From NCBI GenBank assembly GCA_016932615.1, contig JAFGCN010000025.1, positions 1 to 60,056 of the forward strand: DNA of 60,056 bases. The letters run 5' to 3'. Each line of letters starts with the position of its first letter. Position 1 is the stretch's first letter. Source of the stretch: Candidatus Aenigmatarchaeota archaeon. GTDB taxonomy: Archaea; Aenigmatarchaeota; Aenigmatarchaeia; QMZS01. Both the position numbers and the translations under genes were made by a program. The notes beneath the pieces were generated by a model that saw only the letters and a program-made list of their open reading frames with translations, searched no databases and was not told the origin of the DNA. Positions 1 to 60,056 of this stretch are shown in pieces.

Positions 1-2
1 GG

Positions 3-176
3 GAGAGATTCTCAGGGACGGGCTTTCCGGAACTTGTGAAAAAGACAATGCTTGCCTGCGGGGCTGGGGCAATTGGGTTTGGGCTTGGCTATCTATATGG
101 CCTGCCTTTCGGTCGCGCCATTGAGGGTGGGTTGATGGGCAGCTTCTGTTTGGGCTTGACATACCTCACGGATTAG
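3..176 (+). CDS. C-terminal fragment of a membrane protein
   Basis: This reading frame enters from the left edge and ends at TAG 174-176, leaving 57 residues of a protein that starts outside the window. It is rich in Gly, Leu and Ala, with two short hydrophobic stretches separated by a turn (LGYLYGLPFGRAIEGG), which suggests the last one or two membrane segments of an integral membrane protein. The other two forward frames have internal stops here. The family cannot be told from this fragment. Confidence 0.6.
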   Translation, partial: ERFSGTGFPELVKKTMLACGAGAIGFGLGYLYGLPFGRAIEGGLMGSFCLGLTYLTD

Positions 177-237
177 GAGAATTCTGGAGCGTTTTTAAAA
201 AATTAGTTCTGTAAATAACTATATAATTGTGATAACT

Positions 238-1107
238 ATGTTTGAGAAAGAAAGTGATGTTGCAATCCTATTTGATGTAGAGGGACCAATCCTGGAGGAC
301 AAAAAAACATTCCTGACCGAATACGGCTACCTGAATCTGGCAAAGGCCTCGCCGATTCACCGTCCTAAATGGGCAATTGGAGGGGCTGTTCTGGAAGCAA
401 TAATCCGGATTGCGCCAAGAGTTCTTCCCAACAATTACGAAAAGCCCTTGCTTGAGGCATACGGGTATGTTCTCAAACATTTCCGGCCAAGTGAAGCTGA
501 CGCCAAAGCTCTGGCAAAAGATTATGCAAAAAGACCCGTTGAAGGAAGTGCGGAGTTTTTACGGCAAACAACTGCGGATACTTACTTGATCAGCACGGGA
601 TACCCCAGAAATGCCCTTGAAAGCTTGTATGAGGAGCAAGGCCTGGAGGGAAAGTTTGCCGGAGTTGCGGCAAACACTTTCCTGATAGAAGCGGGAAAAA
701 TCATCGGCTGGGACGAGGAAACATGCACCCTTCTTGACAGGTATGGGGCGCCAATAGGCGTTCCAAGCAAGGGCCTTCTGGCGGATTCTGATGGAAAAAG
801 AAATGAAGCTCAAAAAGTAAGAGACATTGGCTATAGCACAATAATTGCTATTGGAAACGGGCGGGCAGACAAAGGGATGATAGAACTTGCAGACATAGGG
901 CTGACATACGAAAATGCCGACCCCGCACTAAAAAAATATGTAATGGCTGAATTCGGTCCCCAAAATATTCTTCCAAGACCCGAAGATATATTTCCCCAAC
1001 TCAGTGATTTCGAGAAACATGGGTATTCAAAAGAGATTCTTGGACCCTATTTCAGAAATCACCCAAAAAATGACAAAGATGAATCAGCGTCTGCAGACCG
1101 TGGCTAA
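238..1107 (+). CDS. HAD-superfamily-like hydrolase, variant motif I
   Basis: This 289-residue protein resembles the haloacid dehalogenase (phosphatase) superfamily. Motif I is near the N terminus as D13-V-E15-G-P, where the second acidic residue is Glu instead of the usual Asp. A motif II-like ISTG follows near residue 119, then lysines near 187-193 and a motif IV-like GNGRAD ending at D211. The long insert between motifs I and II would be a cap. ATG 238 is preferred over the in-frame GTG 229, because an AT-rich TATA-like tract lies 35-45 nt upstream and a second at about 215-226. The D-to-E change may mean altered or lost phosphatase activity. The substrate is unknown. It stands alone, convergent with the DJ-1-like gene. 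Confidence 0.6.
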   Translation: MFEKESDVAILFDVEGPILEDKKTFLTEYGYLNLAKASPIHRPKWAIGGAVLEAIIRIAPRVLPNNYEKPLLEAYGYVLKHFRPSEADAKALAKDYAKRPVEGSAEFLRQTTADTYLISTGYPRNALESLYEEQGLEGKFAGVAANTFLIEAGKIIGWDEETCTLLDRYGAPIGVPSKGLLADSDGKRNEAQKVRDIGYSTIIAIGNGRADKGMIELADIGLTYENADPALKKYVMAEFGPQNILPRPEDIFPQLSDFEKHGYSKEILGPYFRNHPKNDKDESASADRG

Positions 1108-1147
1108 CTTTTTGCTTTAGCGACCCCAGAAACAATATTCAGCTTAT

Positions 1148-1738
1148 TCAAAGCAGTGCAGCTATTGCCTTCCCAAATTCCCTCGCGGCTTTTGGGCCGT
1201 TAGCGGTCACAATTTTTCTGTCAACTTCCACGGGCTTTCCCGTGTACATCGCGCGGCTGTCTTTTAGCACTGCCAGGTTGCTTTCATCCTCCCAAACGGT
1301 TGCTTTTTTGCCGTCCATAATGCCGGTTTTCGCAAATAGCACTGGGGCAATGCAGATTGCGGCAATAACCTTGCCTGAGTCATAAGCGGCCTGGACCATT
1401 TTCTGGGCGTTTTCGTCGTGAAAGTAAATCTGGGCGCCTGAGCCGCCGACAAAGATAAGCGCGTCGTAGTCCTCTATTTTTGCGTCGTCCAGCGCTATAT
1501 CTGCTTTTGCAGTTCCCCCAAGCATCCCTATTTTGTTCCCGGGAACTGTCGAGGCAATTGTTACCTCAATGCCTGCATTTTCAAGCTCTTCCTTGGTTTC
1601 AAAGCATTCCTCGTCCCTGAAGTTTATGGGAGCAATTACCATAAGCGCCTTTTTTCCCTTACTGGGGGCGGGTGCTTCTTCCTGTGTGGCTGAAGCGGAT
1701 TTTTTCCTGAAGAGTCGGCCAAATAATCCTTTTTGCAT
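1148..1738 (-). CDS. DJ-1/PfpI family protein
   Basis: This 196-residue protein has the flavodoxin-like fold signature of the DJ-1/PfpI/ThiJ family. A beta strand (ALMVIAPINFRDEE) carries the conserved acidic residue near 44, a VGGSG turn lies near 97-101, and the nucleophile elbow is AAICIAP with Cys129. Family members act as proteases, glyoxalases/deglycases or chaperones, and which applies here cannot be told. The first 28 residues are a basic, Ala/Pro/Ser-rich extension ahead of the domain (RLFRKK), which is not typical of PfpI. The gene stands alone on the minus strand, divergent from the L10e gene. Confidence 0.85.
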   Translation of the reverse strand: MQKGLFGRLFRKKSASATQEEAPAPSKGKKALMVIAPINFRDEECFETKEELENAGIEVTIASTVPGNKIGMLGGTAKADIALDDAKIEDYDALIFVGGSGAQIYFHDENAQKMVQAAYDSGKVIAAICIAPVLFAKTGIMDGKKATVWEDESNLAVLKDSRAMYTGKPVEVDRKIVTANGPKAAREFGKAIAALL

Positions 1739-1840
1739 AACTTATGAAGTGAGACTACTAATAATGATGGCTACGTTTGCTGAACAAGGGCGTTATACGC
1801 CAGGGCTCAGGTGTTCATAAATTAAAAACTTTGCTATATT

Positions 1841-2380
1841 ATGGCAAAACTCAGACCGGCAAGGTGTTATCGGGTTAAGAAGAGGTCATGGACAAGGCAG
1901 TCCAAAAAGAGGCCTAAAAAGGGTTATGTAAGGGGTGTACCCGCTCTTAAGCTCAAGAGGTTCAGGACTGGCCAGAGGCTGACTTATGACCATGTTTTCA
2001 GGATTGTGTCCGACTCTGACATTCAGGTAAGAGATGCTGCCCTTGAGTCTGCAAGGATTGCTATGTCAAACTACCTTCAAAAGAACATCAAGCAGGAGTT
2101 TTACCTGGTTCTCAGAAAATACCCGTTTCAGGTCTTAAGGGAGCACAAGCAGGCAGCAGTAGCTGGCGCTGACCGTTTCTTCTCTGGTATGAGGAGGGCA
2201 TTTGGAAAGCCGTGCGGAAGCGCAGTTATGCTAAAGCCGGGTGAGGTCTTGTTTGAGCTCAGGACAAACAAGAAGAACGGAACGGTCGTAAAGGAGGCGT
2301 TCAGGAGGGCGAAGGCAAAGATGCCTGGAGAATACTCCCTTGTCGCAGAGGAGTTGACTCTTGAAATGGTTAAGGATTAG
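1841..2380 (+). CDS. rpl10e: Large-subunit ribosomal protein L10e (uL16)
   Basis: The 179-residue product is the archaeal/eukaryotic form of uL16 (L10e), which sits near the A-site tRNA on the large subunit. The basic N terminus (MAKLRPARCYRVKKRSWTRQ), the central segment ending in MRRAFGKPCGSA and the full length match the archaeal family. A TATA-like aaattaaaaac lies about 15-25 nt upstream, and no Shine-Dalgarno sequence is seen. The neighbours are not translation genes: a DJ-1-like gene upstream and a methyltransferase 29 nt downstream. Confidence 0.95.
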   Translation: MAKLRPARCYRVKKRSWTRQSKKRPKKGYVRGVPALKLKRFRTGQRLTYDHVFRIVSDSDIQVRDAALESARIAMSNYLQKNIKQEFYLVLRKYPFQVLREHKQAAVAGADRFFSGMRRAFGKPCGSAVMLKPGEVLFELRTNKKNGTVVKEAFRRAKAKMPGEYSLVAEELTLEMVKD

Positions 2381-2409
2381 GCGGATTTAAACTGTGATGC
2401 AGTTACTTT

Positions 2410-3138
2410 ATGGTAAAAACTATCTCTGAAACTCCAGCTGAGCAGGACTTGTCTGTAGGTTTTTTCATGAGTGAGGGGTATCTGGAGCGGGCTTCTTACC
2501 TATACGCTCCAGATTATGTGCATGCCAGAGAAATGATTCTGCCGGGCAATATGGTGCTTGACGCAGGGTGCGGGGCTGGCACTGGTTTGCCAATTCTTTC
2601 CTGGGCGGCGGGAAAAGAAGGCCGGGTGATTGGGGTGGACCCCTGCCCGAAGTTCATAGAGGTTGCTAGAAACCAGGTGGGGGAAATTGGGCTTAACAAT
2701 GTAGAGCTTTATGTTGCTGATGCCAGAGACCTTGGCGAAGAAAAGTCGGGCAAGTATGACGCAATAACCTGCTGCAATGTTCTTTATGCCTTGCCTAGAG
2801 AAGAGGCAGACAGAATGCTTCTTGAGTTGAACCGTGTTTGCAAGCCAGGAGGGCAGATTTTCGTGTCTGCTCTTGGGACGGGTTTTCGCGATTATCTCCT
2901 CACCAACCCAAAATTTGGGCCTAAAGGTGTTACTCAGGAAAAACTGGACTATCTTCTGGCACAGACTTCATTTTACACCGAAAGTGAGATAGACGCTGCG
3001 CTTAAAACCGCGGGTTTTGAGATTGACAAAAGAGACACAATTGAGTTAAGTGCAGCATATCCGGGCCTAGCCCAGGGTATGTTTCTCTGTGGCGAAGTTC
3101 CAGCATATCGCCATGAGGTTTTTGCAAGGAAACTTTAA
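2410..3138 (+). CDS. Class I SAM-dependent methyltransferase
   Basis: This 242-residue Rossmann-type methyltransferase has motif I VLDAGCGAGTG at about 49-59, an acidic motif II (VIGVDP), a motif III-like ADARDLGE and a motif IV/V region ending in CKPGGQIFVSA. The C-terminal half (FYTESEIDAALKTAGFEI) resembles the last strands of UbiE/Methyltransf_11-type enzymes. The substrate cannot be inferred. It lies 29 nt downstream of L10e on the same strand and could be cotranscribed, although a TATA-like atttaaac occurs just upstream of its ATG. Confidence 0.85.
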   Translation: MVKTISETPAEQDLSVGFFMSEGYLERASYLYAPDYVHAREMILPGNMVLDAGCGAGTGLPILSWAAGKEGRVIGVDPCPKFIEVARNQVGEIGLNNVELYVADARDLGEEKSGKYDAITCCNVLYALPREEADRMLLELNRVCKPGGQIFVSALGTGFRDYLLTNPKFGPKGVTQEKLDYLLAQTSFYTESEIDAALKTAGFEIDKRDTIELSAAYPGLAQGMFLCGEVPAYRHEVFARKL

Positions 3139-3174
3139 GGAGTTTCATTGATCAGAACCAATCAGTTATGCCTG

Positions 3175-3741
3175 CTATATGGAGTTAATTTTGTATAGTT
3201 CTTCCTTGAATTTCTGGAATCCCACCCGGTCAGCTCCTATTGCTTCAGCTATTGCCTTCTTTTTGAAATCATCCTCCAGGAGTTGCAGATAGTTAAAATA
3301 GGGTATGCTGATGGATGTAGCGTGCATTTTCTTCTCTTCAGGCGCCCCCACCTCTTCTATGGTCTCTTTATATATCCTCCCGCCGGGCCCTGTCAGGTTC
3401 AAGGTTATTTTTACATGCTTGCCTAGATAATTGCTTAAGCTGTCTTCGTAAAGAATCATGGGCACCTTTTCCCCAGAGTCAAAGATAATATACTTCACTG
3501 AGTTTGGGTCACAATCACCACACTCCATCATCAGTATGCTTCCTTCATAAGTTTCGGGGTAATTTTTCGAGGATTCAGAATTTTCAAGGGCCTTTAGCCG
3601 GGAATATGCAATCTCCAGGTATTTCTTAAGAATGTCCTCATCTCCAAGGTATTTTCCCTTAAGAAAGTTGTGGATTACTCCCTCACTTTTAGATTCCTTT
3701 TCCAATATGGCCTCTATGCCCTTACCTACGGATTCTGGCAT
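3175..3741 (-). CDS. Uncharacterised protein, 188 aa
   Basis: I do not recognise this protein. It is soluble-looking, with a charged helical N-terminal third (residues 1-60), a central beta-rich part (YIIFDSGEKVPMILYEDSL, then VKITLNLTGPGG) and a helical C terminus. A pair of cysteines in ECGDCD near residue 75 is the only notable motif. It is convergent with the upstream methyltransferase. An AT-rich tract (tactatttaaagg) lies just upstream of the ATG. Clean codon use and an uninterrupted frame support a real gene. Confidence 0.6.
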   Translation of the reverse strand: MPESVGKGIEAILEKESKSEGVIHNFLKGKYLGDEDILKKYLEIAYSRLKALENSESSKNYPETYEGSILMMECGDCDPNSVKYIIFDSGEKVPMILYEDSLSNYLGKHVKITLNLTGPGGRIYKETIEEVGAPEEKKMHATSISIPYFNYLQLLEDDFKKKAIAEAIGADRVGFQKFKEELYKINSI

Positions 3742-3801
3742 TTAATTCACCCAAATATAAGTACATATTCTACTATTTAAAGGTTTTTTAGTGCGGATAT
3801 T

Positions 3802-4440
3802 CTATCGGCCATATACCTCCAGTTTTGCCGAAACCAACCACTCCTTTCCCTTAATCTTCTCAGGAATTCTCCTCAGGGTTGACTTTCTGCCTTCAACGAA
3901 GTATGACTGAACAAAACATTTGCCTTTTGAGTCAAGGCCAATTTCATCCAGCCGGTATATTCTGGCGCCTATAGCATCTTCCACTTCCTTTTCGTTAAGC
4001 AGCCGGGAAGACGTCAGGACAATACGGCTCCTGTAATTTCCAATTCCGCGGCTTTCAAGAAAACGGTCATAAAAGACAACCGTCCAGACAAAAGTGTATG
4101 CAAGGAGGGCAAGAGTGTAATAACCAAGCCCCATGAACATTCCAAAAATTGCCATTATCCAGATGCCTGCGGCAGTCGTGGCACCTGTAATTCTGTCGCC
4201 TGCCTTTACCATTGCCCCTGCACCAAGAAAACCAATTCCGGTGATTATTGCGCCTAAAAGCGTGAAAGGGTTGTCTGAAGGAACTAAAGTTGATAGAATT
4301 GCAAGGCCGCAGGAGCCGGCGGCGACAAAGGTAAAAGTGCCAAATCCGATGGGCTTGTGCGAAGTCTGACGCTCGAGCCCAAAGGCAAAAGACAGGAGGA
4401 AGGTAAGAATGAAACGCCACAGGACTACCAGGGTTTCCAT
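3802..4440 (-). CDS. MgtC/SapB family membrane protein
   Basis: The 212-residue product has the N-terminal membrane domain of the MgtC/SapB family. It shows the conserved FGLERQ after the first helix, GIGFLGAGAMVK in the middle and TGATTAAGIW in the following helix. After about 140 residues of membrane segments comes a soluble C-terminal domain with alternating beta/alpha character (SRIVLTSSRLL to the end). In bacteria the family is linked to survival at low magnesium and in phagosomes. In archaea its role is unknown. It sits between two orphan genes. Confidence 0.88.
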   Translation of the reverse strand: METLVVLWRFILTFLLSFAFGLERQTSHKPIGFGTFTFVAAGSCGLAILSTLVPSDNPFTLLGAIITGIGFLGAGAMVKAGDRITGATTAAGIWIMAIFGMFMGLGYYTLALLAYTFVWTVVFYDRFLESRGIGNYRSRIVLTSSRLLNEKEVEDAIGARIYRLDEIGLDSKGKCFVQSYFVEGRKSTLRRIPEKIKGKEWLVSAKLEVYGR

Positions 4441-4463
4441 AAATTAATGAAAATATAGAAAAA

Positions 4464-4820
4464 CTATCCGCAGATTATGAACTTCATCAGGAGTTTTTTG
4501 CCAGGTCTTAGCCTTTTTTCTTCGGTTTTACTGCCTCCAATAATCCTATCATAGAACCCATACACTAGGTTAATACCCTGAGTTGGAAGTTGACTCGCCT
4601 CGTCATAGAAACCTTTAACCGGACTAATAAAATATTTGTTGAGTATTCCAGGTCCGCTGTTTCTATTTATAGCTTTGTAAGTGGTTTCCCCCTCCCGATG
4701 CCACCCATCAAATGACTGGTCATAAACAAGACCAATCGCCCTTGCATTATGAATGGGGTTAAATGTTTCATTCAGAATGCTGCCTCCTCTACGTACCCCT
4801 CCTAGAATTTTCTCTTTCAT
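4464..4820 (-). CDS. Uncharacterised basic protein, 118 aa
   Basis: This small Gly- and Lys-rich protein is not recognised. It starts with an ATG preceded by a strong AT-rich promoter (gtatataaaggtatttatg). Its composition (GGVRRGGSILN at the start, KKLLMKFIICG at the end) gives no domain. There is no signal peptide and no obvious membrane helix. It lies 23 nt beyond the start of the MgtC-like gene on the same strand, so the two could be cotranscribed. Confidence 0.5.
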   Translation of the reverse strand: MKEKILGGVRRGGSILNETFNPIHNARAIGLVYDQSFDGWHREGETTYKAINRNSGPGILNKYFISPVKGFYDEASQLPTQGINLVYGFYDRIIGGSKTEEKRLRPGKKLLMKFIICG

Positions 4821-4932
4821 ATATAAACAAACATAAATACCTTTATATACAACATAATTTAAAGTTAGTCATTTGCCTGTAAAATATCAAGAAAATATAT
4901 AGTTTTCTGGCTTAGCCAATTATGCAAAAAAT

Positions 4933-5259
4933 ATGAAAGAAATCATCAAATTCCCGGATTTCGAGAAGCTTGACATAAGAATCGGCAAAATCCTTACTGC
5001 AGAGAAGGTTGAAGGCGCAGACAAGCTCCTTAAGCTGGAGGTGGACTTTGCCTCTGAAAAAAGGCAGATTGTGGCCGGACTTGCCCCATATTTTAAGCCA
5101 GAAGAGCTTGTAGGAAAAGAGTGCCCGTTTTTGGTCAATCTTGAGCCAAGGAAGCTCCGGGGACTCGAAAGCGAGGGCATGATTCTGGTTGCTGGAATGC
5201 AGTCGCCCACCCTTCTTACTCCTGAAAAGGAGGTTGAAGTCGGGGCCGTTGTGGGGTGA
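4933..5259 (+). CDS. Stand-alone tRNA-binding protein, MetRS beta-subunit type
   Basis: The 108-residue protein is a single EMAP-II/CsaA/MetRS-beta-type OB-fold domain. It has the typical order LDIRIGKI, EGADKLLKLEVD, RQIVAGLAPYF, PEELVGKE, VNLEPRKLRGLESEGMIL. Many archaea carry such a free-standing domain that homodimerises and helps methionyl-tRNA synthetase bind tRNA. The synthetase itself is not in this window. The stop codon overlaps a possible GTG of the next gene, so the two are likely one transcript. Confidence 0.9.
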   Translation: MKEIIKFPDFEKLDIRIGKILTAEKVEGADKLLKLEVDFASEKRQIVAGLAPYFKPEELVGKECPFLVNLEPRKLRGLESEGMILVAGMQSPTLLTPEKEVEVGAVVG

Positions 5260-5264
5260 ATAAA

Positions 5265-5591
5265 ATGGCTGAAGAACAAGGGCTTTGCGGATTGGCTGAA
5301 CCGGAAGGGCAAGAGTTTTGGGAATTGCCCTGCTACCAGGTGCTGGGTCATTCTGGCGCTAGACAAGTTCTTGAAAAGATGTATGATTTGGGAAAAGCGG
5401 TTTCTTTGCCAGAACTGGATAGATGCTTAGATGGCACTAATGTAAGTAAGGTCTGGATGGCAAACCAGTCAAATATAGGTAATATTGAGATTTCTGGTGA
5501 GCGTGGACATAAAAGGTACGAACTCACCCCTCAAATAAGGCATGGAATAAAATATTTGAGGCAAAATCCGGGGGCATTTCCTGAATCCTGA
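5265..5591 (+). CDS. Uncharacterised protein, possible winged-helix fold
   Basis: This protein of about 108 residues begins at ATG 5265, six nt after the preceding stop. An in-frame GTG at 5256 would overlap that stop. The region from about residue 30 (GARQVLEKMYDLGKAVSLPE) to GHKRYELTPQIRHGIKYL resembles a small winged helix-turn-helix with a beta wing (IEISGERGHKRYELT), but the match is only by eye. It follows the MetRS-beta-like gene closely. The function is unknown. Confidence 0.5.
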   Translation: MAEEQGLCGLAEPEGQEFWELPCYQVLGHSGARQVLEKMYDLGKAVSLPELDRCLDGTNVSKVWMANQSNIGNIEISGERGHKRYELTPQIRHGIKYLRQNPGAFPES

Positions 5592-5651
5592 ATTTCTATT
5601 TCTTAGAATTTGTATGAAATAAACTACATATAGATAGCAACAATTATAGTA

Positions 5652-6500
5652 ATGGTTGCAGAAAAAGCTGGACTTGGTGGGGAAAGTATCATTAAAAAGG
5701 CCTATGATGGCACCTATGGTGCGATGGTCGAGGATTTTAAGAGCTATTCGGGGCTTTTCCCTGGGCCTGATGCAGGAAAGTTTACTCTTGGCGCGGCATC
5801 TCTCTACGGATATGACGCTTTTGTCCGTGACAGCATGTTGCCGGTTATAGCGCCCATCCATGAGTTGATGCATGCCTTGACGGTTGAAGCTACAGGTGGC
5901 GATGTAAATTATATTGCTCTTGAGCCAGGCCTTGGCGCGGAATACTGGAAAGAGCTCTATGCTCCCTTCACGGAAAGCTCAAATCTGGAGGGCTGTAATG
6001 GGCTTACTGGGTGGGACGCTACCTATTATCCAGACCTCTCACCGGGGCTCAATGAGCTTGCGAATTTGGGTCAGGAAGGCCTTGTTTCCGTTGCGCCATA
6101 TCTTGCGGCAACTACGTTAGGCATATATCTCCTTCAGGAAGGAAAGAGCCGTAAGTCCCTGCCAATCGGCTTTTTGGGCGGAGCCCTGTTAACAGAGAAT
6201 ATTGGTGGCATGGCATCCAGAACCTCAGATTACCGCCAATTTGGAGAGCACCTGTATAGCATCGTTCTTGACAAATTGGATGCATTGGCAGACGGTATCG
6301 GGCTTGGAGACATTCCGATTGACGTTCCCGACACGACGGCCTTGGGTGGCATTGTGTTTGGCTTGGCAGTGCTGGGTTTAGTCTATGGGGTTTCGAGAAA
6401 GGGAGTGAATTTTACAAGGAAGATTGCTGCGTCCTACAAGTCTCGAAAAGACGCAGATGCTTCACTTGTACCCGAAAAGCAGGAAGCCGGTGTGAATTAG
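5652..6500 (+). CDS. Membrane protein with HExxH motif, putative metallopeptidase
   Basis: This 282-residue protein carries a true HExxH signature, H70-E-L-M-H74, preceded by the hydrophobic VIAPI as in site-2-protease-like and DUF3267-like membrane peptidases. A hydrophobic segment follows at about 145-165 (LVSVAPYLAATTLGIYLL), then a Gly-rich LGGALLTENIGG, and a clear transmembrane helix near 235-255 (GGIVFGLAVLGLVYGV) before a basic tail. I infer a membrane-bound zinc enzyme, but the third ligand is not identified. Its last 39 nt overlap the 3' end of the convergent trmI-like gene. Confidence 0.6.
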   Translation: MVAEKAGLGGESIIKKAYDGTYGAMVEDFKSYSGLFPGPDAGKFTLGAASLYGYDAFVRDSMLPVIAPIHELMHALTVEATGGDVNYIALEPGLGAEYWKELYAPFTESSNLEGCNGLTGWDATYYPDLSPGLNELANLGQEGLVSVAPYLAATTLGIYLLQEGKSRKSLPIGFLGGALLTENIGGMASRTSDYRQFGEHLYSIVLDKLDALADGIGLGDIPIDVPDTTALGGIVFGLAVLGLVYGVSRKGVNFTRKIAASYKSRKDADASLVPEKQEAGVN

Positions 6501-7022
6501 CCCTGTGTGGATTGGGTGGGTTGAAATCCCGACTTTCCATTCCCGAACCTCGCAGTCAATCACTGTTATCCGGTAGCCGAGCTTTGTAAATTCCTCATGG
6601 GCGTCCTTTATCTGTTCTATATTGGGGGAATATACAACAAAAACGCCGCCGGGCTTCAGCACTTTGTCAAGCTTTTTTACGAGGCGGGCGGGCTTTCTAA
6701 GGTCGAGCGTTATCAGGTCAAACTCTCCCTTTACTCTCGCTTTTGCAATGTCCTTGTTTATGATTTCAATATTTTCAAGCCCAGACCTTTTGATGTTTTT
6801 GCTTGCCAGGTTAAAAAAGTCCTCCTTTATCTCGTAAGTCGTCACTTTTCCGGGCTGGACGATGTTTCCAAGGAATATTGCAAGAAATCCCGAGCCGCTT
6901 CCGGCATCCAGAACCTTCCAGCCAGGGCTTGCCCCCGAGTAGGCAGCAATCATCCCAGCGTCTTTTTTTAAGATTACCTGAGGTCCTCTCATGGCCTTTT
7001 TCTCGAAGAAGTCTGGCTCCAT
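6462..7022 (-). CDS. trmI: tRNA (adenine-N1)-methyltransferase TrmI-like, short form
   Basis: The 186-residue product matches the catalytic part of TrmI, which methylates A57/A58 in the tRNA T loop. It has MRGPQVILKKDAGMI (the family R-x-x-Q-x-x-x-x-K-D motif), motif I VLDAGSGSGFLA, YEIKEDF, a DLITLDLRKPARL active-site region and the ending HTGLIHTGFLLF. Typical TrmI proteins are about 250 residues with an N-terminal beta domain of 60-80 residues. Here the ORF starts right at the catalytic domain, so that domain is absent. It overlaps its convergent neighbour by 39 nt. Confidence 0.85.
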   Translation of the reverse strand: MEPDFFEKKAMRGPQVILKKDAGMIAAYSGASPGWKVLDAGSGSGFLAIFLGNIVQPGKVTTYEIKEDFFNLASKNIKRSGLENIEIINKDIAKARVKGEFDLITLDLRKPARLVKKLDKVLKPGGVFVVYSPNIEQIKDAHEEFTKLGYRITVIDCEVREWKVGISTHPIHTGLIHTGFLLFGYK

Positions 7023-7038
7023 AATTAATCTGCGATTT

Positions 7039-7497
7039 TTATTTTTTGGATTCTTCTAGCATGTGGAATATTTCAAGACCTGTACGCCGGCATTTGGGCA
7101 CACAGTCGCCCATGAAGCGAGTCTTAAGTTCATAGGTAAGGCCTCGAAAGCTTGTGCCAATTTCAGGATGGGTTCCACACATACCTTGAAAATCCGTATA
7201 AATCTGATAGTCTGGCTTCCTTTTTAGTTCTTCCAGAACATTTTGCCTAATGTCTTTTGTTATACTAGGAAGGTCAGCGGGCATCTCATTGTTAAGTTGG
7301 TTATAAACAATGAGCCCTGAAGCTAGCTGATAGGGTCCAAAGAGGGAGTCTGAGTTGAAGGTGATGGCAAGATGGTTTCCAAGAAGAACGTCTTTTTTAA
7401 GAATCCTGCCTACTTCCTCTTCAGGAGCCCCCAGGCCTAATACATTGTAAATCTGCCTTCTAATTTCCTGACTGTTTGAATCATATGTGCCTACCAT
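7039..7497 (-). CDS. Uncharacterised protein, 152 aa
   Basis: This protein is not recognised. It is soluble and mixed alpha/beta in appearance. Four cysteines lie in the C-terminal half, including CVPKC near the end and CGTH in the middle, which might bind a metal. The N terminus (EIRRQIYNVLGLGAPEEEVG) looks helical. Its promoter region faces the Nudix gene: the 51 nt between the two ATGs hold a TATA-like tataattttaaa used by one or both. Confidence 0.55.
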   Translation of the reverse strand: MVGTYDSNSQEIRRQIYNVLGLGAPEEEVGRILKKDVLLGNHLAITFNSDSLFGPYQLASGLIVYNQLNNEMPADLPSITKDIRQNVLEELKRKPDYQIYTDFQGMCGTHPEIGTSFRGLTYELKTRFMGDCVPKCRRTGLEIFHMLEESKK

Positions 7498-7548
7498 AAA
7501 GTGACTACTCTATAATTTTAAAGGTTGCTTGTCCCCAAGTATCTTATT

Positions 7549-8061
7549 ATGGTTGATTCGGAGTTTGTCGATGTTGTAAACGAAAAGGATGAAGTAATCG
7601 GGAAAATCCCCTGGAGGGAGGCAGACAAGCCCAGTAAAGAGAGAATAACCCGGGCGGCTGTAGTTCTTGTCTTCAACCCGAAAGGAGAACTGTTCCTGCA
7701 AAAGCGCTCAAGGAATAAAATCCACTATCCTCTTCACTGGACAGATTCTGTCAGTGGCTGGGTAGACTCAGGTGAAACCTACCTGGAAGCGGCTCTAAGG
7801 GAGATGGAAGAGGAGATTGGGCTCAAAAGGGAGCCGGAGGACCTGGAACTTCTGTTCAAAATAATGGTCGAAACGGGCAAAAGGGAATTTGTCTGCGTTT
7901 ATCGGCTGGTTACTTATGATCCCTTGAAGCTTAACAGGGCTGAAATAGAGGAAGGGCGGTTCTTTAAGATAGGGGAAATTCAGCAGATGATTGATGCAGG
8001 CGAAAAAATCAGCCCGTTTTTCCTCGAAATCTTTAAAAAGTGCCTCCAGAAACAAATATAA
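7549..8061 (+). CDS. Nudix hydrolase, IPP isomerase/YfcD-like
   Basis: This 170-residue Nudix protein has a perfect Nudix box, G-x5-E-x7-REMEEEIGL (starting GWVDSGE). It is preceded by FVDVVNEKDEVIGKIPW and FLQKRSRNKIHYP, a layout typical of the YfcD and isopentenyl-diphosphate isomerase type I branch. I see no decisive residue that would make it an isomerase, so Nudix hydrolase of unknown substrate is safer. ATG 7549 is chosen over the in-frame TTG 7525 because the TATA-like tataattttaaa at 7511-7522 would then lie about 30 nt upstream. Confidence 0.85.
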   Translation: MVDSEFVDVVNEKDEVIGKIPWREADKPSKERITRAAVVLVFNPKGELFLQKRSRNKIHYPLHWTDSVSGWVDSGETYLEAALREMEEEIGLKREPEDLELLFKIMVETGKREFVCVYRLVTYDPLKLNRAEIEEGRFFKIGEIQQMIDAGEKISPFFLEIFKKCLQKQI

Positions 8062-8083
8062 GGATTTCCGGGCAGATTTCATA

Positions 8084-8383
8084 ATGGCAAGTGACAATAT
8101 AAGTAGGATGTTGACAAACAGCGTTTCTCTCCCAGTTATCCCCCAGAGAGTATATCTGGGTGACGGACAGGAGGCACTGGCAAGGTTTCCTGTAGGAGCG
8201 AAGGTTTGCCCTGAAGAAACATATAGACGCGAAAAGGGACTTTGTAAAGGCCCTTACACCATAGAAGGTCTCGTGTTTGACGGCACTAGGAACCTGGAGC
8301 CCAATTACCATGTTGTCAGTGGGGGGACCTCCACCTGGATTCCCCAAGGCAAACTAGACCTTTGCTCCAGCAGAAAGTGGTAA
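8084..8383 (+). CDS. Uncharacterised protein, 99 aa
   Basis: The real start is probably ATG 8084 (MASDNISRML), 22 nt after the Nudix stop. The longer frame upstream only reads through the Nudix gene out of frame. A TATA-like caaatataagg at 8052-8062, inside the end of the Nudix gene, lies about 28 nt upstream. The protein is small and beta-rich with several Gly/Pro turns and two cysteines near KVCPEE and LCKGPY. No family is recognised. Confidence 0.5.
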   Translation: MASDNISRMLTNSVSLPVIPQRVYLGDGQEALARFPVGAKVCPEETYRREKGLCKGPYTIEGLVFDGTRNLEPNYHVVSGGTSTWIPQGKLDLCSSRKW

Positions 8384-8413
8384 TCTTCTTTATTTTTGCG
8401 AATTTTTATCTCT

Positions 8414-9241
8414 CTATCTGTGAAACCTATCCTTGTACCAGTCTAGAATCACTGCATTCTGAATCCAGGTGTTCGGGATGTCGACGAGAAGGCCGATTAT
8501 TATGACTATTGCAAGCTGGCCGAAAATCGAGGATGCCCCGGCAACAAAAATCACTGTTGAAAGCGCAACTGTTGAAACCGCGGTCATTGTAAGCCCTGTC
8601 TTCAGGGCACTTTTATAGTTCTGTGAGAAGTTCCCCCTTTCCTTGAGCGTCCGGGTGGTAAGAAGTATGTCAGTGTCAACAGAGTAGCCAAGAAGCATAA
8701 GAAGGGCCGTGAAGGTTGCCATATTCATCTGGATTCCTGCAAGGTTCATTATAAAGCATGTTATTACGAGGTCTGAAAAAGCTGCAAGGACCACTGCAAT
8801 TGAAGGTATGGGGTTTCTGAACAAGAGAAAGATTATTGCAGCCATTGCAAGGAAGGCGAAAACAAGGCCTTTTATTATCTCGGTAATTACCGAAGCGCTG
8901 ATTTTTGGGTCAATCCTGCTGACATCATAGTCCCTGATAGTTGCAGTGTTGTTTACGGTTTCTATAAGTGGATCCAGGTCGGCTTCGGCGGCTTCAATAG
9001 ACAGTTGGGTTCCGATTGCCGTTGTGACTGGGTACGCCACGACATTTTCCTTCCTGAGATTGTCGGCAATCTGGGCAACCTGGCTGAAGCTGGCGTCTTC
9101 AAATGTAACTGTTATGAGGTTTCCTCCCCGAAGCTCTACGCCCTTATCCAGAAAAAAGCCCGTAGTCATCTGCTTGTTTACAAGGAAGGCAAGGGCAATC
9201 ACAAGCAACGCCAGAGTCAAGATTATTAGCCGTCTGTCCAT
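8414..9241 (-). CDS. secF: Protein-export membrane protein SecF
   Basis: The 275-residue protein matches archaeal SecF, which with SecD forms the RND-type accessory complex that uses the proton gradient to assist Sec translocation. It has an N-terminal helix (LIILTLALLVIALAFLV) and a first extracytoplasmic domain containing GVELRGGNLITV. Five further membrane helices follow, with the conserved motif around LLGYSVDTDILLTTR in the fourth. SecD, usually adjacent, is not in this window. The genes on either side are orphans. Confidence 0.95.
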   Translation of the reverse strand: MDRRLIILTLALLVIALAFLVNKQMTTGFFLDKGVELRGGNLITVTFEDASFSQVAQIADNLRKENVVAYPVTTAIGTQLSIEAAEADLDPLIETVNNTATIRDYDVSRIDPKISASVITEIIKGLVFAFLAMAAIIFLLFRNPIPSIAVVLAAFSDLVITCFIMNLAGIQMNMATFTALLMLLGYSVDTDILLTTRTLKERGNFSQNYKSALKTGLTMTAVSTVALSTVIFVAGASSIFGQLAIVIIIGLLVDIPNTWIQNAVILDWYKDRFHR

Positions 9242-9271
9242 AAATTAGGAAATAAAGATATTTTAAGAGGA

Positions 9272-9922
9272 TTATCTTTTGAAAAGCTCTGGGCTGTTTA
9301 TTCGGTGCCAGTCAAGTGCCCTTTTTGAGGCAATTTCTGAAAAAAGGGAAGCAATTTTGTAGGCAGACTGGTTAGACACACCATTCAGTATGTTGTGATG
9401 GCTGTCCCTTACTCTGCTTTCTCTTTTTGGAAGAGGGACGGAGTCAAATTTTCCGAGCTGCATTTGCATAATGGGGTGCATGAAGGCATAATTGATATCT
9501 ACTTTTGCCAGAAAAAGAATGTTTTTGAAAGCGTCCCACTCTAATTGAGGGAAGTCCTTAATGAGAGGGTTGTCTTTATAGGGTTTTCCTGATTCTATTG
9601 CCTCATGAACCGTTAAATTTGCAGACTTATCATAAAACGCACTCTCAACAAAGAAGCCATCAGGTTCAATTATCTCATCATATTCTATTTTGTCATAACC
9701 TCCCGAGCCCACTTTTTCCACAAAAACCGGCCAGGACCTATTAAGCATATCTTCTCCATAACCGAGCAGTCTTTGAGCTATAGCTAAAGCTTCCCCCTCC
9801 CCCGTGCAGGAAAGATTTGAAAGATATTCTTGTTGCGTTAACATATAGGGCCCCTTGTCTGCCCGGTATTTTTTTGTATCTGTGATTTTCAAGCCCATTG
9901 CCTCTTCAGCCCACCCTATCAT
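9272..9922 (-). CDS. Uncharacterised protein, 216 aa
   Basis: This protein is not recognised. It is a soluble, mostly helical protein with aromatic-rich patches (FFVESAFYD, INYAFMHPIMQMQ) and several histidines in the last third (DSHHNIL, LDWHRIN). No signal peptide or membrane helix is seen. It is 30 nt upstream of secF on the same strand, so it could share a transcript, but it also has its own AT-rich upstream region (aaaggtatttaaaatg). Confidence 0.55.
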   Translation of the reverse strand: MIGWAEEAMGLKITDTKKYRADKGPYMLTQQEYLSNLSCTGEGEALAIAQRLLGYGEDMLNRSWPVFVEKVGSGGYDKIEYDEIIEPDGFFVESAFYDKSANLTVHEAIESGKPYKDNPLIKDFPQLEWDAFKNILFLAKVDINYAFMHPIMQMQLGKFDSVPLPKRESRVRDSHHNILNGVSNQSAYKIASLFSEIASKRALDWHRINSPELFKR

Positions 9923-9999
9923 AAAAACTACTTAAAGGTATTTAAAATGATAACGGTGATTAGAATCTGCCAATTAATAAAGTCTTTCGGACACTTTTT

Positions 10000-10560
10000 A
10001 TGTATCTTTTTGTGGACACGGAAACTACTGGCCTTTGCCGGTTTGGGCACTGGCCGCACATGGTCCAGATTGCATGGCTCATCTATGACGAGGACGGCGA
10101 GGAAGTCGCTTTCCAAAGCCACATTATAAAGCCAAATGGGTTCAAGATTCCTAAAGCCGCCGAGGCGATTCACGGCATATCGACTGAAAGGGCGCTTAAG
10201 GAGGGAATCCCCCTAAGAGAAGCGCTAAGGAAATTCAGCCACATCTCCGAAAGGCAGAAGATAATTATCGGGCATAACCTGTGCTTTGACCTTGGCGTGA
10301 TAAGGGCCGAGTGCAGGCGTCTGAATATTCCTTCAAACCTGCCGGGCAGTGAAGTCTGCACAATGAAGGCAAAGCCAATAGTCAATTATTGCAAGCTTCC
10401 AAAGGAAAATGGAAAGGGATACAAGTGGCCGAAGCTTTGCGAGCTTCATAAGCACCTCTTTGGCCATGTTTTCGAGGAGGCGCATGACGCCCTTGTGGAT
10501 GCCGAGGCATGCGCAAGGTGCTTTTTCCGGCTTAAGGAACTTGGAGTAATGGCGCCCTAG
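10000..10560 (+). CDS. DnaQ-like 3'-5' exonuclease (DEDDh)
   Basis: This 186-residue protein is a free-standing DEDDh exonuclease. Exo I is FVDTETTGL (D6, E8), Exo II is GHNLCFDLGVI (D97) and Exo III is AHDALVDAEACA (H162, D167), so all catalytic residues are present. The length fits a single RNase T/DnaQ-like domain with no extra module. Possible roles are proofreading, DNA repair or RNA trimming. A TATA-like tract (aattaataaag) lies 20-30 nt upstream. Its last 29 nt overlap the 3' end of the convergent orphan gene. Confidence 0.9.
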   Translation: MYLFVDTETTGLCRFGHWPHMVQIAWLIYDEDGEEVAFQSHIIKPNGFKIPKAAEAIHGISTERALKEGIPLREALRKFSHISERQKIIIGHNLCFDLGVIRAECRRLNIPSNLPGSEVCTMKAKPIVNYCKLPKENGKGYKWPKLCELHKHLFGHVFEEAHDALVDAEACARCFFRLKELGVMAP

Positions 10561-11290
10561 ACAGCCCAAGTTTTTCAAGGTCAGCTGCAAAAAGGTCAAG
10601 CATATCCGAACACTGTGTATCACTTGCCCCCCTACTTACCCTCTTGTATAAGGGATCCTCTCTAAGTTCTTCTTCAGATATTCTCCTTGACATATGGGGA
10701 GTTTTGTACCTCTCCGGGGAAATGGATTGCATGAAAAGCGCAAGGGGAACTATGCTATACATGATGGGAAACAAGGGAGACTTTCTTAGACCATGGTCCA
10801 GGAGGAGTATCTCCATGCCATTTAGGTTTGCGATTTCCCTGGAAAGACTCAGTTCCTTGGAGTCCAAAAAATTCCGAAAGTGCTCGGGAAAGAGTTTGCC
10901 TTCCAATGCTTCTTGGGCAAGAGTTATTGAGACCTCCTCCGGATTTTTAAGTTCTCTTCCAATGGCTTCTGTTCCTGCGTCTAAAATGTCCAGGATATGC
11001 CTCGAATCGGCAAGCGCAGTTTCATAATATGCCTGGGCGAATCCATACATATCGGACAGAACATAATTCAGGCCTGTCGAATGGTGGGGGTTTAGCAGAA
11101 TACTTCCCTTTGGCTGCAGCTTTTCAGCCTCTCCAAGGATACCCCGCTCAGCACAGGTGTGGTGGTAATTTTTGTAAAATCCTTCTGGGTCGCCTGCGCG
11201 AGCAGGATTTTCCCAGAAGCCGGTAACGTCAAAGTAGGTTTCTGAATTCCTGCCTGTGACTTTTTCCCACGTTCTGGATGGCTCTCGCAT
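10532..11290 (-). CDS. Uncharacterised protein, 252 aa
   Basis: This protein is not recognised. It is soluble. The stretch from about 55 to 110 (KGSILLNPHHSTGLNYVL and following helices) vaguely recalls an alpha/beta Rossmann-like unit, without a convincing glycine motif. A hydrophobic segment at about 175-195 (LFPIMYSIVPLALFM) is probably buried and not a membrane span. It overlaps the exonuclease gene tail to tail by 29 nt and sits 9 nt upstream of a further orphan gene on the same strand. Confidence 0.55.
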   Translation of the reverse strand: MREPSRTWEKVTGRNSETYFDVTGFWENPARAGDPEGFYKNYHHTCAERGILGEAEKLQPKGSILLNPHHSTGLNYVLSDMYGFAQAYYETALADSRHILDILDAGTEAIGRELKNPEEVSITLAQEALEGKLFPEHFRNFLDSKELSLSREIANLNGMEILLLDHGLRKSPLFPIMYSIVPLALFMQSISPERYKTPHMSRRISEEELREDPLYKRVSRGASDTQCSDMLDLFAADLEKLGLSRAPLLQVP

Positions 11291-11299
11291 ATTAACTAT

Positions 11300-11566
11300 T
11301 TAGCGGTGTTTAAATAGACGAGTTGTATATCGCCTGCTGCCTGCAGAAGGCAGTTCTGTTGGGTAGCCATCCCTTCTTCTCAGAAAGGGAGGCATCTGGT
11401 AGGGGTCTGCTGGGTCCATCCTTTCGTTTTCATGAGTGACTGCTTGCCTGATATAGCCGGGAACCTTTCGGGCGTTTGCTGCTGCTGCGTAAAGCGCCAT
11501 TCCAAAAATGGTACTGGCCAAAGCATCTCCCGCCCTAAAGCTATACTCTATGTGTGGCATGTCCAT
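11300..11566 (-). CDS. Uncharacterised small protein, 88 aa
   Basis: This short protein has an alanine-rich helix near residues 12-32 (GDALASTIFGMALYAAAANA) that could be a membrane or buried helix. A basic, Arg/Pro-rich tail follows and ends TTRLFKHR. The start could be ATG 11566 or the in-frame ATG two codons later. It lies between two longer orphan genes on the same strand, 9 nt upstream of the next, which suggests a short operon. No family is recognised. Confidence 0.45.
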   Translation of the reverse strand: MDMPHIEYSFRAGDALASTIFGMALYAAAANARKVPGYIRQAVTHENERMDPADPYQMPPFLRRRDGYPTELPSAGSRRYTTRLFKHR

Positions 11567-11587
11567 AAGGTCTAATGTTAAATAGCT

Positions 11588-12280
11588 TTAACTGGTTGCT
11601 GTGGTTGGTTGTAGGGGGTGAGAATCAATAATCTCCTGGGAAATGTTCCTCACGAGTTTTGCGCGGGAATCTTTTTCATCCATTAAACCACGAAAAACAG
11701 AGTCGTTGAGTGCCAGTATGACTGGCTTAAGATTTCTGCTCCTGGCTGGAGGAAGCATTTTGCCATCAATTTTTCCCTTGCCCTCGGCCACTTCCCTAAG
11801 CATGGGCGCGATAAAGCCACGATATCCGTCTGCGCCAAAAAGCTCCAGAGCAGTGCCTGCGGCTTTTGGCATCTTTTCCATATCATTCAGGAGTTCGGAG
11901 CAAGCGAGCTGGAGTTGGCATCCAAAGAGGGGATTATAATAAGGAATGCCATAAAGAGCGCCTTTAACAATCTTTCCAAGGTCGCTTATGGATGGGGCAG
12001 AGAAACCCCCTGAAGAGTAGCCCAGATAAATCTGCCGGGCACTATCAACCCCCGTACAATATTTTGTTGCATCGAGCCCCAAAAGCTTTTCAAAAAGCGC
12101 AACTGCTTCTTCGTCTACCTTCCTTGGAATATCTGCCAAGGGATAATCGGGTCTTACCAAATCAATCCTTGCCTGTCCGCTACACGAATTTTGGTATTCT
12201 TGAGCAAGGCCTGGATAGGGCTCGCAGTAAGTCGGGTAAATGCAACTTCGATTCCCACACGCAATAGATTCGGCAACCAT
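11588..12280 (-). CDS. Orphan protein, intact member of a two-copy family
   Basis: The function of this 230-residue soluble protein is not recognised. It has six or more cysteines (CGNRSCIYPTYC at the N terminus, FGCQLQLAC in the middle). It clearly aligns with the product of the disrupted gene just upstream. Shared positions include PY-x-x-L, IDL/LDL, IPRKVDEEA against IARNVDRKEA, A-x-x-Y-x-x-G-x-D-x-A, AC-x-E-x-L near residue 130, and a C-terminal GK...L pattern. The two therefore arose by duplication and this one is intact. A TATA-like tttaaatatttg lies upstream of the ATG. Confidence 0.6.
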   Translation of the reverse strand: MVAESIACGNRSCIYPTYCEPYPGLAQEYQNSCSGQARIDLVRPDYPLADIPRKVDEEAVALFEKLLGLDATKYCTGVDSARQIYLGYSSGGFSAPSISDLGKIVKGALYGIPYYNPLFGCQLQLACSELLNDMEKMPKAAGTALELFGADGYRGFIAPMLREVAEGKGKIDGKMLPPARSRNLKPVILALNDSVFRGLMDEKDSRAKLVRNISQEIIDSHPLQPTTATS

Positions 12281-12358
12281 AATCTAAGATTTCTTTAAAT
12301 ATTTGACAATATAACTACTTTTGAGTTTAAATGTTGTATTTTCAGCCGTGGTGGGGAG

Positions 12359-13002
12359 CTATAAGTTAAAGGATTTTGCTGCTCCAATAGTTGACCTCAA
12401 GTTGTTAAGTGGAGCATAAAGGTCATCTTTGCTTAGCATCAATGCTTGTAGAGTATTCCGGATTTCCCCGTCAATGGTAGGATTGACTTCTAATTTCCCC
12501 AATACCCTAACGTGTTTTCCTCCAGCTATGCCGTCAAGCGAGGGCATTACCAAAGGATAAGCAGGATTTGTCCTGAAACTCCCGATGGCCCTAACAGAAA
12601 TATCGGGTCCTGCACCATTCATCTGAATAAGAACCTCCTTGCACGCCTTCCCATATTCCGTTCTAAAGCCTGGAGGGCGGAGTTGTAAGGAGTATAAGCT
12701 TAGTCTCAGGGTATTTTCAAGCCCAGTCTGTTTGCAGAATCAGCAAGGTGATGACTTGCCGTATCAAAACCTAAATCGTATCTTGCTGCGCCTAGAGCAG
12801 AGAGTGTCTCCAATATACTTGCTTCTTTCCTATCGACATTTCGTGCTATTGGCATCACCGAATAGGATTCCTCTGGAAGATCGAGTTTGTAGCTCGTCCC
12901 ACATTCTTTCTCCCTTAAAGAGAGGTATTTTGAAACAAGGTCTTCATAGGGAATAAAATCTCGCCCGTCCAAACTTTCCAATGCCAAATCAGATTCTGTC
13001 AT
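12359..13002 (-). pseudogene. Frameshifted paralog of the 230-residue orphan protein
   Basis: Two reading frames together match the intact paralog at 11588-12280. Frame one (ATG 13002 to TGA 12706-12708) gives the N-terminal half, with ARNVDRKEAS and AARYDLGFDTA. The -1 frame, open from just before that stop down to 12359, gives the C-terminal half, starting GFRTEYGKACKEVLIQM, which aligns with the paralog's LFGCQLQLACSELLNDM. The switch falls near an AAAA run in ttgaaaataccc. One missing or extra base would explain it, so this is either a recent pseudogene or a sequencing/assembly error. Programmed frameshifting is possible but unsupported. Confidence 0.65.
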
Positions 13003-13029
13003 AAATGAAAACAAATTTATTTATATTCA

Positions 13030-13788
13030 CTACTCTTCAATCCTTGGAGCAAGGATAAACCCCAGCCGAATTTTGTCTTTAATCGAAAACTCCATGTGAA
13101 GCGGGAAGTCCTTGCTGAACTCGAGCTTTACCGTGTCCGAAAGCTTGATTGCCTTTAGCATCTTGCTGAAGTACTCTATTGAATACCTTGCAACAATCTC
13201 TTCTTCGCTGTTTATAGTGTAAAGCTGAGGGTTTCCTGCATCAATCTTTATCTGCGTGTAGCTTGAGTCCCCATCAGACCTTATCACAAATGACTCCTTG
13301 TTCAGTCTTAACACCGCCGAGTCTGAAATTAGCGCGCCGTTTTCGATTCCCTCCTTTATGACGTTAGGGTCGATTTCGAGGCAATTTTTGTTCTTGAAGT
13401 CGAATTTGCTGATGTCCTTAACCTCCTGCTGCATGACGGAAACTATTGGAAGGGCGAACTTTCGGGTGGTTTTTCCCTCCAAAGTCAGCTCGAAGCGGTC
13501 TTCATCCTCGTCCATCGAAAGAACCAATTTATCTTCCGGCTTCGCCTTCCTTATGAACTGCACCAGTTTTGCAATGTTAAGCCCGGCCTCCGTTTCCTTG
13601 TCGCACTTGTAGCTTTCGAAGGCGGTTGGAAGTATAAGGAAATCAACAATTGCTATAACCGCCCTGTCCGGAGTGATTAAGCTTATCCCATCTTTCCTGA
13701 ATTTGAACATGCCCTCATCGACTATTTCAGATATTGCGTTGAAGCTTTCTCTTAGAAGCGAAACATCCTCCAATACTGCCTTAAACAT
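13030..13788 (-). CDS. pcn: DNA polymerase sliding clamp PCNA
   Basis: This 252-residue protein is a full-length archaeal PCNA, the ring that tethers DNA polymerase and other DNA enzymes. The start MFKAVLEDVSLLRESFNAIS, the interdomain region and the typical C-terminal strand GFILAPRIEE are all present. The length matches the usual 245-255 residues of the homotrimeric form. It is a single copy here, transcribed divergently from the flavodoxin-like gene with 26 nt between the starts. An AT-rich ctataaatataatt sits in that shared promoter. Confidence 0.96.
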   Translation of the reverse strand: MFKAVLEDVSLLRESFNAISEIVDEGMFKFRKDGISLITPDRAVIAIVDFLILPTAFESYKCDKETEAGLNIAKLVQFIRKAKPEDKLVLSMDEDEDRFELTLEGKTTRKFALPIVSVMQQEVKDISKFDFKNKNCLEIDPNVIKEGIENGALISDSAVLRLNKESFVIRSDGDSSYTQIKIDAGNPQLYTINSEEEIVARYSIEYFSKMLKAIKLSDTVKLEFSKDFPLHMEFSIKDKIRLGFILAPRIEE

Positions 13789-13814
13789 AATAGTAGTGTG
13801 CTATAAATATAATT

Positions 13815-14300
13815 ATGCCCGAAAAGATACTTATCGTATACGAATCCATTCACCAGGGGAATACACAAAAATTGGCTGAAAAGATTGGTAAAGCCCTTAA
13901 GGCAAAGGCAGTTAGTGCCGATAAGCCAGGAGAGTTGGCACCTATTGGCGATTATGCCCTCGTCGGCTTTGGCTCAGGGATTTATGCGGGGCGGCACGGC
14001 AAAGGGCTTTTTAAGTTCGTAGAAAATCTCCCAAAGCTCAAGGGAAAGCGCGCCTTTATATTTTCAACAAGCACTTGGGGCGAAAGCTCTATCGAGAAGC
14101 ACCACGGCGCGCTGAGGAAAAAGCTGGAAGAAAAGGGCTTTCGAATTGTGGGTGAGTTTGCATGCAAGGGCTTTAACCATTGGGGGCCCTTTAAGCTGAT
14201 TGGCGGCATGAATAAGGGCCACCCTGACGAAAAAGACCTGGCAGCAGCAGGCGAGTTTGCCGAAGGGCTGGCGACAAAGCTTTCAAAAAAGCGGCTTTAG
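13815..14300 (+). CDS. Flavodoxin-family protein
   Basis: This 161-residue protein has a flavodoxin-like FMN-binding fold. The phosphate loop is YESIHQGNTQKLAEKI (T/S-x-x-G-N-T type), with the second loop VGFGSGIYAGRHG and the third FSTSTWGESS. The length fits a single-domain flavodoxin or the related protoporphyrinogen-oxidase-like/HemG group. It may act as a low-potential electron carrier, but its partner is unknown. It is divergent from PCNA, with a TATA-like ctataaatataatt immediately upstream. Confidence 0.85.
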   Translation: MPEKILIVYESIHQGNTQKLAEKIGKALKAKAVSADKPGELAPIGDYALVGFGSGIYAGRHGKGLFKFVENLPKLKGKRAFIFSTSTWGESSIEKHHGALRKKLEEKGFRIVGEFACKGFNHWGPFKLIGGMNKGHPDEKDLAAAGEFAEGLATKLSKKRL

Positions 14301-14369
14301 AGTTAAGCGGCTTGTATAGCAGTCACGCTTAGCAAAGATTGAATAACTGAAAAATGAATCAAAAACAGC

Positions 14370-15536
14370 TTATGGCAAAGCTCCAGTGCACCTCCAGTTG
14401 ATTTCCGCGCTTTTGTTTTCAGTGAATATCACGCAGGCGGGGTTGCAGCCTTCAATTGGCTCGTATGGCTCAAGGTCAATCCACCAGGTTCCGGTCACAG
14501 AATTGCAGAAGTGCCTGTCTGTCAGAGTTCCCTTTTCAGAGCATTCGCTGCCCTGTGCGATTTCCAGGGCTTCTTTTAATGCCATCTGGCTTTCTGTGGT
14601 GTTCGTGGGGCAGGCCTGAGTTTCTATAAGCTCGTCTTCAAAGGAGGGCATCTCGCTTGCAGGATTTATTGACCAGTTGCCAAGCTCTACCTCAATCCTT
14701 TCCTGGTTGTCGTTTCTTTCAAGCTTTATCAGGAAACACCCTTCGCAGTTGTAAGGTTCCACTTGGGTCACGGTTACTCCGAAGCTGTAAGGGGCAACTG
14801 CAATCTTTGCGGCTTTTTTCTGGCCTTCATCAAGCTCCCAAGCCCTTATGCATGCGCCAACTTCAGAGTCCCAAGAGTATCCCGCAGGTGTCAGGCAGCC
14901 ATACTCATCCCTTTGCCCGCCGATTATTTCCGGCTCGCAGTATCCGAGGGCGTCAGCTATTCCTTCCGGCATCTTGCAGGAGTATCCTGCAGGGCAGGTA
15001 AATCCGGCAATTCCGCCGCACTCGCAGAGGGCTTCACACATCATTGGGCAGGCAATACCCTCTTTTCCCTGGTTGTCAATTGCGCACCTGCTTCCGCACT
15101 CATTCCAGTTTCCGCCCGCTTCAATGCAGGCAGCTTTCAACGGGTCCTCAATTTCCTCCACAAATACCTGTCCATCAGGAGTCCTGCATTGCCGAGGGTA
15201 GCTTTCCAGTACGGGGTATCCGGCAGCAACACATTCCTCGAAGCTGGATATTCCCGGGCTGGAAAGGCCAACACACTGGCTTCCATTAAAGCACTTTCCC
15301 TCTCCGCAGTCGCAAACCTTTACTTCTTTGCTGTTTTCAGGTGAGCAGCCGCAGGCGCCTATGAGGCAGGTATTTGGAAAGTCGCTTGCCGACTTGCAGC
15401 ACATCTGAGTCGCTACGGTTCCTCCCGAAGAGAGGCATCCCTGCTCAGGGCTTTCGGTTTCAGTTGGAGTTGTGCATCCGCTTATCGCCACTATGAAAAT
15501 CATTATGCCTACTAAAACAGTGGCTTTAGCATCCAT
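14370..15536 (-). CDS. Cysteine-rich surface lipoprotein
   Basis: This 388-residue secreted protein starts with a lipoprotein-type signal (IMIFIVAISGC, Cys21 as lipid site). The mature part is very rich in cysteine and arranged as short modules: FEECVAAGYPVLESYPRQCR, a WNECGSRC unit, an ECGGIAGFTCPAGYSC unit, a YGCLTPAGYSW unit and a C-terminal EPYEPIEGCNPACV unit. Similar Kazal-like or EGF-like small Cys modules are common in surface proteins of DPANN and Patescibacteria. It is paralogous to the 272-residue protein at 20002-20820, down to stretches of identical DNA. Role unknown; probably disulfide-stabilised at the cell surface. Confidence 0.7.
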   Translation of the reverse strand: MDAKATVLVGIMIFIVAISGCTTPTETESPEQGCLSSGGTVATQMCCKSASDFPNTCLIGACGCSPENSKEVKVCDCGEGKCFNGSQCVGLSSPGISSFEECVAAGYPVLESYPRQCRTPDGQVFVEEIEDPLKAACIEAGGNWNECGSRCAIDNQGKEGIACPMMCEALCECGGIAGFTCPAGYSCKMPEGIADALGYCEPEIIGGQRDEYGCLTPAGYSWDSEVGACIRAWELDEGQKKAAKIAVAPYSFGVTVTQVEPYNCEGCFLIKLERNDNQERIEVELGNWSINPASEMPSFEDELIETQACPTNTTESQMALKEALEIAQGSECSEKGTLTDRHFCNSVTGTWWIDLEPYEPIEGCNPACVIFTENKSAEINWRCTGALP

Positions 15537-15632
15537 TAACTATCTTGTTTTTGCTAGATATATGCTTTAGCTTTTGTATTCCTGATGGATTTTCGGAGAG
15601 CTTGGCACTGTGCGTATTTATATGAGCTTCTA

Positions 15633-16967
15633 ATGATTATGCGGGTGGTGATAATTGGCGGAGGGACCGCAGGCACCGAGACCGCATTTCAGCTAAGAAA
15701 GAAGGATAAGGAATGCGAGATACTTGTGCTTGAGGGTGGCAAAAACACACTTTACTCTCCATGTTCGCTGCCATATGTGATTTCGGGCGAAATTTCCCAT
15801 TTTGATAGCGCATTTGTGTTTGAAGAGAGAGATTACAAAACAAATGGCATTATTCTTATTCTCGGCGCAAAAGTCGAGAAAATCGACCGAAAATCCAAAA
15901 AGGCAATTTACCGTTTCGGAAGCGAAATGAAGGAAATTTTCTACGACCTGCTTGTGATAGCTACAGGGAGCATTTCAAGAGTGCCTCAGATAAACGGTCT
16001 TTCCGGACTTAAATACCATACGCTTAAGACGGTGGAAGACGCCCAAGGCATTAAGTCCGAGATTTTGCCAGGCAAAAAAGCCCTGATAATCGGGGCGGGC
16101 TATGTGGGGACGGAACTTGCATATGCCCTGAATGAAGCAGGGGTTAACGTGAGCCTTGCAGAGGCCGGAGAGCGGGTTCTTGCCAACTCTTTTGACCGGC
16201 AGATTGGGCGGAAAGTGGAGGAGAAGCTTAGGGAAAGGGGCATTACTGTTCTTACGGGATGTGCGATTGGAGAAATTTCAGAGGGAAAGGCCGTTGCCGG
16301 AGACAAGACTATAGATTTCGACTTCCTGGTTGTTTCGGGGGGTGCTTGCGCAAACATAACACTTGCAAGGGAATGCGGGCTTGAAGTTGGAAGCGGCATA
16401 AAAGTAAATGAGAATATGCAGACAACCGATGAAAATATTTTTGCCTGTGGAGACTGCGTGGAGTGCAAAAGCTTTGTGACTGGAAAGCAAATAATGAGCC
16501 AGCTCGGAAGCACTGCTGTGAGGCAGGCGGCAGCTGTCGCGGAAAACCTGCTGGGCGGCGATGAACGTTTTGGCAGCGTGCTCAATGCCAGTGTTTCGAA
16601 GTTGGGGGAGCTTGCTCTTGGCTCGACGGGCTTGACAGAGGGCCGGGCAAAAGCGGAAGGCATAAGGGCGGTTTCTGCAACTTTTGGGGGCTCATCAAGG
16701 GCAGAGTATTATCCAGGAGGAAAACCCATTACAATAACTCTGGTGGCGGATGCTGAAGGCAAACTTATCGGCGCGCAAGTTGCAGGCTGCGAGGAGGTGT
16801 TGGGAAGAATTAATCAGCTTTCGCTTGCTATTTCTCAAAAGATAGGCCTAAAAGAGCTTTCCCGGTCAGAATTTGCCTATAATCCCTGCCTTTCTCCTAT
16901 CCATGACCCTGTCGAAGTCTGTGCCCAACTTTGCGAGAAGAAAAGGCAGATTCTGCCTGAAAAATGA
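15633..16967 (+). CDS. FAD-dependent CoA-disulfide reductase/NADH oxidase-like protein
   Basis: This protein of about 445 residues belongs to the pyridine nucleotide-disulfide oxidoreductase family. It has an FAD-binding VVIIGGGTAGTETA, a single redox cysteine in YSPCSLPYVISG as in CoA-disulfide reductases and NADH oxidases, and an NADH-binding ALIIGAGYVGTELAYAL. It then has the second FAD motif IFACGDC and a dimerisation domain at the C terminus. Starts at ATG 15633 or 15639 are both plausible, and the upstream 16 codons of the open frame are unlikely. It probably handles disulfide or oxygen stress. It stands alone. Confidence 0.88.
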   Translation: MIMRVVIIGGGTAGTETAFQLRKKDKECEILVLEGGKNTLYSPCSLPYVISGEISHFDSAFVFEERDYKTNGIILILGAKVEKIDRKSKKAIYRFGSEMKEIFYDLLVIATGSISRVPQINGLSGLKYHTLKTVEDAQGIKSEILPGKKALIIGAGYVGTELAYALNEAGVNVSLAEAGERVLANSFDRQIGRKVEEKLRERGITVLTGCAIGEISEGKAVAGDKTIDFDFLVVSGGACANITLARECGLEVGSGIKVNENMQTTDENIFACGDCVECKSFVTGKQIMSQLGSTAVRQAAAVAENLLGGDERFGSVLNASVSKLGELALGSTGLTEGRAKAEGIRAVSATFGGSSRAEYYPGGKPITITLVADAEGKLIGAQVAGCEEVLGRINQLSLAISQKIGLKELSRSEFAYNPCLSPIHDPVEVCAQLCEKKRQILPEK

Positions 16968-17175
16968 AAGAAAATTTTTGAAAGGAGCTTGCGCCATTTC
17001 CGCAGAAATGAGTGCCCAAATCTTCTGCGAAGCTTCCAGCTTGAACCTCACTTTCTGAAATTGAAGTTTATGGGCGGGGTGAGACCTGTGTTCTTCGCTG
17101 TCGCTCGAACAAGGCCTAAAACTGCTTTGTAGTTTCAGGTTTGAGAGGTTATTCCAAAACACAATTTAAAAATTA
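16968..17175. other. Intergenic stretch between flavoprotein gene and tRNA-Ala
   Basis: About 200 bases without a convincing gene. The minus-strand ORF across it has poor, low-complexity composition and runs into the flavoprotein gene antisense. A weak stem (aaact...agttt near 17115-17135) is visible, but nothing matches a known RNA. Confidence 0.4.
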
Positions 17176-17355
17176 TGGACGAGGTGGGATTTGAAGTCGT
17201 GGAAGCCTTTCATCCTAGCCAAAATTCAAAGTAGAATCCTGCGAAGCAGGAAACTGCTTTCTTTTGGTCCTGGAGCTTTTCTTTTGCAAAGAAAAGCTTC
17301 ACCCACGGCCTCCCCCATGCCAAGGGGGTATTCTACCGGGCTGAACTACTCGCCC
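17176..17355 (-). tRNA. tRNA-Ala(GGC) with a 106-nt intron between positions 53 and 54
   Basis: Read on the minus strand, exon 1 (17355-17302, 54 nt) holds acceptor strand GGGCGAG, a D arm (GTTC...GAAT) and the anticodon arm CCCCC-TTGGCAT-GGGGG with anticodon GGC. It ends with AGGCC and the T-stem strand GTGGG. Exon 2 (17195-17176) gives the T loop TTCAAAT, CCCAC, CTCGTCC and discriminator A. The acceptor stem has the G3:U70 pair that marks alanine tRNA. The intron is 17301-17196. CGTG of exon 1 pairs with CACG at the intron end, with 3-nt bulges GG/T and AC/T at the splice sites and an inner GAAGC:GCTTC helix. That is a bulge-helix-bulge in the T arm, not at the usual 37/38 site. CCA is not encoded. 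Mature length is 74 nt. Confidence 0.9.
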
Positions 17356-17402
17356 ATAACATAGATAAAATAAAGCTAATATGTGAGTTATTTTTAGCCC
17401 AA

Positions 17403-18461
17403 TTATCCTTTTTCGGTGTGCTCCTCTTTGTGTGGCAGGTGGTTTAAATCCCCCTCGCTTTCCGGCTCTTTAAGGTACTCCTGGCGGTACATCCTGAACA
17501 TCAAAAGGATGTATGAAAGAAGCAGCGGCCCGATTACGACGCCCATGAGACCGAATACCGGAATTCCAGCAAGGACGCCTATAAGGGAAACCACTGGGTG
17601 GATATTGCCCATCTGCTGCTGAAGAGGCGGCCTGATTACGCTGTCGGAAATGGTCATTACGATTCCAACTATAAAGAATACCCCCGCCACCAGGTAATCT
17701 CCCTGAAGGGCTTTTATTATCAAAACCGGAAGCCATATCAGGTGGGGACCAAGAAGGGGAAGGAATGAGAATATCGCCCCCAAAAATCCCCAGAAGAGGG
17801 CGCCTGGAAGACCGAAGTACCAGAAACAAAGCCAGATTAGGGCGCCCTGGAAGATTGCAATTATTCCTGAGACTACAATGGTTGTGTTGGTCACTTTTTC
17901 AAATTCCACTATCAGCTCGTTTGTGTGGCGCTTGTTGAATGGGCTTAATGAATAAAATTTTCTTCTGAAGCTGTCTTCTGAAGTAAGAAGGTAATAGAGA
18001 AGGAAATACATCAGGGTGATGTTTATTACTATGTTTGCCATACTGTTTGCGGTCTTGAAGATTATTCCGCCCAGGGCCGACTTTATATTTTTGACTTCCT
18101 GGCGAAGGTTGTCCTCAATTTCAAGGTCTGGGGCCAGGGTATCTATGGTTGTAATGGCTTCCCCAACAAAACCGCTGTTTGAGAGAACCTGATTTATCTG
18201 GGAATATGCGGTGCTGACCAAAAAAATGGAGGGAAGCAGCACTACGGCAAGCGAAAGGATTATGACAATTATCCCGGCAATCACCTGGGGCAAACGATGC
18301 TTTCCGCTGATCCGCCTGTAGACCGGGCGAAATATAACATACATTATAAGCGCGCCAAAAACGCCGGCCATATAAGGAAGCATGGCATAGATAAGGATGC
18401 CAATAAGGGAGACGATAAGTACTGAAGCAAGAGTTCGCTTGAGGCGAATTTCTTCATCCAT
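17403..18461 (-). CDS. AI-2E family transporter-like permease
   Basis: This 352-residue membrane protein has the AI-2E/PerM (UPF0118) layout: an N-terminal pair of helices, a long helical loop, and four to five C-terminal helices. Conserved features include LPLLGPHLIWLP and the ending VFGLMGVVIGPLLLSYILLM. Family members have been linked to autoinducer-2 export or sodium/proton antiport, and the substrate here is unknown. The C-terminal tail is acidic and His/Lys-rich. It is divergent from the next gene, with a TATA-like tataatttagg in between. Confidence 0.88.
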   Translation of the reverse strand: MDEEIRLKRTLASVLIVSLIGILIYAMLPYMAGVFGALIMYVIFRPVYRRISGKHRLPQVIAGIIVIILSLAVVLLPSIFLVSTAYSQINQVLSNSGFVGEAITTIDTLAPDLEIEDNLRQEVKNIKSALGGIIFKTANSMANIVINITLMYFLLYYLLTSEDSFRRKFYSLSPFNKRHTNELIVEFEKVTNTTIVVSGIIAIFQGALIWLCFWYFGLPGALFWGFLGAIFSFLPLLGPHLIWLPVLIIKALQGDYLVAGVFFIVGIVMTISDSVIRPPLQQQMGNIHPVVSLIGVLAGIPVFGLMGVVIGPLLLSYILLMFRMYRQEYLKEPESEGDLNHLPHKEEHTEKG

Positions 18462-18489
18462 AATGAGTATAATTTAGGTTACTTAAAGT

Positions 18490-18978
18490 ATGGTTTCCTG
18501 CTATGAAAGGATTGATTTTGATGCCGAAAAGGCCCGGCTTGGGCTTGGTTCCATAGTGCCAGACTGGCATCTTAAGGGCTTGACCCCTATTGGAGGTGAA
18601 TGGATTATCCTTTCAGATACCCTCGCCCTCAGAGAGTTTATGCCTCCGGAACAGTCGCAGTTGTGGGGGGTTTCGTACTATGGCGTTATATTGGACGGAC
18701 CTACTGAATCGCATTTTGACATTGGCGGCCAAACTGATTATGTCCATGTTAAAAATGGCCTTGGGAGGATAAAAATGTCTCCTCTTGAAGACCCGTGGAA
18801 CCTCCAAACCCTGTGGCTCTACCCCGGAAAAGCACTAAAACTGCCTGAAGATACGATCAGAACGTACAGGCCTTACCAAAATTCACTGGTGCTGGAGATA
18901 CTTACCTGCCCCGCATTCGAAGCGGATAGGGAGGTAGGGCTATCTTACTTTCCAAGAGGGCTAAATGCTTCTTTTTAA
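18490..18978 (+). CDS. Uncharacterised protein, weakly cupin-like
   Basis: This 162-residue protein is not clearly assigned. Its central and C-terminal part (TDYVHVKNGLGRIKMS, then LWLYPGKALKLPEDTI and SLVLEILTCPAFEADR) has the strand/turn rhythm of a small cupin (beta barrel with PG turns), but the usual metal-binding histidines are not conserved. It lies 21 nt upstream of the rpl3 start, which has its own TATA-like box. No signal peptide or membrane helix is seen. Confidence 0.45.
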   Translation: MVSCYERIDFDAEKARLGLGSIVPDWHLKGLTPIGGEWIILSDTLALREFMPPEQSQLWGVSYYGVILDGPTESHFDIGGQTDYVHVKNGLGRIKMSPLEDPWNLQTLWLYPGKALKLPEDTIRTYRPYQNSLVLEILTCPAFEADREVGLSYFPRGLNASF

Positions 18979-18999
18979 AGTTAAGTGCGAGTTAATAAA

Positions 19000-19932
19000 A
19001 TGGGAGCACCACATGGACCGAGGAGGGGTTCGACGCAATTTTGGCCAAGAGTAAGAGCCAGAAGGATTTACCCCCGAATTTCAACCTGGTCCGGGTCCGG
19101 CCTTCAGGGCTTTGCCGCCTACAAGGTAGGAATGGTGCAGTATTCGGCCAATGAAACCCGAAAGAACGTAAATTATGGAAAAGACATCGTAAAGCCGGCA
19201 ACGGTTCTTGAGATACCACCGGTTTACCCAATTGCAATTACATTCTACCGAAAAGGCGTCAGGGGCAAGCGAAAGGTAGGCACCCTTTTTGATGTCAAAG
19301 CCCTTCCAAAGGAGCTTAAAAAGGACCTTAAGAGGCAATTTAGCTACAAGAAGGAAGATGGCGGGAAAGTGCCCGAATCTTATGATGAAATCCGGCTACA
19401 GGTCTCGATGTTTCCAAGGAAAATTGGGCTCAAGAAAACTCCGGAAATATTTGAGGTTGGAACAGATTTTGATTTGGAAAAAGCAAAAGCAGCGCTTGGT
19501 AAGGAGCTTAAGATTGGCGAGGCCTTTGCGGAAGGCGACTTTATAAATGTTACTGCAATAACTACCGGAAAGGGGACTGCCGGCCCTGTTAAGAGGTTTG
19601 GGGTAAAGAGAAGAAACCACCACTCCAAGAAGGGCCGAAGGAGGATTGGTACTATGGGTCCGACAACACCCAGGAAGGTTCTGAGAACGGTTCCCCGGGC
19701 AGGACAGCTTGGATTTGGAAAGAGGACCGAGATAAACAAGCTTATTTTGAAAATTTCAGATAAGCCCGAGGAAGTCAATCCCATGGCGGGCTTTACCGGT
19801 TATGGGATTGTAAAGGGCAGCTACCTTCTGGTAGACGGCTCAGTTCCAGGGCACAAGAACCGGCTGGTGGTGCTTAGAAAGCAGGCAAAGCCAAACAAGG
19901 CGCCACTTGCAGTTGCCGAGATTTTGAAGTAA
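19000..19932 (+). CDS. rpl3: Large-subunit ribosomal protein L3 (uL3)
   Basis: This 310-residue archaeal L3 has the N-terminal PRRGSTQFWPRVRA, the signature region KGTAGPVKRFGVKRRNHHSK and RRIGTMGPTTPRKVLRTVPRAG-like sequence, and the extended C terminus (PGHKNRLVVLRKQAKP). ATG 19000 is preferred over the in-frame GTG-type start five codons earlier. TATA-like tttttaaag at 18972-18980 lies 20-28 nt upstream. L3 normally opens the large archaeal L3-L4-L23-L2 cluster. Here it is solitary, followed by a surface-protein gene on the other strand. Confidence 0.96.
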   Translation: MGAPHGPRRGSTQFWPRVRARRIYPRISTWSGSGLQGFAAYKVGMVQYSANETRKNVNYGKDIVKPATVLEIPPVYPIAITFYRKGVRGKRKVGTLFDVKALPKELKKDLKRQFSYKKEDGGKVPESYDEIRLQVSMFPRKIGLKKTPEIFEVGTDFDLEKAKAALGKELKIGEAFAEGDFINVTAITTGKGTAGPVKRFGVKRRNHHSKKGRRRIGTMGPTTPRKVLRTVPRAGQLGFGKRTEINKLILKISDKPEEVNPMAGFTGYGIVKGSYLLVDGSVPGHKNRLVVLRKQAKPNKAPLAVAEILK

Positions 19933-20001
19933 TTTTATTCCTTCAGATATCCTAAGTCTGCTATAACAAGCATTTAGATAAAAACTCCAAAATTAGTAAA
20001 A

Positions 20002-20820
20002 TCAGATTTCGTTTTCCCCAACTTCTTCGGCAGGCGCCGCTTCCAGGCATCTCCAGTTGACTTCTGCGTTCAGCGTAAACTCATCAATCACGCAGGCGGG
20101 GTTGCAGCCCTCAAATGGCTCGTATGGCTCAAGGTCAATCCACCAGCTGTGTGTGAATTCATCATAAGTCACCTCGCCAGTCAATATTCCATTCATGGAG
20201 CAGATTGTGTTTTTGGCAGCTTCTATTGCTTCTTCAGGCGTCTGGACCTGGCTTACAGGTGTTTCAGCAACACTCTCAGTAATTGGGGTTTCTTCCGGAA
20301 GCGCAAGGTTTGAGCGAACGCAGTAGCCAAGCGCTTCCTGAATCTCCTCTGGCCTTACGCATGTGTAACCGTCGGGGCAGGTAAATCCGGCAATTCCGCC
20401 GCACTCGCAGAGGGCTTCACAGGCAAGCGCACATTCTATATCTTCCCTTCCCTGAGTTTCAAGTAGGCACCTGCTTCCGCACTCATTCCAGTTTCCGCCC
20501 CACACCTCGCAGGTTTCTTGGTTTAGGTAAGGGTCTTCAATTGGCGGGGGAGCAGGCATCGTGCCTTCAACGAATATTCTTCCATCGGGCGTCCGGCACT
20601 CTCTCTGTGGAAAGCTTTCAAGCAGGGTGTATCCTGCAGCAACACATTCATCGAAATTGTTTATGGCTGAAAGCTCGCCGTTGGATATCGATTTTGGCTC
20701 CTTAAGATAGCCAAAGGCCATCGTTACGGCGAGTATTCCTATCAAAGCCACCATCGCAATTCCAAATGAGTTGGCCAGGTCGATCTTTGGTTTCGCAGAA
20801 AATCTCTTTTTTGGCTTCAT
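20002..20820 (-). CDS. Cysteine-rich membrane-anchored surface protein, paralog of 14370-15536
   Basis: This 272-residue protein has a basic N terminus (MKPKKRFSAKPK) followed by one hydrophobic helix at about 20-41, giving an anchor instead of a lipobox. The outer part repeats modules of the paralog: FDECVAAGYTLLESFPQREC, WNECGSRC, ECGGIAGFTCPDGYTC, and a C-terminal EPYEPFEGCNPACV unit. Several stretches of more than 35 bases are identical or nearly so between the two genes, which suggests duplication with continued conversion. It lacks the paralog's YGCLTPAGYSW module. Function unknown; probably exposed at the cell surface. Confidence 0.68.
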   Translation of the reverse strand: MKPKKRFSAKPKIDLANSFGIAMVALIGILAVTMAFGYLKEPKSISNGELSAINNFDECVAAGYTLLESFPQRECRTPDGRIFVEGTMPAPPPIEDPYLNQETCEVWGGNWNECGSRCLLETQGREDIECALACEALCECGGIAGFTCPDGYTCVRPEEIQEALGYCVRSNLALPEETPITESVAETPVSQVQTPEEAIEAAKNTICSMNGILTGEVTYDEFTHSWWIDLEPYEPFEGCNPACVIDEFTLNAEVNWRCLEAAPAEEVGENEI

Positions 20821-20899
20821 AATATATAGTCGGGTATAAAAAAGAAGGTGGTGATTATAACCCAGAATCCCATTGAATTAAAATTCTGGGTCGAAGTGT

Positions 20900-21462
20900 T
20901 TAGCGTACTTCAGGGTACAGTTTATGTATTCCGCCAAGGGGCAGATGTAGCATAATTCTCGAGGCATTATTTCCTGCCCGACTTTGTGCTTTTGGAATTT
21001 TTTCTTTGTGTTTTTTGAGAAAATCTGCTGCAGTTTCTATTTCCAGCCCCCTCCTGATTTTTGGGCTCTTGCTACCACGCAATGGAGTCATAATTCCAAC
21101 CGTTGCATGTATTCCATTGCCATCCAAGTATCTTGCTGCAGAAATGGCATCTCGGATGGCGCTGCATTCTGTTCTCAATATTGTCGGTAGAATACTCTTA
21201 CCTCTCTTGTTGAGTCCTATGGCAGCATATTCCGAGATATTTATACAGGCCTGTTCGTAGTCCGCTACGATTCCAGTAAGGCAGATATATCTTTACTCTC
21301 GAGCAGGCTACGGGGCGTGAAAAAAGGCGGGCGGCTGCCAAGGACAGGTTGCGTGAAGGTATATATCCTTGCCTCTGCCTTAGTTACTTCATTATCTTGG
21401 CAATAGCTCACAAAATCCTCTTTGCCGTGGGGCACACCGGTTATATGGTATCTCAGTGACAT
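20900..21462 (-). pseudogene. Uncharacterised gene split by a frameshift
   Basis: ATG 21462 opens a frame (MSLRYHITGVPHGKEDF) that stops at TAG 21265-21267. The overlapping -1 frame is open from 21292 down to 20900 and reads as protein-like sequence (TGIVADYEQACINISEYA, ILRTECSAIRDAISAARYL). Its first ATG/TTG would lie far inside at 21178. Joining the frames near SKDI/YICLTG gives one protein of about 185 residues. This indicates a single-base indel, either real decay or an assembly error. No family is recognised. Its neighbours are the Cys-rich surface protein downstream and a gene-free stretch upstream. Confidence 0.5.
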
Positions 21463-21498
21463 AATGATACCTCTCAAGCAATTATTGCACCAATCCAC

Positions 21499-21870
21499 CC
21501 TTTTACGGCAAATGTCTGGTTTCCGACCACTTTGGCCCCTTGCAGCAACTACCCCGACCCCTTCTCATCTATTTCCTTTACCCCCGCAGTCTCACTCACT
21601 CCAAGTAACATTCCAATGTGTGAAAACCCAACTCTCACATTTTGTGTGTCTTCGTATTTTTCAAAAATATATGTCTTGAGCAATATGTTTTATGGTAAAT
21701 ATCCTAAAAAAAGTATTTCTTAGTTTATGTTGTTTCTTAGATATTTATAGAAAACATCCTATCGATTACACCCGGATTTGGCTCAGCTATAAACTCTCAC
21801 ATGTCTTACACTCGTATGATATTTATATTCTTGCAAACTATAAATATTTATATATATACCATATCATATT
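21499..21870. other. Gene-free stretch, AT-rich toward its right end
   Basis: No convincing coding frame. The left part (about 21510-21650) is pyrimidine-rich on the plus strand. The right part is AT-rich and ends in a run of overlapping TATA-like elements (aaatatttatatatatacc) that is the promoter of the winged-helix gene at 21871. The octamer ctctcaca occurs twice, and once more in inverted form near 23012. Nothing matches a known structured RNA by eye. Confidence 0.4.
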
Positions 21871-22209
21871 ATGTGGAGCGAAAAAGAAGATACGGCACTA
21901 GCATTGTTCCTTAGAGAGAAGCCAGCAAAATTGATGCTTTCTCTTAAGGCAGCAGACAAGAAGCCAAAGTATGTAAACAGGATTTCAAAGGAGATTGACT
22001 GCACTTATTCGCACATTATCCGGCTTTTGGATAAGCTTCAGGAGCTTGACCTGGTTAAGTTCACTAAGGTCAAAAGGGTAAAGTATGTAGAGCTTACAGA
22101 GACAGGAAAGGACCTTGCTTTGGACCTCGAAAGCGTGGTCAGGCGCCTTTCAAAGATTCAGGAGCACGCGCCTGAAAGGGCACCAAAAACACCTGCAAAG
22201 GCCGAGTAG
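21871..22209 (+). CDS. Winged helix-turn-helix transcriptional regulator, MarR/PadR-like
   Basis: This 112-residue protein is one winged-helix domain. A recognition region NRISKEIDCTYSHIIRLLDKL is followed by LDLVKFTKVKRVKYVELTETG (beta wing) and a C-terminal helix. The Lys/Pro/Ala-rich tail is disordered. Its size and form fit small archaeal MarR/ArsR-type regulators. TATA-like elements directly precede the ATG, so it is likely leaderless. The next gene on the same strand is another winged-helix regulator, 280 nt away. Confidence 0.78.
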   Translation: MWSEKEDTALALFLREKPAKLMLSLKAADKKPKYVNRISKEIDCTYSHIIRLLDKLQELDLVKFTKVKRVKYVELTETGKDLALDLESVVRRLSKIQEHAPERAPKTPAKAE

Positions 22210-22491
22210 AAGCCACCATCCAACCGATTTTCTTAGCAAAGTTTCAGACTTTGGGCGGTCAGCATTTGACTTTCGAGAAATTCTTGAGTTTTTTGAATTT
22301 ATCATTAAAGCCACTTTAAACCGCATATTGTCCATTATTAACCGACAAAATACCTCCCCCTTGCTATTTTGGACTCTTGTTCGTCCATAATCCCCCTTAT
22401 TTACTAGGGATATATAAACGTCTGCTAATTGCCGACAGAATTCATTCAAAAAACAGGGCTATATATATGTATTGTCGGCATATAGTAAATT
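22210..22491. other. Intergenic region between the two regulator genes
   Basis: No gene in 282 bases. It holds the promoter and the palindromic element of the regulator at 22492, plus one extra copy of the half-site core ccgaca at 22342-22347. The rest is unremarkable AT-rich sequence. Confidence 0.5.
22430..22480 (+). promoter_or_regulatory. Inverted repeat TGCCGACA/TGTCGGCA flanking a TATA box
   Basis: TGCCGACA at 22430-22437 and its exact reverse complement TGTCGGCA at 22473-22480 flank the TATA-like ctatatatatg at 22459-22469. The ATG of the winged-helix gene is at 22492, 23-33 nt after the TATA element, so the transcript would be leaderless. A repressor on the right arm would sit between TATA and the start site. 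A third core, ccgaca, lies at 22342-22347. Arm spacing (about 35 nt) is wide for one dimer, so two dimers or looping is possible. Autoregulation by the downstream protein is inference. Confidence 0.6.
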
Positions 22492-22836
22492 ATGGAAGTC
22501 ACGCCTTACCACAGCGAGAAAATCAACCTTGGGGAATTCAGCATATCTGATTTTGTTTCGGTTATCTTTCCGGGATCCCAGGCGAAGATGCGGGAGGCCG
22601 CCCAGATAATCCTGAGAGAGCTTCTTGAGGAGCAAAAGACCATCAGTGAGATTGTCGAGAAAAACAATCTTCCCCGGGGAACGGCCTACGATGCGGCAAA
22701 TAAGCTCCAGCGGCTTGGTATTCTGGACAAGGAAGGAAAGTACGCGCCCATGAGAATTTCCTCTAAGTTTTCCCTGTCTTTAGAGCGTCTGGCGGTATGG
22801 TATCGGGCACAATTTAGTGTCAAAAAAAGGGGTTAA
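22492..22836 (+). CDS. Winged helix-turn-helix regulator
   Basis: This 114-residue protein contains a helix-turn-helix at about 40-75 (QKTISEIVEKNNLPRGTAYD, then AANKLQRLGIL), followed by a short wing (DKEGKYAPMRIS) and a basic tail ending KKRG. The N terminus (FSISDFVSVIFPGS) is probably a dimerisation or packing element. The promoter carries a palindrome that could be its own operator. The target genes are not evident. The following 430 bases hold no gene. Confidence 0.75.
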   Translation: MEVTPYHSEKINLGEFSISDFVSVIFPGSQAKMREAAQIILRELLEEQKTISEIVEKNNLPRGTAYDAANKLQRLGILDKEGKYAPMRISSKFSLSLERLAVWYRAQFSVKKRG

Positions 22837-23267
22837 AACAGCGTTATAATTGTGTGTGGGTTTATAGTTGTTTTTTGTAACATTGTTCACATAATATCTT
22901 ATCAAAAATATATCCAAACAGACACTATAAATAATGTATATTCTTAAGATATATGTATTCTAGTACAGTTGAATAATTTTTGTCATGATGCCACACCCCA
23001 ATATTTTGTGAGTGTGAGAGGACATGGTTTTTGGAATTGTGTGGATTGTGTGTGCTGGCAGGGCAACAGTGATAAATGCCGGTTAATTTTGGCTCAATGT
23101 GGGCTTTTAAAGGGTTTTTGGTGCTAAAAGCATTTAAGCAAGAGTGAGAAAAGAGGCATATTCGGAAGTGGAAGTAATCTGTTGTTAGCAAAAAAGGAAA
23201 GAATCTGGAAAGGAGCCCTAAATTGTGAGACTTCTTCAAGGAAAAGCAACACTTCCTAAGAGGTCAG
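22837..23267. other. Gene-free stretch of 431 bases
   Basis: An AT-rich left part (to about 22985) contains several TATA-like elements (aatatatcc, gatatatgt). It is followed by a G-rich plus-strand stretch from about 22985 to 23230 (gtgagtgtgagaggacatgg, gctggcagggcaacagtg, gtgggcttttaaaggg). The minus-strand ORF of 104 codons here has a non-protein-like composition. The step from AT-rich promoter-like to G-rich sequence would fit an unrecognised non-coding RNA on the plus strand, but no signature of tRNA, SRP RNA or RNase P RNA is visible. Confidence 0.35.
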
Positions 23268-24374
23268 CTATTTTGAGAAGGCAACTCTTTCTGTAATGAA
23301 AGCGACAGAGAGAATCATGAAGCTCGCTATGACTGAAATTACCAGCCGCATCAGGTTTCCCTGAGCGGTAATGTAGGCAAAGGCATTTTCAAACATGATA
23401 TATGTCGAGAAAGCCAGGGCGTAATAGGTCAGGTACTTGAAGATTTTTCTGTCTCTTCCTCCGACTATAAGGAGTTTTGCAGTTAGGAACGAAAGAACTG
23501 AGAATAAATAATATTCCAGCCCGGCATCAACAAATGCAACAGAAGACTTCAGTAAATCTGTCCCCGGAAGGAGGTTATTGTAGGTGTTATACCCCTGAAA
23601 GACGCCCACCATGAGAAAAACCGCCGCAAGAGAGTAGAGGAAGAATGATAGCCGACCCTGGGCTAAGGTTGCCTTGAGTTCCCTTACGAAACCCTCCATC
23701 ATGTCCTCAAGCTGGAAGCCCTTGATTATGAGGTAAACCCCTGTCAGGCCAACTGTAAACCTCCAGGCGATGCTTCCGTAAATGGCGTAAGTGACCAGAA
23801 CCAGCGCAGGCAAACCAAGCAGGACTCTCTTGTTGCGAGGTTCAGCAAGCAGTTCCTTGAAAAAAGTAAGCATTACGTAATAATCGCTCTCGAGCTTTAC
23901 GCTTTGCCGGACGATTATACGCTTGACTGAAAGTATTGGCACTCTAGACTGGACAAGCGGCATTATGAACTCATCTTCAGCTCCGTCAGAAACGAATACA
24001 ACTTTCGACGGCTTGCAGTTCATTATCACTTCCTCGAGCTGCTCGCCCAACACCATGTCTGAGGTGGTCCCCACGCGCCGGTCTCCGGTAATTGTTGCAA
24101 TAACAACCTTGTGGCCCTGACGGTGCAGCTCATCATACTCTTTTACCGCCCCGAATATGCAGTTGGCATCACTTTCCCCGGGATCTGCAACGGCCAGCTT
24201 TTTCGCTGCTTCAAGGTTTTCCTCTTTGCCGATAACTGGACCGCTGATTCCTGTTTTCTCTCCCAGGTCATTGTCCCGGTCAATATTAAGCACGAGTATT
24301 CCTCCTTCAGAGCATCTTGGATAGCTTTCAGATTTTTTAGCCGTTCCTCTAGACAGATTGGTTTTTTTATTCAT
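23268..24374 (-). CDS. DUF373 family membrane protein
   Basis: This protein of about 368 residues belongs to the archaeal DUF373 family. A soluble N-terminal part begins with GILVLNIDRDNDLGEKTGI and contains GDRRVGTTSDMVLGEQLEE and KVVFVSDGAEDEF. After it come about eight membrane helices from LLGLPALVLVTYAIYG onward. The family is found almost only in archaea and has no known function. ATG 24374 is favoured over 24380 because the TATA-like caatatatatcaa lies about 20-26 nt upstream. It is on the same strand as, and 49 nt beyond, the giant surface protein gene. Confidence 0.9.
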   Translation of the reverse strand: MNKKTNLSRGTAKKSESYPRCSEGGILVLNIDRDNDLGEKTGISGPVIGKEENLEAAKKLAVADPGESDANCIFGAVKEYDELHRQGHKVVIATITGDRRVGTTSDMVLGEQLEEVIMNCKPSKVVFVSDGAEDEFIMPLVQSRVPILSVKRIIVRQSVKLESDYYVMLTFFKELLAEPRNKRVLLGLPALVLVTYAIYGSIAWRFTVGLTGVYLIIKGFQLEDMMEGFVRELKATLAQGRLSFFLYSLAAVFLMVGVFQGYNTYNNLLPGTDLLKSSVAFVDAGLEYYLFSVLSFLTAKLLIVGGRDRKIFKYLTYYALAFSTYIMFENAFAYITAQGNLMRLVISVIASFMILSVAFITERVAFSK

Positions 24375-24429
24375 AACCATATTTGTATTGATATATATTG
24401 GCCGACTGGATTTTTTGCCTTTGATTTGC

Positions 24430-27400
24430 TTATTGGCAGTCTTTGCTAGAGTACTCTACGCAATCCCTGTCCCACCAGAACCTTTTTCTTTGCTTGGAAG
24501 ATTCAGTTTCTGTTTCCAGATTTCCCTCCACCTTGCCCTTTCCTAATTCCATGTGGTAAGCCGGGTGGTCCATCTGCCACCAGTATTTTGTGGATTTTGG
24601 CTGTGACTCATACTCGTATCCGACAGGCGCCTTTCCGGACTTGTCAGAAAGAGTGACTTTCAGGCCATCCTCTTCAGAGTACCTGAAGCTTTTGGCTTCA
24701 CTTGCACCCTTTCCCGATTTCTTGGATGAAACCTCTTCAGCACTTCCGGATTCAAGACCTTCTTCAGACTTTCTTACGGCCTTTTCCTTTTTGCTCTCTC
24801 TTTCCTTGTACTTTCTCCAAAGGTATCCCAGAAGAAGTGCCAAAAGGTACAGAAGGAGCAGTATGAAAAGTATCAGTGCAAGCCATACCAGCCAGGAGAA
24901 GTCCCCAAAGAAAGCGGCAAAGAATGCGCCTGTTGGAAATGTCCACCTGTCAGAAATGCTTAGCTCTGAGACCATGGTCTTCTCAGACAGCTTTGTTGTG
25001 GCGGTGATGCCGAAGTCGAACTTTCCGGTTGTCGAGCCAGGGTTTACGAACATCTGCACAGTTGCCTCCTCGTTTGGAGCAAGCGTGACTGTCTCAGGAA
25101 GGTCATACACCCAGTCCTTTATGTTCTCGGAGACTTCAAGCGTGAAAGTGTCCGTGACTTTCCCGGTGTTTCTCACCCTGAACTCGATTTTTGTGTCCTC
25201 TCTTGTGTAGAGCCGGTACTGCTTTTCAAGGTAGATTGCGAGGTGTCCGCTTTCCGGCTTTATCTGGAAAGTCTCGCTGGTCTCGTAGTTCTTGTTCCAG
25301 GCGGTTATTGTGAGGTCTTCTATGCCCTCTACTTCGTAGTTGAGGTCAAATGTCCTCTGGCTTCCCTTAAGAAGGGTAAAGCTGTTTGTAAACATAACAT
25401 CAGAGTTCTCGATTTTCACCGTCACTCCATCCTCATAGTATTCACCGCAGTTCTCAACAACGATGCTGAGCTTTGCAGAGTCGCCTATCTTTACAGGCAG
25501 GTTCTTTACCGAGATATCCTTTATCCTCAGGCAGTGCTTGTCAGTGTAAGGCGAAGGTCCGTATGGCTCTCCTTCTTCATCTATATAGAAGGCCTTTGTA
25601 CTGGTCGCAAGGTCAGAGTCTACAGTTGCCTCCACTTCAAGAGTGTGCTTTCCGGGGGAGTAGTCTTCGCTGTCAAATGAAAAGGCAACGACCTTTTCCT
25701 CTCCCTCGTAGTCGAACCTGACGGTTGCAGTCTTTTCGAGCGTGCTGTCCACCCTTATCCTTAGGTCAACCATCTCGTATGAGCCCTCTTTTTCAAGAAG
25801 TTTAAGCGTGACGCTTCCTCTTACCATCTCACCTATCACAGGCCTTTCGGGAACCATTTCAACCTCGGTTATATCTACCATCTCGCCCTCGGATTCTCCT
25901 TCCTCAAGCTCGAAGTTCAGGGTTTCGGTTTCACCGTCGTCGCAGTATACGCTTTTGCTCTCGCTCCTGTAGCCGCTCTGAGTCACCTTTACCGTGTGCT
26001 TTCCCTCATCGACATACAGGACCTTGTAATCGTAAGTTCCTTCATAGTCGCCGTCAAGGTAGATTCTTGCATCAAGCTCGTCTCCATCCTCATCCTCGAC
26101 ATAGACCTTTACCCTGCACTCGTCTTCATCCCCATTGTCCTCCTCTTCGAGAACGAATGTTTCCTTGATGTCCTCTCCGTTGCTGCAGTAAATGCTTTCG
26201 GTCTGGGTGTCGTAGCCGCTCTTGGTGGCCTTTATAGTGTGGTAGCCGTAATCGACATACAAGATCTTGTAATCATAGGTTCCCTCGTAATCTCCATCCA
26301 GGTAAATCTTTGCCTCAAGCTCGTCTCCATCCTCATCCTCGACATAGACCTTTACCTCGCAATCTTCTTCGTCTCCATTGCCGTCCTCCTTAAGAAGGAA
26401 GGTCTCAGTTATATCGTTTCCATTGCTGCAGTAGACTCCCCTGCTCTGGCCGTTGTATCCGCTCTTTGTGACCTTCACTGTGTGGTAGCCGTTGTCAAGC
26501 GTTATTGTGAGGTCGCTATCCTGGTCTTCAAAGTCCCCGTCAAGGTAGATGTTTGCGTCCAAGGCGTCACCGTCCTCTTCATCCCGGACCCTTACGGTAA
26601 GGTCGCAGGTGTCTTCATCTTCCTTGCACTCGTCTTTCTTTTCAAGGCAAAGCTCGACCACTGTCATGTAGTCTGTGTAAACTGCCACATTGTTCTTGTA
26701 TTTTGGGTTGTAACAGTTGTTTATTGCTGAAACCTCGTAGCTTCCCTTTGGAAGCCCCGAGAAGTAAGCGTAACCGTACTCATTGGTTGTTCCCTGCTTG
26801 TTGATGCCGTTAATCACATCGACTTCTGCCCCTTCCATGGCAATTCCGGTCTTGCAGTCGCTGACGTGGACCTTAAGGTTTCCCTCAGTCTGCGTAAGGA
26901 AAAGCTCGACTACCTTGTGCTCGCCCCTGTCGCACTCGACAGTGGCAGAATCTTCCTTGTAGCCCTGCTTCTTTGCATAAACCCTGTGCTTTCCAGGTGA
27001 AATCTCTTCATAAAGGGCAACTCCGTCAAGCCCGGTAAGCTTCTTTTCATTGTCAAGCTCGACCATTGCCTCCTCAATAAGCACGCCTTGCTTGTCCTTT
27101 ACCCTTACCTCAATTACGCACTTCTGCTTTGACAGGATAAGGTCAACGTTTATGGTCTCGTCAGTGAAGCACTCGACAACCTTGTAGTCAGTGTCGTACT
27201 GGCCGGACTTTGCTTCCACCCTGTGGCTTCCAGAGCCGATTTTGGTGGTGTAATAGCTTCCGTACTTTACGTAAGTCCCATCAAGGTATATGCTTGCTGA
27301 CATTGGCAGCTTGTCCTCGCTGAAGACATTTGTGTTGAGCGTGCACTCGCACTCATTTTCATAGTTTATGGAGTCCTCGTCCCTTGCCCCGCAGTCTGCT

Positions 27401-28491
27401 ATTGCTTCTACCCTTATTACCTGCTTTCCGCAAGGAAACTGCGCCTCAAGCTCGACATACTTGTAGTCCCCCGATTCAAGGGTCAGGGTTTTTGTGCCAA
27501 GCTTTTGGCTTCCCGCATAGAAATTCACGGTTATTGCCTCTTTGCTGTTTCCAGGGTTCTTTATTGTAGCGCCTATGATTTTTCCGTCAACCCTTACGTT
27601 ATAGACTTCCACATCGCAGGTGATTTGCTTTCGAAGGTTCAGCACCACATTGAGGTTTTCGTTGGAGTGGCAGGTGACCGACTCTGAATCGGAATCGTAC
27701 CCATCACGCCTTCCCTCAACAAGGTGGGTTCCCACATTTACCGTAGTGCTCAGCCAGCTTGAATAGCCCTCATACTGGCCGCCAACATAGACATTTGCGC
27801 TGAGAGGGCCATCATTGTCCTCCCTTACGCTTATGCTTAGAGGGCAGTTGCATGGCTTCTGGTAAGTTGTGCTTCCTTCGTCCCTTGAGCCGCAGTCGGC
27901 AATTGCCTCCACCCTCACATTATGGCTTCCGCATGGGAAGTTATAGTTCTGGTACACATTAGCTGTAGCCCCGGGGCTAATGGTGGTGGAAGTAGTGCCA
28001 ACTCTGGTATTTCCGACATAGAAGTTTACAGTAATGGTTTCCTGGGAGTTTCCGGTGTTCTCGATAATGGCAGTTATCTGGTTGTCTCTTGCCTCAACGC
28101 CCCGGACATCGACCCCACATACAATACATCTGTCAAGGCACATATAGATGTGGTGTGTCTGGCTGCAGGCAACATAGGTTGTAACCGTTTTGGAGTGGTA
28201 TCCTGTTCTTGAAGCGGTAATGTCGTACCTTTCCGTTCCACCAGGCTCCAAAACAAGAGCGTGGAAATAAGCAACTCCCGCTGAATTGGTAGTTGCAGTC
28301 CTATACACCTCGCCGTTAGCGACGACGTTTGCGCCGGACAGGGCCTCGCCTGTTGCGCAGTCAGTAACGTGAACATAAAGATTTGCCCACTGGGTAGCCT
28401 CGGTTGGGCAAAAAGCAAAGAGCAAACACACTATTCCAAGAATTATCAACCCCACCGACTTTTTGTTTGCTTCCATATTCTTTGTAACCAT
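24430..28491 (-). CDS. Giant surface protein with CARDB-like and PEGA-like repeats
   Basis: This 1353-residue cell-surface protein has an N-terminal signal helix (LIILGIVCLLFAF), then a carboxypeptidase-regulatory-like domain (VTDCATGEALSGANVV). Alternating CARDB-like domains follow (ending VRVEAIADCGSRDE and IRVEAIADCGARDE), with PEGA-like domains between them. Near residues 630-865 there are three tandem PEGA-like units of about 80 residues with the shared core YLDGDYEGTYDY and a Cys pair each. More CARDB-like domains lead to a transmembrane helix near 1196-1220 and a charged cytoplasmic tail of about 130 residues. Cysteines recur in most modules, so disulfides are likely. It is possibly an adhesin or envelope protein. 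TATA-like gtatatatatttta lies 20-33 nt upstream of the ATG. Confidence 0.82.
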   Translation of the reverse strand: MVTKNMEANKKSVGLIILGIVCLLFAFCPTEATQWANLYVHVTDCATGEALSGANVVANGEVYRTATTNSAGVAYFHALVLEPGGTERYDITASRTGYHSKTVTTYVACSQTHHIYMCLDRCIVCGVDVRGVEARDNQITAIIENTGNSQETITVNFYVGNTRVGTTSTTISPGATANVYQNYNFPCGSHNVRVEAIADCGSRDEGSTTYQKPCNCPLSISVREDNDGPLSANVYVGGQYEGYSSWLSTTVNVGTHLVEGRRDGYDSDSESVTCHSNENLNVVLNLRKQITCDVEVYNVRVDGKIIGATIKNPGNSKEAITVNFYAGSQKLGTKTLTLESGDYKYVELEAQFPCGKQVIRVEAIADCGARDEDSINYENECECTLNTNVFSEDKLPMSASIYLDGTYVKYGSYYTTKIGSGSHRVEAKSGQYDTDYKVVECFTDETINVDLILSKQKCVIEVRVKDKQGVLIEEAMVELDNEKKLTGLDGVALYEEISPGKHRVYAKKQGYKEDSATVECDRGEHKVVELFLTQTEGNLKVHVSDCKTGIAMEGAEVDVINGINKQGTTNEYGYAYFSGLPKGSYEVSAINNCYNPKYKNNVAVYTDYMTVVELCLEKKDECKEDEDTCDLTVRVRDEEDGDALDANIYLDGDFEDQDSDLTITLDNGYHTVKVTKSGYNGQSRGVYCSNGNDITETFLLKEDGNGDEEDCEVKVYVEDEDGDELEAKIYLDGDYEGTYDYKILYVDYGYHTIKATKSGYDTQTESIYCSNGEDIKETFVLEEEDNGDEDECRVKVYVEDEDGDELDARIYLDGDYEGTYDYKVLYVDEGKHTVKVTQSGYRSESKSVYCDDGETETLNFELEEGESEGEMVDITEVEMVPERPVIGEMVRGSVTLKLLEKEGSYEMVDLRIRVDSTLEKTATVRFDYEGEEKVVAFSFDSEDYSPGKHTLEVEATVDSDLATSTKAFYIDEEGEPYGPSPYTDKHCLRIKDISVKNLPVKIGDSAKLSIVVENCGEYYEDGVTVKIENSDVMFTNSFTLLKGSQRTFDLNYEVEGIEDLTITAWNKNYETSETFQIKPESGHLAIYLEKQYRLYTREDTKIEFRVRNTGKVTDTFTLEVSENIKDWVYDLPETVTLAPNEEATVQMFVNPGSTTGKFDFGITATTKLSEKTMVSELSISDRWTFPTGAFFAAFFGDFSWLVWLALILFILLLLYLLALLLGYLWRKYKERESKKEKAVRKSEEGLESGSAEEVSSKKSGKGASEAKSFRYSEEDGLKVTLSDKSGKAPVGYEYESQPKSTKYWWQMDHPAYHMELGKGKVEGNLETETESSKQRKRFWWDRDCVEYSSKDCQ
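25890..26610 (-). repeat. Three tandem repeats of about 240 nt encoding PEGA-like domains
   Basis: Within the giant surface gene, a unit of about 240 bases occurs three times. The second and third units share long nearly identical stretches, such as ctcgtctccatcctcatcct at about 26080 and again 240 bases later at about 26320. Each unit encodes one PEGA-like domain followed by an acidic linker (EEDNGDEDE type). The near-identity suggests recent duplication or conversion and a potential for copy-number change. Confidence 0.75.
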
Positions 28492-28564
28492 ACAGTAATG
28501 ATAACATCTAAAATATATATACTTTTCTGTACTGGAAACTATATGATACAGGAGATAAAAGTAA

Positions 28565-28900
28565 TTACTTTATAGTTACAAATCTTTTTAGTTGACTGTG
28601 GCTGGCATAGCTTGGCTGTCCATTGGGAATTACCAACTCTACTCTATCCCTCACTCCAGGAATGAAACCTTCAAACGTATAGGAGGGGTAACATCCGCAG
28701 TCCAGTTCGTGAGTAACCCTGCAAGGATTTTTCCCCACAAGAATTGTTGCTTCCGTCACCGGTGTCATGCAATAATTAACCACGTTCTGATCTACAACAG
28801 TGACATCGCCTTTAGCCCCAAAAAGCAGGTAGTTTAAGAGGCCTGGAAACGGCTCAAGAAGCTCATCCAAGGAATAGTTCGTGGCTGTTTTTCGCACCAT
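28565..28900 (-). CDS. Uncharacterised protein, 111 aa
   Basis: This small protein is not recognised. It has four cysteines, including the CGCYPSY motif near residue 68, and a beta-rich look in the second half (YTFEGFIPGVRDRVELVI). No signal peptide. It is convergent with nothing and lies 74 nt beyond the giant surface gene start on the same strand. An AT-rich tract (ataggtatttattac) precedes the ATG. Confidence 0.5.
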   Translation of the reverse strand: MVRKTATNYSLDELLEPFPGLLNYLLFGAKGDVTVVDQNVVNYCMTPVTEATILVGKNPCRVTHELDCGCYPSYTFEGFIPGVRDRVELVIPNGQPSYASHSQLKRFVTIK

Positions 28901-28980
28901 GTATTATTATAGGTATTTATTACTTCAAAGAGTCGCCATTGTAAAGTATTTAAAGATTCCATACAGTTCATTATTATACG

Positions 28981-29271
28981 GTGAAAACTATGGACAACGG
29001 AAAAGATAGAGGAGACTGGAAGGAAAACCTTTCGGCAGAAGCAGAACAGTCATTGAACCTTCTTTTGGAAGCAACCCGAAAGCACAGGTGCGCCTACAAA
29101 AGCGCTGAGAACATCCAGATCGCGCAGGTCTGGTGCGCTCTCGTCGAACAGATGAGAATGGTAGACAAGCTTGAGCAGAGAGTTGCCTACATCGAGAGGA
29201 TTCTTGACAGCATGTTCAAGGGGCACACAAACGAGAGAGAAGCCCTTCTTAAGGGACTTACAAGGTTCTAA
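28981..29271 (+). CDS. Small helical protein, 96 aa
   Basis: This protein is predicted almost wholly helical with heptad-like hydrophobics (MVDKLEQRVAYIERILDSMF), so a coiled coil or helical bundle is likely. It is not recognised. GTG 28981 lies about 30 nt after the TATA-like gtatttaaag at 28943-28954, while the in-frame ATG 28990 lies nine bases later. Either may be the start. The uninterrupted frame and codon use fit a real gene. Confidence 0.55.
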   Translation: MKTMDNGKDRGDWKENLSAEAEQSLNLLLEATRKHRCAYKSAENIQIAQVWCALVEQMRMVDKLEQRVAYIERILDSMFKGHTNEREALLKGLTRF

Positions 29272-29325
29272 TTCCAATTGATTTTTGGGTTTTTCTATAA
29301 TTTTTAAGCTTTATGAGTGGAGATT

Positions 29326-30225
29326 ATGAGACCATCCAAGAGAGTATCTGCCAAGAAACCAGGCACATCTGGCTCTGAGGACGGGTTTGTTACCCGAATG
29401 TTGGACACAATCTTCATGAAGAAACCGCCTCCGCCACCACCCCGGCTGGGACAGAATCCACCCGCGTACCCGGCACCACTTTCAGAAAAACTGAAAATTT
29501 GCTCAAAAGTTGACCTTGTTACCCATTCACACAGGCCGGACAGGGATGGGTTGGAAGGATTATGGCACAAGGATCCAGAGCTTAGGAAACATAATCGGTC
29601 GGTTCTTGAGGATACGGTTAATTATTCTTACATTCCAAGAGACATTACTATTAGCCGGAGCGGGTGCTGTAGCACTTATATTGTGAATGACTTTAATCCA
29701 AACCATATTTGCGACTGCGATATTTGCGCTCCTAAAAGATTAGAGCCTCAATATGTGATACGAAAGTACTATGACTGGCTTCGCCTTCAGTCTGAACAAG
29801 AGCTTGGAAAGCAGGAGCTAATCTTAGTCCGAGTTAAAAGGTCAAACCCGCCCAAGGATAGGGAGATATACACCTATGGAAATGTGCTGGAAGGCAATGT
29901 TCTCTATGACTCTGAAACTGGATGGTGTATCATAGACCCCGAAACGGAGGAAATGTGCCAGGTAAAAATTTATCCCTGGAAGGGGAACCGTTATAAGCCC
30001 ACAACGCAAAACGGCAGCGATAGAGGAAAAGTTTTTGAGCTGGAGCGTGACGGCAAGACAGTTTCAGAAGCCGTTTATGATGCCCATCTTGAGGAATTGA
30101 GCCTAGGCATGTTTAACCTGCCTTATACCTACCGGGACTTTGCATATACCTTTGCAATGGCCACCCAGGGGCTTGGTGGCGGCAATAGCCTTCCATTTGA
30201 CTTGTCAAATTATAGTTATTTTTAA
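29326..30225 (+). CDS. Uncharacterised protein with polyproline and Cys cluster, 299 aa
   Basis: This orphan protein has a basic N terminus (MRPSKRVSAKKPGTSG), then a run of six prolines (KKPPPPPPRLG) and a cysteine cluster NHICDCDICAPKR near residue 125 that could bind a metal. The rest is mixed alpha/beta with no recognised fold. ATG 29326 is chosen over GTG 29317 because TATA-like tataatttttaag at 29296-29308 is then about 20-30 nt upstream. No signal peptide. Confidence 0.55.
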   Translation: MRPSKRVSAKKPGTSGSEDGFVTRMLDTIFMKKPPPPPPRLGQNPPAYPAPLSEKLKICSKVDLVTHSHRPDRDGLEGLWHKDPELRKHNRSVLEDTVNYSYIPRDITISRSGCCSTYIVNDFNPNHICDCDICAPKRLEPQYVIRKYYDWLRLQSEQELGKQELILVRVKRSNPPKDREIYTYGNVLEGNVLYDSETGWCIIDPETEEMCQVKIYPWKGNRYKPTTQNGSDRGKVFELERDGKTVSEAVYDAHLEELSLGMFNLPYTYRDFAYTFAMATQGLGGGNSLPFDLSNYSYF

Positions 30226-30300
30226 GCCGATACAGTGCCCTCTGTTCGACAAATATCGTCCCGAAAAAGTAGCGTATAAATACTTTTAGGTTATTCAATT

Positions 30301-30600
30301 ATGACTAAAGGAAGCGTTGCTGCACTGCTTGGATGTCGAGGTTTGGATCTAGATAGATTATATGAGCACTTGGATGGTTCAAACGAGTTGCCGGTTCAAG
30401 AACGACCGTTCGATTTTTCTCACTCACATACGCAGGTTATTTTAGATTTGCCTGGGGGTGAAGCAAGGCCTTGCTATATGGAACCCTATGAAAAGGGGAT
30501 GCGACTAGTGCTTGGGCCGGTTTTTAGAAACTCCTATGAGGCCCTAAAGGTATATACATTAAATACCTCTCCAGCCCTAGCTAATAAGGTCTACTCTTAA
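30301..30600 (+). CDS. Uncharacterised small protein, 99 aa
   Basis: This short soluble protein has no recognised family. It contains a GCRGLDLDRLYEHLDGS segment at the N terminus and a predicted beta hairpin in the middle (QVILDLPGGEARPCYMEPY). TATA-like gtataaatactttt at 30273-30286 is centred about 22 nt upstream of the ATG, which supports independent, probably leaderless, expression. It is unrelated in sequence to its neighbours. Confidence 0.45.
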   Translation: MTKGSVAALLGCRGLDLDRLYEHLDGSNELPVQERPFDFSHSHTQVILDLPGGEARPCYMEPYEKGMRLVLGPVFRNSYEALKVYTLNTSPALANKVYS

Positions 30601-30661
30601 ACAGCTCTTTGACAGAGTTCTTAGACTTTCTGTTTTGAAACTATTTTGTTGGGTTTTAATT

Positions 30662-31252
30662 ATGGCCTGGAATGCCCAGTTGTCCAAAGAACTCAGGGAA
30701 CTTGACCTCGCTTTGAGAACCCAAATTCTTTCTGGAGAGTTGAGCCGCCTTACAGTTCTAAAGCTGCAGGCAGAACGAAAGTATAAGGCAAAAGCGAGCA
30801 GAATGCTTGAACAATACTCGAAACTTCATGACCTCCTGCACTTTTTTAACAGCCGCAGGGTAGACCTGGCTCTGGCTTTTGCTTTCATCTCCCTTTTGAG
30901 CATGATGAATGCCTATATGCCGCAGATTGGCCTTGGCGGCTGGCTTACTCCCTTATGGCTCTTCCTTGTTGCCCTTTGCGCACTCGGATTCCTAATTCTA
31001 GTGCTGGCTTTCTTCCTTGAGCCCACCCTTGAGTTTAGCATGCCTGGAAAGCTTAAGCAGCTTTTCGAAATTCCAGACGGAAACTTCGATAATATGAGCC
31101 ACGACCAGCGCCTGGAGCTTCTTGCCCGCCTTGAGGTGCTGGGTTCACTTATTGGCATGGATTATGAGAGGATGAAGCTTGAGGTTGGGAGGGATATGAA
31201 AAAACTGGCTGAAAGGACGTCTAGTAATATCTTGGATGAGCGGTGGACATAG
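30662..31252 (+). CDS. Membrane protein with coiled coil and two helices
   Basis: This protein of about 196 residues starts at ATG 30662, and the nine codons before it in the open frame are not needed. An N-terminal charged helix (LSKELRELDLALRTQILSG and following) may form a coiled coil. Two membrane helices follow (LALAFAFISLLSMMNAYM and LWLFLVALCALGFLILVLAFFL), then a soluble helical tail. It is not recognised. Topology suggests cytoplasmic ends on both sides. Confidence 0.55.
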   Translation: MAWNAQLSKELRELDLALRTQILSGELSRLTVLKLQAERKYKAKASRMLEQYSKLHDLLHFFNSRRVDLALAFAFISLLSMMNAYMPQIGLGGWLTPLWLFLVALCALGFLILVLAFFLEPTLEFSMPGKLKQLFEIPDGNFDNMSHDQRLELLARLEVLGSLIGMDYERMKLEVGRDMKKLAERTSSNILDERWT

Positions 31253-31286
31253 ATACTACTAAAGAATATTTAAATATAAGTAGTAA

Positions 31287-31544
31287 ATGGGAGAAATTGG
31301 ATTTGAACTATTGGACAAAAATCTTCCCACGAGATATCACTATTTTCCAGAGATCTTTAATTATGGAAAGACACCGTTCACTATAGGATATGGTCACGAG
31401 CGCCAACCTTTTTATATCGAAGGAGGTATTTTGCATGTTGGTCCACGTAGCTCAGAGTCTGAGTTTTGGTCAAATCGAACCTCTGGTCTTTGTGACGAGG
31501 TCGAAAGAAGGGTAATGGCTCTCAAATCAGAAGGGAGTTTATGA
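31287..31544 (+). CDS. Uncharacterised small protein, 85 aa
   Basis: This 85-residue protein is rich in aromatic residues (RYHYFPEIFNYGKTPF) with no recognised fold. TATA-like tatttaaatata directly upstream marks a promoter. It ends 55 nt before the 5S rRNA gene on the same strand. Evidence for coding is the open frame and the promoter only. Confidence 0.4.
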   Translation: MGEIGFELLDKNLPTRYHYFPEIFNYGKTPFTIGYGHERQPFYIEGGILHVGPRSSESEFWSNRTSGLCDEVERRVMALKSEGSL

Positions 31545-31598
31545 CTGTTCTATCCCTCCAGGACTTCTGTTTAATTAATAATTTCCTAATTATATTTA

Positions 31599-31718
31599 GG
31601 TTGACGACCACAGCGGAGGGGGTACACCTGTTCCCATACCGAACACAGAAGTTAAGTCCTCTGTCGGTCTCGAAGAGTACTGCTCAATAGGCGGAAAATT
31701 CAGGCTGTCGCCAACCAC
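31599..31718 (+). rRNA. 5S ribosomal RNA, solitary
   Basis: The sequence contains the characteristic 5S core (ttcccataccgaacacagaa, then gttaagtc) at the usual distance from the 5' end, about 120 nt overall. The ends pair into helix I: ggttgacgac at 31599-31608 with gtcgccaacc at 31707-31716, with one mismatch. A TATA-like tract (aattatattt) precedes it. No 16S, 23S or tRNA gene is next to it, so it is a free-standing 5S locus. Ends are accurate to a few bases. Confidence 0.92.
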
Positions 31719-31802
31719 CAATTAAAAATTTCCTTGAAATTCGGATTGATTGGGACCCTCCCTTGAATAAAAATATGAAAATATGCGCCACCCAAAATTC
31801 CT

Positions 31803-32189
31803 TCAAAGCCCGACAAAAGAAAGTACGTAGGGCAGCACCATAAGGACGATTGTAGTCACAATAAAGCCAAATGAGGCGATTTTTATCTTGGCCATGAGAA
31901 GCGAATCGGACATTATGAAGACTGAAAGCACTATCCAGAAGAGAAGTCCCAGGACGAGCGCAGCCAACTGCTGGCCGGCAATTCTCATGGAAAGAAGCGG
32001 CAGGTACATTGTAACCATTGGCGCAAGAAAGGGTGAGATAAAAGACGTCGCAAGGTTTGCGGCTACTGCCAGGATTACCGCGTGCTTGAGCTCGAGGTTA
32101 TGCTCTATTATTTCGCTTGAAATCATTATCACCAGCGCAGCCACAACTGAAGCAATCAGGGGGCCAATTAGCATGGATAAGAGGTCCAT
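31803..32189 (-). CDS. Small membrane protein with four helices, 128 aa
   Basis: The protein consists almost entirely of four hydrophobic helices (about 5-25, 35-58, 75-98, 105-126) joined by short loops, with few charged residues. No conserved motif is recognised. It is convergent with the 5S rRNA gene. A role in transport or envelope structure is possible but not shown. Confidence 0.6.
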   Translation of the reverse strand: MDLLSMLIGPLIASVVAALVIMISSEIIEHNLELKHAVILAVAANLATSFISPFLAPMVTMYLPLLSMRIAGQQLAALVLGLLFWIVLSVFIMSDSLLMAKIKIASFGFIVTTIVLMVLPYVLSFVGL

Positions 32190-32219
32190 AATCTATGCTG
32201 GCATTAAAATATAGTTTTG

Positions 32220-32738
32220 CTACACGTATGCAATAAGTCCCTCTGTTCCCCTCCTGCCACTTTCCAATGCGGCATCCGAAAAAATACAGAGCGCTCTTTG
32301 AACGGGTTCAACTAGATAGCTTGATTCGCCGACACGTTCCTTTGATATGTCTAAAGCCAGGTCTGGCAGTTCGGGAGTCTTTTCCCCAACTCTTTTGTAC
32401 AACTCGCTAAATGTCCTCATAGGATCGCCCAGGTCTATTCTTGTAATGGCCTTATAGAGATCCCAATCAGTAGGCCATCCCTTCAGCGATTTTTTTGGCA
32501 ATCTGTCGTAAAGCTCAAGCATGCCCTCTTTAACAGAAGGTTGCAATTCTTCCGGTATCCGCATCACCCCAAAAATTGCTTGCACGGGATCTAAGGCGAA
32601 ATCATCCGAACCATCGTCTGAATCTTGTCTCAAACCCGTGCCAGGCGGCATTCTCTCTTTTGGCGCCCTGCTAAGGTCTGGAGAGCTGGGTCTCAACACA
32701 TCAGTTTTGAATGGAAACGGGTTATATCTATCTAACAT
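32220..32738 (-). CDS. Uncharacterised protein, 172 aa
   Basis: This orphan protein has a Pro/Ser/Asp-rich, probably disordered first 50 residues (RPSSPDLSRAPKERMPPG) and a helical remainder (EELQPSVKEGMLELYDRLP, MRTFSELYKRVGEKTPEL). No family is recognised. AT-rich sequence (acataatatatcac) lies just before the start. It is followed 31 nt later by the small membrane protein gene on the same strand. Confidence 0.5.
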   Translation of the reverse strand: MLDRYNPFPFKTDVLRPSSPDLSRAPKERMPPGTGLRQDSDDGSDDFALDPVQAIFGVMRIPEELQPSVKEGMLELYDRLPKKSLKGWPTDWDLYKAITRIDLGDPMRTFSELYKRVGEKTPELPDLALDISKERVGESSYLVEPVQRALCIFSDAALESGRRGTEGLIAYV

Positions 32739-32820
32739 AATATATCACCCACAAATAATTAATAGATTCTTCTGACATCTTACCATAACATAACATCTGC
32801 AAATTTGGAATATTTAAGCA

Positions 32821-33318
32821 TCACTTCTCAACCTTGGGTGCGGATTTCTTTCCCTCTGGTTTCTTGGCGGGCTTTTCCTTTTCTGTTGGCTTCTCCACTT
32901 TCTCCACCCCGGTCTTTCCCTCCTTTGCCAGCCGCTTTTTCTTTCTCTCCAGGGACTTAAGCCGCCTCTTGTCATCAGTAAAAAGCGAAAGTATCTGCAG
33001 GTTGCACGCCTGGAAGGGAATCTGGACTTCACGCCCATCTGCTTTTTTAACCTTTATGTCTTCAAGATACACCTTGAGCCCAATGTGGTCAACCCTGGAG
33101 ACTTTTGAAAGCTTTCCCTTGTGGCTGCCTTTCATTACCTTTACTTTGTCTCCAAGCCGCACAGGCATTGCACGGGTTTCGTATTTCTGGCTGAGTTCAT
33201 TCGAAAGGGCAGTTCTTAAAAGCCGCTCTCTAAGGTGTAAAGGGGCAAATCTCCTTGCTTTTCTCTGGTTTCTTGGCTTTGTGCTCGAAAACCAACTCCT
33301 GCTGCATTTGTGTACCAT
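32821..33318 (-). CDS. rpl24: Large-subunit ribosomal protein L24 (uL24)
   Basis: This 165-residue protein is archaeal L24. It has TKPRNQRKARRFAPLHLRE near the N terminus, then the KOW-type domain with MPVRLGDKVKVMKGSHKGK and VYLEDIKVKKADGREVQIPF. After about residue 120 there is a long Lys/Glu/Pro-rich tail, longer than in most archaea. L24 normally sits in the spc cluster between L14 and S4e. Here it is alone between two orphan genes. Confidence 0.94.
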   Translation of the reverse strand: MVHKCSRSWFSSTKPRNQRKARRFAPLHLRERLLRTALSNELSQKYETRAMPVRLGDKVKVMKGSHKGKLSKVSRVDHIGLKVYLEDIKVKKADGREVQIPFQACNLQILSLFTDDKRRLKSLERKKKRLAKEGKTGVEKVEKPTEKEKPAKKPEGKKSAPKVEK

Positions 33319-33361
33319 TCTTTAAATAGATTAAAAATTAATAAGAGTTCTTGGCTGGCCG

Positions 33362-33982
33362 TTAGATTTGCCTCCTACTTCTACGGGTCAATCTGTAAGG
33401 CTGGTCCGGAAGCAGAGAAATATCCCAGCAACCTCCGATACGGTCGCCGTAGACGATTCCTTGTCTATATGCGGGAAGCTGGTCGAGGTTTTTTTTCAAA
33501 AAAATCAACTCTTCAGGTGTTGGCTCACTCCCCTTTAGAAGCCATCCATAGTCTTCAGAAGATAAAGCAATATTCCTTGTCTCAAAAACGCCCATCTGCC
33601 CAAGGTCACTAAGTATAAGATTTATCCTGTTTGTGTGTGACTTTCTTGTTGTAGGATTTTCTTCTTCTAAAAGGGACCTTCCATAAATTTTTGTTGACAA
33701 GAATTCCTGCAAGGCTGGATAGAGAAACTCTGCTGATAGGCCATTACTAAGCGCATAAAGGTTTTTGATGGTCACCCCCGTACTATTGGTAGGGGCATCC
33801 TCCAGCATCCGTTTGCATCTTTTCCCTATGTCAGGAGTGCATTTCACTAATGCGCGCTCAACATCACTGGGTCCCAATATGCTCCGGATATTCCTGCGAT
33901 TAGAATAATCCAGCCACCCGTACCCTGCCGCCTCTCCAAGAGCTTGTAGAGCAGAAGCGATACCAATATCCCTTTCAGACAT
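33362..33982 (-). CDS. Uncharacterised protein, 206 aa
   Basis: This soluble, mostly helical protein is not recognised (SALQALGEAAGYGWLDYSN, then VERALVKCTPDIGKRC). The C terminus is basic (RLTRRSRRQI). No signal or membrane helix. It is placed 44 nt downstream of the L24 start on the same strand and 38 nt before the proteasome beta stop. The transcript arrangement is unclear. Confidence 0.5.
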   Translation of the reverse strand: MSERDIGIASALQALGEAAGYGWLDYSNRRNIRSILGPSDVERALVKCTPDIGKRCKRMLEDAPTNSTGVTIKNLYALSNGLSAEFLYPALQEFLSTKIYGRSLLEEENPTTRKSHTNRINLILSDLGQMGVFETRNIALSSEDYGWLLKGSEPTPEELIFLKKNLDQLPAYRQGIVYGDRIGGCWDISLLPDQPYRLTRRSRRQI

Positions 33983-34019
33983 AACTAAAAAATGGTAAAA
34001 TTGTTATAAGGGGTTTTAG

Positions 34020-34640
34020 TTATTCCAATGTCAATTTCTCTTCTGTAAGCCGGAAGCCCTCCTTTGTTATCTCTGCAATCCATATCTTGTGGCCGCCTGA
34101 GGCGATATCCCTGCCAGCCGCTGCCCTTATGGCACTTTTTGCAAGCTCCTTTGCCTTGTCCATCATCATCCCTTTTCTGAAGTCTTTTTCAAGAACGCCA
34201 TAGACAAACGGGCTTCCGCTTCCAGTCGAAACATACTCCTCCCCGACAACCGAGCCCGAAGGGTCGAAAGAAAACAAGTGGGAGCCCCTCTTGTCAACTC
34301 CTCCAAGAATCATCTGGTTGTAGAAGGGGTACCATTTCCGGGAGTACATTATCGAGCCAAGAAGGTTTGCGACTGCGTTTACTGTCATCTCTTCGCCTGC
34401 CTCAAGCTTGTAGAGGGTAATCTCTGCCTTCATCAGGTTTACAAGATATTGCGCATCAGAAACCATTCCCGCAACGGTCATGCCCATTCGGTCGTCTATC
34501 TGGAAGACCTTCTGTACGTCCTTGTTTGCCACGAGGTAGCCCATTGTAGCTTTTGATTCCGAAGCAAGCAGCACTCCGTCCTTGCAGACAATGCCAAGCG
34601 TAGTAGTACCGGTTTTTAATCTCATTTCCTGAGCATCCAT
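34020..34640 (-). CDS. psmB: 20S proteasome beta subunit
   Basis: The 206-residue precursor has a short propeptide (MDAQEMRLKTG) before the catalytic Thr10 of TTTLGIVCKDGVLLASESKAT, with the conserved Lys of SKAT and later SGSPFVYGVLEKDF and IRAAAGRDIASGG. These are the marks of an active archaeal beta subunit that self-processes at Gly-Thr. The alpha subunit and the PAN ATPase are not in the window. It stands among orphan genes. Confidence 0.96.
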   Translation of the reverse strand: MDAQEMRLKTGTTTLGIVCKDGVLLASESKATMGYLVANKDVQKVFQIDDRMGMTVAGMVSDAQYLVNLMKAEITLYKLEAGEEMTVNAVANLLGSIMYSRKWYPFYNQMILGGVDKRGSHLFSFDPSGSVVGEEYVSTGSGSPFVYGVLEKDFRKGMMMDKAKELAKSAIRAAAGRDIASGGHKIWIAEITKEGFRLTEEKLTLE

Positions 34641-34677
34641 AAGATAATCGGGTTATTTATTTAAAAAGACTGTCATC

Positions 34678-35256
34678 TTAGGCGAGATTGCACTCAAGAT
34701 CCCTTTCAGAGTAAAGCAATCCGTGAGCACCGGACTTGAACTTGTACGCTTCATCAATATTCTTCACTATACTCCTGATCTTTTCGGGAGAACAAAGTCC
34801 GTCGGTAGGCAGGTTTAAACCGGTCAATGCTTCTTTCAATTGTTCCAATCTTTTAAGAGAGCCCTTCTCCGCCCTTGAGGTATGCCTTGGTGACTTGCGG
34901 ATATCCAGTTTTGGCTTGAAGCCAATTTGGTATTCTTGTGTGGCCTCTTCCAAAAGCCCAGTCAGATATACCAGGTTCTTAGTATATCTGTCGAAGTGCT
35001 CACTCGCACGGAATATGCCTTCTTCAGTCGGCATTAACTTATTCCCCAGCGCAAGTTTTGCGGCGGCCAGGATTCTATCAGGACGACAATTCATCCGGTC
35101 CAACATCAAGTCCCTGCCAGTATATTTCTTAGAGATGCTACATTCAGCTGCAGAAACCACCTTGTCATAAACCTGTCCAGCACACTTGAATAAATCATCG
35201 ATTGTGCCCTCTCCAGATTCAATACGCCTGTAAGCGCCAATAGGATCTTCCGTCAT
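34678..35256 (-). CDS. Uncharacterised protein, 192 aa
   Basis: This helical, charged protein is not recognised. The N-terminal part has two cysteines (FKCAGQ, AAECSIS) and a basic middle (RKSPRHTSRAEKGSLKR). It is only 37 nt upstream of the proteasome beta start on the same strand, so cotranscription is possible. The region between it and the next gene upstream is AT-rich. Confidence 0.5.
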   Translation of the reverse strand: MTEDPIGAYRRIESGEGTIDDLFKCAGQVYDKVVSAAECSISKKYTGRDLMLDRMNCRPDRILAAAKLALGNKLMPTEEGIFRASEHFDRYTKNLVYLTGLLEEATQEYQIGFKPKLDIRKSPRHTSRAEKGSLKRLEQLKEALTGLNLPTDGLCSPEKIRSIVKNIDEAYKFKSGAHGLLYSERDLECNLA

Positions 35257-35368
35257 AATAGCTTAAACTTATAAATAGTTTAATTTTTTCATTCGCTCAG
35301 CCATTCCAAAGTGACCTCCCATTAAAGAACAGAAAAAAACTCAAAAAAATCATAAAAAGGACAAGCTC

Positions 35369-35869
35369 CTATCTTCGCCTCCTGGCTGCCGGCACTCTTT
35401 TTCTGGCTGGAGGGTTCAGTTCTTCTTTGTTTGCAAACCAAATCAGGGCAACCAGCAGCATGCCAATCAAAACAGTCATTGTGGCAAACTGCTCACCCTG
35501 AAGGAGCGCATAGGCAATTGAAAGGACGCCTCCAAAGACAACTCCGTGCCGGATGGTTTCAACCTTGAAGCCGTACCAGCCAAACGCCATGGCGATTATG
35601 CCCAGGACCAGCATTAGGGTGGGCACCGCTCTTGAAATGCCGAAATTGTCCTGCTCAAAGTCACAGTACCCGTCAGGGTTCCACTCGCCGCCTCTTTCAA
35701 GGCAGGCCAGAATATTGGGGTCAAGTGTTTGCTCGGCAATAAGCCAGCATGCCTGTGAGCTGCTGCCCACGTCATATAGAGTTACCAGTGCATTGGCAGC
35801 AGAGCTGATGAAGAACGCCAGAACTATTGCAATAGACAAAGAAATCAATGATTTCCTGATATGCCTCAT
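35369..35869 (-). CDS. Small membrane protein with a luminal Cys loop
   Basis: Starting at the in-frame ATG (MRHIRKSLISLSIAIVLAFF), this protein of about 166 residues has an N-terminal signal-like helix and then an outward loop with three cysteines (SQACWLI, ILACLERG, GYCDFEQ). Three more membrane helices and a strongly basic tail (ARKRVPAARRRR) follow. No family is recognised. It is divergent from rpl37ae; the roughly 40 nt between them carry TATA-like tatttatcc. Confidence 0.55.
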   Translation of the reverse strand: MRHIRKSLISLSIAIVLAFFISSAANALVTLYDVGSSSQACWLIAEQTLDPNILACLERGGEWNPDGYCDFEQDNFGISRAVPTLMLVLGIIAMAFGWYGFKVETIRHGVVFGGVLSIAYALLQGEQFATMTVLIGMLLVALIWFANKEELNPPARKRVPAARRRR

Positions 35870-35906
35870 AACTATACCCACCTATTTATCCTTTACCACT
35901 TATTTT

Positions 35907-36131
35907 ATGGCAACAAAGAAAGTCGCGGCATCGGGCAAATTCGGCCCAAGATACGGGAAAAAACTGAGAGTTTCGTACAATAAATCATACGAGCAATCAA
36001 AAACAAAATACACCTGCCCCAACTGCTCAAAGGAGAATTCTGTCCTAAGGCAGTCCTTTGGAGTCTGGGAATGCAAAAACTGCGGCAAGAAATTCGCCTC
36101 AGGCGCTTATGAATTCAAGGTTGCAAAGTAA
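35907..36131 (+). CDS. rpl37ae: Large-subunit ribosomal protein L37Ae (eL43)
   Basis: This 74-residue zinc-ribbon ribosomal protein has GKFGPRYGKKLR at the N terminus and the four-cysteine zinc site CPNC...CKNC, ending FASGAYEF. The real start is ATG 35907 (MATKKVAASG); the much longer frame upstream runs antisense through the membrane-protein gene. The length is slightly shorter than some archaeal homologs but complete. It is solitary, not next to other translation genes. Confidence 0.93.
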   Translation: MATKKVAASGKFGPRYGKKLRVSYNKSYEQSKTKYTCPNCSKENSVLRQSFGVWECKNCGKKFASGAYEFKVAK

Positions 36132-36139
36132 CCTTCTAT

Positions 36140-36580
36140 TTAGGCCAGATGTAGGTTTACCCTTCTGCAATTATCTCCAATGCAACTGTTGTAGCCAAGG
36201 CATATAAATTCCTCTCCATCTTCTAGTGCCACTCCAGAAAAACAATCCTTCACCCGGCCGTAAACTGCTCCCCCACCATAACCCTGAGGGGTTTTCAGAA
36301 TAAGAGAAAGTTCCCCTGCAGGGTGTTCGGATCCAAAAAGGTAGATTTCTGGCCTACATCCATTTTCCAGCTCCAGTATCTGGTGCAGACAATCCAAATG
36401 AACCTGTCGCTCCATATCCGGAAACTTGGCTAAGCGCTGGTGGATGGCTGTTTCGGGTCCACCCTCCATACTTTCTTCCTCTAATTCCCAGCTTACTACA
36501 GGGGGAATTTCCCCAGAGAGTTCTCTTACCAAGGGATTACCAAAGAGACCATACGGATTGGGATATTGCACATTAATCAC
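36140..36580 (-). CDS. Uncharacterised protein, about 146 aa
   Basis: This soluble protein is not recognised. It has several cysteines in the C-terminal half (LDCLHQ, GCRPEI, DCFSGV, SCIGDNC). GTG 36580 (V-I-N-V-Q-Y-P) is taken as start; an in-frame TTG lies at 36595. It lies tail to tail with L37Ae, 8 nt apart. The AT-rich atttatttgaatt lies 15-25 nt upstream of the chosen start. Confidence 0.45.
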   Translation of the reverse strand: MINVQYPNPYGLFGNPLVRELSGEIPPVVSWELEEESMEGGPETAIHQRLAKFPDMERQVHLDCLHQILELENGCRPEIYLFGSEHPAGELSLILKTPQGYGGGAVYGRVKDCFSGVALEDGEEFICLGYNSCIGDNCRRVNLHLA

Positions 36581-36656
36581 CTGTATGTAATACAATTCAA
36601 ATAAATGCCTTCAAAAACTTTTTTTCGCTAAATGACGATAAGGATCTAAAGCCGCC

Positions 36657-37115
36657 TTAGGGGACCAATTTATCTGCGTCTTTCAGATAAGGCCATGCAG
36701 TTTCCAAGTAGGCCGGGTGTGGAAAATATCTCACCTGCTTTATGACTCCTCCCCCCGATACAATCTGCTTGTCCAAGACCTCCAGCTTTGAGAGAAGGTC
36801 CATTCCACGAATAGATCTTCCATTAACACCCATTGCACGACCAATCTGCTCCGGGGTGAGGTACTCTCCTTCCTCTACGCAATGCAGAGTTTGTAGAAGA
36901 GAATCTGCCTTACCGGGGGGACGTGGATGCATGAACTGGTGATATCCGTAAATCCGTGAGGTTTCTACCCCGAGAGAACGGGCAATTTTCAGAGGATTCA
37001 TTAATTCTAGTTTCGGAAATAGTTGTGGGAGGGTTTTATAGGTGATTTTTTGCCCTCCACACCTGTCACAGAGATAGCCGTAATAGGCTTCAAGACTGGT
37101 TTCATCCTTGCCCAT
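36657..37115 (-). CDS. Putative helix-turn-helix protein, 152 aa
   Basis: The protein starts with a possible half zinc site (LCDRCGGQ). It then has two helix-turn-helix-like stretches, LKIARSLGVETSRIYGYHQF and LTPEQIGRAMGVNGRSIRGM, the second followed by a wing-like VDKQIVSGGG segment. DNA binding is an inference from these alone. It lies 44 nt upstream of the DNA polymerase stop, on the same strand as the polymerase. Confidence 0.5.
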   Translation of the reverse strand: MGKDETSLEAYYGYLCDRCGGQKITYKTLPQLFPKLELMNPLKIARSLGVETSRIYGYHQFMHPRPPGKADSLLQTLHCVEEGEYLTPEQIGRAMGVNGRSIRGMDLLSKLEVLDKQIVSGGGVIKQVRYFPHPAYLETAWPYLKDADKLVP

Positions 37116-37159
37116 ATTTGAAGTAGGATAAACATTAATTACTCTTTGCTAACAACCCT

Positions 37160-39460
37160 CTAGAAACTCCCCAGGTTTGTCTGGCAGCCGATCAGCTCCT
37201 GCTTACTGTACCCAAGGACCGAAAGAATCCTGTAGGCGGGAGGGATCACCTGATTGTTGATGTAGTACTCGGAGTCATAGTTCATTGCGTCTTCCCACCA
37301 TTTTGCCCGGTCTGAGACGAGCTTTCCTTCTCTTGTGATGATATACTTCACGACAAATCCGGGATAAATTGAGACGCCTTTTCTTTTGAGGTCACGCGCG
37401 ACTTTTACGTGAGGGGAAATTATTCCATACCGTTCTGGGGACTTTGTCATCTGCCTGGAAATTATAAGCCATTCCTTCTCGATTTCGCCTTTCCTTATCC
37501 TGCGGCAGGTTTCCTTCACGAACTCCACGGCCTTTTCCGCCTTGCCATCCAGCACATGCTCAATAACTCTCATCTGCGTTTCCTTCGCAATCCGGCTCCA
37601 GTCTCCCCGGACAAACTCGAACCCCTTTATCTCGATATTCCCTGATTCGTCTATAAGGGCGTACCGTTTCTTTGTTCCCCGCCCCTCTTCACCGACGAAG
37701 ATGCCCCTTGGGTAGAAGCCCTGGTAGTCAAGCTCCATTATCCCGGGGAGATTGTCATTGACATTTTTAAGAAAGCTCTTTACAAGCCCCTTTTCGCCCG
37801 TTGCCATCAGGGAATCAGTGTCCCCATAGATGACCTTAAGACCTGCCTTTTCCGCCTCGAGAATGGTTGTCTGAATGTAGCCCCTGCCAAGCGCTGTGAT
37901 TGACTCGGCGCACTCTTTTGAATACCACCTGGCGCCAAAAAAGCCCAGGTAGCCATAGGTAGCATTAGCAAGGTTTTTAAGGGCCTTTTCGTCCACCCCT
38001 TTGCCGCTTTCCTTTTTCATTTTGGCTCTCCTTTCGATAATTTCCCTTAAAATTCTCACGATAAACCCTTCAGGGCTTTTGCTGAAGCGGTGCACGACCT
38101 CGCCCTTTGGCCCTTTTATCCGTATTGCCTGCTCGCCCTTTTCCTCGTCCAGGGTGTCGGGGGAAATATTATGGGAAACCAGGATGGATGGGTACAGGCT
38201 CTTGAAGTCCATGACAGAGACATTTTGGTACAATCCTGGGACGGGCTTATGGACATAAGCCCCCACATAAGTCTGAAGGCGCCTCTCTTCGATATCGTTG
38301 CCTCCGGGCTTGTTCGGAATAAGTATATCCTGCCCCGTTGCCTGCTTCATCAGGTAGCCCTCAACCAGTTGGCTAAATCCAATGCGCGTGACATTGAACA
38401 GGTCAAGCGCCACTATATTTGAGAACCTGTACTCCAGGGGAAGAAATTTTTCCCCCAGAAGGAAAGTAATCTTGCAGTCCTGCAGGTTGTACTCAAAAAG
38501 CTCTGCAATTCTCTTCAGGTCATCTGAGTTCCATATGTCCTCTCCGCTTCCTGCAATGTCAAGCCCCGTCTTTCCCTCATCGAGGAAGAACTGCGCCACG
38601 TCATTAAGCTTTCTTGATTTGGTCTTTATTTCCATCCGGAGGTGCTTTGAGACGACCGTGTAAAGGTCAACATGGAGCAGCCCCCTGAATTTTGCCCCTC
38701 TAGCGCTAAGGGTTATCGGGCAGTTAATCCCCAGCGCCTTGCACCTTCCCTGCAGAAAGGGCAGGTCGAAGTTGTCTCCGTTGTATGACACAAGCACGTC
38801 ATAGTCCTCTGCCGCCTCGAAAAACCCATTGAGCATCTCCCGCTCGTCTTTCAGGGTTACGGCTTTTCCGAACTTCGACTCCTTGTAGGTAAACACGGTC
38901 TCCTCTGTGTCGCTGTAAAGCCCTATGCAGATTATAGGGTTCTCCTTGTGCTTGAAGTTGCAGCTTAAGACCTCTATGTCAAACGCGGCTACTTTCGGCT
39001 CATATGGCTTTCCTTCGAGCTCCCTGAAAACCCCATCTTTGGCTTCATAAGGCGAGAGAAAATTTATCTGCTTGTCAAGGGCATAGCGCCTTGCAAATGG
39101 AAGGTCATACTCTCTCTTATGAAGGACGCCAGGAAGCGCCCTTATGCCTTCCTTTATGGCGGAAACGTCTCTTGGGAGATTGCAGATGACCTTGAGCACC
39201 TTAAGATTCCTGTTGAGTTCTATTCTCTCCGTAACTTCAACCCGCTTTACCCTGATTGTTTCGCCCTTCTGGCTTTGCTCGTAATTCAGGATAATTTCCT
39301 TTACCTCTTCAAGCTTTTCCTGCTCTGGAATTATGTAAAAATATGGCTCGAAATTTTCATCCTCGATTACCTTCTTTTTTCCAGATTCATCCCTTCCATG
39401 GACTTTTATGATTGGCTTTCCCTCAAGCACTTCGTAAGTCACATAAAGCGGGTAGAACAT
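37160..39460 (-). CDS. polB: Family B DNA polymerase
   Basis: This complete 766-residue archaeal replicative-type PolB has all proofreading exonuclease motifs: Exo I AFDIEVL (D161, E163), Exo II YNGDNFD (D232) and Exo III YNLQDC (D328). The polymerase motifs are also present: A DFKSLYPSI (D418), B NATYGYLGF and C YGDTDS (D547, D549). It is a single chain with no intein. It sits between an orphan gene upstream and a putative HTH gene downstream. Confidence 0.97.
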   Translation of the reverse strand: MFYPLYVTYEVLEGKPIIKVHGRDESGKKKVIEDENFEPYFYIIPEQEKLEEVKEIILNYEQSQKGETIRVKRVEVTERIELNRNLKVLKVICNLPRDVSAIKEGIRALPGVLHKREYDLPFARRYALDKQINFLSPYEAKDGVFRELEGKPYEPKVAAFDIEVLSCNFKHKENPIICIGLYSDTEETVFTYKESKFGKAVTLKDEREMLNGFFEAAEDYDVLVSYNGDNFDLPFLQGRCKALGINCPITLSARGAKFRGLLHVDLYTVVSKHLRMEIKTKSRKLNDVAQFFLDEGKTGLDIAGSGEDIWNSDDLKRIAELFEYNLQDCKITFLLGEKFLPLEYRFSNIVALDLFNVTRIGFSQLVEGYLMKQATGQDILIPNKPGGNDIEERRLQTYVGAYVHKPVPGLYQNVSVMDFKSLYPSILVSHNISPDTLDEEKGEQAIRIKGPKGEVVHRFSKSPEGFIVRILREIIERRAKMKKESGKGVDEKALKNLANATYGYLGFFGARWYSKECAESITALGRGYIQTTILEAEKAGLKVIYGDTDSLMATGEKGLVKSFLKNVNDNLPGIMELDYQGFYPRGIFVGEEGRGTKKRYALIDESGNIEIKGFEFVRGDWSRIAKETQMRVIEHVLDGKAEKAVEFVKETCRRIRKGEIEKEWLIISRQMTKSPERYGIISPHVKVARDLKRKGVSIYPGFVVKYIITREGKLVSDRAKWWEDAMNYDSEYYINNQVIPPAYRILSVLGYSKQELIGCQTNLGSF

Positions 39461-39488
39461 AACTATAGATAGATGCAGTTGTTAGCTT

Positions 39489-39836
39489 TTAGCGGGCAAG
39501 TCCCCACTGGGTGGAGTAATGCTTTATCGCCTCTACCATGTGCGGCCCCAGATAAACCTGGTTTCCATGCCTTTCAAGCGCACGAGTTCCAGAAGGAATG
39601 ACCCCCTCAGAAACTGCAAGCATAGAAAGCCGGTTTAAGTTGTTGTAAAAATCCGTGCTTCGGAGATACTTCTGGGTATGGCTTCGTGTGTCTCCCATAA
39701 GAACGATGCCTTTGTTTCCAGATGTGCCTAAATCGGGCAGTAAGCCCTCTTCAGAAACATAGAACATCCATCGCTTAAGTTCCTCAGAATTTCCATAAAA
39801 AGTGGTATCGAGCTTTCGTGTCTTTTTTCTCCCCAT
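39489..39836 (-). CDS. Uncharacterised protein, 115 aa
   Basis: This small basic protein (MGRKKTRKLDTTFYGNSEEL at the start) is not recognised. ATG 39836 is preferred over an earlier in-frame start, since TATA-like catatattgcc lies about 20-28 nt upstream. A helical C terminus (HMVEAIKHYSTQWGLAR) is evident. It ends 28 nt from the DNA polymerase start on the same strand. Confidence 0.45.
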   Translation of the reverse strand: MGRKKTRKLDTTFYGNSEELKRWMFYVSEEGLLPDLGTSGNKGIVLMGDTRSHTQKYLRSTDFYNNLNRLSMLAVSEGVIPSGTRALERHGNQVYLGPHMVEAIKHYSTQWGLAR

Positions 39837-39897
39837 AATTACCTGGCCTTGAGGCAATATATGAAGTTGCCGTGTACCTTCGACAATTAACTAGTAT

Positions 39898-40076
39898 CTA
39901 GTATATGTGGGCCTTCAGTTTGAGAGGTTCACTATCTGGCCCACTGCACGGAATTGTTAGTGTAAAGTCAGGCCCCACTCTGGAGTACATGATTCCCTGT
40001 TCCTTCAGGTATCTTTCAAATGCATCCGGAGAATTTCCGCCCCAGCCATTTACTTCGAAACCGCTTTCTTTGCCAG
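39898..40076 (-). other. Possible unstarted ORF or gene remnant
   Basis: Downstream of the flippase gene, a minus-strand frame is open between a TGA inside the flippase 3' end and TAG 39898-39900. It reads like protein (GWGGNSPDAFERYLKEQGIM, FTLTIPCSGPDSEPL), but its only ATG is near the middle. It may be the tail of a decayed gene or a frameshifted extension of the flippase, which already has normal length. Confidence 0.3.
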
Positions 40077-41543
40077 GTCAAGAATCTCTTCAATCGTAAT
40101 GAGCCCCATAAGCAACGCCAGAATGCCGTAAACTGCGCCGAAAACGGCAAAACCGGCAATGATTTTCAGGTAAACACTGGGGTAAGCCAGCCCCTTTGCC
40201 AAGTAGAGCGCCCCCAGCGCCACTGACCCCGCAAGCAAGGTCTTAAGCCAACTCTTCACAGGGATTTTCGGCTTGACTGACTTTCGAAGCTCATAGAAAG
40301 AGCCAACAAGTATCACAGAGTAGCAGAAAAGCGTCGAAAGCGCAGCTCCCTCGATTCCAAAGACCGGTATGAGCATCATATTGAGTATTACGTTTATTAT
40401 CGCTCCCCTGAAAACGACATCCCTGTAGCCGTCGGGCTTACCAAGCCCGTTCAGGACTGCGCCGTTTATCTGCGTCACCGAGAACATTATTGCGCCTATC
40501 GAGAGGATTTTGAGCACGTTCGAGCCGGCGGCGTAAGCAGGGCCGAAGATTATGCCCAGTATCTCAGCGGAAAATGAGAACGTTATGAGCGCTGCAGGCA
40601 CGACTGCAAGCCAGATGTAGCGGTAAATGAGGTTCAGCCCCTGGGAAATCGCTGTTTTGTCCTTTGCGTTCATCTCAGCAATCATCGGGAAGAGAACTGT
40701 GATAAGCGCTCCCGAGAAAAACCAAAGGAGAGTTGCGGTTGGCTGGGCAGTCTGGTAAAAACCAATTGATGCGGGGGTCATGCGAAATACATTCAGCATT
40801 ATCGTGTCTGTGTAATTAATGATGTATCCGATGGCAAGAGACACCATTACAGGAAGCCCATAGGTATAGAGCTGCCTTGCGATTTTCGGGTCAACCTGAA
40901 ACTTTCCTTTTGGAATCAGCTTCATGGCAGGGACGGCATAAATGAAGGTCATCAGGATGTAGCCGGCAAGAAAGCCAAAGGCAGGCGAAGCTGTTGAAAA
41001 GCCGAAATAAAGAAAAACCCCTGTCAGGGAAAACCATAAAAAGAGCCGTGTAAATTCGAAAATCGCGGTTGTTCTCATCCTCTGCATCCCCTGGAAGACC
41101 GAAACGAGGACGTTCAAAAATACGTTCATAAAAGCGCCAAGGGCGAGAACCCGTATCAGGAAAACGCTAAGCTCATAGTTTGGGTACTGGGACAGGTAGC
41201 TTGAAGCAATCTGCCCGGAAAAGAGTATGACAATTGAGGCAAAAATTACCCCCAGGACAAGCTGCATCGCAAAGCCCGTAGCTATAGCGCTCCTAAGCTC
41301 CGGGTACTTCTTTTCAGCCCGGAACTTTGAGACATGGTAAATCTGGCTGTGCATCAGGCCGAAGTCCGAGAAAATCATCAGCAGGCTTATGAGGGAAAAG
41401 CAAGACCAGAAGAGCGCATAATCAGTTGGGGTGAGGTTTGACGTCATCAAAAAGCGCAGGAGGTAGCTAAAGCCCGCGCCAAACACATTGAAGACAAACA
41501 GGAAAGCCGCGCCTGAAACCACGCGCTTCATGTAATCGGCCAT
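40050..41543 (-). CDS. Polysaccharide flippase, Wzx/MVF-type
   Basis: This 497-residue membrane protein has about 12-14 helices, in the MATE/MVF (Wzx, RfbX) superfamily that flips lipid-linked glycans across the membrane. Evidence includes the N-terminal GAAFLFVFNVFGAGFSYLLR, repeated polar-hydrophobic helix pairs, ALITVLFPMIAEMNAKDKTA and ILSIGAIMFSVTQINGAVLNG in the second half. The length is typical. It opens the glycan-related region, transcribed opposite to most glycan genes that follow. Confidence 0.85.
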   Translation of the reverse strand: MADYMKRVVSGAAFLFVFNVFGAGFSYLLRFLMTSNLTPTDYALFWSCFSLISLLMIFSDFGLMHSQIYHVSKFRAEKKYPELRSAIATGFAMQLVLGVIFASIVILFSGQIASSYLSQYPNYELSVFLIRVLALGAFMNVFLNVLVSVFQGMQRMRTTAIFEFTRLFLWFSLTGVFLYFGFSTASPAFGFLAGYILMTFIYAVPAMKLIPKGKFQVDPKIARQLYTYGLPVMVSLAIGYIINYTDTIMLNVFRMTPASIGFYQTAQPTATLLWFFSGALITVLFPMIAEMNAKDKTAISQGLNLIYRYIWLAVVPAALITFSFSAEILGIIFGPAYAAGSNVLKILSIGAIMFSVTQINGAVLNGLGKPDGYRDVVFRGAIINVILNMMLIPVFGIEGAALSTLFCYSVILVGSFYELRKSVKPKIPVKSWLKTLLAGSVALGALYLAKGLAYPSVYLKIIAGFAVFGAVYGILALLMGLITIEEILDLAKKAVSK

Positions 41544-41641
41544 AATAGAATTGAAGCTAAACTCTTTAGCTGTCGAGAACCTTCTCCATTCATTAACTAG
41601 ACACTTTTTAGTGGTTAAAATATATTTATATATACTTACTT

Positions 41642-42520
41642 ATGCTAATTAGTGAAAATTCTTTGGAAGCAACGCTGGGAAAAATTGGAGAGATCGATCC
41701 TGAAGACCGGAGGATCATTATCTATACGGGTGTTCACCCAAATGAAGGTACGACCGGGCTTATGCGACCGCACCACAAAAAGCTTGAAAACTATGGGGCT
41801 ATTGTGGTCCAGCACCCCTCAGACTCAAATGTCCAAGCCATCTGGGAAAGGCACAAGAAGAGGTGTGAAGTCAATGGAGGGTATGTATTCAAACCCCTGC
41901 CTGTGGAAGAAAAGCTGATAGAATCAGATTACGAAAGGGCATTTTCTCTTGGAAGCCCGACATTTTTCGTAAGGTTTCATGGCGGACCAAAAGAAGTCGT
42001 TATTCTGAGCCCACAATATAATAGGATTCAGATATTTCCCGGTCATAACTGCGAAACAAATGAATATGGGGGGATACATAAAAAACTTGCGACATTTGCC
42101 CTCGATAGGCACAATATTGAATATAACGACCATCCCTCTCTCTTCCGCGACCTACCCAATAATTCAACACTCTTGGAATATTGCTATTCTTGGGGCTTGG
42201 ATGTGGAAGGTCTGGGACAATTTGAGAAGTTGGCAATAGAAGAAGGAATGAAACCCTATGAGCTTCACGAGGGAGAATATGCCTCCCACAACACCTCACT
42301 AATCCCGCACACGCTAAATAAGTTTGATTCGAATTGGCAAAATAAAGGCAATATTGCCTCCGAATATCTATGCCAACGAAAAATTGCCCCTTGGGACATT
42401 AGTAAGTTCCACTCAAGTTTTGCAGAACCCTTTTTTGAAATGGTAGGGTTGATCGGCGAAAACCTTCCCGACACGAAGAATCCCACTAAATACTCTCTAC
42501 GGAACAATGGGTGGAAATAA
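41642..42520 (+). CDS. AstE/AspA/M14-like zinc carboxypeptidase homolog
   Basis: This 292-residue protein has a short strand followed by GVHPNEGT: H32-P-N-E35 gives the H-x-x-E zinc pair of M14 carboxypeptidases and the succinylglutamate desuccinylase/aspartoacylase family. A candidate third ligand is H113 in VRFHGG. The rest of the fold is alpha/beta, and the C terminus (LYCQRKIAPWDISKF-like) is unassigned. The substrate is unknown; N-acyl amino acids, peptide tails or a glycan-linked amide are options. TATA-like tatttatatatac lies about 10-20 nt before the ATG. Confidence 0.6.
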   Translation: MLISENSLEATLGKIGEIDPEDRRIIIYTGVHPNEGTTGLMRPHHKKLENYGAIVVQHPSDSNVQAIWERHKKRCEVNGGYVFKPLPVEEKLIESDYERAFSLGSPTFFVRFHGGPKEVVILSPQYNRIQIFPGHNCETNEYGGIHKKLATFALDRHNIEYNDHPSLFRDLPNNSTLLEYCYSWGLDVEGLGQFEKLAIEEGMKPYELHEGEYASHNTSLIPHTLNKFDSNWQNKGNIASEYLCQRKIAPWDISKFHSSFAEPFFEMVGLIGENLPDTKNPTKYSLRNNGWK

Positions 42521-42585
42521 TGTAGTATTGGAAGTTCCCGGCTGTGCCCGAAAAAGAAATAAAATGTATTTTTACAGAGTAGTAT

Positions 42586-42966
42586 ATGGCAGAACAATAT
42601 TTTTTAGGACCTCGTGAACTCGCAAGAGCAATATGTCCGGACCTCCCTAAAGAACCAACTTATACTCGACTAAGAATACATTTCGGGGAATTGCTGGATG
42701 GGGGGGCAGAGATATACTATTCTGAAGATGCTCTTAAGGAAATGACAACTCGATTAGGAAAGGTCCTTTCACCGGCAGTCGATATTGTGTGGCACTATCC
42801 ACGGGAAAAACATTCAAAAATTGTCGCAGAGGTGTCTAAAAATGACCCTTTAGGCCCCTGGTTGGGTATGGCAATGGGCTATACGTCAACGGAAGCATTT
42901 CTTCGGGATATCGTAGCTATTCCAAAAGCTCTTGGGCTAAAGCCCATCGAGTCTCTTGGGTATTAA
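42586..42966 (+). CDS. Uncharacterised protein, 126 aa
   Basis: This soluble helical protein is not recognised (YFLGPRELARAICPDLPKEP, DALKEMTTRLGKVLSP). It follows the AstE-like gene on the same strand after 65 nt and ends just before the convergent first metallopeptidase gene. There is no membrane helix. Its relation to the peptidase genes is positional only. Confidence 0.45.
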   Translation: MAEQYFLGPRELARAICPDLPKEPTYTRLRIHFGELLDGGAEIYYSEDALKEMTTRLGKVLSPAVDIVWHYPREKHSKIVAEVSKNDPLGPWLGMAMGYTSTEAFLRDIVAIPKALGLKPIESLGY

Positions 42967-42973
42967 ACTAAAT

Positions 42974-44359
42974 CTAAGCAATTCTTCTTTCTCCATACAG
43001 AGTAGATAAACTTGCCGGGCCTTTTTCCCCGCATAAGCTGTCAATTACCGCCTGCCCGCCCTGTTCCTTCAGGAGCTTTTCGACTACCTGCTGTCCCGGA
43101 TAATACAAACTGCCATAGCAAATCGGGTAAATTGGGTCTTTTCCGATTTTTTCCGGGCAGCATATGGCTTGGACTATGCCCCTTGCACTACTTAGATTTT
43201 GCCCATATCCCACACAAAGGTCTTCGATTTCCTTGGGGCTCATTTTCCCTGTAAAGAATCCGTTTAAGGCATAGGCCTGGGCTCCGGTATTTAGATTCTT
43301 TAGCTCACGCCATATTTCAAAATCCTCCTCCAGAGCCGCCCTCTCTCTTCCGGAAACCCTTTCGAGAATAGTCAAGACGTCCTCCCTGAATATGTCAGCA
43401 GCAGAGCAGGCAAAACCCTCGTTCAAAGCAGAGCTGTTGGTTGCAATTGTGCCGGTTGCTCCAAACAGGTCTCCTGTTCTTTTGGCATATCTGGCGTTCA
43501 AATGGTGCCAGGGATAATGCCCTCCCACCTCGTGGGCGGCAATTCCGACCAGGTCAAAGTGATTCCGTTTGCTGGACTTAAGCACAGCGGTCTTTCCATA
43601 ATCCAAATCTCCGGTGGCGTTTCCGTAGTGGAAGGTGCCCAAAGAGGGAGATTTTTCCAGAATCTCAATGTCTAGCCTTGCATGTTTGGGTAGAATCTCT
43701 TTAGTTTTGAGCGCATCAAGCATCATTTTTGCGGATTTCCTGTATACTACTCCAACCCCATCTCCTTCAACAGAGCCAATTTCACACCTCCAATTTGCTG
43801 CAGCCCTGACTAAAGAGTCATCATCCTGGCAGCCCATCAGCTCAAGAACCCTCCCTTCTCTGCCATCCAAATCTTTATTTGTCGGTATTGGCGGGGTCTC
43901 CAGACCAGTAAGTCCCTTGAGTATATCCTCATAGGAAGGACAATCCAGAAGGCCAAGAAGATCCAGTTTAACCTTTGCAGTTGTAGCAAGAGAAGTCGCA
44001 TCATCAAGCCGGACCTGCCTTTTGTGATAATTTTCTATCCCCCCTGCAATTTCCAAAAGCTCGTCAGTTGATTCAAGCGGGTCATGGTCCTCTGCAAACC
44101 GAAGGCATAATTCCCAAGAGGACTCCCCCCTGCCAGAGAGTTCTCTTATCCTTTTTGCTGCAGGTTCTGAGTATATTGGAGAGTTGTCCTTCAAATGCCT
44201 TTCTCCCAGGACATAACTGTCAAATATTCCGCCCTTGCTTTTTCCATAAGGTCCCGCCCCACCACAGATTGTATCTAGCAGCACGACGGTATTGAGGTGC
44301 TCTTTTCCAAATTCCAAGACTGCCGGGTCAGCTTCTTTTTCCCAGCGGTATTTTGCCAT
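42974..44359 (-). CDS. HExxxH metallopeptidase-like protein, copy 1
   Basis: This 461-residue protein is helical, with a C-terminal catalytic-looking part. H276-E277-V-G-G-H281 fits the three-residue-spaced HExxxH zinc motif, and E314 in ALNEGFA about 33 residues later fits the third ligand. This pattern and the following GFA/GLA are like DUF1704/MATCAP-type carboxypeptidases, though whole-protein homology is unproven. It is clearly homologous over its full length to the next gene (AVLEFGKEHLN against RVLEYGQKHLN; GDLFGATGTIATN in both). No signal peptide, so probably cytoplasmic. The 1-nt gap to the upstream gene suggests one transcript. Confidence 0.65.
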   Translation of the reverse strand: MAKYRWEKEADPAVLEFGKEHLNTVVLLDTICGGAGPYGKSKGGIFDSYVLGERHLKDNSPIYSEPAAKRIRELSGRGESSWELCLRFAEDHDPLESTDELLEIAGGIENYHKRQVRLDDATSLATTAKVKLDLLGLLDCPSYEDILKGLTGLETPPIPTNKDLDGREGRVLELMGCQDDDSLVRAAANWRCEIGSVEGDGVGVVYRKSAKMMLDALKTKEILPKHARLDIEILEKSPSLGTFHYGNATGDLDYGKTAVLKSSKRNHFDLVGIAAHEVGGHYPWHHLNARYAKRTGDLFGATGTIATNSSALNEGFACSAADIFREDVLTILERVSGRERAALEEDFEIWRELKNLNTGAQAYALNGFFTGKMSPKEIEDLCVGYGQNLSSARGIVQAICCPEKIGKDPIYPICYGSLYYPGQQVVEKLLKEQGGQAVIDSLCGEKGPASLSTLYGERRIA

Positions 44360-44360
44360 A

Positions 44361-45734
44361 TTACAACTCCCCCGGGGTACACAGGGCAGATAAGCTTGCC
44401 GGGCCGTTTTCCCCGCAAAGGGTCTCTTTTAAATCTGAGACTTTTTTTTGGCCTAAAACCGGCTCCAATGCGGTAGTTCCTGGGTAATACAAACTGCTGT
44501 AGCACAGGGGATGAAGGAGGCTCTTCCCAACCGAAGCAGGGTCACACAAGCCCACCGCCCGGTTTCTTGCCCGGTCAGGGTCTACTCCAAACTCCAGAGA
44601 CATCTTTTCGAGTTCTTCCTGGCCCACTCCATTCATAAAATGGCTGGCCGCTGCATGCCCAAACGAATGGGTGTGCAATTTTTCCAGCTCAAGCGCAATA
44701 TCAAAATTTCCCGCAAAGGTTCTTTCCCTGCCAAAATAATAGTCTTTCCACCAGTCTGAAATATCCCCCTTCAATACTTTCCCAATGCAACTTGCAAACC
44801 CCTCATCCAGAGCGCACTGGTTCGTCGCTATCGTGCCGGTTGCTCCAAACAGGTCTCCTGTAAGATCAGCATATTCGCTTCCCAGGTGATACCTTGTATA
44901 ATGGCCTCCAATCTCATGGGCAGCTGTGGCAATAATCTCAAACAGACATTTTGTGCCAGACTTCACCATAGTGGTTTTCCCATATGGCCTTTGTCCCAAG
45001 GCGTCTCCGTACCTGAATGAGCCAAGGGATGGTGCCTGGCCCAGTATCTCTACATCAAGTTTTGCTTCCTCTGGGAGCAACCCCTCAGACTTCAATACTT
45101 CAAGTATGCCCTTTGCTGAGGCCTGGTATGCCCACCCCACTTCATCCTCGCCAAGAAGCATTGCCTCAGACCTCCATCGTTTTGCCGCTTCAAACAGGTT
45201 TGCGTTTCTAGGGCAGCCCATAAGCTCCAGAACATTTCCCCTCTGGGTTTCAAGAATTTCTCTTGTAGGTATCAGAGCTGGCTCTATCCCTGTGATGCAG
45301 CCAACGATACGTTCATAATCCAGGTCGCTTTTGCCTTTTTTCAGCTGTGATTCAAGCACGTGGGCAACGGCGCGAAGGGACTTTGCCTGGCCAAGCCGGA
45401 CCCCTTTTTTGTAGGGGTTTTCTATTTTCAGGGCCATCTCGTGCAGCTGCCTTGTCAGGGCTTTCAGGTCATACTCATCTGCAAACTCCCGTGCCAAATC
45501 CCCCACGGGTTCTCCCCTGTTTGCCAACTTCCGGATTTCTGTGGCTTCCGGGCCGGAATACACTTCCGAGGCCTCTTTCAGTTTCTTTTCGCCAAAGCCA
45601 TACCAGTCTAATATTGTGGTAGGCCCCTCTCCATATGGGCCTCGCCCTCCAGCGGCAGCATCCAGCGCGGCAACTACATTCAGATGCTTTTGGCCATATT
45701 CCAGGACCCTAAGGTCATTTTCTCTTTCCCACAT
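44361..45734 (-). CDS. HExxxH metallopeptidase-like protein, copy 2
   Basis: This tandem paralog of the preceding gene has about 457 residues from ATG 45734 (MWERENDLRVLEYG); the TTG eight codons upstream is less likely. In this numbering the zinc motif is H273-E-I-G-G-H278 and the third ligand E311 in ALDEGFA. The same GDLFGATGTIATN stretch separates the two in both copies. All putative catalytic residues are kept, so both copies may be active. It likely forms an operon with copy 1 (1-nt gap) and perhaps with the 400-residue gene beyond. Confidence 0.65.
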   Translation of the reverse strand: MWERENDLRVLEYGQKHLNVVAALDAAAGGRGPYGEGPTTILDWYGFGEKKLKEASEVYSGPEATEIRKLANRGEPVGDLAREFADEYDLKALTRQLHEMALKIENPYKKGVRLGQAKSLRAVAHVLESQLKKGKSDLDYERIVGCITGIEPALIPTREILETQRGNVLELMGCPRNANLFEAAKRWRSEAMLLGEDEVGWAYQASAKGILEVLKSEGLLPEEAKLDVEILGQAPSLGSFRYGDALGQRPYGKTTMVKSGTKCLFEIIATAAHEIGGHYTRYHLGSEYADLTGDLFGATGTIATNQCALDEGFASCIGKVLKGDISDWWKDYYFGRERTFAGNFDIALELEKLHTHSFGHAAASHFMNGVGQEELEKMSLEFGVDPDRARNRAVGLCDPASVGKSLLHPLCYSSLYYPGTTALEPVLGQKKVSDLKETLCGENGPASLSALCTPGEL

Positions 45735-45780
45735 AGTATAATTACTTAAATAGAACAACTATTTTGAGATAGTCTATGAA

Positions 45781-46983
45781 CTATATTCTACTGCCCAAAG
45801 GACAGTACTTTTTCAGGATTTCTTTTGGGGTGTAGGCATTCTGAAACATGTCCAGAACATACTTTTTTCTCCCTTCCGGCGAAAGCCCCTGCGCGATTTT
45901 CCTGTGGTGGTGAAGGGAAATTCCAAAAACGTAGGTGTATGCCCTGGACAGGGGATCACTTACCCTTTCATTTGCCTCCTTTACAATAGTCTCTTCAGGT
46001 TCTCCCGGCAAATAGCTTCTGACAAAATCGACAATTTTCCCTCCATCCTCCTCTCTGTTTGCCATTATGCATACATTGTTGTAGACAAGCCAGTAAAGAT
46101 GGTCCGCGCAATGGTGGGCCAAGCCGTATTTCGAGAAGGGCTCAAATGGGCAAAATAAGTCCAGGGTTTCTGCCAGCCCTTCCCACTGAAAGGCGCTCGG
46201 GTCAAAAACAGCAGTCAGCCCTGCAACTTGGCTAAGCTTCTTTTTAGCCACCTGGTTTTTCCAGGACAGTGCCTGAATGGCATGGGCGCAAATCTCGTGA
46301 AAAGCCATGTTTTCAGCCGAGCCCCTGGACCAGTCAAGCCGCTCATTCAGGTTGTAATGAAGGTGGATTTTCCCCTTCTCGTCTGTGAAAATGCGGTTCT
46401 GCCAATACACATCCATATCTACAAATTTTACCTTGTACTCGGGCCGGATTTTGATGCCCAGCCAATGAGTTACCTTTGGCAGGGTTTCATCCTGAAAGTC
46501 CTGAAAGGTGCGCTTAATCTGAGCCCTGGAGAGGCAGTTCTCTTTCCTGAATTTTTCCAGGCCCCTTTCGCTGTAATCATACCCAAGCGCGCGGTAAGCA
46601 TTTGCGGTTTGCTTTAGCTGTTTGTCCAAATCACTTTTTGAAATCATTTCCGGCGAAACCCCGATTGTGCTGGAGACATATTCCCCGAAGGGTATCTGTT
46701 CGCCCTGCAAGGCCCTCAGATAGTACTGGCAGGCCGTCAGCTTGGCCAAAACAAAGCTGTTTTTGCCCCGAAGCTTGCTGTAGCCACGGATTATCCCCTC
46801 AAGCTCCTTTTGTGCCTCCGCCCTGCTTCTGAACTTTCCGGGATAATCCTTTCCTTTCGTAATCAGGTCAAAGTCGATAATCTCAAGCCCGGTCTTGCTC
46901 CCCTTTCCTTTTTCGAGCCGATGCCAGCGGTAAAGAAAATTGAGCATTCTTCCCTCAAGGGGAGAATTCAATTCTGCGGCCAT
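45781..46983 (-). CDS. HExxxH metallopeptidase-like protein, third and divergent copy
   Basis: This 400-residue protein is related by motif, not obviously by overall sequence, to its two neighbours. H229-E-I-C-A-H234 is an HExxxH motif, and E268 in QWEGLAETLDLF, 34 residues later, fits the third zinc ligand. The EGLAE form is close to that of DUF1704/MATCAP proteins. N-terminal half is helical (AQKELEGIIRGYSKLRG). It lies 46 nt upstream of copy 2 on the same strand, and 28 nt from the divergent GT4 gene, sharing a short promoter. Confidence 0.6.
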   Translation of the reverse strand: MAAELNSPLEGRMLNFLYRWHRLEKGKGSKTGLEIIDFDLITKGKDYPGKFRSRAEAQKELEGIIRGYSKLRGKNSFVLAKLTACQYYLRALQGEQIPFGEYVSSTIGVSPEMISKSDLDKQLKQTANAYRALGYDYSERGLEKFRKENCLSRAQIKRTFQDFQDETLPKVTHWLGIKIRPEYKVKFVDMDVYWQNRIFTDEKGKIHLHYNLNERLDWSRGSAENMAFHEICAHAIQALSWKNQVAKKKLSQVAGLTAVFDPSAFQWEGLAETLDLFCPFEPFSKYGLAHHCADHLYWLVYNNVCIMANREEDGGKIVDFVRSYLPGEPEETIVKEANERVSDPLSRAYTYVFGISLHHHRKIAQGLSPEGRKKYVLDMFQNAYTPKEILKKYCPLGSRI

Positions 46984-47011
46984 AATACCTATTTTTCAAA
47001 ACGCTTAGATT

Positions 47012-48202
47012 ATGGCAAAACAGAGAAGAATCCTTATATTTGCGCCTTTCTTTCCGCCCCATATAGGCGGGCTTGAAACGCATGTTTACGAGTTTTCAAA
47101 GCATCTTGGAGAGCGCGGGCACAAAGTGACTGTATTTACGCCGAACATTCCAAAGACCAGGGAAATCGAGGAGCCGGGCAAAAACCTGCTCGTGATAAGG
47201 TATCCTGCAATAATGTTCTTTTCCGCCTCTCAGAATGCAATTCCCGCATTCTGGAGCCCCGGGTTCTGGCGGCTTTTGAATCTTGCCGGAAAAGGCAATC
47301 CTGAATTCGTGATGTCCCGGACAAGGTTTTTCTTCTCGAGCTTTCTTGCCCTGCTTTACGCAAAGGCAACAAGGAAGAAATATATCCACGTCGAGCATGG
47401 CTCAGCTTTTGTTGACATGAATAACAAGGCAATAAGCTTCCTTTCCTGGGCCTACGACAAGACTCTTGGAAAGCTGATTTTCCGGGGAGCCGATAAGGTG
47501 GTTCCAATTTCGCATGCAGTAAGAAGATTTATCCAAAGGGAATTTTTGGACAAAGGCCTGGAAGTGATTTACCGCGGCATTGAGCTTGACGAGATAAGAA
47601 AGATTCCTGAAAACAAGCCCTTCAGGAAAAAATATGAAAAGTACACCCGTTTGTGCGTGCTTGGCCGCCTTACAAAGAACAAGGGAATCGATGTGGCAAT
47701 CGAGACGTTCAGGATACTGCCAAAAAAGCAGAAGGAAAAGTCCCTGCTCTTCATAATAGGGGACGGGCCCGACCGGGGAAAGCTTGAGGCGCTTGCTTCA
47801 GGCGAAAAGAATATTATCTTTACCGGCCCGATGAAACGGCAGGAGGCCATTGGAACGCTTAAAGCCATGGACATTTTCCTCAATCCCGCAACTTCTTCAG
47901 GCGGGCTTTCAACGTCCCTTCTGGAAGGAATGTTCCTGGGGCTTCCGGTTATTTCGACAAAGTTCGAGGGCGGAGGCGACGTCGTGTTTAACGGCAAAAA
48001 CGGGCTAATGGTGCAAGCTTCATCAAATGAAGAGCTTATGGACGCAATTATAAAGCTGATGGGCAACAAGGCGCTTGGAAAAAGACTCGGAAAAGCCGCA
48101 AGTAGGTATGTTTACGAGAACTTCAAGTGGGAGAGGGTTATTGACAAGTATGAGGGGGTTTTTGAAGAGTTGGATCAACGAAATTTCGCCCAAATTCGAT
48201 AG
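47012..48202 (+). CDS. Glycosyltransferase family 4 (GT-B)
   Basis: This 396-residue GT4 enzyme has the N-terminal ILIFAPFFPPHIGGLETHVY and a nucleotide-sugar-binding C-terminal half with LCVLGRLTKNKGIDVAIETF, FIIGDGPDRGKLEAL and the E-x7-E-like SGGLSTSLLEGMFLGLPVIS. Such enzymes transfer sugars to lipid-linked or growing glycans at the cytoplasmic membrane face. Donor and acceptor are unknown. Its last 65 nt overlap the convergent orphan gene. Confidence 0.92.
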   Translation: MAKQRRILIFAPFFPPHIGGLETHVYEFSKHLGERGHKVTVFTPNIPKTREIEEPGKNLLVIRYPAIMFFSASQNAIPAFWSPGFWRLLNLAGKGNPEFVMSRTRFFFSSFLALLYAKATRKKYIHVEHGSAFVDMNNKAISFLSWAYDKTLGKLIFRGADKVVPISHAVRRFIQREFLDKGLEVIYRGIELDEIRKIPENKPFRKKYEKYTRLCVLGRLTKNKGIDVAIETFRILPKKQKEKSLLFIIGDGPDRGKLEALASGEKNIIFTGPMKRQEAIGTLKAMDIFLNPATSSGGLSTSLLEGMFLGLPVISTKFEGGGDVVFNGKNGLMVQASSNEELMDAIIKLMGNKALGKRLGKAASRYVYENFKWERVIDKYEGVFEELDQRNFAQIR

Positions 48203-48947
48203 CATCCCCCAGCATACTGAGGTAGACTTCCGGCCTATTTAGCTCAGTTTTGAAGCCATCGTACTCTATTATCCGGCAATTCCTGCCAAGTATCTCTCTT
48301 TCTATTCCCTTTTCCAAATTGCGGTACAAGCCCTTTCTCTGCTCAGGCAGTGTATAGCGCAATACATTCGATAGGTGCACCAGATTTATTGGAAGCCCAG
48401 ATTTATCAGCTGCCCCATAGGCGATATCAAAGCCCTTGCTACAGATATCCTCCTGAAAGATTCTTAGCTTTTTTTGTCCGGTAAGCGCAGTAATGCGCTT
48501 GTACCTTTGAGGGGAAGCCCACCCACAGCGGATTTCATTATCGACTCTCTGCTCATCCCAAAGGTGGAATCTTCCTCCGTGCTTTATTATCTCCAGAAGT
48601 TCATCGCAATAGGTTTCGTCCCTTTTTATGCACCTAGCAAAGTTTTCTTTGGAAGGGTCACGCAGCAAGGCAATCAAATTCTCCCAGTACTCAGCCCCGG
48701 TTTTTTGCTCCCCTATAGCGCCGAGACGAAAATTCAGGTAGTCTGTCACATAGGGGTTTATGTCAAAAAGCATGCTTAGGTCGGGCTTCTGCTCGCTAAT
48801 GTATCCCAGGCAAGGGTCTATTGAACCAATAATTCCCATGAGTATGCCTCCCTCAGACGGTAGCTTTCCAAATACTGAAGGATAGTCTGGCTCTCCACAC
48901 ATCAAAAGAACATTTTGCGGCTGGCTGAATAAGCTTCTTCGGGTCAT
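48138..48947 (-). CDS. Rossmann-like protein, weakly LIC_10091/methyltransferase-like
   Basis: This 269-residue protein has the order GGILMGIIGSIDPCLGYI, then a strand ending in an acidic loop (LSMLFDINPYVTDYL), then LVHLSNVLRYTLPEQRKGL. This resembles the LIC_10091-like, methyltransferase-like Rossmann group, without a clear SAM glycine motif, so no function is claimed. It overlaps the 3' end of the GT4 gene by 65 nt on the opposite strand, and is divergent from the AsnB-type gene. Confidence 0.5.
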   Translation of the reverse strand: MTRRSLFSQPQNVLLMCGEPDYPSVFGKLPSEGGILMGIIGSIDPCLGYISEQKPDLSMLFDINPYVTDYLNFRLGAIGEQKTGAEYWENLIALLRDPSKENFARCIKRDETYCDELLEIIKHGGRFHLWDEQRVDNEIRCGWASPQRYKRITALTGQKKLRIFQEDICSKGFDIAYGAADKSGLPINLVHLSNVLRYTLPEQRKGLYRNLEKGIEREILGRNCRIIEYDGFKTELNRPEVYLSMLGDAIEFGRNFVDPTLQKPPHTCQ

Positions 48948-48976
48948 ATTCTTATCACCTTAATACAGATTAAATA

Positions 48977-50830
48977 ATGTGCGGAATCTGCGGGTTCAAT
49001 TGGGCGGACAGCACGCTCCTCAAAAAAATGAACGACTCGCAAATGCACAGGGGACCTGACGCCGAAGGCGCGTTTATCGACGGGAAGGTTTCCCTTGGCC
49101 ACCGCCGCCTCGCAATAATAGACCTCTCCGAGAAGGGAAAGCAGCCGATGTCAAACCGGGAGGGAACGGTCACTGTTGTCTTTAACGGCGAAATCTACAA
49201 TTTTCAGGAGCTCAGAAGTGAGCTTGAGGAAAAGGGGCGGCGGTTCGAGACAGAAAGCGACACGGAGGTAATCATCCAAAGCTACCTTGAGTGGGGGCCT
49301 GAATGCGTCAGGAAGTTCAACGGGATGTGGGCTTTCTGCCTTTATGACCGGGAAAAACGGCAGTTTTTTCTCTCAAGGGACCGGATTGGCAAAAAGCCGC
49401 TTTATTATTATTTTGACGGGGACCGGTTCATATTCTCATCAGAGCTTAAGGCAATCCTGGAGCACGACATTCCCAAAGACATTGACAGGACAGCCCTTGA
49501 GCTTTACCTGTCCCTCGGATTTATTCCTGCCCCACACTCGATATTCCGGGACATCAAAAAACTGGAGCGAAGCCAGAACCTGGTTTTTGACATTGAGCAG
49601 AAAAAGATGAAGACCTATTCCTTCTGGGACCTTGGAAGGCACGCGCCAGGCAAAAACAAGAAAGAGCTTATCCGGGAGGGCAGGGAAATTCTTGACAATT
49701 CCGTTTTGCTAAGGAAAATCGCCGATGTGCCTGTTGGCACGTTTCTTAGCGGAGGGCTTGACTCCAGCGCAGTCACGGCAACACTCAAAAAATTCAAGCA
49801 GGACCTTCACACTTTTTCCATTGGCTTTGAAGAGTCCGACAAGTACCGGCTAAAATATGACGAGTCAAAGTACGCAAACCTGGTGTCCGAGTACCTTGGC
49901 ACGACCCATCACCATTTCTACTTCCTGCAAAAGAACTTCGAGGAAATGGTTGAGGCAATAACCTTTGCCTATGATGAGCCATTTTGGGACTTTTCAGCGT
50001 ACCCAACCGCAAAGGTGTCCGAGCTTGCCAGAAAAGAAGTGACTGTCGTGCTGAGCGGAGACGGTGGGGACGAGGTTTTTGGCGGGTACTATGCGCACAA
50101 GGCCGCCGCAAGAATAGAGCTGGCAAGGAAGTTTCCAAAAGCTTTCCTGAAGGCGGGCCACAGGTTTTCAGAGCTTGCGTACAATATTTCAAAGAAGGAC
50201 CGTTTTCTCCTTGGAAAGGAGGGATTCAAGCTTGCGCTTTCTGACGACAGGGAGTTTTACTCGAACCTCCTTTCGGGCGAAAAGTACCTCTCAGAGCAGG
50301 CAAAAATCTGGTACCGCAAAAACCTCTCCAAGGTGCTCGAAAACAATTCCGGGCTGACCGAAGGGCTGATAAAGTTCGACCTTCTTTACAGGACTCTTCC
50401 CGACAATTTCCTTGTCAAAGTCGACAGGGCAAGCATGCTTCACGCCCTTGAAGTACGGTGCCCCTTTTTGGACTACCGCTTTCTGGAGTATGGAAACAGG
50501 ATTCCCACCAGCATGAAGGTCGACTTCAGGAAGACAAAGAAGCTCATGAGGGAGATTATAAAAGACCGGGTGCCTAAGAAGATTGTAAACCGCGGAAAGC
50601 AGGGCTTCATGCCACCTATTTTGGACTGGCTTTACAACGAGTACTGGGGGCTTGTAGAGGAGAAGGCAAAAGTCCTGAGAGAGAGCAAGATTTTAAGCGA
50701 AGCCCAAAGCCAGCAGCTTGCCAAATCCCTTCTGATAAGGCCAAAAACGCACAGGGAAACCACAATCTACGGGGAACGTCTCTACCAATTCTTTGCCCTT
50801 GGAAACTGGGCTGAAAGGTGGCTTCTGTAA
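48977..50830 (+). CDS. asnB: Asparagine synthetase B-type amidotransferase
   Basis: This 617-residue protein has an N-terminal class II glutamine amidotransferase domain with nucleophile Cys2 (MCGICGFNW), MHRGPDAEG and GHRRLAIIDLS. It is followed by an AsnB-type ATP-pyrophosphatase domain with the P-loop FLSGGLDSSAV and VVLSGDGGDEVFGGY. It transfers ammonia from glutamine to an adenylated acid. Within a glycan cluster such enzymes often amidate sugars or lipids (WbpS-like) instead of making asparagine. Either is possible here. Confidence 0.9.
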   Translation: MCGICGFNWADSTLLKKMNDSQMHRGPDAEGAFIDGKVSLGHRRLAIIDLSEKGKQPMSNREGTVTVVFNGEIYNFQELRSELEEKGRRFETESDTEVIIQSYLEWGPECVRKFNGMWAFCLYDREKRQFFLSRDRIGKKPLYYYFDGDRFIFSSELKAILEHDIPKDIDRTALELYLSLGFIPAPHSIFRDIKKLERSQNLVFDIEQKKMKTYSFWDLGRHAPGKNKKELIREGREILDNSVLLRKIADVPVGTFLSGGLDSSAVTATLKKFKQDLHTFSIGFEESDKYRLKYDESKYANLVSEYLGTTHHHFYFLQKNFEEMVEAITFAYDEPFWDFSAYPTAKVSELARKEVTVVLSGDGGDEVFGGYYAHKAAARIELARKFPKAFLKAGHRFSELAYNISKKDRFLLGKEGFKLALSDDREFYSNLLSGEKYLSEQAKIWYRKNLSKVLENNSGLTEGLIKFDLLYRTLPDNFLVKVDRASMLHALEVRCPFLDYRFLEYGNRIPTSMKVDFRKTKKLMREIIKDRVPKKIVNRGKQGFMPPILDWLYNEYWGLVEEKAKVLRESKILSEAQSQQLAKSLLIRPKTHRETTIYGERLYQFFALGNWAERWLL

Positions 50831-50905
50831 GCGGATTGTAGGTCACAGGTAGTTGTCCTGTGGCTGCCTGAAAACAAAATATAATATCTGCAAGGACACT
50901 CTATT

Positions 50906-51622
50906 ATGATAGCTTCCGAAGAAATCCCGGGGTTAATCGTAAACAGGCGCCAGTTCAATAAGTGCCTCCAAAAAATAATGTCTTATGAAGGCCCTGCCGT
51001 GGGCATAGACTGGGGAGCTAGAGACGCAGAAGAGATAATTGCCCAGATAGCATCCGATCCAAACATCAAGGAACCAAGAATAGCTGATGAGATGAGAGTC
51101 CAGCTCAGCAGGACCGTAACTAGCAAATACTACCCAGAGCTTTACTCCGCTGCAGATGAATTGTCACAGGGCATACTTATAATGGACCCCGATTCAGAAT
51201 TTTCCATGTCTTTTCGGTACGGGCACAAAAGACAGGACCTGGACCCAGACCTCATATTCGGCCAGAGATACAAGAACTATTTTGCGCCTGGCATCGGGAA
51301 ATATGCAGACAGGATTTTAAAGAATGCGGCAGAAGAGGGAAGAAGGAAAGACCGCCGGGCTGTGGAAGAATACTTAACTGGGGCGGAAGGTGATTTGGCA
51401 AGTGGCCACCTTGACGGCATAGGGCCAGTTTCAAACTATGTCTTAAAGGCCTTGAAACGGGAAATCCTAAGCCCGGAAGAAGCGCAGGACTGGGCAGACC
51501 GCCTGACAACCTATTCAGACATAGGGCATATTTGCGCAAGGGATAGCCTGGAAAATCTGCGCGGAGGTATTGGGCAAGAGCTGGCTGAGCGATACGAACT
51601 TACCCGGGTACGCTCAGATTAA
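50906..51622 (+). CDS. Uncharacterised protein, tandem pair copy A
   Basis: This 238-residue soluble helical protein is not recognised. It is paralogous to the next gene: the N-terminal PGL core, then YYPELYSAADELSQGIL against YYEELFSTADELKQGVL, and KYADRILKNAAEEGRRKDR against its counterpart. A TATA-like aaatataatatc at 50876-50886 lies about 20-30 nt upstream. Both lie inside the glycan cluster, between the AsnB-type gene and a GT4 gene, on the same strand. Confidence 0.55.
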   Translation: MIASEEIPGLIVNRRQFNKCLQKIMSYEGPAVGIDWGARDAEEIIAQIASDPNIKEPRIADEMRVQLSRTVTSKYYPELYSAADELSQGILIMDPDSEFSMSFRYGHKRQDLDPDLIFGQRYKNYFAPGIGKYADRILKNAAEEGRRKDRRAVEEYLTGAEGDLASGHLDGIGPVSNYVLKALKREILSPEEAQDWADRLTTYSDIGHICARDSLENLRGGIGQELAERYELTRVRSD

Positions 51623-51711
51623 CCCCCTAGCAGATATAGGTAAGCGTTTTGTAATCTGAATGTGTTTGTTTTGCGAAGAAGATATTAATAATTCTGTGGG
51701 GAACTTCGGAT

Positions 51712-52467
51712 ATGGTAAAATTGAGAGATGTTCCGGGGCTGATGGCAGACCAGTACAGGTTTGGAGGGTGGATGGATAAGATAAGCGATCCGAAGAGTTC
51801 ACTCTCAGAGATATCAAAGGCTGTCAAGAAAGCTGAAATTATGATTTCCAGGCTTGATGACCTGGAACTTGGGGTAGGTGACCCACAAATAGCGGAAAGG
51901 ATGAGAACCCGGCTGAAACAAAAGGTGCCGACAATAACCTCCCGATATTATGAGGAACTTTTTTCCACGGCAGATGAACTAAAGCAGGGAGTACTGCGAC
52001 TTTCCCCTGATTCTCGCGTACCCCTATCCGACATAGCCAGGCAAAGGGCATACCCTCTAGACGCCAGGCGGCTATTTGGCCCAAGATACGAGACAGACTA
52101 CTTTGCACGCGGCATCATAGAATATGCCTCAAAAATCCTTGAAAGTGCGGAAAGAGAAGGCAGGAGGCAAGACCGGTTGGAGGTAGACCTTTATATCCAA
52201 TCAATGGACGGTCATCACCCCATAGGTGGCCAGAAAGAAACCGGGAGAACGCTGAATTACCTACTTAATGCCCTGATGAGAGGGATTATAAGCGCCGAAG
52301 ATGCCATGAGATATGTTGATAAGTTAGGTCTCCCTTCACAAGGGGAAGTCGTCACAGCAAAAACTTCTCTAGGGGAGCTATTCCAAGGAGTTGCAGAGAG
52401 TGACGACCCACGTAAGCCGCTTTTTGAAAGTAGAACTGGCAGTATTAAAGTCTACAAAAAAGAATAA
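51712..52467 (+). CDS. Uncharacterised protein, tandem pair copy B
   Basis: This 251-residue paralog of copy A is 89 nt downstream. Both share a DVPGL/EIPGL start, RI-AE-MR-like segments, the YY-ELxSxADEL core and an EEGRR/EREGRR segment. The two are divergent enough that the duplication is not recent. It has its own TATA-like gatattaataatt upstream of ATG 51712. It is not recognised; a helical scaffold or regulator is possible. Confidence 0.55.
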   Translation: MVKLRDVPGLMADQYRFGGWMDKISDPKSSLSEISKAVKKAEIMISRLDDLELGVGDPQIAERMRTRLKQKVPTITSRYYEELFSTADELKQGVLRLSPDSRVPLSDIARQRAYPLDARRLFGPRYETDYFARGIIEYASKILESAEREGRRQDRLEVDLYIQSMDGHHPIGGQKETGRTLNYLLNALMRGIISAEDAMRYVDKLGLPSQGEVVTAKTSLGELFQGVAESDDPRKPLFESRTGSIKVYKKE

Positions 52468-52494
52468 GAAATAAGGATAAAGCGTAACAAATTT

Positions 52495-53565
52495 ATGCCG
52501 AAAGTTCTCTATTGTATAACCGGTCTTATGAAAGGAGGAGCCGAGAGGCAGCTTTACTATCTCATCAAAGGCCTGCCAAAAACTTACGATGTCCAGGTTT
52601 GCGCCTTTGTGGATGGCTATTATGGCCAGAAGCTCAGAAAGGAGGGCTACAAGGTAAAAATTCTCGATAAGGGCTGGAGCGGCGTGCAGCAGTTCCTCAA
52701 CTTAGTGCGAGAATACAAGCCGCACGTCGTCCACTCCTGGATGACGCACGCAAATATCTTCTGCAAGTTCTGCCGCTTCTTTGTCGACTACAGGATGCTC
52801 GTCTGCTCGATAAGGGGCAAGGAAAATACCTTCAGGCACAAAATCGAAGCGTTTATCGAGAGGGCTTTGGACTTCAAAAGTGACAAAGTCGTCACAAACT
52901 CAAACTCATTTGCAAGGGGGCTCAAAAAGGGGCTTTTCTACAGGAAAAAGAAGGTTTCGGTGGTCTATAACGGTTTTGTCCCCGAAACCGCCAAGATGGG
53001 CGCGGTAAAGAAATCCCTGAATCTTAAGGACAGCAGGATAGTAACGGTTATAGCAAACTTTCGGCCGGGAAAAGATTATCCCGGGGCCATAAAGGTTGCC
53101 AAGGAAGTCTTCTCGAAGAGAAGCGACACGGTCTTCCTGTTTGTCGGCGACGGGGAAAGGCGGGAAAAAATCGAACAGATGGTGAAAGATGAGGGGCTTG
53201 AGGACAGAATCCTGCTTCTTGGCACGAGAAGCGACATTCCAAACATACTCGTAGACTCGGACGTGTTCTTTCTCCCAACGCTTTACGAAGCGCAGTCAAA
53301 CGTCCTGATAGAGGCAATGTTCTATATGTGCCCGATTGTGACCACAGACATTCCTGAAAACGCCGAGCTTATCCGGGATGGAAAAGAAGGCCACCTTGTC
53401 AAAATCGGCGACTACAAGGAAATGGCCGAGAGGATATGCGAAGTTCTTGACAACCGTATTGAGGCAAGCGTCATAAGGTCAAACGCCTATCGGAAGGCAA
53501 ACAGCACATTTGGGCTGCAGAAGATGGTGAATGGGTATCTCGATATTTACGGCCGAAAACGCTAA
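52495..53565 (+). CDS. Glycosyltransferase family 4
   Basis: This 356-residue GT4 enzyme has an N-terminal GLMKGGAERQLYYLIKGL, the loop HSWMTHANIFCKFC and a C-terminal VIANFRPGKDYPGAIK. It continues with LFVGDGERREKIEQM, LLLGTRSDIPNILVDSDVF and LYEAQSNVLIEAMFY, carrying the conserved E of the donor site. It starts the four-gene operon GT4-PaaK-like-DUF362-methyltransferase: gaps of 23 nt, then a 4-nt overlap, then 2 nt. Confidence 0.93.
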   Translation: MPKVLYCITGLMKGGAERQLYYLIKGLPKTYDVQVCAFVDGYYGQKLRKEGYKVKILDKGWSGVQQFLNLVREYKPHVVHSWMTHANIFCKFCRFFVDYRMLVCSIRGKENTFRHKIEAFIERALDFKSDKVVTNSNSFARGLKKGLFYRKKKVSVVYNGFVPETAKMGAVKKSLNLKDSRIVTVIANFRPGKDYPGAIKVAKEVFSKRSDTVFLFVGDGERREKIEQMVKDEGLEDRILLLGTRSDIPNILVDSDVFFLPTLYEAQSNVLIEAMFYMCPIVTTDIPENAELIRDGKEGHLVKIGDYKEMAERICEVLDNRIEASVIRSNAYRKANSTFGLQKMVNGYLDIYGRKR

Positions 53566-53588
53566 ATCTAGACAAGCTAACAATAATT

Positions 53589-54911
53589 ATGCTGTATGAG
53601 TTTGCCCTCCAGAAAATCGCCTTCCCGGTTTCAAACGCCCTTATGGGCAGAAAGTTCTGGCGCTATTACGGGGAGCTTTCAAAGTCCCAGTGGCTCAAGC
53701 GAGAGGAACTCGAGGAAATGCAGCTGAAAAAACTGAAAATTCTAGTCAGCCACGCTTACCTGACCGTGCCCCTCTACAGGGAGATGATGGACCGAAAAAA
53801 GGTAAAGCCCAGCGACATCCAAAAGCTAAAGGACATAAGGAAGCTTCCGATTGTGACAAAAAAGGACTTTCGGGCGGGCTTTCCCGAGAGGTCAGTTTCA
53901 AGCGCAGTCCCTCCAAAAAAGAGGATGTTTGACAGCACTTCCGGCTCGACAGGCAGCCCCTTCCAATTCGTGCGAGACATAAACTTCTCTGATTATTCCC
54001 TTGCAAACACATACAGGACGTACAACTGGACAGGTATGAAGATCGGGAACAAGACGGTTTCCCTGTGGGGGGCGCACAAGGTCTCCCCTGTGATAAAGGT
54101 TTTTGACGCGATGATGAGGCGAAAGTACCTCTCATCCTTCGACGTGGAGGAAAACTACCGGGAATACTACAAGGAGCTTAAGAGGTACCGACCCTACCTG
54201 ATTGAAGCATACTCGGCTTCAGTCACCCACCTTGCAAAGCTCCTCAAAGAGGACGGTCTTACCGGCCTCCAAATCCCAGCAGTAATAAGCTCCGCCGAAA
54301 CGCTTTACCCCAAAAACAGAAAGCTCATAGAGGAAGTTCTCCACACAAAGGTTTTCAACAGGTATGGCTCGAGGGAAGTGGGAAACGTCGCCCATGAATG
54401 CGAAGAGCATACAGGGCTCCATATAAACGCAGAGTCGTACATTGTAGAGATTATTCCGGAAAAGGGCAGCAAAGGCAAGGGTCGGCTGATTGTCACAAAC
54501 CTGACCAACTTTGCGATGCCGTTTATAAGGTATGACACAGAAGACTATGCAACCCCTTCCGGAAAAGAATGCTCCTGTGGGCGGGGGCTTCCCCTTATAG
54601 CAAACATCGAGGGGAGGGTAACAGACTTCATAATCCTCCCTAACGGAAAGGACCTGTCCTACCTCTTTTTCAACTATTTCTTCGAGCAGTACGGGGCTTA
54701 CCTCCTGCAGTTCCAGGTGATTCAGGACAAAAAAGACCACCTTCTCCTAAAAGTTGTGCCCACCTCAAAATACAGCAAAAAGACGGAAGCAGAGATATTG
54801 AAGGGCCTTGGCAAAAAGCTCGGGCAAAATATGAAAATTACCGTCGAAAAGGCCAGGTCCATTGAAAAGGAAAAGTCGGGAAAAATCCGGCCTGTAAAGC
54901 GGCTGATATGA
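53589..54911 (+). CDS. PaaK/CapK-like adenylate-forming enzyme
   Basis: This 440-residue protein is a phenylacetate-CoA ligase/CapK-type AMP-forming enzyme. It has the phosphate-binding loop FDSTSGSTGSPFQF, a later RYGSREVGNVAHECEEH core and a C-terminal domain ending EKSGKIRPVKRL. In polysaccharide loci CapK-like proteins probably activate a carboxylic acid for transfer onto a sugar. The acid is unknown. Its stop overlaps the start of the next gene by 4 nt, so the two are translationally coupled. Confidence 0.88.
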   Translation: MLYEFALQKIAFPVSNALMGRKFWRYYGELSKSQWLKREELEEMQLKKLKILVSHAYLTVPLYREMMDRKKVKPSDIQKLKDIRKLPIVTKKDFRAGFPERSVSSAVPPKKRMFDSTSGSTGSPFQFVRDINFSDYSLANTYRTYNWTGMKIGNKTVSLWGAHKVSPVIKVFDAMMRRKYLSSFDVEENYREYYKELKRYRPYLIEAYSASVTHLAKLLKEDGLTGLQIPAVISSAETLYPKNRKLIEEVLHTKVFNRYGSREVGNVAHECEEHTGLHINAESYIVEIIPEKGSKGKGRLIVTNLTNFAMPFIRYDTEDYATPSGKECSCGRGLPLIANIEGRVTDFIILPNGKDLSYLFFNYFFEQYGAYLLQFQVIQDKKDHLLLKVVPTSKYSKKTEAEILKGLGKKLGQNMKITVEKARSIEKEKSGKIRPVKRLI

Positions 54912-56476
54912 AAAGAAAGATGCAAACGGATAAGATGATGGTGAAAAGTAGCGGACTGGAAGGAAAAACTGGAAATCAGATTGCAGAGCATTTACGCAAA
55001 GTGATAGGCGTGGCACAAATGAAGGGGCAAGCCAGTTACCCAAAAAAATCTCCCTTTGACCCGCCAAAAAAATACCCTGAGCTAACGGCCAGGTTTTCCC
55101 CCGATAAGTCAAACAAGGCATACCCCCTTGTAAGGGAGCTTTTCAGGGAAATGGGGCTTGACCGGGAGAACTACGGAAAAAAATCCTGGAACCCGCTTGG
55201 AGAGGTAATCAGCCCCGGCGGCAAGGTCGTGATAAAGCCGAACTGGGTGCTTGACAAGTCAGAGCACTCCCTAGACGCCCTGATAACCCACACTTCTGTC
55301 ATCAGGGCAGTTATCGATTATGCCTGGATTGCCTGCGGGCCTTCGGGAAGGATAGACCTTATCGAGTCCCCCATACAAAGCACAGACTGGGAAAACCTGA
55401 TGAAAGTCACGCAGGCGCGGGAAATGGTAAGCGCCCTGAAAGAGAGGGGAGTAAACATTCATCTGCAGGACATAAGGACAGAAACCTTCGTCGAAAAGGA
55501 AGTGCTGAATATTCTTGGCTGGAAATTCAAGATATTTTACCGCAAAAAACTCTCTGGGACCGAAAAAGGCTACACTCAGGTGAACCTAGAGTCAGAAAGC
55601 TCATTTCACGAGGTAAGAAGCAAAGCCCATCTGTTCAGGGGAATCCAGCAGTGGACAAATAAGGAAGCCACTCTTGCCCATGACGAGAAAAACCATATCT
55701 ACAGCATACCTAACGAGCTCCTGGAGGCAGACGTTTTCATAAACCTGCCAAAGCTCAAGACGCACCGAAAAGCAGGAGTAACGCTTGCCCTGAAAAATCT
55801 TGTCGGGACCGTGAACAACAAGGACTGGCTGCCCCATTACATTCAGGGAACCCCACAAAAAGGCGGGGATGAAGCGCCGTCTGTCAGGCCGCTTCACATA
55901 AAGCTGATAGACGCCCTCTCTATTGTGCCCCTCTCCAAAACCTTCGGATTTTCCATAAGGCCGCCCGGGATTGAGAAAATATGGAGAAAGAAGATTGAAA
56001 GCGACCTCCACGGGCTCAAAAATGTACGCCAAGCGAATTGGTACGGCGGAGACACCGTGTGGAGAATGGTGTATGACCTGAACAAAATCCTGATTCATGC
56101 AGACAAGAACGGCTCCCTTAAGCCGGCGCCCCAGAGAAAGTATTTCGCCCTTGTAGACGGAATTGTCGCAGGAGAGGGATTCGGGCCGCTCAACTCCCTT
56201 CCAAAAAAGACGGGAGTGATTCTTGGTGGGTTTGACCCACTGCTTGTGGATTTTGTCGGCACAAGAGTTATGGGCTTTGACGAAGAAAAAATCAAAACTC
56301 TTTCAAACGCGGGAAAGCAGGGAAAGTATGCTTTTGGAGAGTCTGACTTTAGCGCGGTTGAATTAAAAAGCAAAAGCAAGCGGTGGAAAGGGCTTCTGGA
56401 AAGCCCAAAAAACGCATTCCATTTCAAGCCGGCTCCGGGCTGGAAAGGGCATATTGAAAAAGAGGTTTCCGGGTAA
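54908..56476 (+). CDS. DUF362 domain protein
   Basis: This 522-residue protein belongs to DUF362, recognised from GKVVIKPNWV, VIRAVIDYAW, ADVFINLPKLKTHRKAGVTL, ALKNLVGTVNNKDW and a C-terminal GIVAGEGFGPL with the DPLLVDFVGTRVMG motif. No CxxCxxC iron-sulfur cluster is visible, unlike many bacterial members. Function unknown; it begins inside the stop of the PaaK-like gene (ATGA overlap) and leads into the methyltransferase after 2 nt, so it likely acts in the same pathway. Confidence 0.85.
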   Translation: MKRKMQTDKMMVKSSGLEGKTGNQIAEHLRKVIGVAQMKGQASYPKKSPFDPPKKYPELTARFSPDKSNKAYPLVRELFREMGLDRENYGKKSWNPLGEVISPGGKVVIKPNWVLDKSEHSLDALITHTSVIRAVIDYAWIACGPSGRIDLIESPIQSTDWENLMKVTQAREMVSALKERGVNIHLQDIRTETFVEKEVLNILGWKFKIFYRKKLSGTEKGYTQVNLESESSFHEVRSKAHLFRGIQQWTNKEATLAHDEKNHIYSIPNELLEADVFINLPKLKTHRKAGVTLALKNLVGTVNNKDWLPHYIQGTPQKGGDEAPSVRPLHIKLIDALSIVPLSKTFGFSIRPPGIEKIWRKKIESDLHGLKNVRQANWYGGDTVWRMVYDLNKILIHADKNGSLKPAPQRKYFALVDGIVAGEGFGPLNSLPKKTGVILGGFDPLLVDFVGTRVMGFDEEKIKTLSNAGKQGKYAFGESDFSAVELKSKSKRWKGLLESPKNAFHFKPAPGWKGHIEKEVSG

Positions 56477-56478
56477 TT

Positions 56479-57258
56479 ATGGGCCAAAGGGAAACCAAGA
56501 CCGATAAGGAATTCTGGGACAAGACCTGGGAGGGCTCCCGGCTTGGGCACTACGCAAAAATCTCTTCCCTGATGGCTGCAAATTATGACTTTCACCGGCT
56601 CCTGAAAAGGCACCTTGAGAAAAAGAAGGGGGCAAAAAGAAAGGCAATCGAGCTTGGCTCGGCAAAGGGGCTCGAGCTTGTATACTTTGCAAAGGAGTTT
56701 GGCTACGAGCCCTGGGGAATCGACTACTCTGAGCACGGCTGCGAGATGGCCCGGCTTAACCTAAAAAAGGCAGGGCTTGATGGAAAAATTATCTGCGCTG
56801 ACCTTTTCAAGTCAAAGCTTCCCAAAAAGTCCTTCGACCTCGTTTATTCCGGCGGACTCATCGAGCACTTTGAAAATCCCGGAAAAGTGGTAGAGAAGCA
56901 CGCCGAGCTTCTGAAAAAAGGCGGCCTTCTGATAATTACAATTCCAAACTACGGCAAAAGCAGCATCTACCGCCAGATGCTCCATAAAATCGGCATTGAA
57001 GGCGAGATTTCCAAAACGCACAATTTTGGTATAATGGAAAAAGCCGCTTTCAGGAAGCTGTTTGAAAAGCGAGGGCTTGAGATTCTGGAAATCGGCTACT
57101 ATGGGCCAATCAACCTGAATCTGGCGCTCGAGCCAAAAACTGGAGTTCTCCTGATTCCCTTCCACCTGATTAACCAGGTGCTGGGGTATCTTACCCTGGG
57201 CAGAAAATCAAGGCGGCTTTCATCGGGGCTGGTTGTTGTCGCACGGAAGAAGAATTAA
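56479..57258 (+). CDS. Class I SAM-dependent methyltransferase
   Basis: This 259-residue methyltransferase has AIELGSAKGLELVYFAKEFG as motif I (the middle glycine replaced by Ala, SAKG) and WGIDYSEHGCEMARLNLKKA. It also has an LVYSGGLIEHFENPGK motif IV region and LLKKGGLLIITIPNYGKSS. It resembles Methyltransf_23/UbiE-type enzymes of polysaccharide loci. It is the last gene of the operon beginning at 52495 and probably methylates a sugar or lipid. Substrate unproven. Confidence 0.88.
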   Translation: MGQRETKTDKEFWDKTWEGSRLGHYAKISSLMAANYDFHRLLKRHLEKKKGAKRKAIELGSAKGLELVYFAKEFGYEPWGIDYSEHGCEMARLNLKKAGLDGKIICADLFKSKLPKKSFDLVYSGGLIEHFENPGKVVEKHAELLKKGGLLIITIPNYGKSSIYRQMLHKIGIEGEISKTHNFGIMEKAAFRKLFEKRGLEILEIGYYGPINLNLALEPKTGVLLIPFHLINQVLGYLTLGRKSRRLSSGLVVVARKKN

Positions 57259-57264
57259 ATTTGC

Positions 57265-57999
57265 CTACTTCTCAGCCACAACCACACCAACAGCTTTATG
57301 CCAGGGAATGAGATGGGGATCATTAAATATATCTGTGCCATAGTTGGATGACCGTAGATCCTGAAGCACAACCTTATTATGTACCGGGTAAATGTCCTTT
57401 AAGTCCCTATAATCGCGGCATTTCAGCCCCTCTTTAGAAAATGCTTCCACCAGCATTTTAAACCAGTCACCCCTCGCCCGACCATAGTAGCAGATTGCTT
57501 TTCCTTCCTCATTCAATAAGGAAGCATAGTTTTTGGCCATCAATTTTAGGGAATCTGGGTGTTCCAAAAACTTCCAAGTCATATGGTCTATGATTGCATC
57601 GTAAGTTTCTAAACTCTTTGGAGGAATGAGAATATTGCCCTCAACAAATCCATGGGAGCATAAATCGGCTCCAGCAAGATCCCAAAACCCCAACCTTGCC
57701 TTAACATCCTTCCAATTCCTCACACCACCATAAACACCGCCTCCGGGACCAAGGTCCAGAATTGTGAGAATGCCTCTCCCCTTGGAAAGATGGGTTGCCA
57801 AAGTCACCACATTCGGGTCCATAGGCATACGACCTGGCGAAGACTCATCTTGATACTCCCATACTCCAGGACCTACCAGCAGCACTCTACTGTCCGGCGG
57901 CACATAAATTGGGGAACTGTGACTCTCAAGCAAAGAGCCTGACTCCGCTCCATTGAGGTATTGCACTGGCAAACCCAACTGAATTTCAGGCCGTTCCAT
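57265..57999 (-). CDS. Methyltransferase-like orphan protein
   Basis: This 244-residue protein has ILTILDLGPGGGVYGGV, a class-I methyltransferase motif I, and YDAIIDHMTWKFLEHPDSLK, followed by LLNEEGKAICYYGRARGDWF. The N-terminal third (residues 1-70) is of unknown fold. It faces the operon end, 6 nt from the preceding gene, and is divergent from the GT2 gene. Substrate unknown. Confidence 0.6.
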   Translation of the reverse strand: MERPEIQLGLPVQYLNGAESGSLLESHSSPIYVPPDSRVLLVGPGVWEYQDESSPGRMPMDPNVVTLATHLSKGRGILTILDLGPGGGVYGGVRNWKDVKARLGFWDLAGADLCSHGFVEGNILIPPKSLETYDAIIDHMTWKFLEHPDSLKLMAKNYASLLNEEGKAICYYGRARGDWFKMLVEAFSKEGLKCRDYRDLKDIYPVHNKVVLQDLRSSNYGTDIFNDPHLIPWHKAVGVVVAEK

Positions 58000-58081
58000 A
58001 AACTTATTAACTACGCACTTGTAATTTAAGAAAAGCTAATCTTGGGAAAATGATAAGTAGGAATAAGCCAATAGGATAATT

Positions 58082-59014
58082 ATGAAAAAAAGCTCTGGTT
58101 CCCTCATAAGCATAATCACCCCGACATACAACCGCTCAAAGCTCCTTAAGAGAGCCATAAGAAGCGTACTCAACCAGAACTACCACAATTTTGAGATGAT
58201 TGTTGTTGACGGCGGCTCGACTGACGGCACTGAAAAGATGATGAAGTCCATCAAGGACAAGCGCATAAGGTATGTGCGCCAAAAGAAAAACTGCGGGCTT
58301 CTTTCGGGAAAAAACCTGGGGCTTGACAAGGCAAAAGGAGAGTATGCCTGCTTTCTCGATGACGATGACGAGCTTTTGCCTGACGCACTCTCGAATGCCC
58401 TCTGGGCGTTTAGGGAAATTCCAAAAGATGTCAACATGGTCTGGCTTGACAGCATCGACTCGGTTACGAGGAAAACCACCGGCCACGGGGTGCTGAAAAA
58501 TGAGGGCTACATAAATTACCGCTGCTACCTCTGCGGGAGAATCTACGGCGAGTTCTGGCCGTTTTTCAAAAGGAAGGCCTGGGGAAAGGAGAGGTTTGAC
58601 GAGCGGCTCTGGGGCGCTGAAGGGCACCTGCTCCTGAGAATGTTCTCACGGCTCAACATCTATTATGTGCCAAGAGTCGTTCGCATCTATTACCAGGACC
58701 ATGGGGGAAACGTCTGCAGGTTTGAAAACCAATTGAAGAAAGTCCCCCAGTTCATACTGAATAACCAGGAGTTTTTGAGGGAATTCGGGGCAGAGCAAAA
58801 AGCCATCTGCCCGAAAGCTTACGGGAAGAGAATGGCTATTCTTGGCTTCTGGCAGCTTGTCGGCGGCGACAAAAAGGGCGGGCGGGAAACTCTGAGGGAA
58901 GCGCTGAAATACAACCGCTCAGCTCAGCATGTCGGGCTTTACCTTGCATCATTTATATTGAGCGGAAAGCAGATTGCGTGGATTTATGGGAGACTCTTTT
59001 CGGGGCAAAAATAG
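58082..59014 (+). CDS. Glycosyltransferase family 2 (GT-A)
   Basis: This 310-residue GT2 enzyme has the nucleotide-binding SIITPTYNRSKLLKRAIRSV, VVDGGSTDGTEKMM and the metal-binding acidic cluster AC-FLDDDDELLPDA. After a GT-A domain of about 220 residues it has a helical C terminus. It probably adds a sugar to the surface glycan made by the cluster. It is separated from the operon by the opposing methyltransferase-like gene. Confidence 0.93.
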   Translation: MKKSSGSLISIITPTYNRSKLLKRAIRSVLNQNYHNFEMIVVDGGSTDGTEKMMKSIKDKRIRYVRQKKNCGLLSGKNLGLDKAKGEYACFLDDDDELLPDALSNALWAFREIPKDVNMVWLDSIDSVTRKTTGHGVLKNEGYINYRCYLCGRIYGEFWPFFKRKAWGKERFDERLWGAEGHLLLRMFSRLNIYYVPRVVRIYYQDHGGNVCRFENQLKKVPQFILNNQEFLREFGAEQKAICPKAYGKRMAILGFWQLVGGDKKGGRETLREALKYNRSAQHVGLYLASFILSGKQIAWIYGRLFSGQK

Positions 59015-59015
59015 A

Positions 59016-59603
59016 TTAAAACCTGTGGGCAATCAGTTCCAGCTTGCTGCCCGGAAACGCCCTATGAAACCGGGACTCTATATCTCTGAAATTCTCAGGC
59101 CCTGCAAGGTAGCATAAGTCATTCAGGAGAAGATAGTCCGGCTCTCCGCCTTGCTCGCACGGATACGCCAGAGGGTAATTCTGGCAGGCATAAGGCCTTC
59201 TTGAGTCTTCGTGGACCCTGCACATTCCGGAGCGGGTATAAAACGGGCATTTGTCCTTTGAATACACCACTGTCACAAGCTTTTCTCCAAGCGGGTCGCC
59301 CGGCTCAGGCCCAAGGCGCAGGAAACGCCCCGGAACCTCTATAAGGGAGCCGGACTTTATCTTTCTGCCGCCCTGCGTCCTGACACGCGCCTCTGTGCCA
59401 TCAAGCCAGCTTTTGACAGTATTTCCATCCAAGTCTGCCCAAGGGTAATATTTGCTGCCCCTCTCTATGAAGAGGCCTTTTGCCGCTTCGGGCCGCACCC
59501 TTATTGCATGCTTTTTCGTGCTGCAGCAGGTGCTTGGGCAGGATGGGCAGTACTCCTGAAATACCTCTTCCCAGAATTCCTTCTGGCCTTGTCTCGCGTC
59601 CAT
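59016..59603 (-). CDS. YkgJ-type Cys-cluster protein
   Basis: This 195-residue protein has the conserved cysteine pattern of the YkgJ/FliB-like (PF03692) zinc- or iron-chelating family: CPSCPSTCCSTKKHAIRV near the N terminus, then CPFYTRSGMCRVHEDSRRPYACQNYPL. The family is thought to bind Fe-S or zinc; function unknown. The middle part carries an insert not seen in short members. It is 1 nt from the GT2 stop and convergent with it. No signal peptide. Confidence 0.82.
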   Translation of the reverse strand: MDARQGQKEFWEEVFQEYCPSCPSTCCSTKKHAIRVRPEAAKGLFIERGSKYYPWADLDGNTVKSWLDGTEARVRTQGGRKIKSGSLIEVPGRFLRLGPEPGDPLGEKLVTVVYSKDKCPFYTRSGMCRVHEDSRRPYACQNYPLAYPCEQGGEPDYLLLNDLCYLAGPENFRDIESRFHRAFPGSKLELIAHRF

Positions 59604-59737
59604 AACAGTAGGTAGTAGCTTTTTTGGAGATTTAAATATCCGATGGCTAATAAATATTTAAGTATGTACGGAAGAAGAGTTGCGGGTTTTTGCCTCCGGT
59701 CCCAATAGACAGTTTAGTGAGAGACAAGATTAACCCC

Positions 59738-60056
59738 ATGCCTGACCATTCAGCAATCTGGGTCCCACACTACCCTTCAGGCAAACTGGCTGACCTGGTT
59801 TCCGGGCATGATGAGTGCTCTCGCGGATTTGGAGACCTTGTGACCCTCAGGAAACAAAGAATGATTTTTGGAGGAGACTATCCTTCAATGGCAGACACGA
59901 AGTTCGAAGACAGCAAAAGCGGGGTTGGAATCCTGATTTGCCCCAACTGCTATGAAGTCAATGAAACGGGAACGGACCTTAAAAGCTACTCGGCTATTAT
60001 GACGGGAACCGGCCTTAAAATGGATGAAACTAATGGAAACCTCATCCTGACCTGTA
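59738..60056 (+). CDS. Partial protein running off the right edge
   Basis: From ATG 59738 (MPDHSAIWVPHYPSGKLADL) the frame is open for 106 codons to the end of the window. Earlier in-frame starts are GTG 59717 and TTG 59690; the TTG lies about 30 nt after the TATA-like taaatatttaag at 59651-59662 and may be the real leaderless start. The visible part has CPNCYEVNE, a possible metal-binding pair. The family is not recognised from this fragment. Confidence 0.5.
   Translation, partial: MPDHSAIWVPHYPSGKLADLVSGHDECSRGFGDLVTLRKQRMIFGGDYPSMADTKFEDSKSGVGILICPNCYEVNETGTDLKSYSAIMTGTGLKMDETNGNLILTC

Follow-up and report, generated by a model that had tools for sequence, protein, structure and literature searches.

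An intron at position 53/54 of an alanine tRNA gene and a dispersed family of similar introns in an Aenigmatarchaeota genome

The alanine tRNA gene and its splice junction

The window, meaning the whole stretch of DNA analysed here, comprises 60,056 nucleotides of one contig of a Candidatus Aenigmatarchaeota genome (denoted G000). As shown in Table 1, a tRNA-Ala(GGC) gene interrupted by an intron was found on the minus strand of the window (17355..17176). When exon 1 (54 nt, GGGCGAG...GTGGG, with GTGGG as its 3′ end) is joined to exon 2 (TTCAAAT...GTCCA), the resulting 74-nt tRNA-Ala(GGC) has a full cloverleaf with G3:U70 and a discriminator A, and it was given a score of 121.5 by ARAGORN. Since the two exons are collinear within 180 nt, the gene is neither split nor permuted.

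Table 1. Features of the tRNA-Ala(GGC) locus (positions in the window)
Feature	Position	Strand	Description
Promoter-like region	17356..17385	(-)	AT-rich block centred near -24; TTAT abutting the tRNA 5′ end
Exon 1	17302..17355	(-)	Acceptor 5′ strand, D arm, anticodon arm, variable loop, 5′ T-stem strand
Intron of tRNA-Ala(GGC)	17196..17301	(-)	106 nt, site 53/54, TGAAGC...CACGAC
Exon 2	17176..17195	(-)	20 nt: T loop, 3′ T-stem strand, acceptor 3′ strand, discriminator A
BHB central helix, 5′ strand	17304..17307	(-)	CGTG, in exon 1
BHB central helix, 3′ strand	17198..17201	(-)	CACG, in the intron
5′ splice-site bulge	17301..17303	(-)	GGT; predicted cut between GG and T
3′ splice-site bulge	17195..17197	(-)	ACT; predicted cut between AC and T
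Inner helix, 5′ strand	17291..17300	(-)	GAAGCTTTTC; shared with the conserved hairpin (5′ arm)
Inner helix, 3′ strand	17202..17211	(-)	GAAAGGCTTC
Conserved intron 5′ module of Ala	17254..17302	(-)	Hairpin TGAAGCTTTTCTTT/AAAGAAAAGCTCCA and tail GGACCAAAAGAAAGCAG

A preliminary description of the locus had suggested that standard tRNA finders might miss the gene, and ARAGORN and Rfam did. ARAGORN detected no tRNA in the whole window nor in the unspliced precursor, and Rfam RF00005 gave the precursor only 23 bits, below the gathering score of 29, and misplaced its 3′ end. An intron-aware solver was applied to both strands of the window, and its single match was this gene, with a score of 155.5 including the bulge-helix-bulge (BHB) motif. 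On 400 dinucleotide shuffles the solver gave any hit in four, with a top score of 119.9. A BLAST search of the genome, a draft about 97% complete, with the joined exons retrieved both exons and one 19-nt T-arm match elsewhere, and nothing more. Thus, no second tRNA-Ala(GGC) was found in the draft; an uninterrupted copy would have counted against the preliminary description. The locus is the tRNA-Ala(GGC) gene of this genome, and it has a real intron at the non-canonical position 53/54, as had been claimed.

The junction can form the BHB that had been proposed for it, with a 4-bp central helix (CGTG:CACG), two 3-nt bulges, and an inner helix (GAAGC:GCTTC) which is extendable to about 10 bp (GAAGCTTTTC:GAAAGGCTTC). 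No outer helix in register is present at this junction, and thus the motif is of the relaxed HBh′ type and not of the strict hBHBh′ type. By the known rule of BHB processing, the splicing endonuclease EndA would cut the precursor between GG and T and between AC and T, and the ligase RtcB would join the exons. The GAAGCTTTTC strand has two alternative pairing partners, one in the BHB inner helix and the other in the conserved intron hairpin described below. In the unconstrained fold of the precursor (-68.3 kcal/mol), the 5′ arm of the intron is predicted to pair within its own hairpin and not in the BHB, whereas a fold in which the acceptor stem, the anticodon stem, and the BHB were enforced has a predicted energy of -60.4 kcal/mol. 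This predicted preference for the hairpin is a point against the splicing explanation. RNAcofold also chose another register at the junction.

The promoter-like region of the alanine gene resembles a signature seen at 21 solved tRNA genes of the genome. T occurs at -1 and -3 in all 21, A at -2 in 20, and T at -4 in 18, and the genes have in common an AT-rich block centred at -24, where only A or T is found. Since this signature was not used in solving the genes, it independently supports their correct delimitation. It also suggests that transcription of the tRNA genes may start at or near +1, as in Nanoarchaeum equitans.

A repeated module in the introns of tRNA genes

Is such an intron confined to the alanine gene? 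The introns of the interrupted tRNA genes of this genome were found to be alike among themselves, a feature that the preliminary description had overlooked. They share a module occupying about the first 49 nt of the intron and consisting of a covarying hairpin and an A-rich tail. A model of the module (R1) has 51 full-length matches in the genome at E < 0.005, although its E-values are rough because of a short calibration. The alanine copy, which belonged to the training set of R1, tops all 51 matches with 70 bits and an E-value of 1.1e-11. The pattern CTCCAGGACCAAAAGAAAG has 13 matches with up to three mismatches in the genome, while its reversed control has none. Two of the R1 matches (C29:35464 and C18:48940, plus strand) are within introns but in antisense orientation, and thus some introns hold an inverted second copy near the 3′ end.

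The hairpin is supported by an alignment of 23 copies, in which 89.6% of the cells are paired. The number of double-changed cells is 39 versus 12.2 in shuffles, and the covariation score is 0.372 versus 0.180 in shuffles (0/500). All of these pairing and covariation values lie far above those of slid versions. Such a covarying hairpin and conserved A-rich tail, kept in many introns, might mean that the intron is real while its 5′ module has been retained as a functional RNA, such as a protein-binding or guide RNA, without having spread as an element. Other families of the class also have modules of a similar kind, which would fit this idea. However, the module has no known function and no Rfam family matches it, and its copy number differs sharply between relatives. 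A retained functional RNA is therefore a doubtful, though conceivable, account of the module.

The position of the element was compared with splice sites that had been predicted blind to it. When the solver was given only tRNA structure and BHB pairing, it put the 5′ splice site no more than 2 nt from the start of the element in every one of the 24 copies, and the intron start fell at 0 or +1 of the element in 20 of the 24. When it was also supplied with the element positions, it resolved 21 tRNA genes with ARAGORN scores of at least 115 and up to three introns per gene. The element-bearing introns are located in the D-loop and at 37/38, 53/54, and 59/60 across many isoacceptors, and several genes carry two or three copies. 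This inventory was compiled from searches and short stretches and is non-exhaustive. No clean solution was obtained for some genes with multiple introns, among them several Leu, Gly(CCC), and Ile(TAT). A few of the labels assigned by the solver are also questionable: for instance, CAT is a better reading of the "Pyl" gene at C7:133995, and Trp CCA of the "Ser CGA" gene at C29:35520.

How many tRNA genes are left plain? At E ≤ 0.001, RF00005 matches this genome eight times, versus a median of 30 Rfam tRNA matches in class members which lack the element and are at least 85% complete. Among the RF00005 matches examined, none is clearly an intronless tRNA gene. One 28-bit match (L009, G000:C17:42150-42227) is a doubtful tRNA-like sequence whose acceptor stem is unusual and whose variable region is long. 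It is likely that nearly every tRNA gene of this archaeon would need splicing before use. The tRNA counts of standard finders, which often serve as a gauge of completeness, would be badly wrong for this genome.

These observations bear on the possibility that the alanine locus is a pseudogene broken by a dispersed DNA repeat, the working gene being in the missing 3% or so of the assembly. The genome is indeed incomplete, and the element is a dispersed repeat with at least one copy outside tRNA genes. However, since nearly all tRNA genes found carry insertions, most tRNAs would then be missing. Moreover, the exon stems and the promoter signature are intact, and the insertion boundaries are consistently BHB-compatible. 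A broken pseudogene is thus highly improbable.

The copy outside tRNA genes is a good one (G000:C11:42448-42498, L061); it is flanked by two genes that are transcribed divergently, and no tRNA surrounds it. This intergenic copy is a point against the explanation by a family of tRNA introns. Two other arrangements were observed near tRNA genes. At G000:C11:22310-22400 (L135), a 5′ fragment of tRNA-Val (GGGCTCGTAGTCC) is followed by the element, directly upstream of a complete tRNA-Val(CAC) gene. At G000:C17:41692-41744, the element lies on the opposite strand beside tRNA-Gln(TTG) and is flanked by 3′-end fragments of tRNA-Gln(TTG).

The alanine module is identical at 49 of 52 nt to the modules at 37/38 of tRNA-Arg(CCT) and tRNA-Ser(CGA), and at 48 of 52 nt to the module at 53/54 of tRNA-Asp. 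Thus, similar introns occupy different sites of different tRNAs in one genome. Could they have spread solely by duplication of intron-bearing tRNA genes followed by anticodon changes, without any movement of introns? The introns at 59/60 of three Val isoacceptors are nearly identical, as would be expected from gene duplication. However, near-identical modules also occur in unrelated tRNAs at 37/38, 53/54, 59/60, and in the D loop, and two or three copies are present in several genes, so that duplication as the sole route is quite unlikely. The near-identity of the Ala, Arg, Ser, and Asp modules at their different sites argues for the movement of introns between genes rather than the duplication of whole genes.

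It is highly probable that the alanine gene contains a cis-spliced BHB intron which is a recent member of a multiplied, dispersed family, and that nearly every tRNA of this archaeon requires splicing. The family with the conserved 5′ hairpin module has probably multiplied within and between the tRNA genes of this Aenigmatarchaeota lineage, as judged from modules that are nearly the same in unrelated tRNAs although their sites differ. Candidate routes of spread are reverse splicing followed by reverse transcription, and recombination between DNA copies. The mechanism by which archaeal tRNA introns are gained is unsettled. Since this lineage has many nearly identical introns at varied sites, and relatives in which they are absent, intron gain can be followed here site by site.

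Distribution of the element among relatives

In four relatives (G009, G019, G020, and G034), the tRNA-Ala(GGC) gene is uninterrupted across 53/54, which supports the exon join deduced here. In three members of the same family (G003, G006, and G007), tRNA-Ala(GGC) is interrupted in the D loop and at 59/60 instead. Since relatives lack the intron at the same site while same-family introns lie elsewhere, the 53/54 intron is best read, from these sequence comparisons, as a gain within the lineage of this archaeon.

The closest relatives of the EndA protein of this genome come from records named Candidatus Aenigmatarchaeota. Of the 156 genomes of this phylum, 35 have R1 matches at 1e-4, and all ten same-family relatives are among them. 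The matches in other families are weaker, and many of them lie within tRNA genes. Across 40 genomes, the R1 count correlates negatively with the count of plain tRNA genes (Spearman -0.54, p = 0.0003, uncorrected for shared ancestry). In two relatives (G002 and G008; L095 and L096), the element adjoins a tRNA gene at its 3′ end and lies outside the gene.

The splicing endonuclease and comparison with known systems

The genome encodes both a splicing endonuclease and a ligase, each by one gene. The single PF01974 EndA gene (L001) has one N-terminal and one C-terminal domain and one catalytic unit, and there is one RtcB gene. A beta-subunit query from another family of the class retrieved only the same EndA gene in this genome, and the N-terminal domain of EndA has no CSL- or ASL-like insertion. 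Thus, the gene content is that of an alpha4 enzyme, with neither the second subunit of an (alpha-beta)2 enzyme nor the fused units or CSL or ASL loop that mark the (alpha-beta)2 and epsilon2 types. The preliminary description was right about a real non-canonical intron that standard searches miss, but the heterotetrameric or ARMAN-type endonuclease for which it suggested a search is not supported. Judging from gene content, EndA probably acts as a homotetramer of a single alpha-type subunit.

EndA has a GVKLKRGPKSVKEH stretch between the catalytic Tyr and His. The stretch is kept across much of the class, including G017, which has many plain tRNAs, and its presence alone is thus no indicator of intron load. 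An AlphaFold2 model of EndA has a mediocre pLDDT of 69.5, with values below 50 in the Tyr-His loop, so that no argument is made from loop geometry; the best PDB match of the model is the M. jannaschii enzyme. At its N-terminus, EndA is extended by about 100 residues rich in Lys and Glu (L001, 838-1240); this extension is also found, with varying length, in same-family relatives. The architecture of EndA differs within the class: a single alpha, adjacent beta and alpha genes, or two units fused in one frame were observed among the genomes compared (G015, G022, G028; G013, G019, G020, G026, G036, G037).

Alpha-only (alpha4) enzymes have been described as confined to canonical introns (PMC4033280, PMC6379350). 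A relaxed BHB in a genome with an alpha-only EndA conflicts with this described limit and is a further point against the splicing explanation. If such an enzyme does serve introns at varied sites, as its gene content would imply, the view that intron diversity is tied to the architecture of the endonuclease is challenged. A wider interpretation is that structured mobile BHB introns colonise tRNA genes and some other spots in several Aenigmatarchaeota families and are tolerated because an alpha-only EndA with a Lys-rich loop between its catalytic Tyr and His cuts relaxed BHBs at any tRNA site, contrary to the described limit; this is a tentative possibility, which I consider somewhat less than even.

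ARMAN-2 epsilon2 and crenarchaeal (alpha-beta)2 endonucleases are described as broad and loop-dependent (PMC12397907, PMC6379350). Those systems resemble the present one in having relaxed BHB introns at many tRNA sites, but here there is one single-unit EndA whose N-terminal domain has no ASL/CSL-like insertion. The catalytic subunit of the N. equitans EndA (3iey_A) is alike in having a Tyr-His insertion of similar length and Lys content (GVIPKKGKRSEREH, compared with GVKLKRGPKSVKEH in L001). In contrast, N. equitans has a beta subunit (3iey_B, NEQ261), while none was found in this genome.

In the Asgard lineages Atabeyarchaeia and Freyarchaeia, 92-95% of tRNA genes are stated to have introns, often non-canonical and often multiple (PMC11291895). 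They belong to another phylum, and the available portion of that report does not describe a shared repeated intron module. In Thermoproteales, similar intron sequences in diverse tRNAs have been interpreted as large-scale intron transposition (Fujishima et al. 2010, cited in PMC4033280). The two cases are alike in their non-canonical sites, multiple introns per gene, and similar introns in diverse tRNAs, whereas the present case differs in its DPANN host, its single alpha-type EndA, and its covarying 5′ module in the register of the splice site. No paper on Aenigmatarchaeota tRNA introns was found in the open-licence literature. Judged by the literature searched, three features are new: the DPANN setting, a covarying module in splice-site register, and the combination of relaxed, scattered introns with an alpha-only EndA. 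The intron family looks like a DPANN counterpart of the intron transposition in Thermoproteales, with a conserved structured module.
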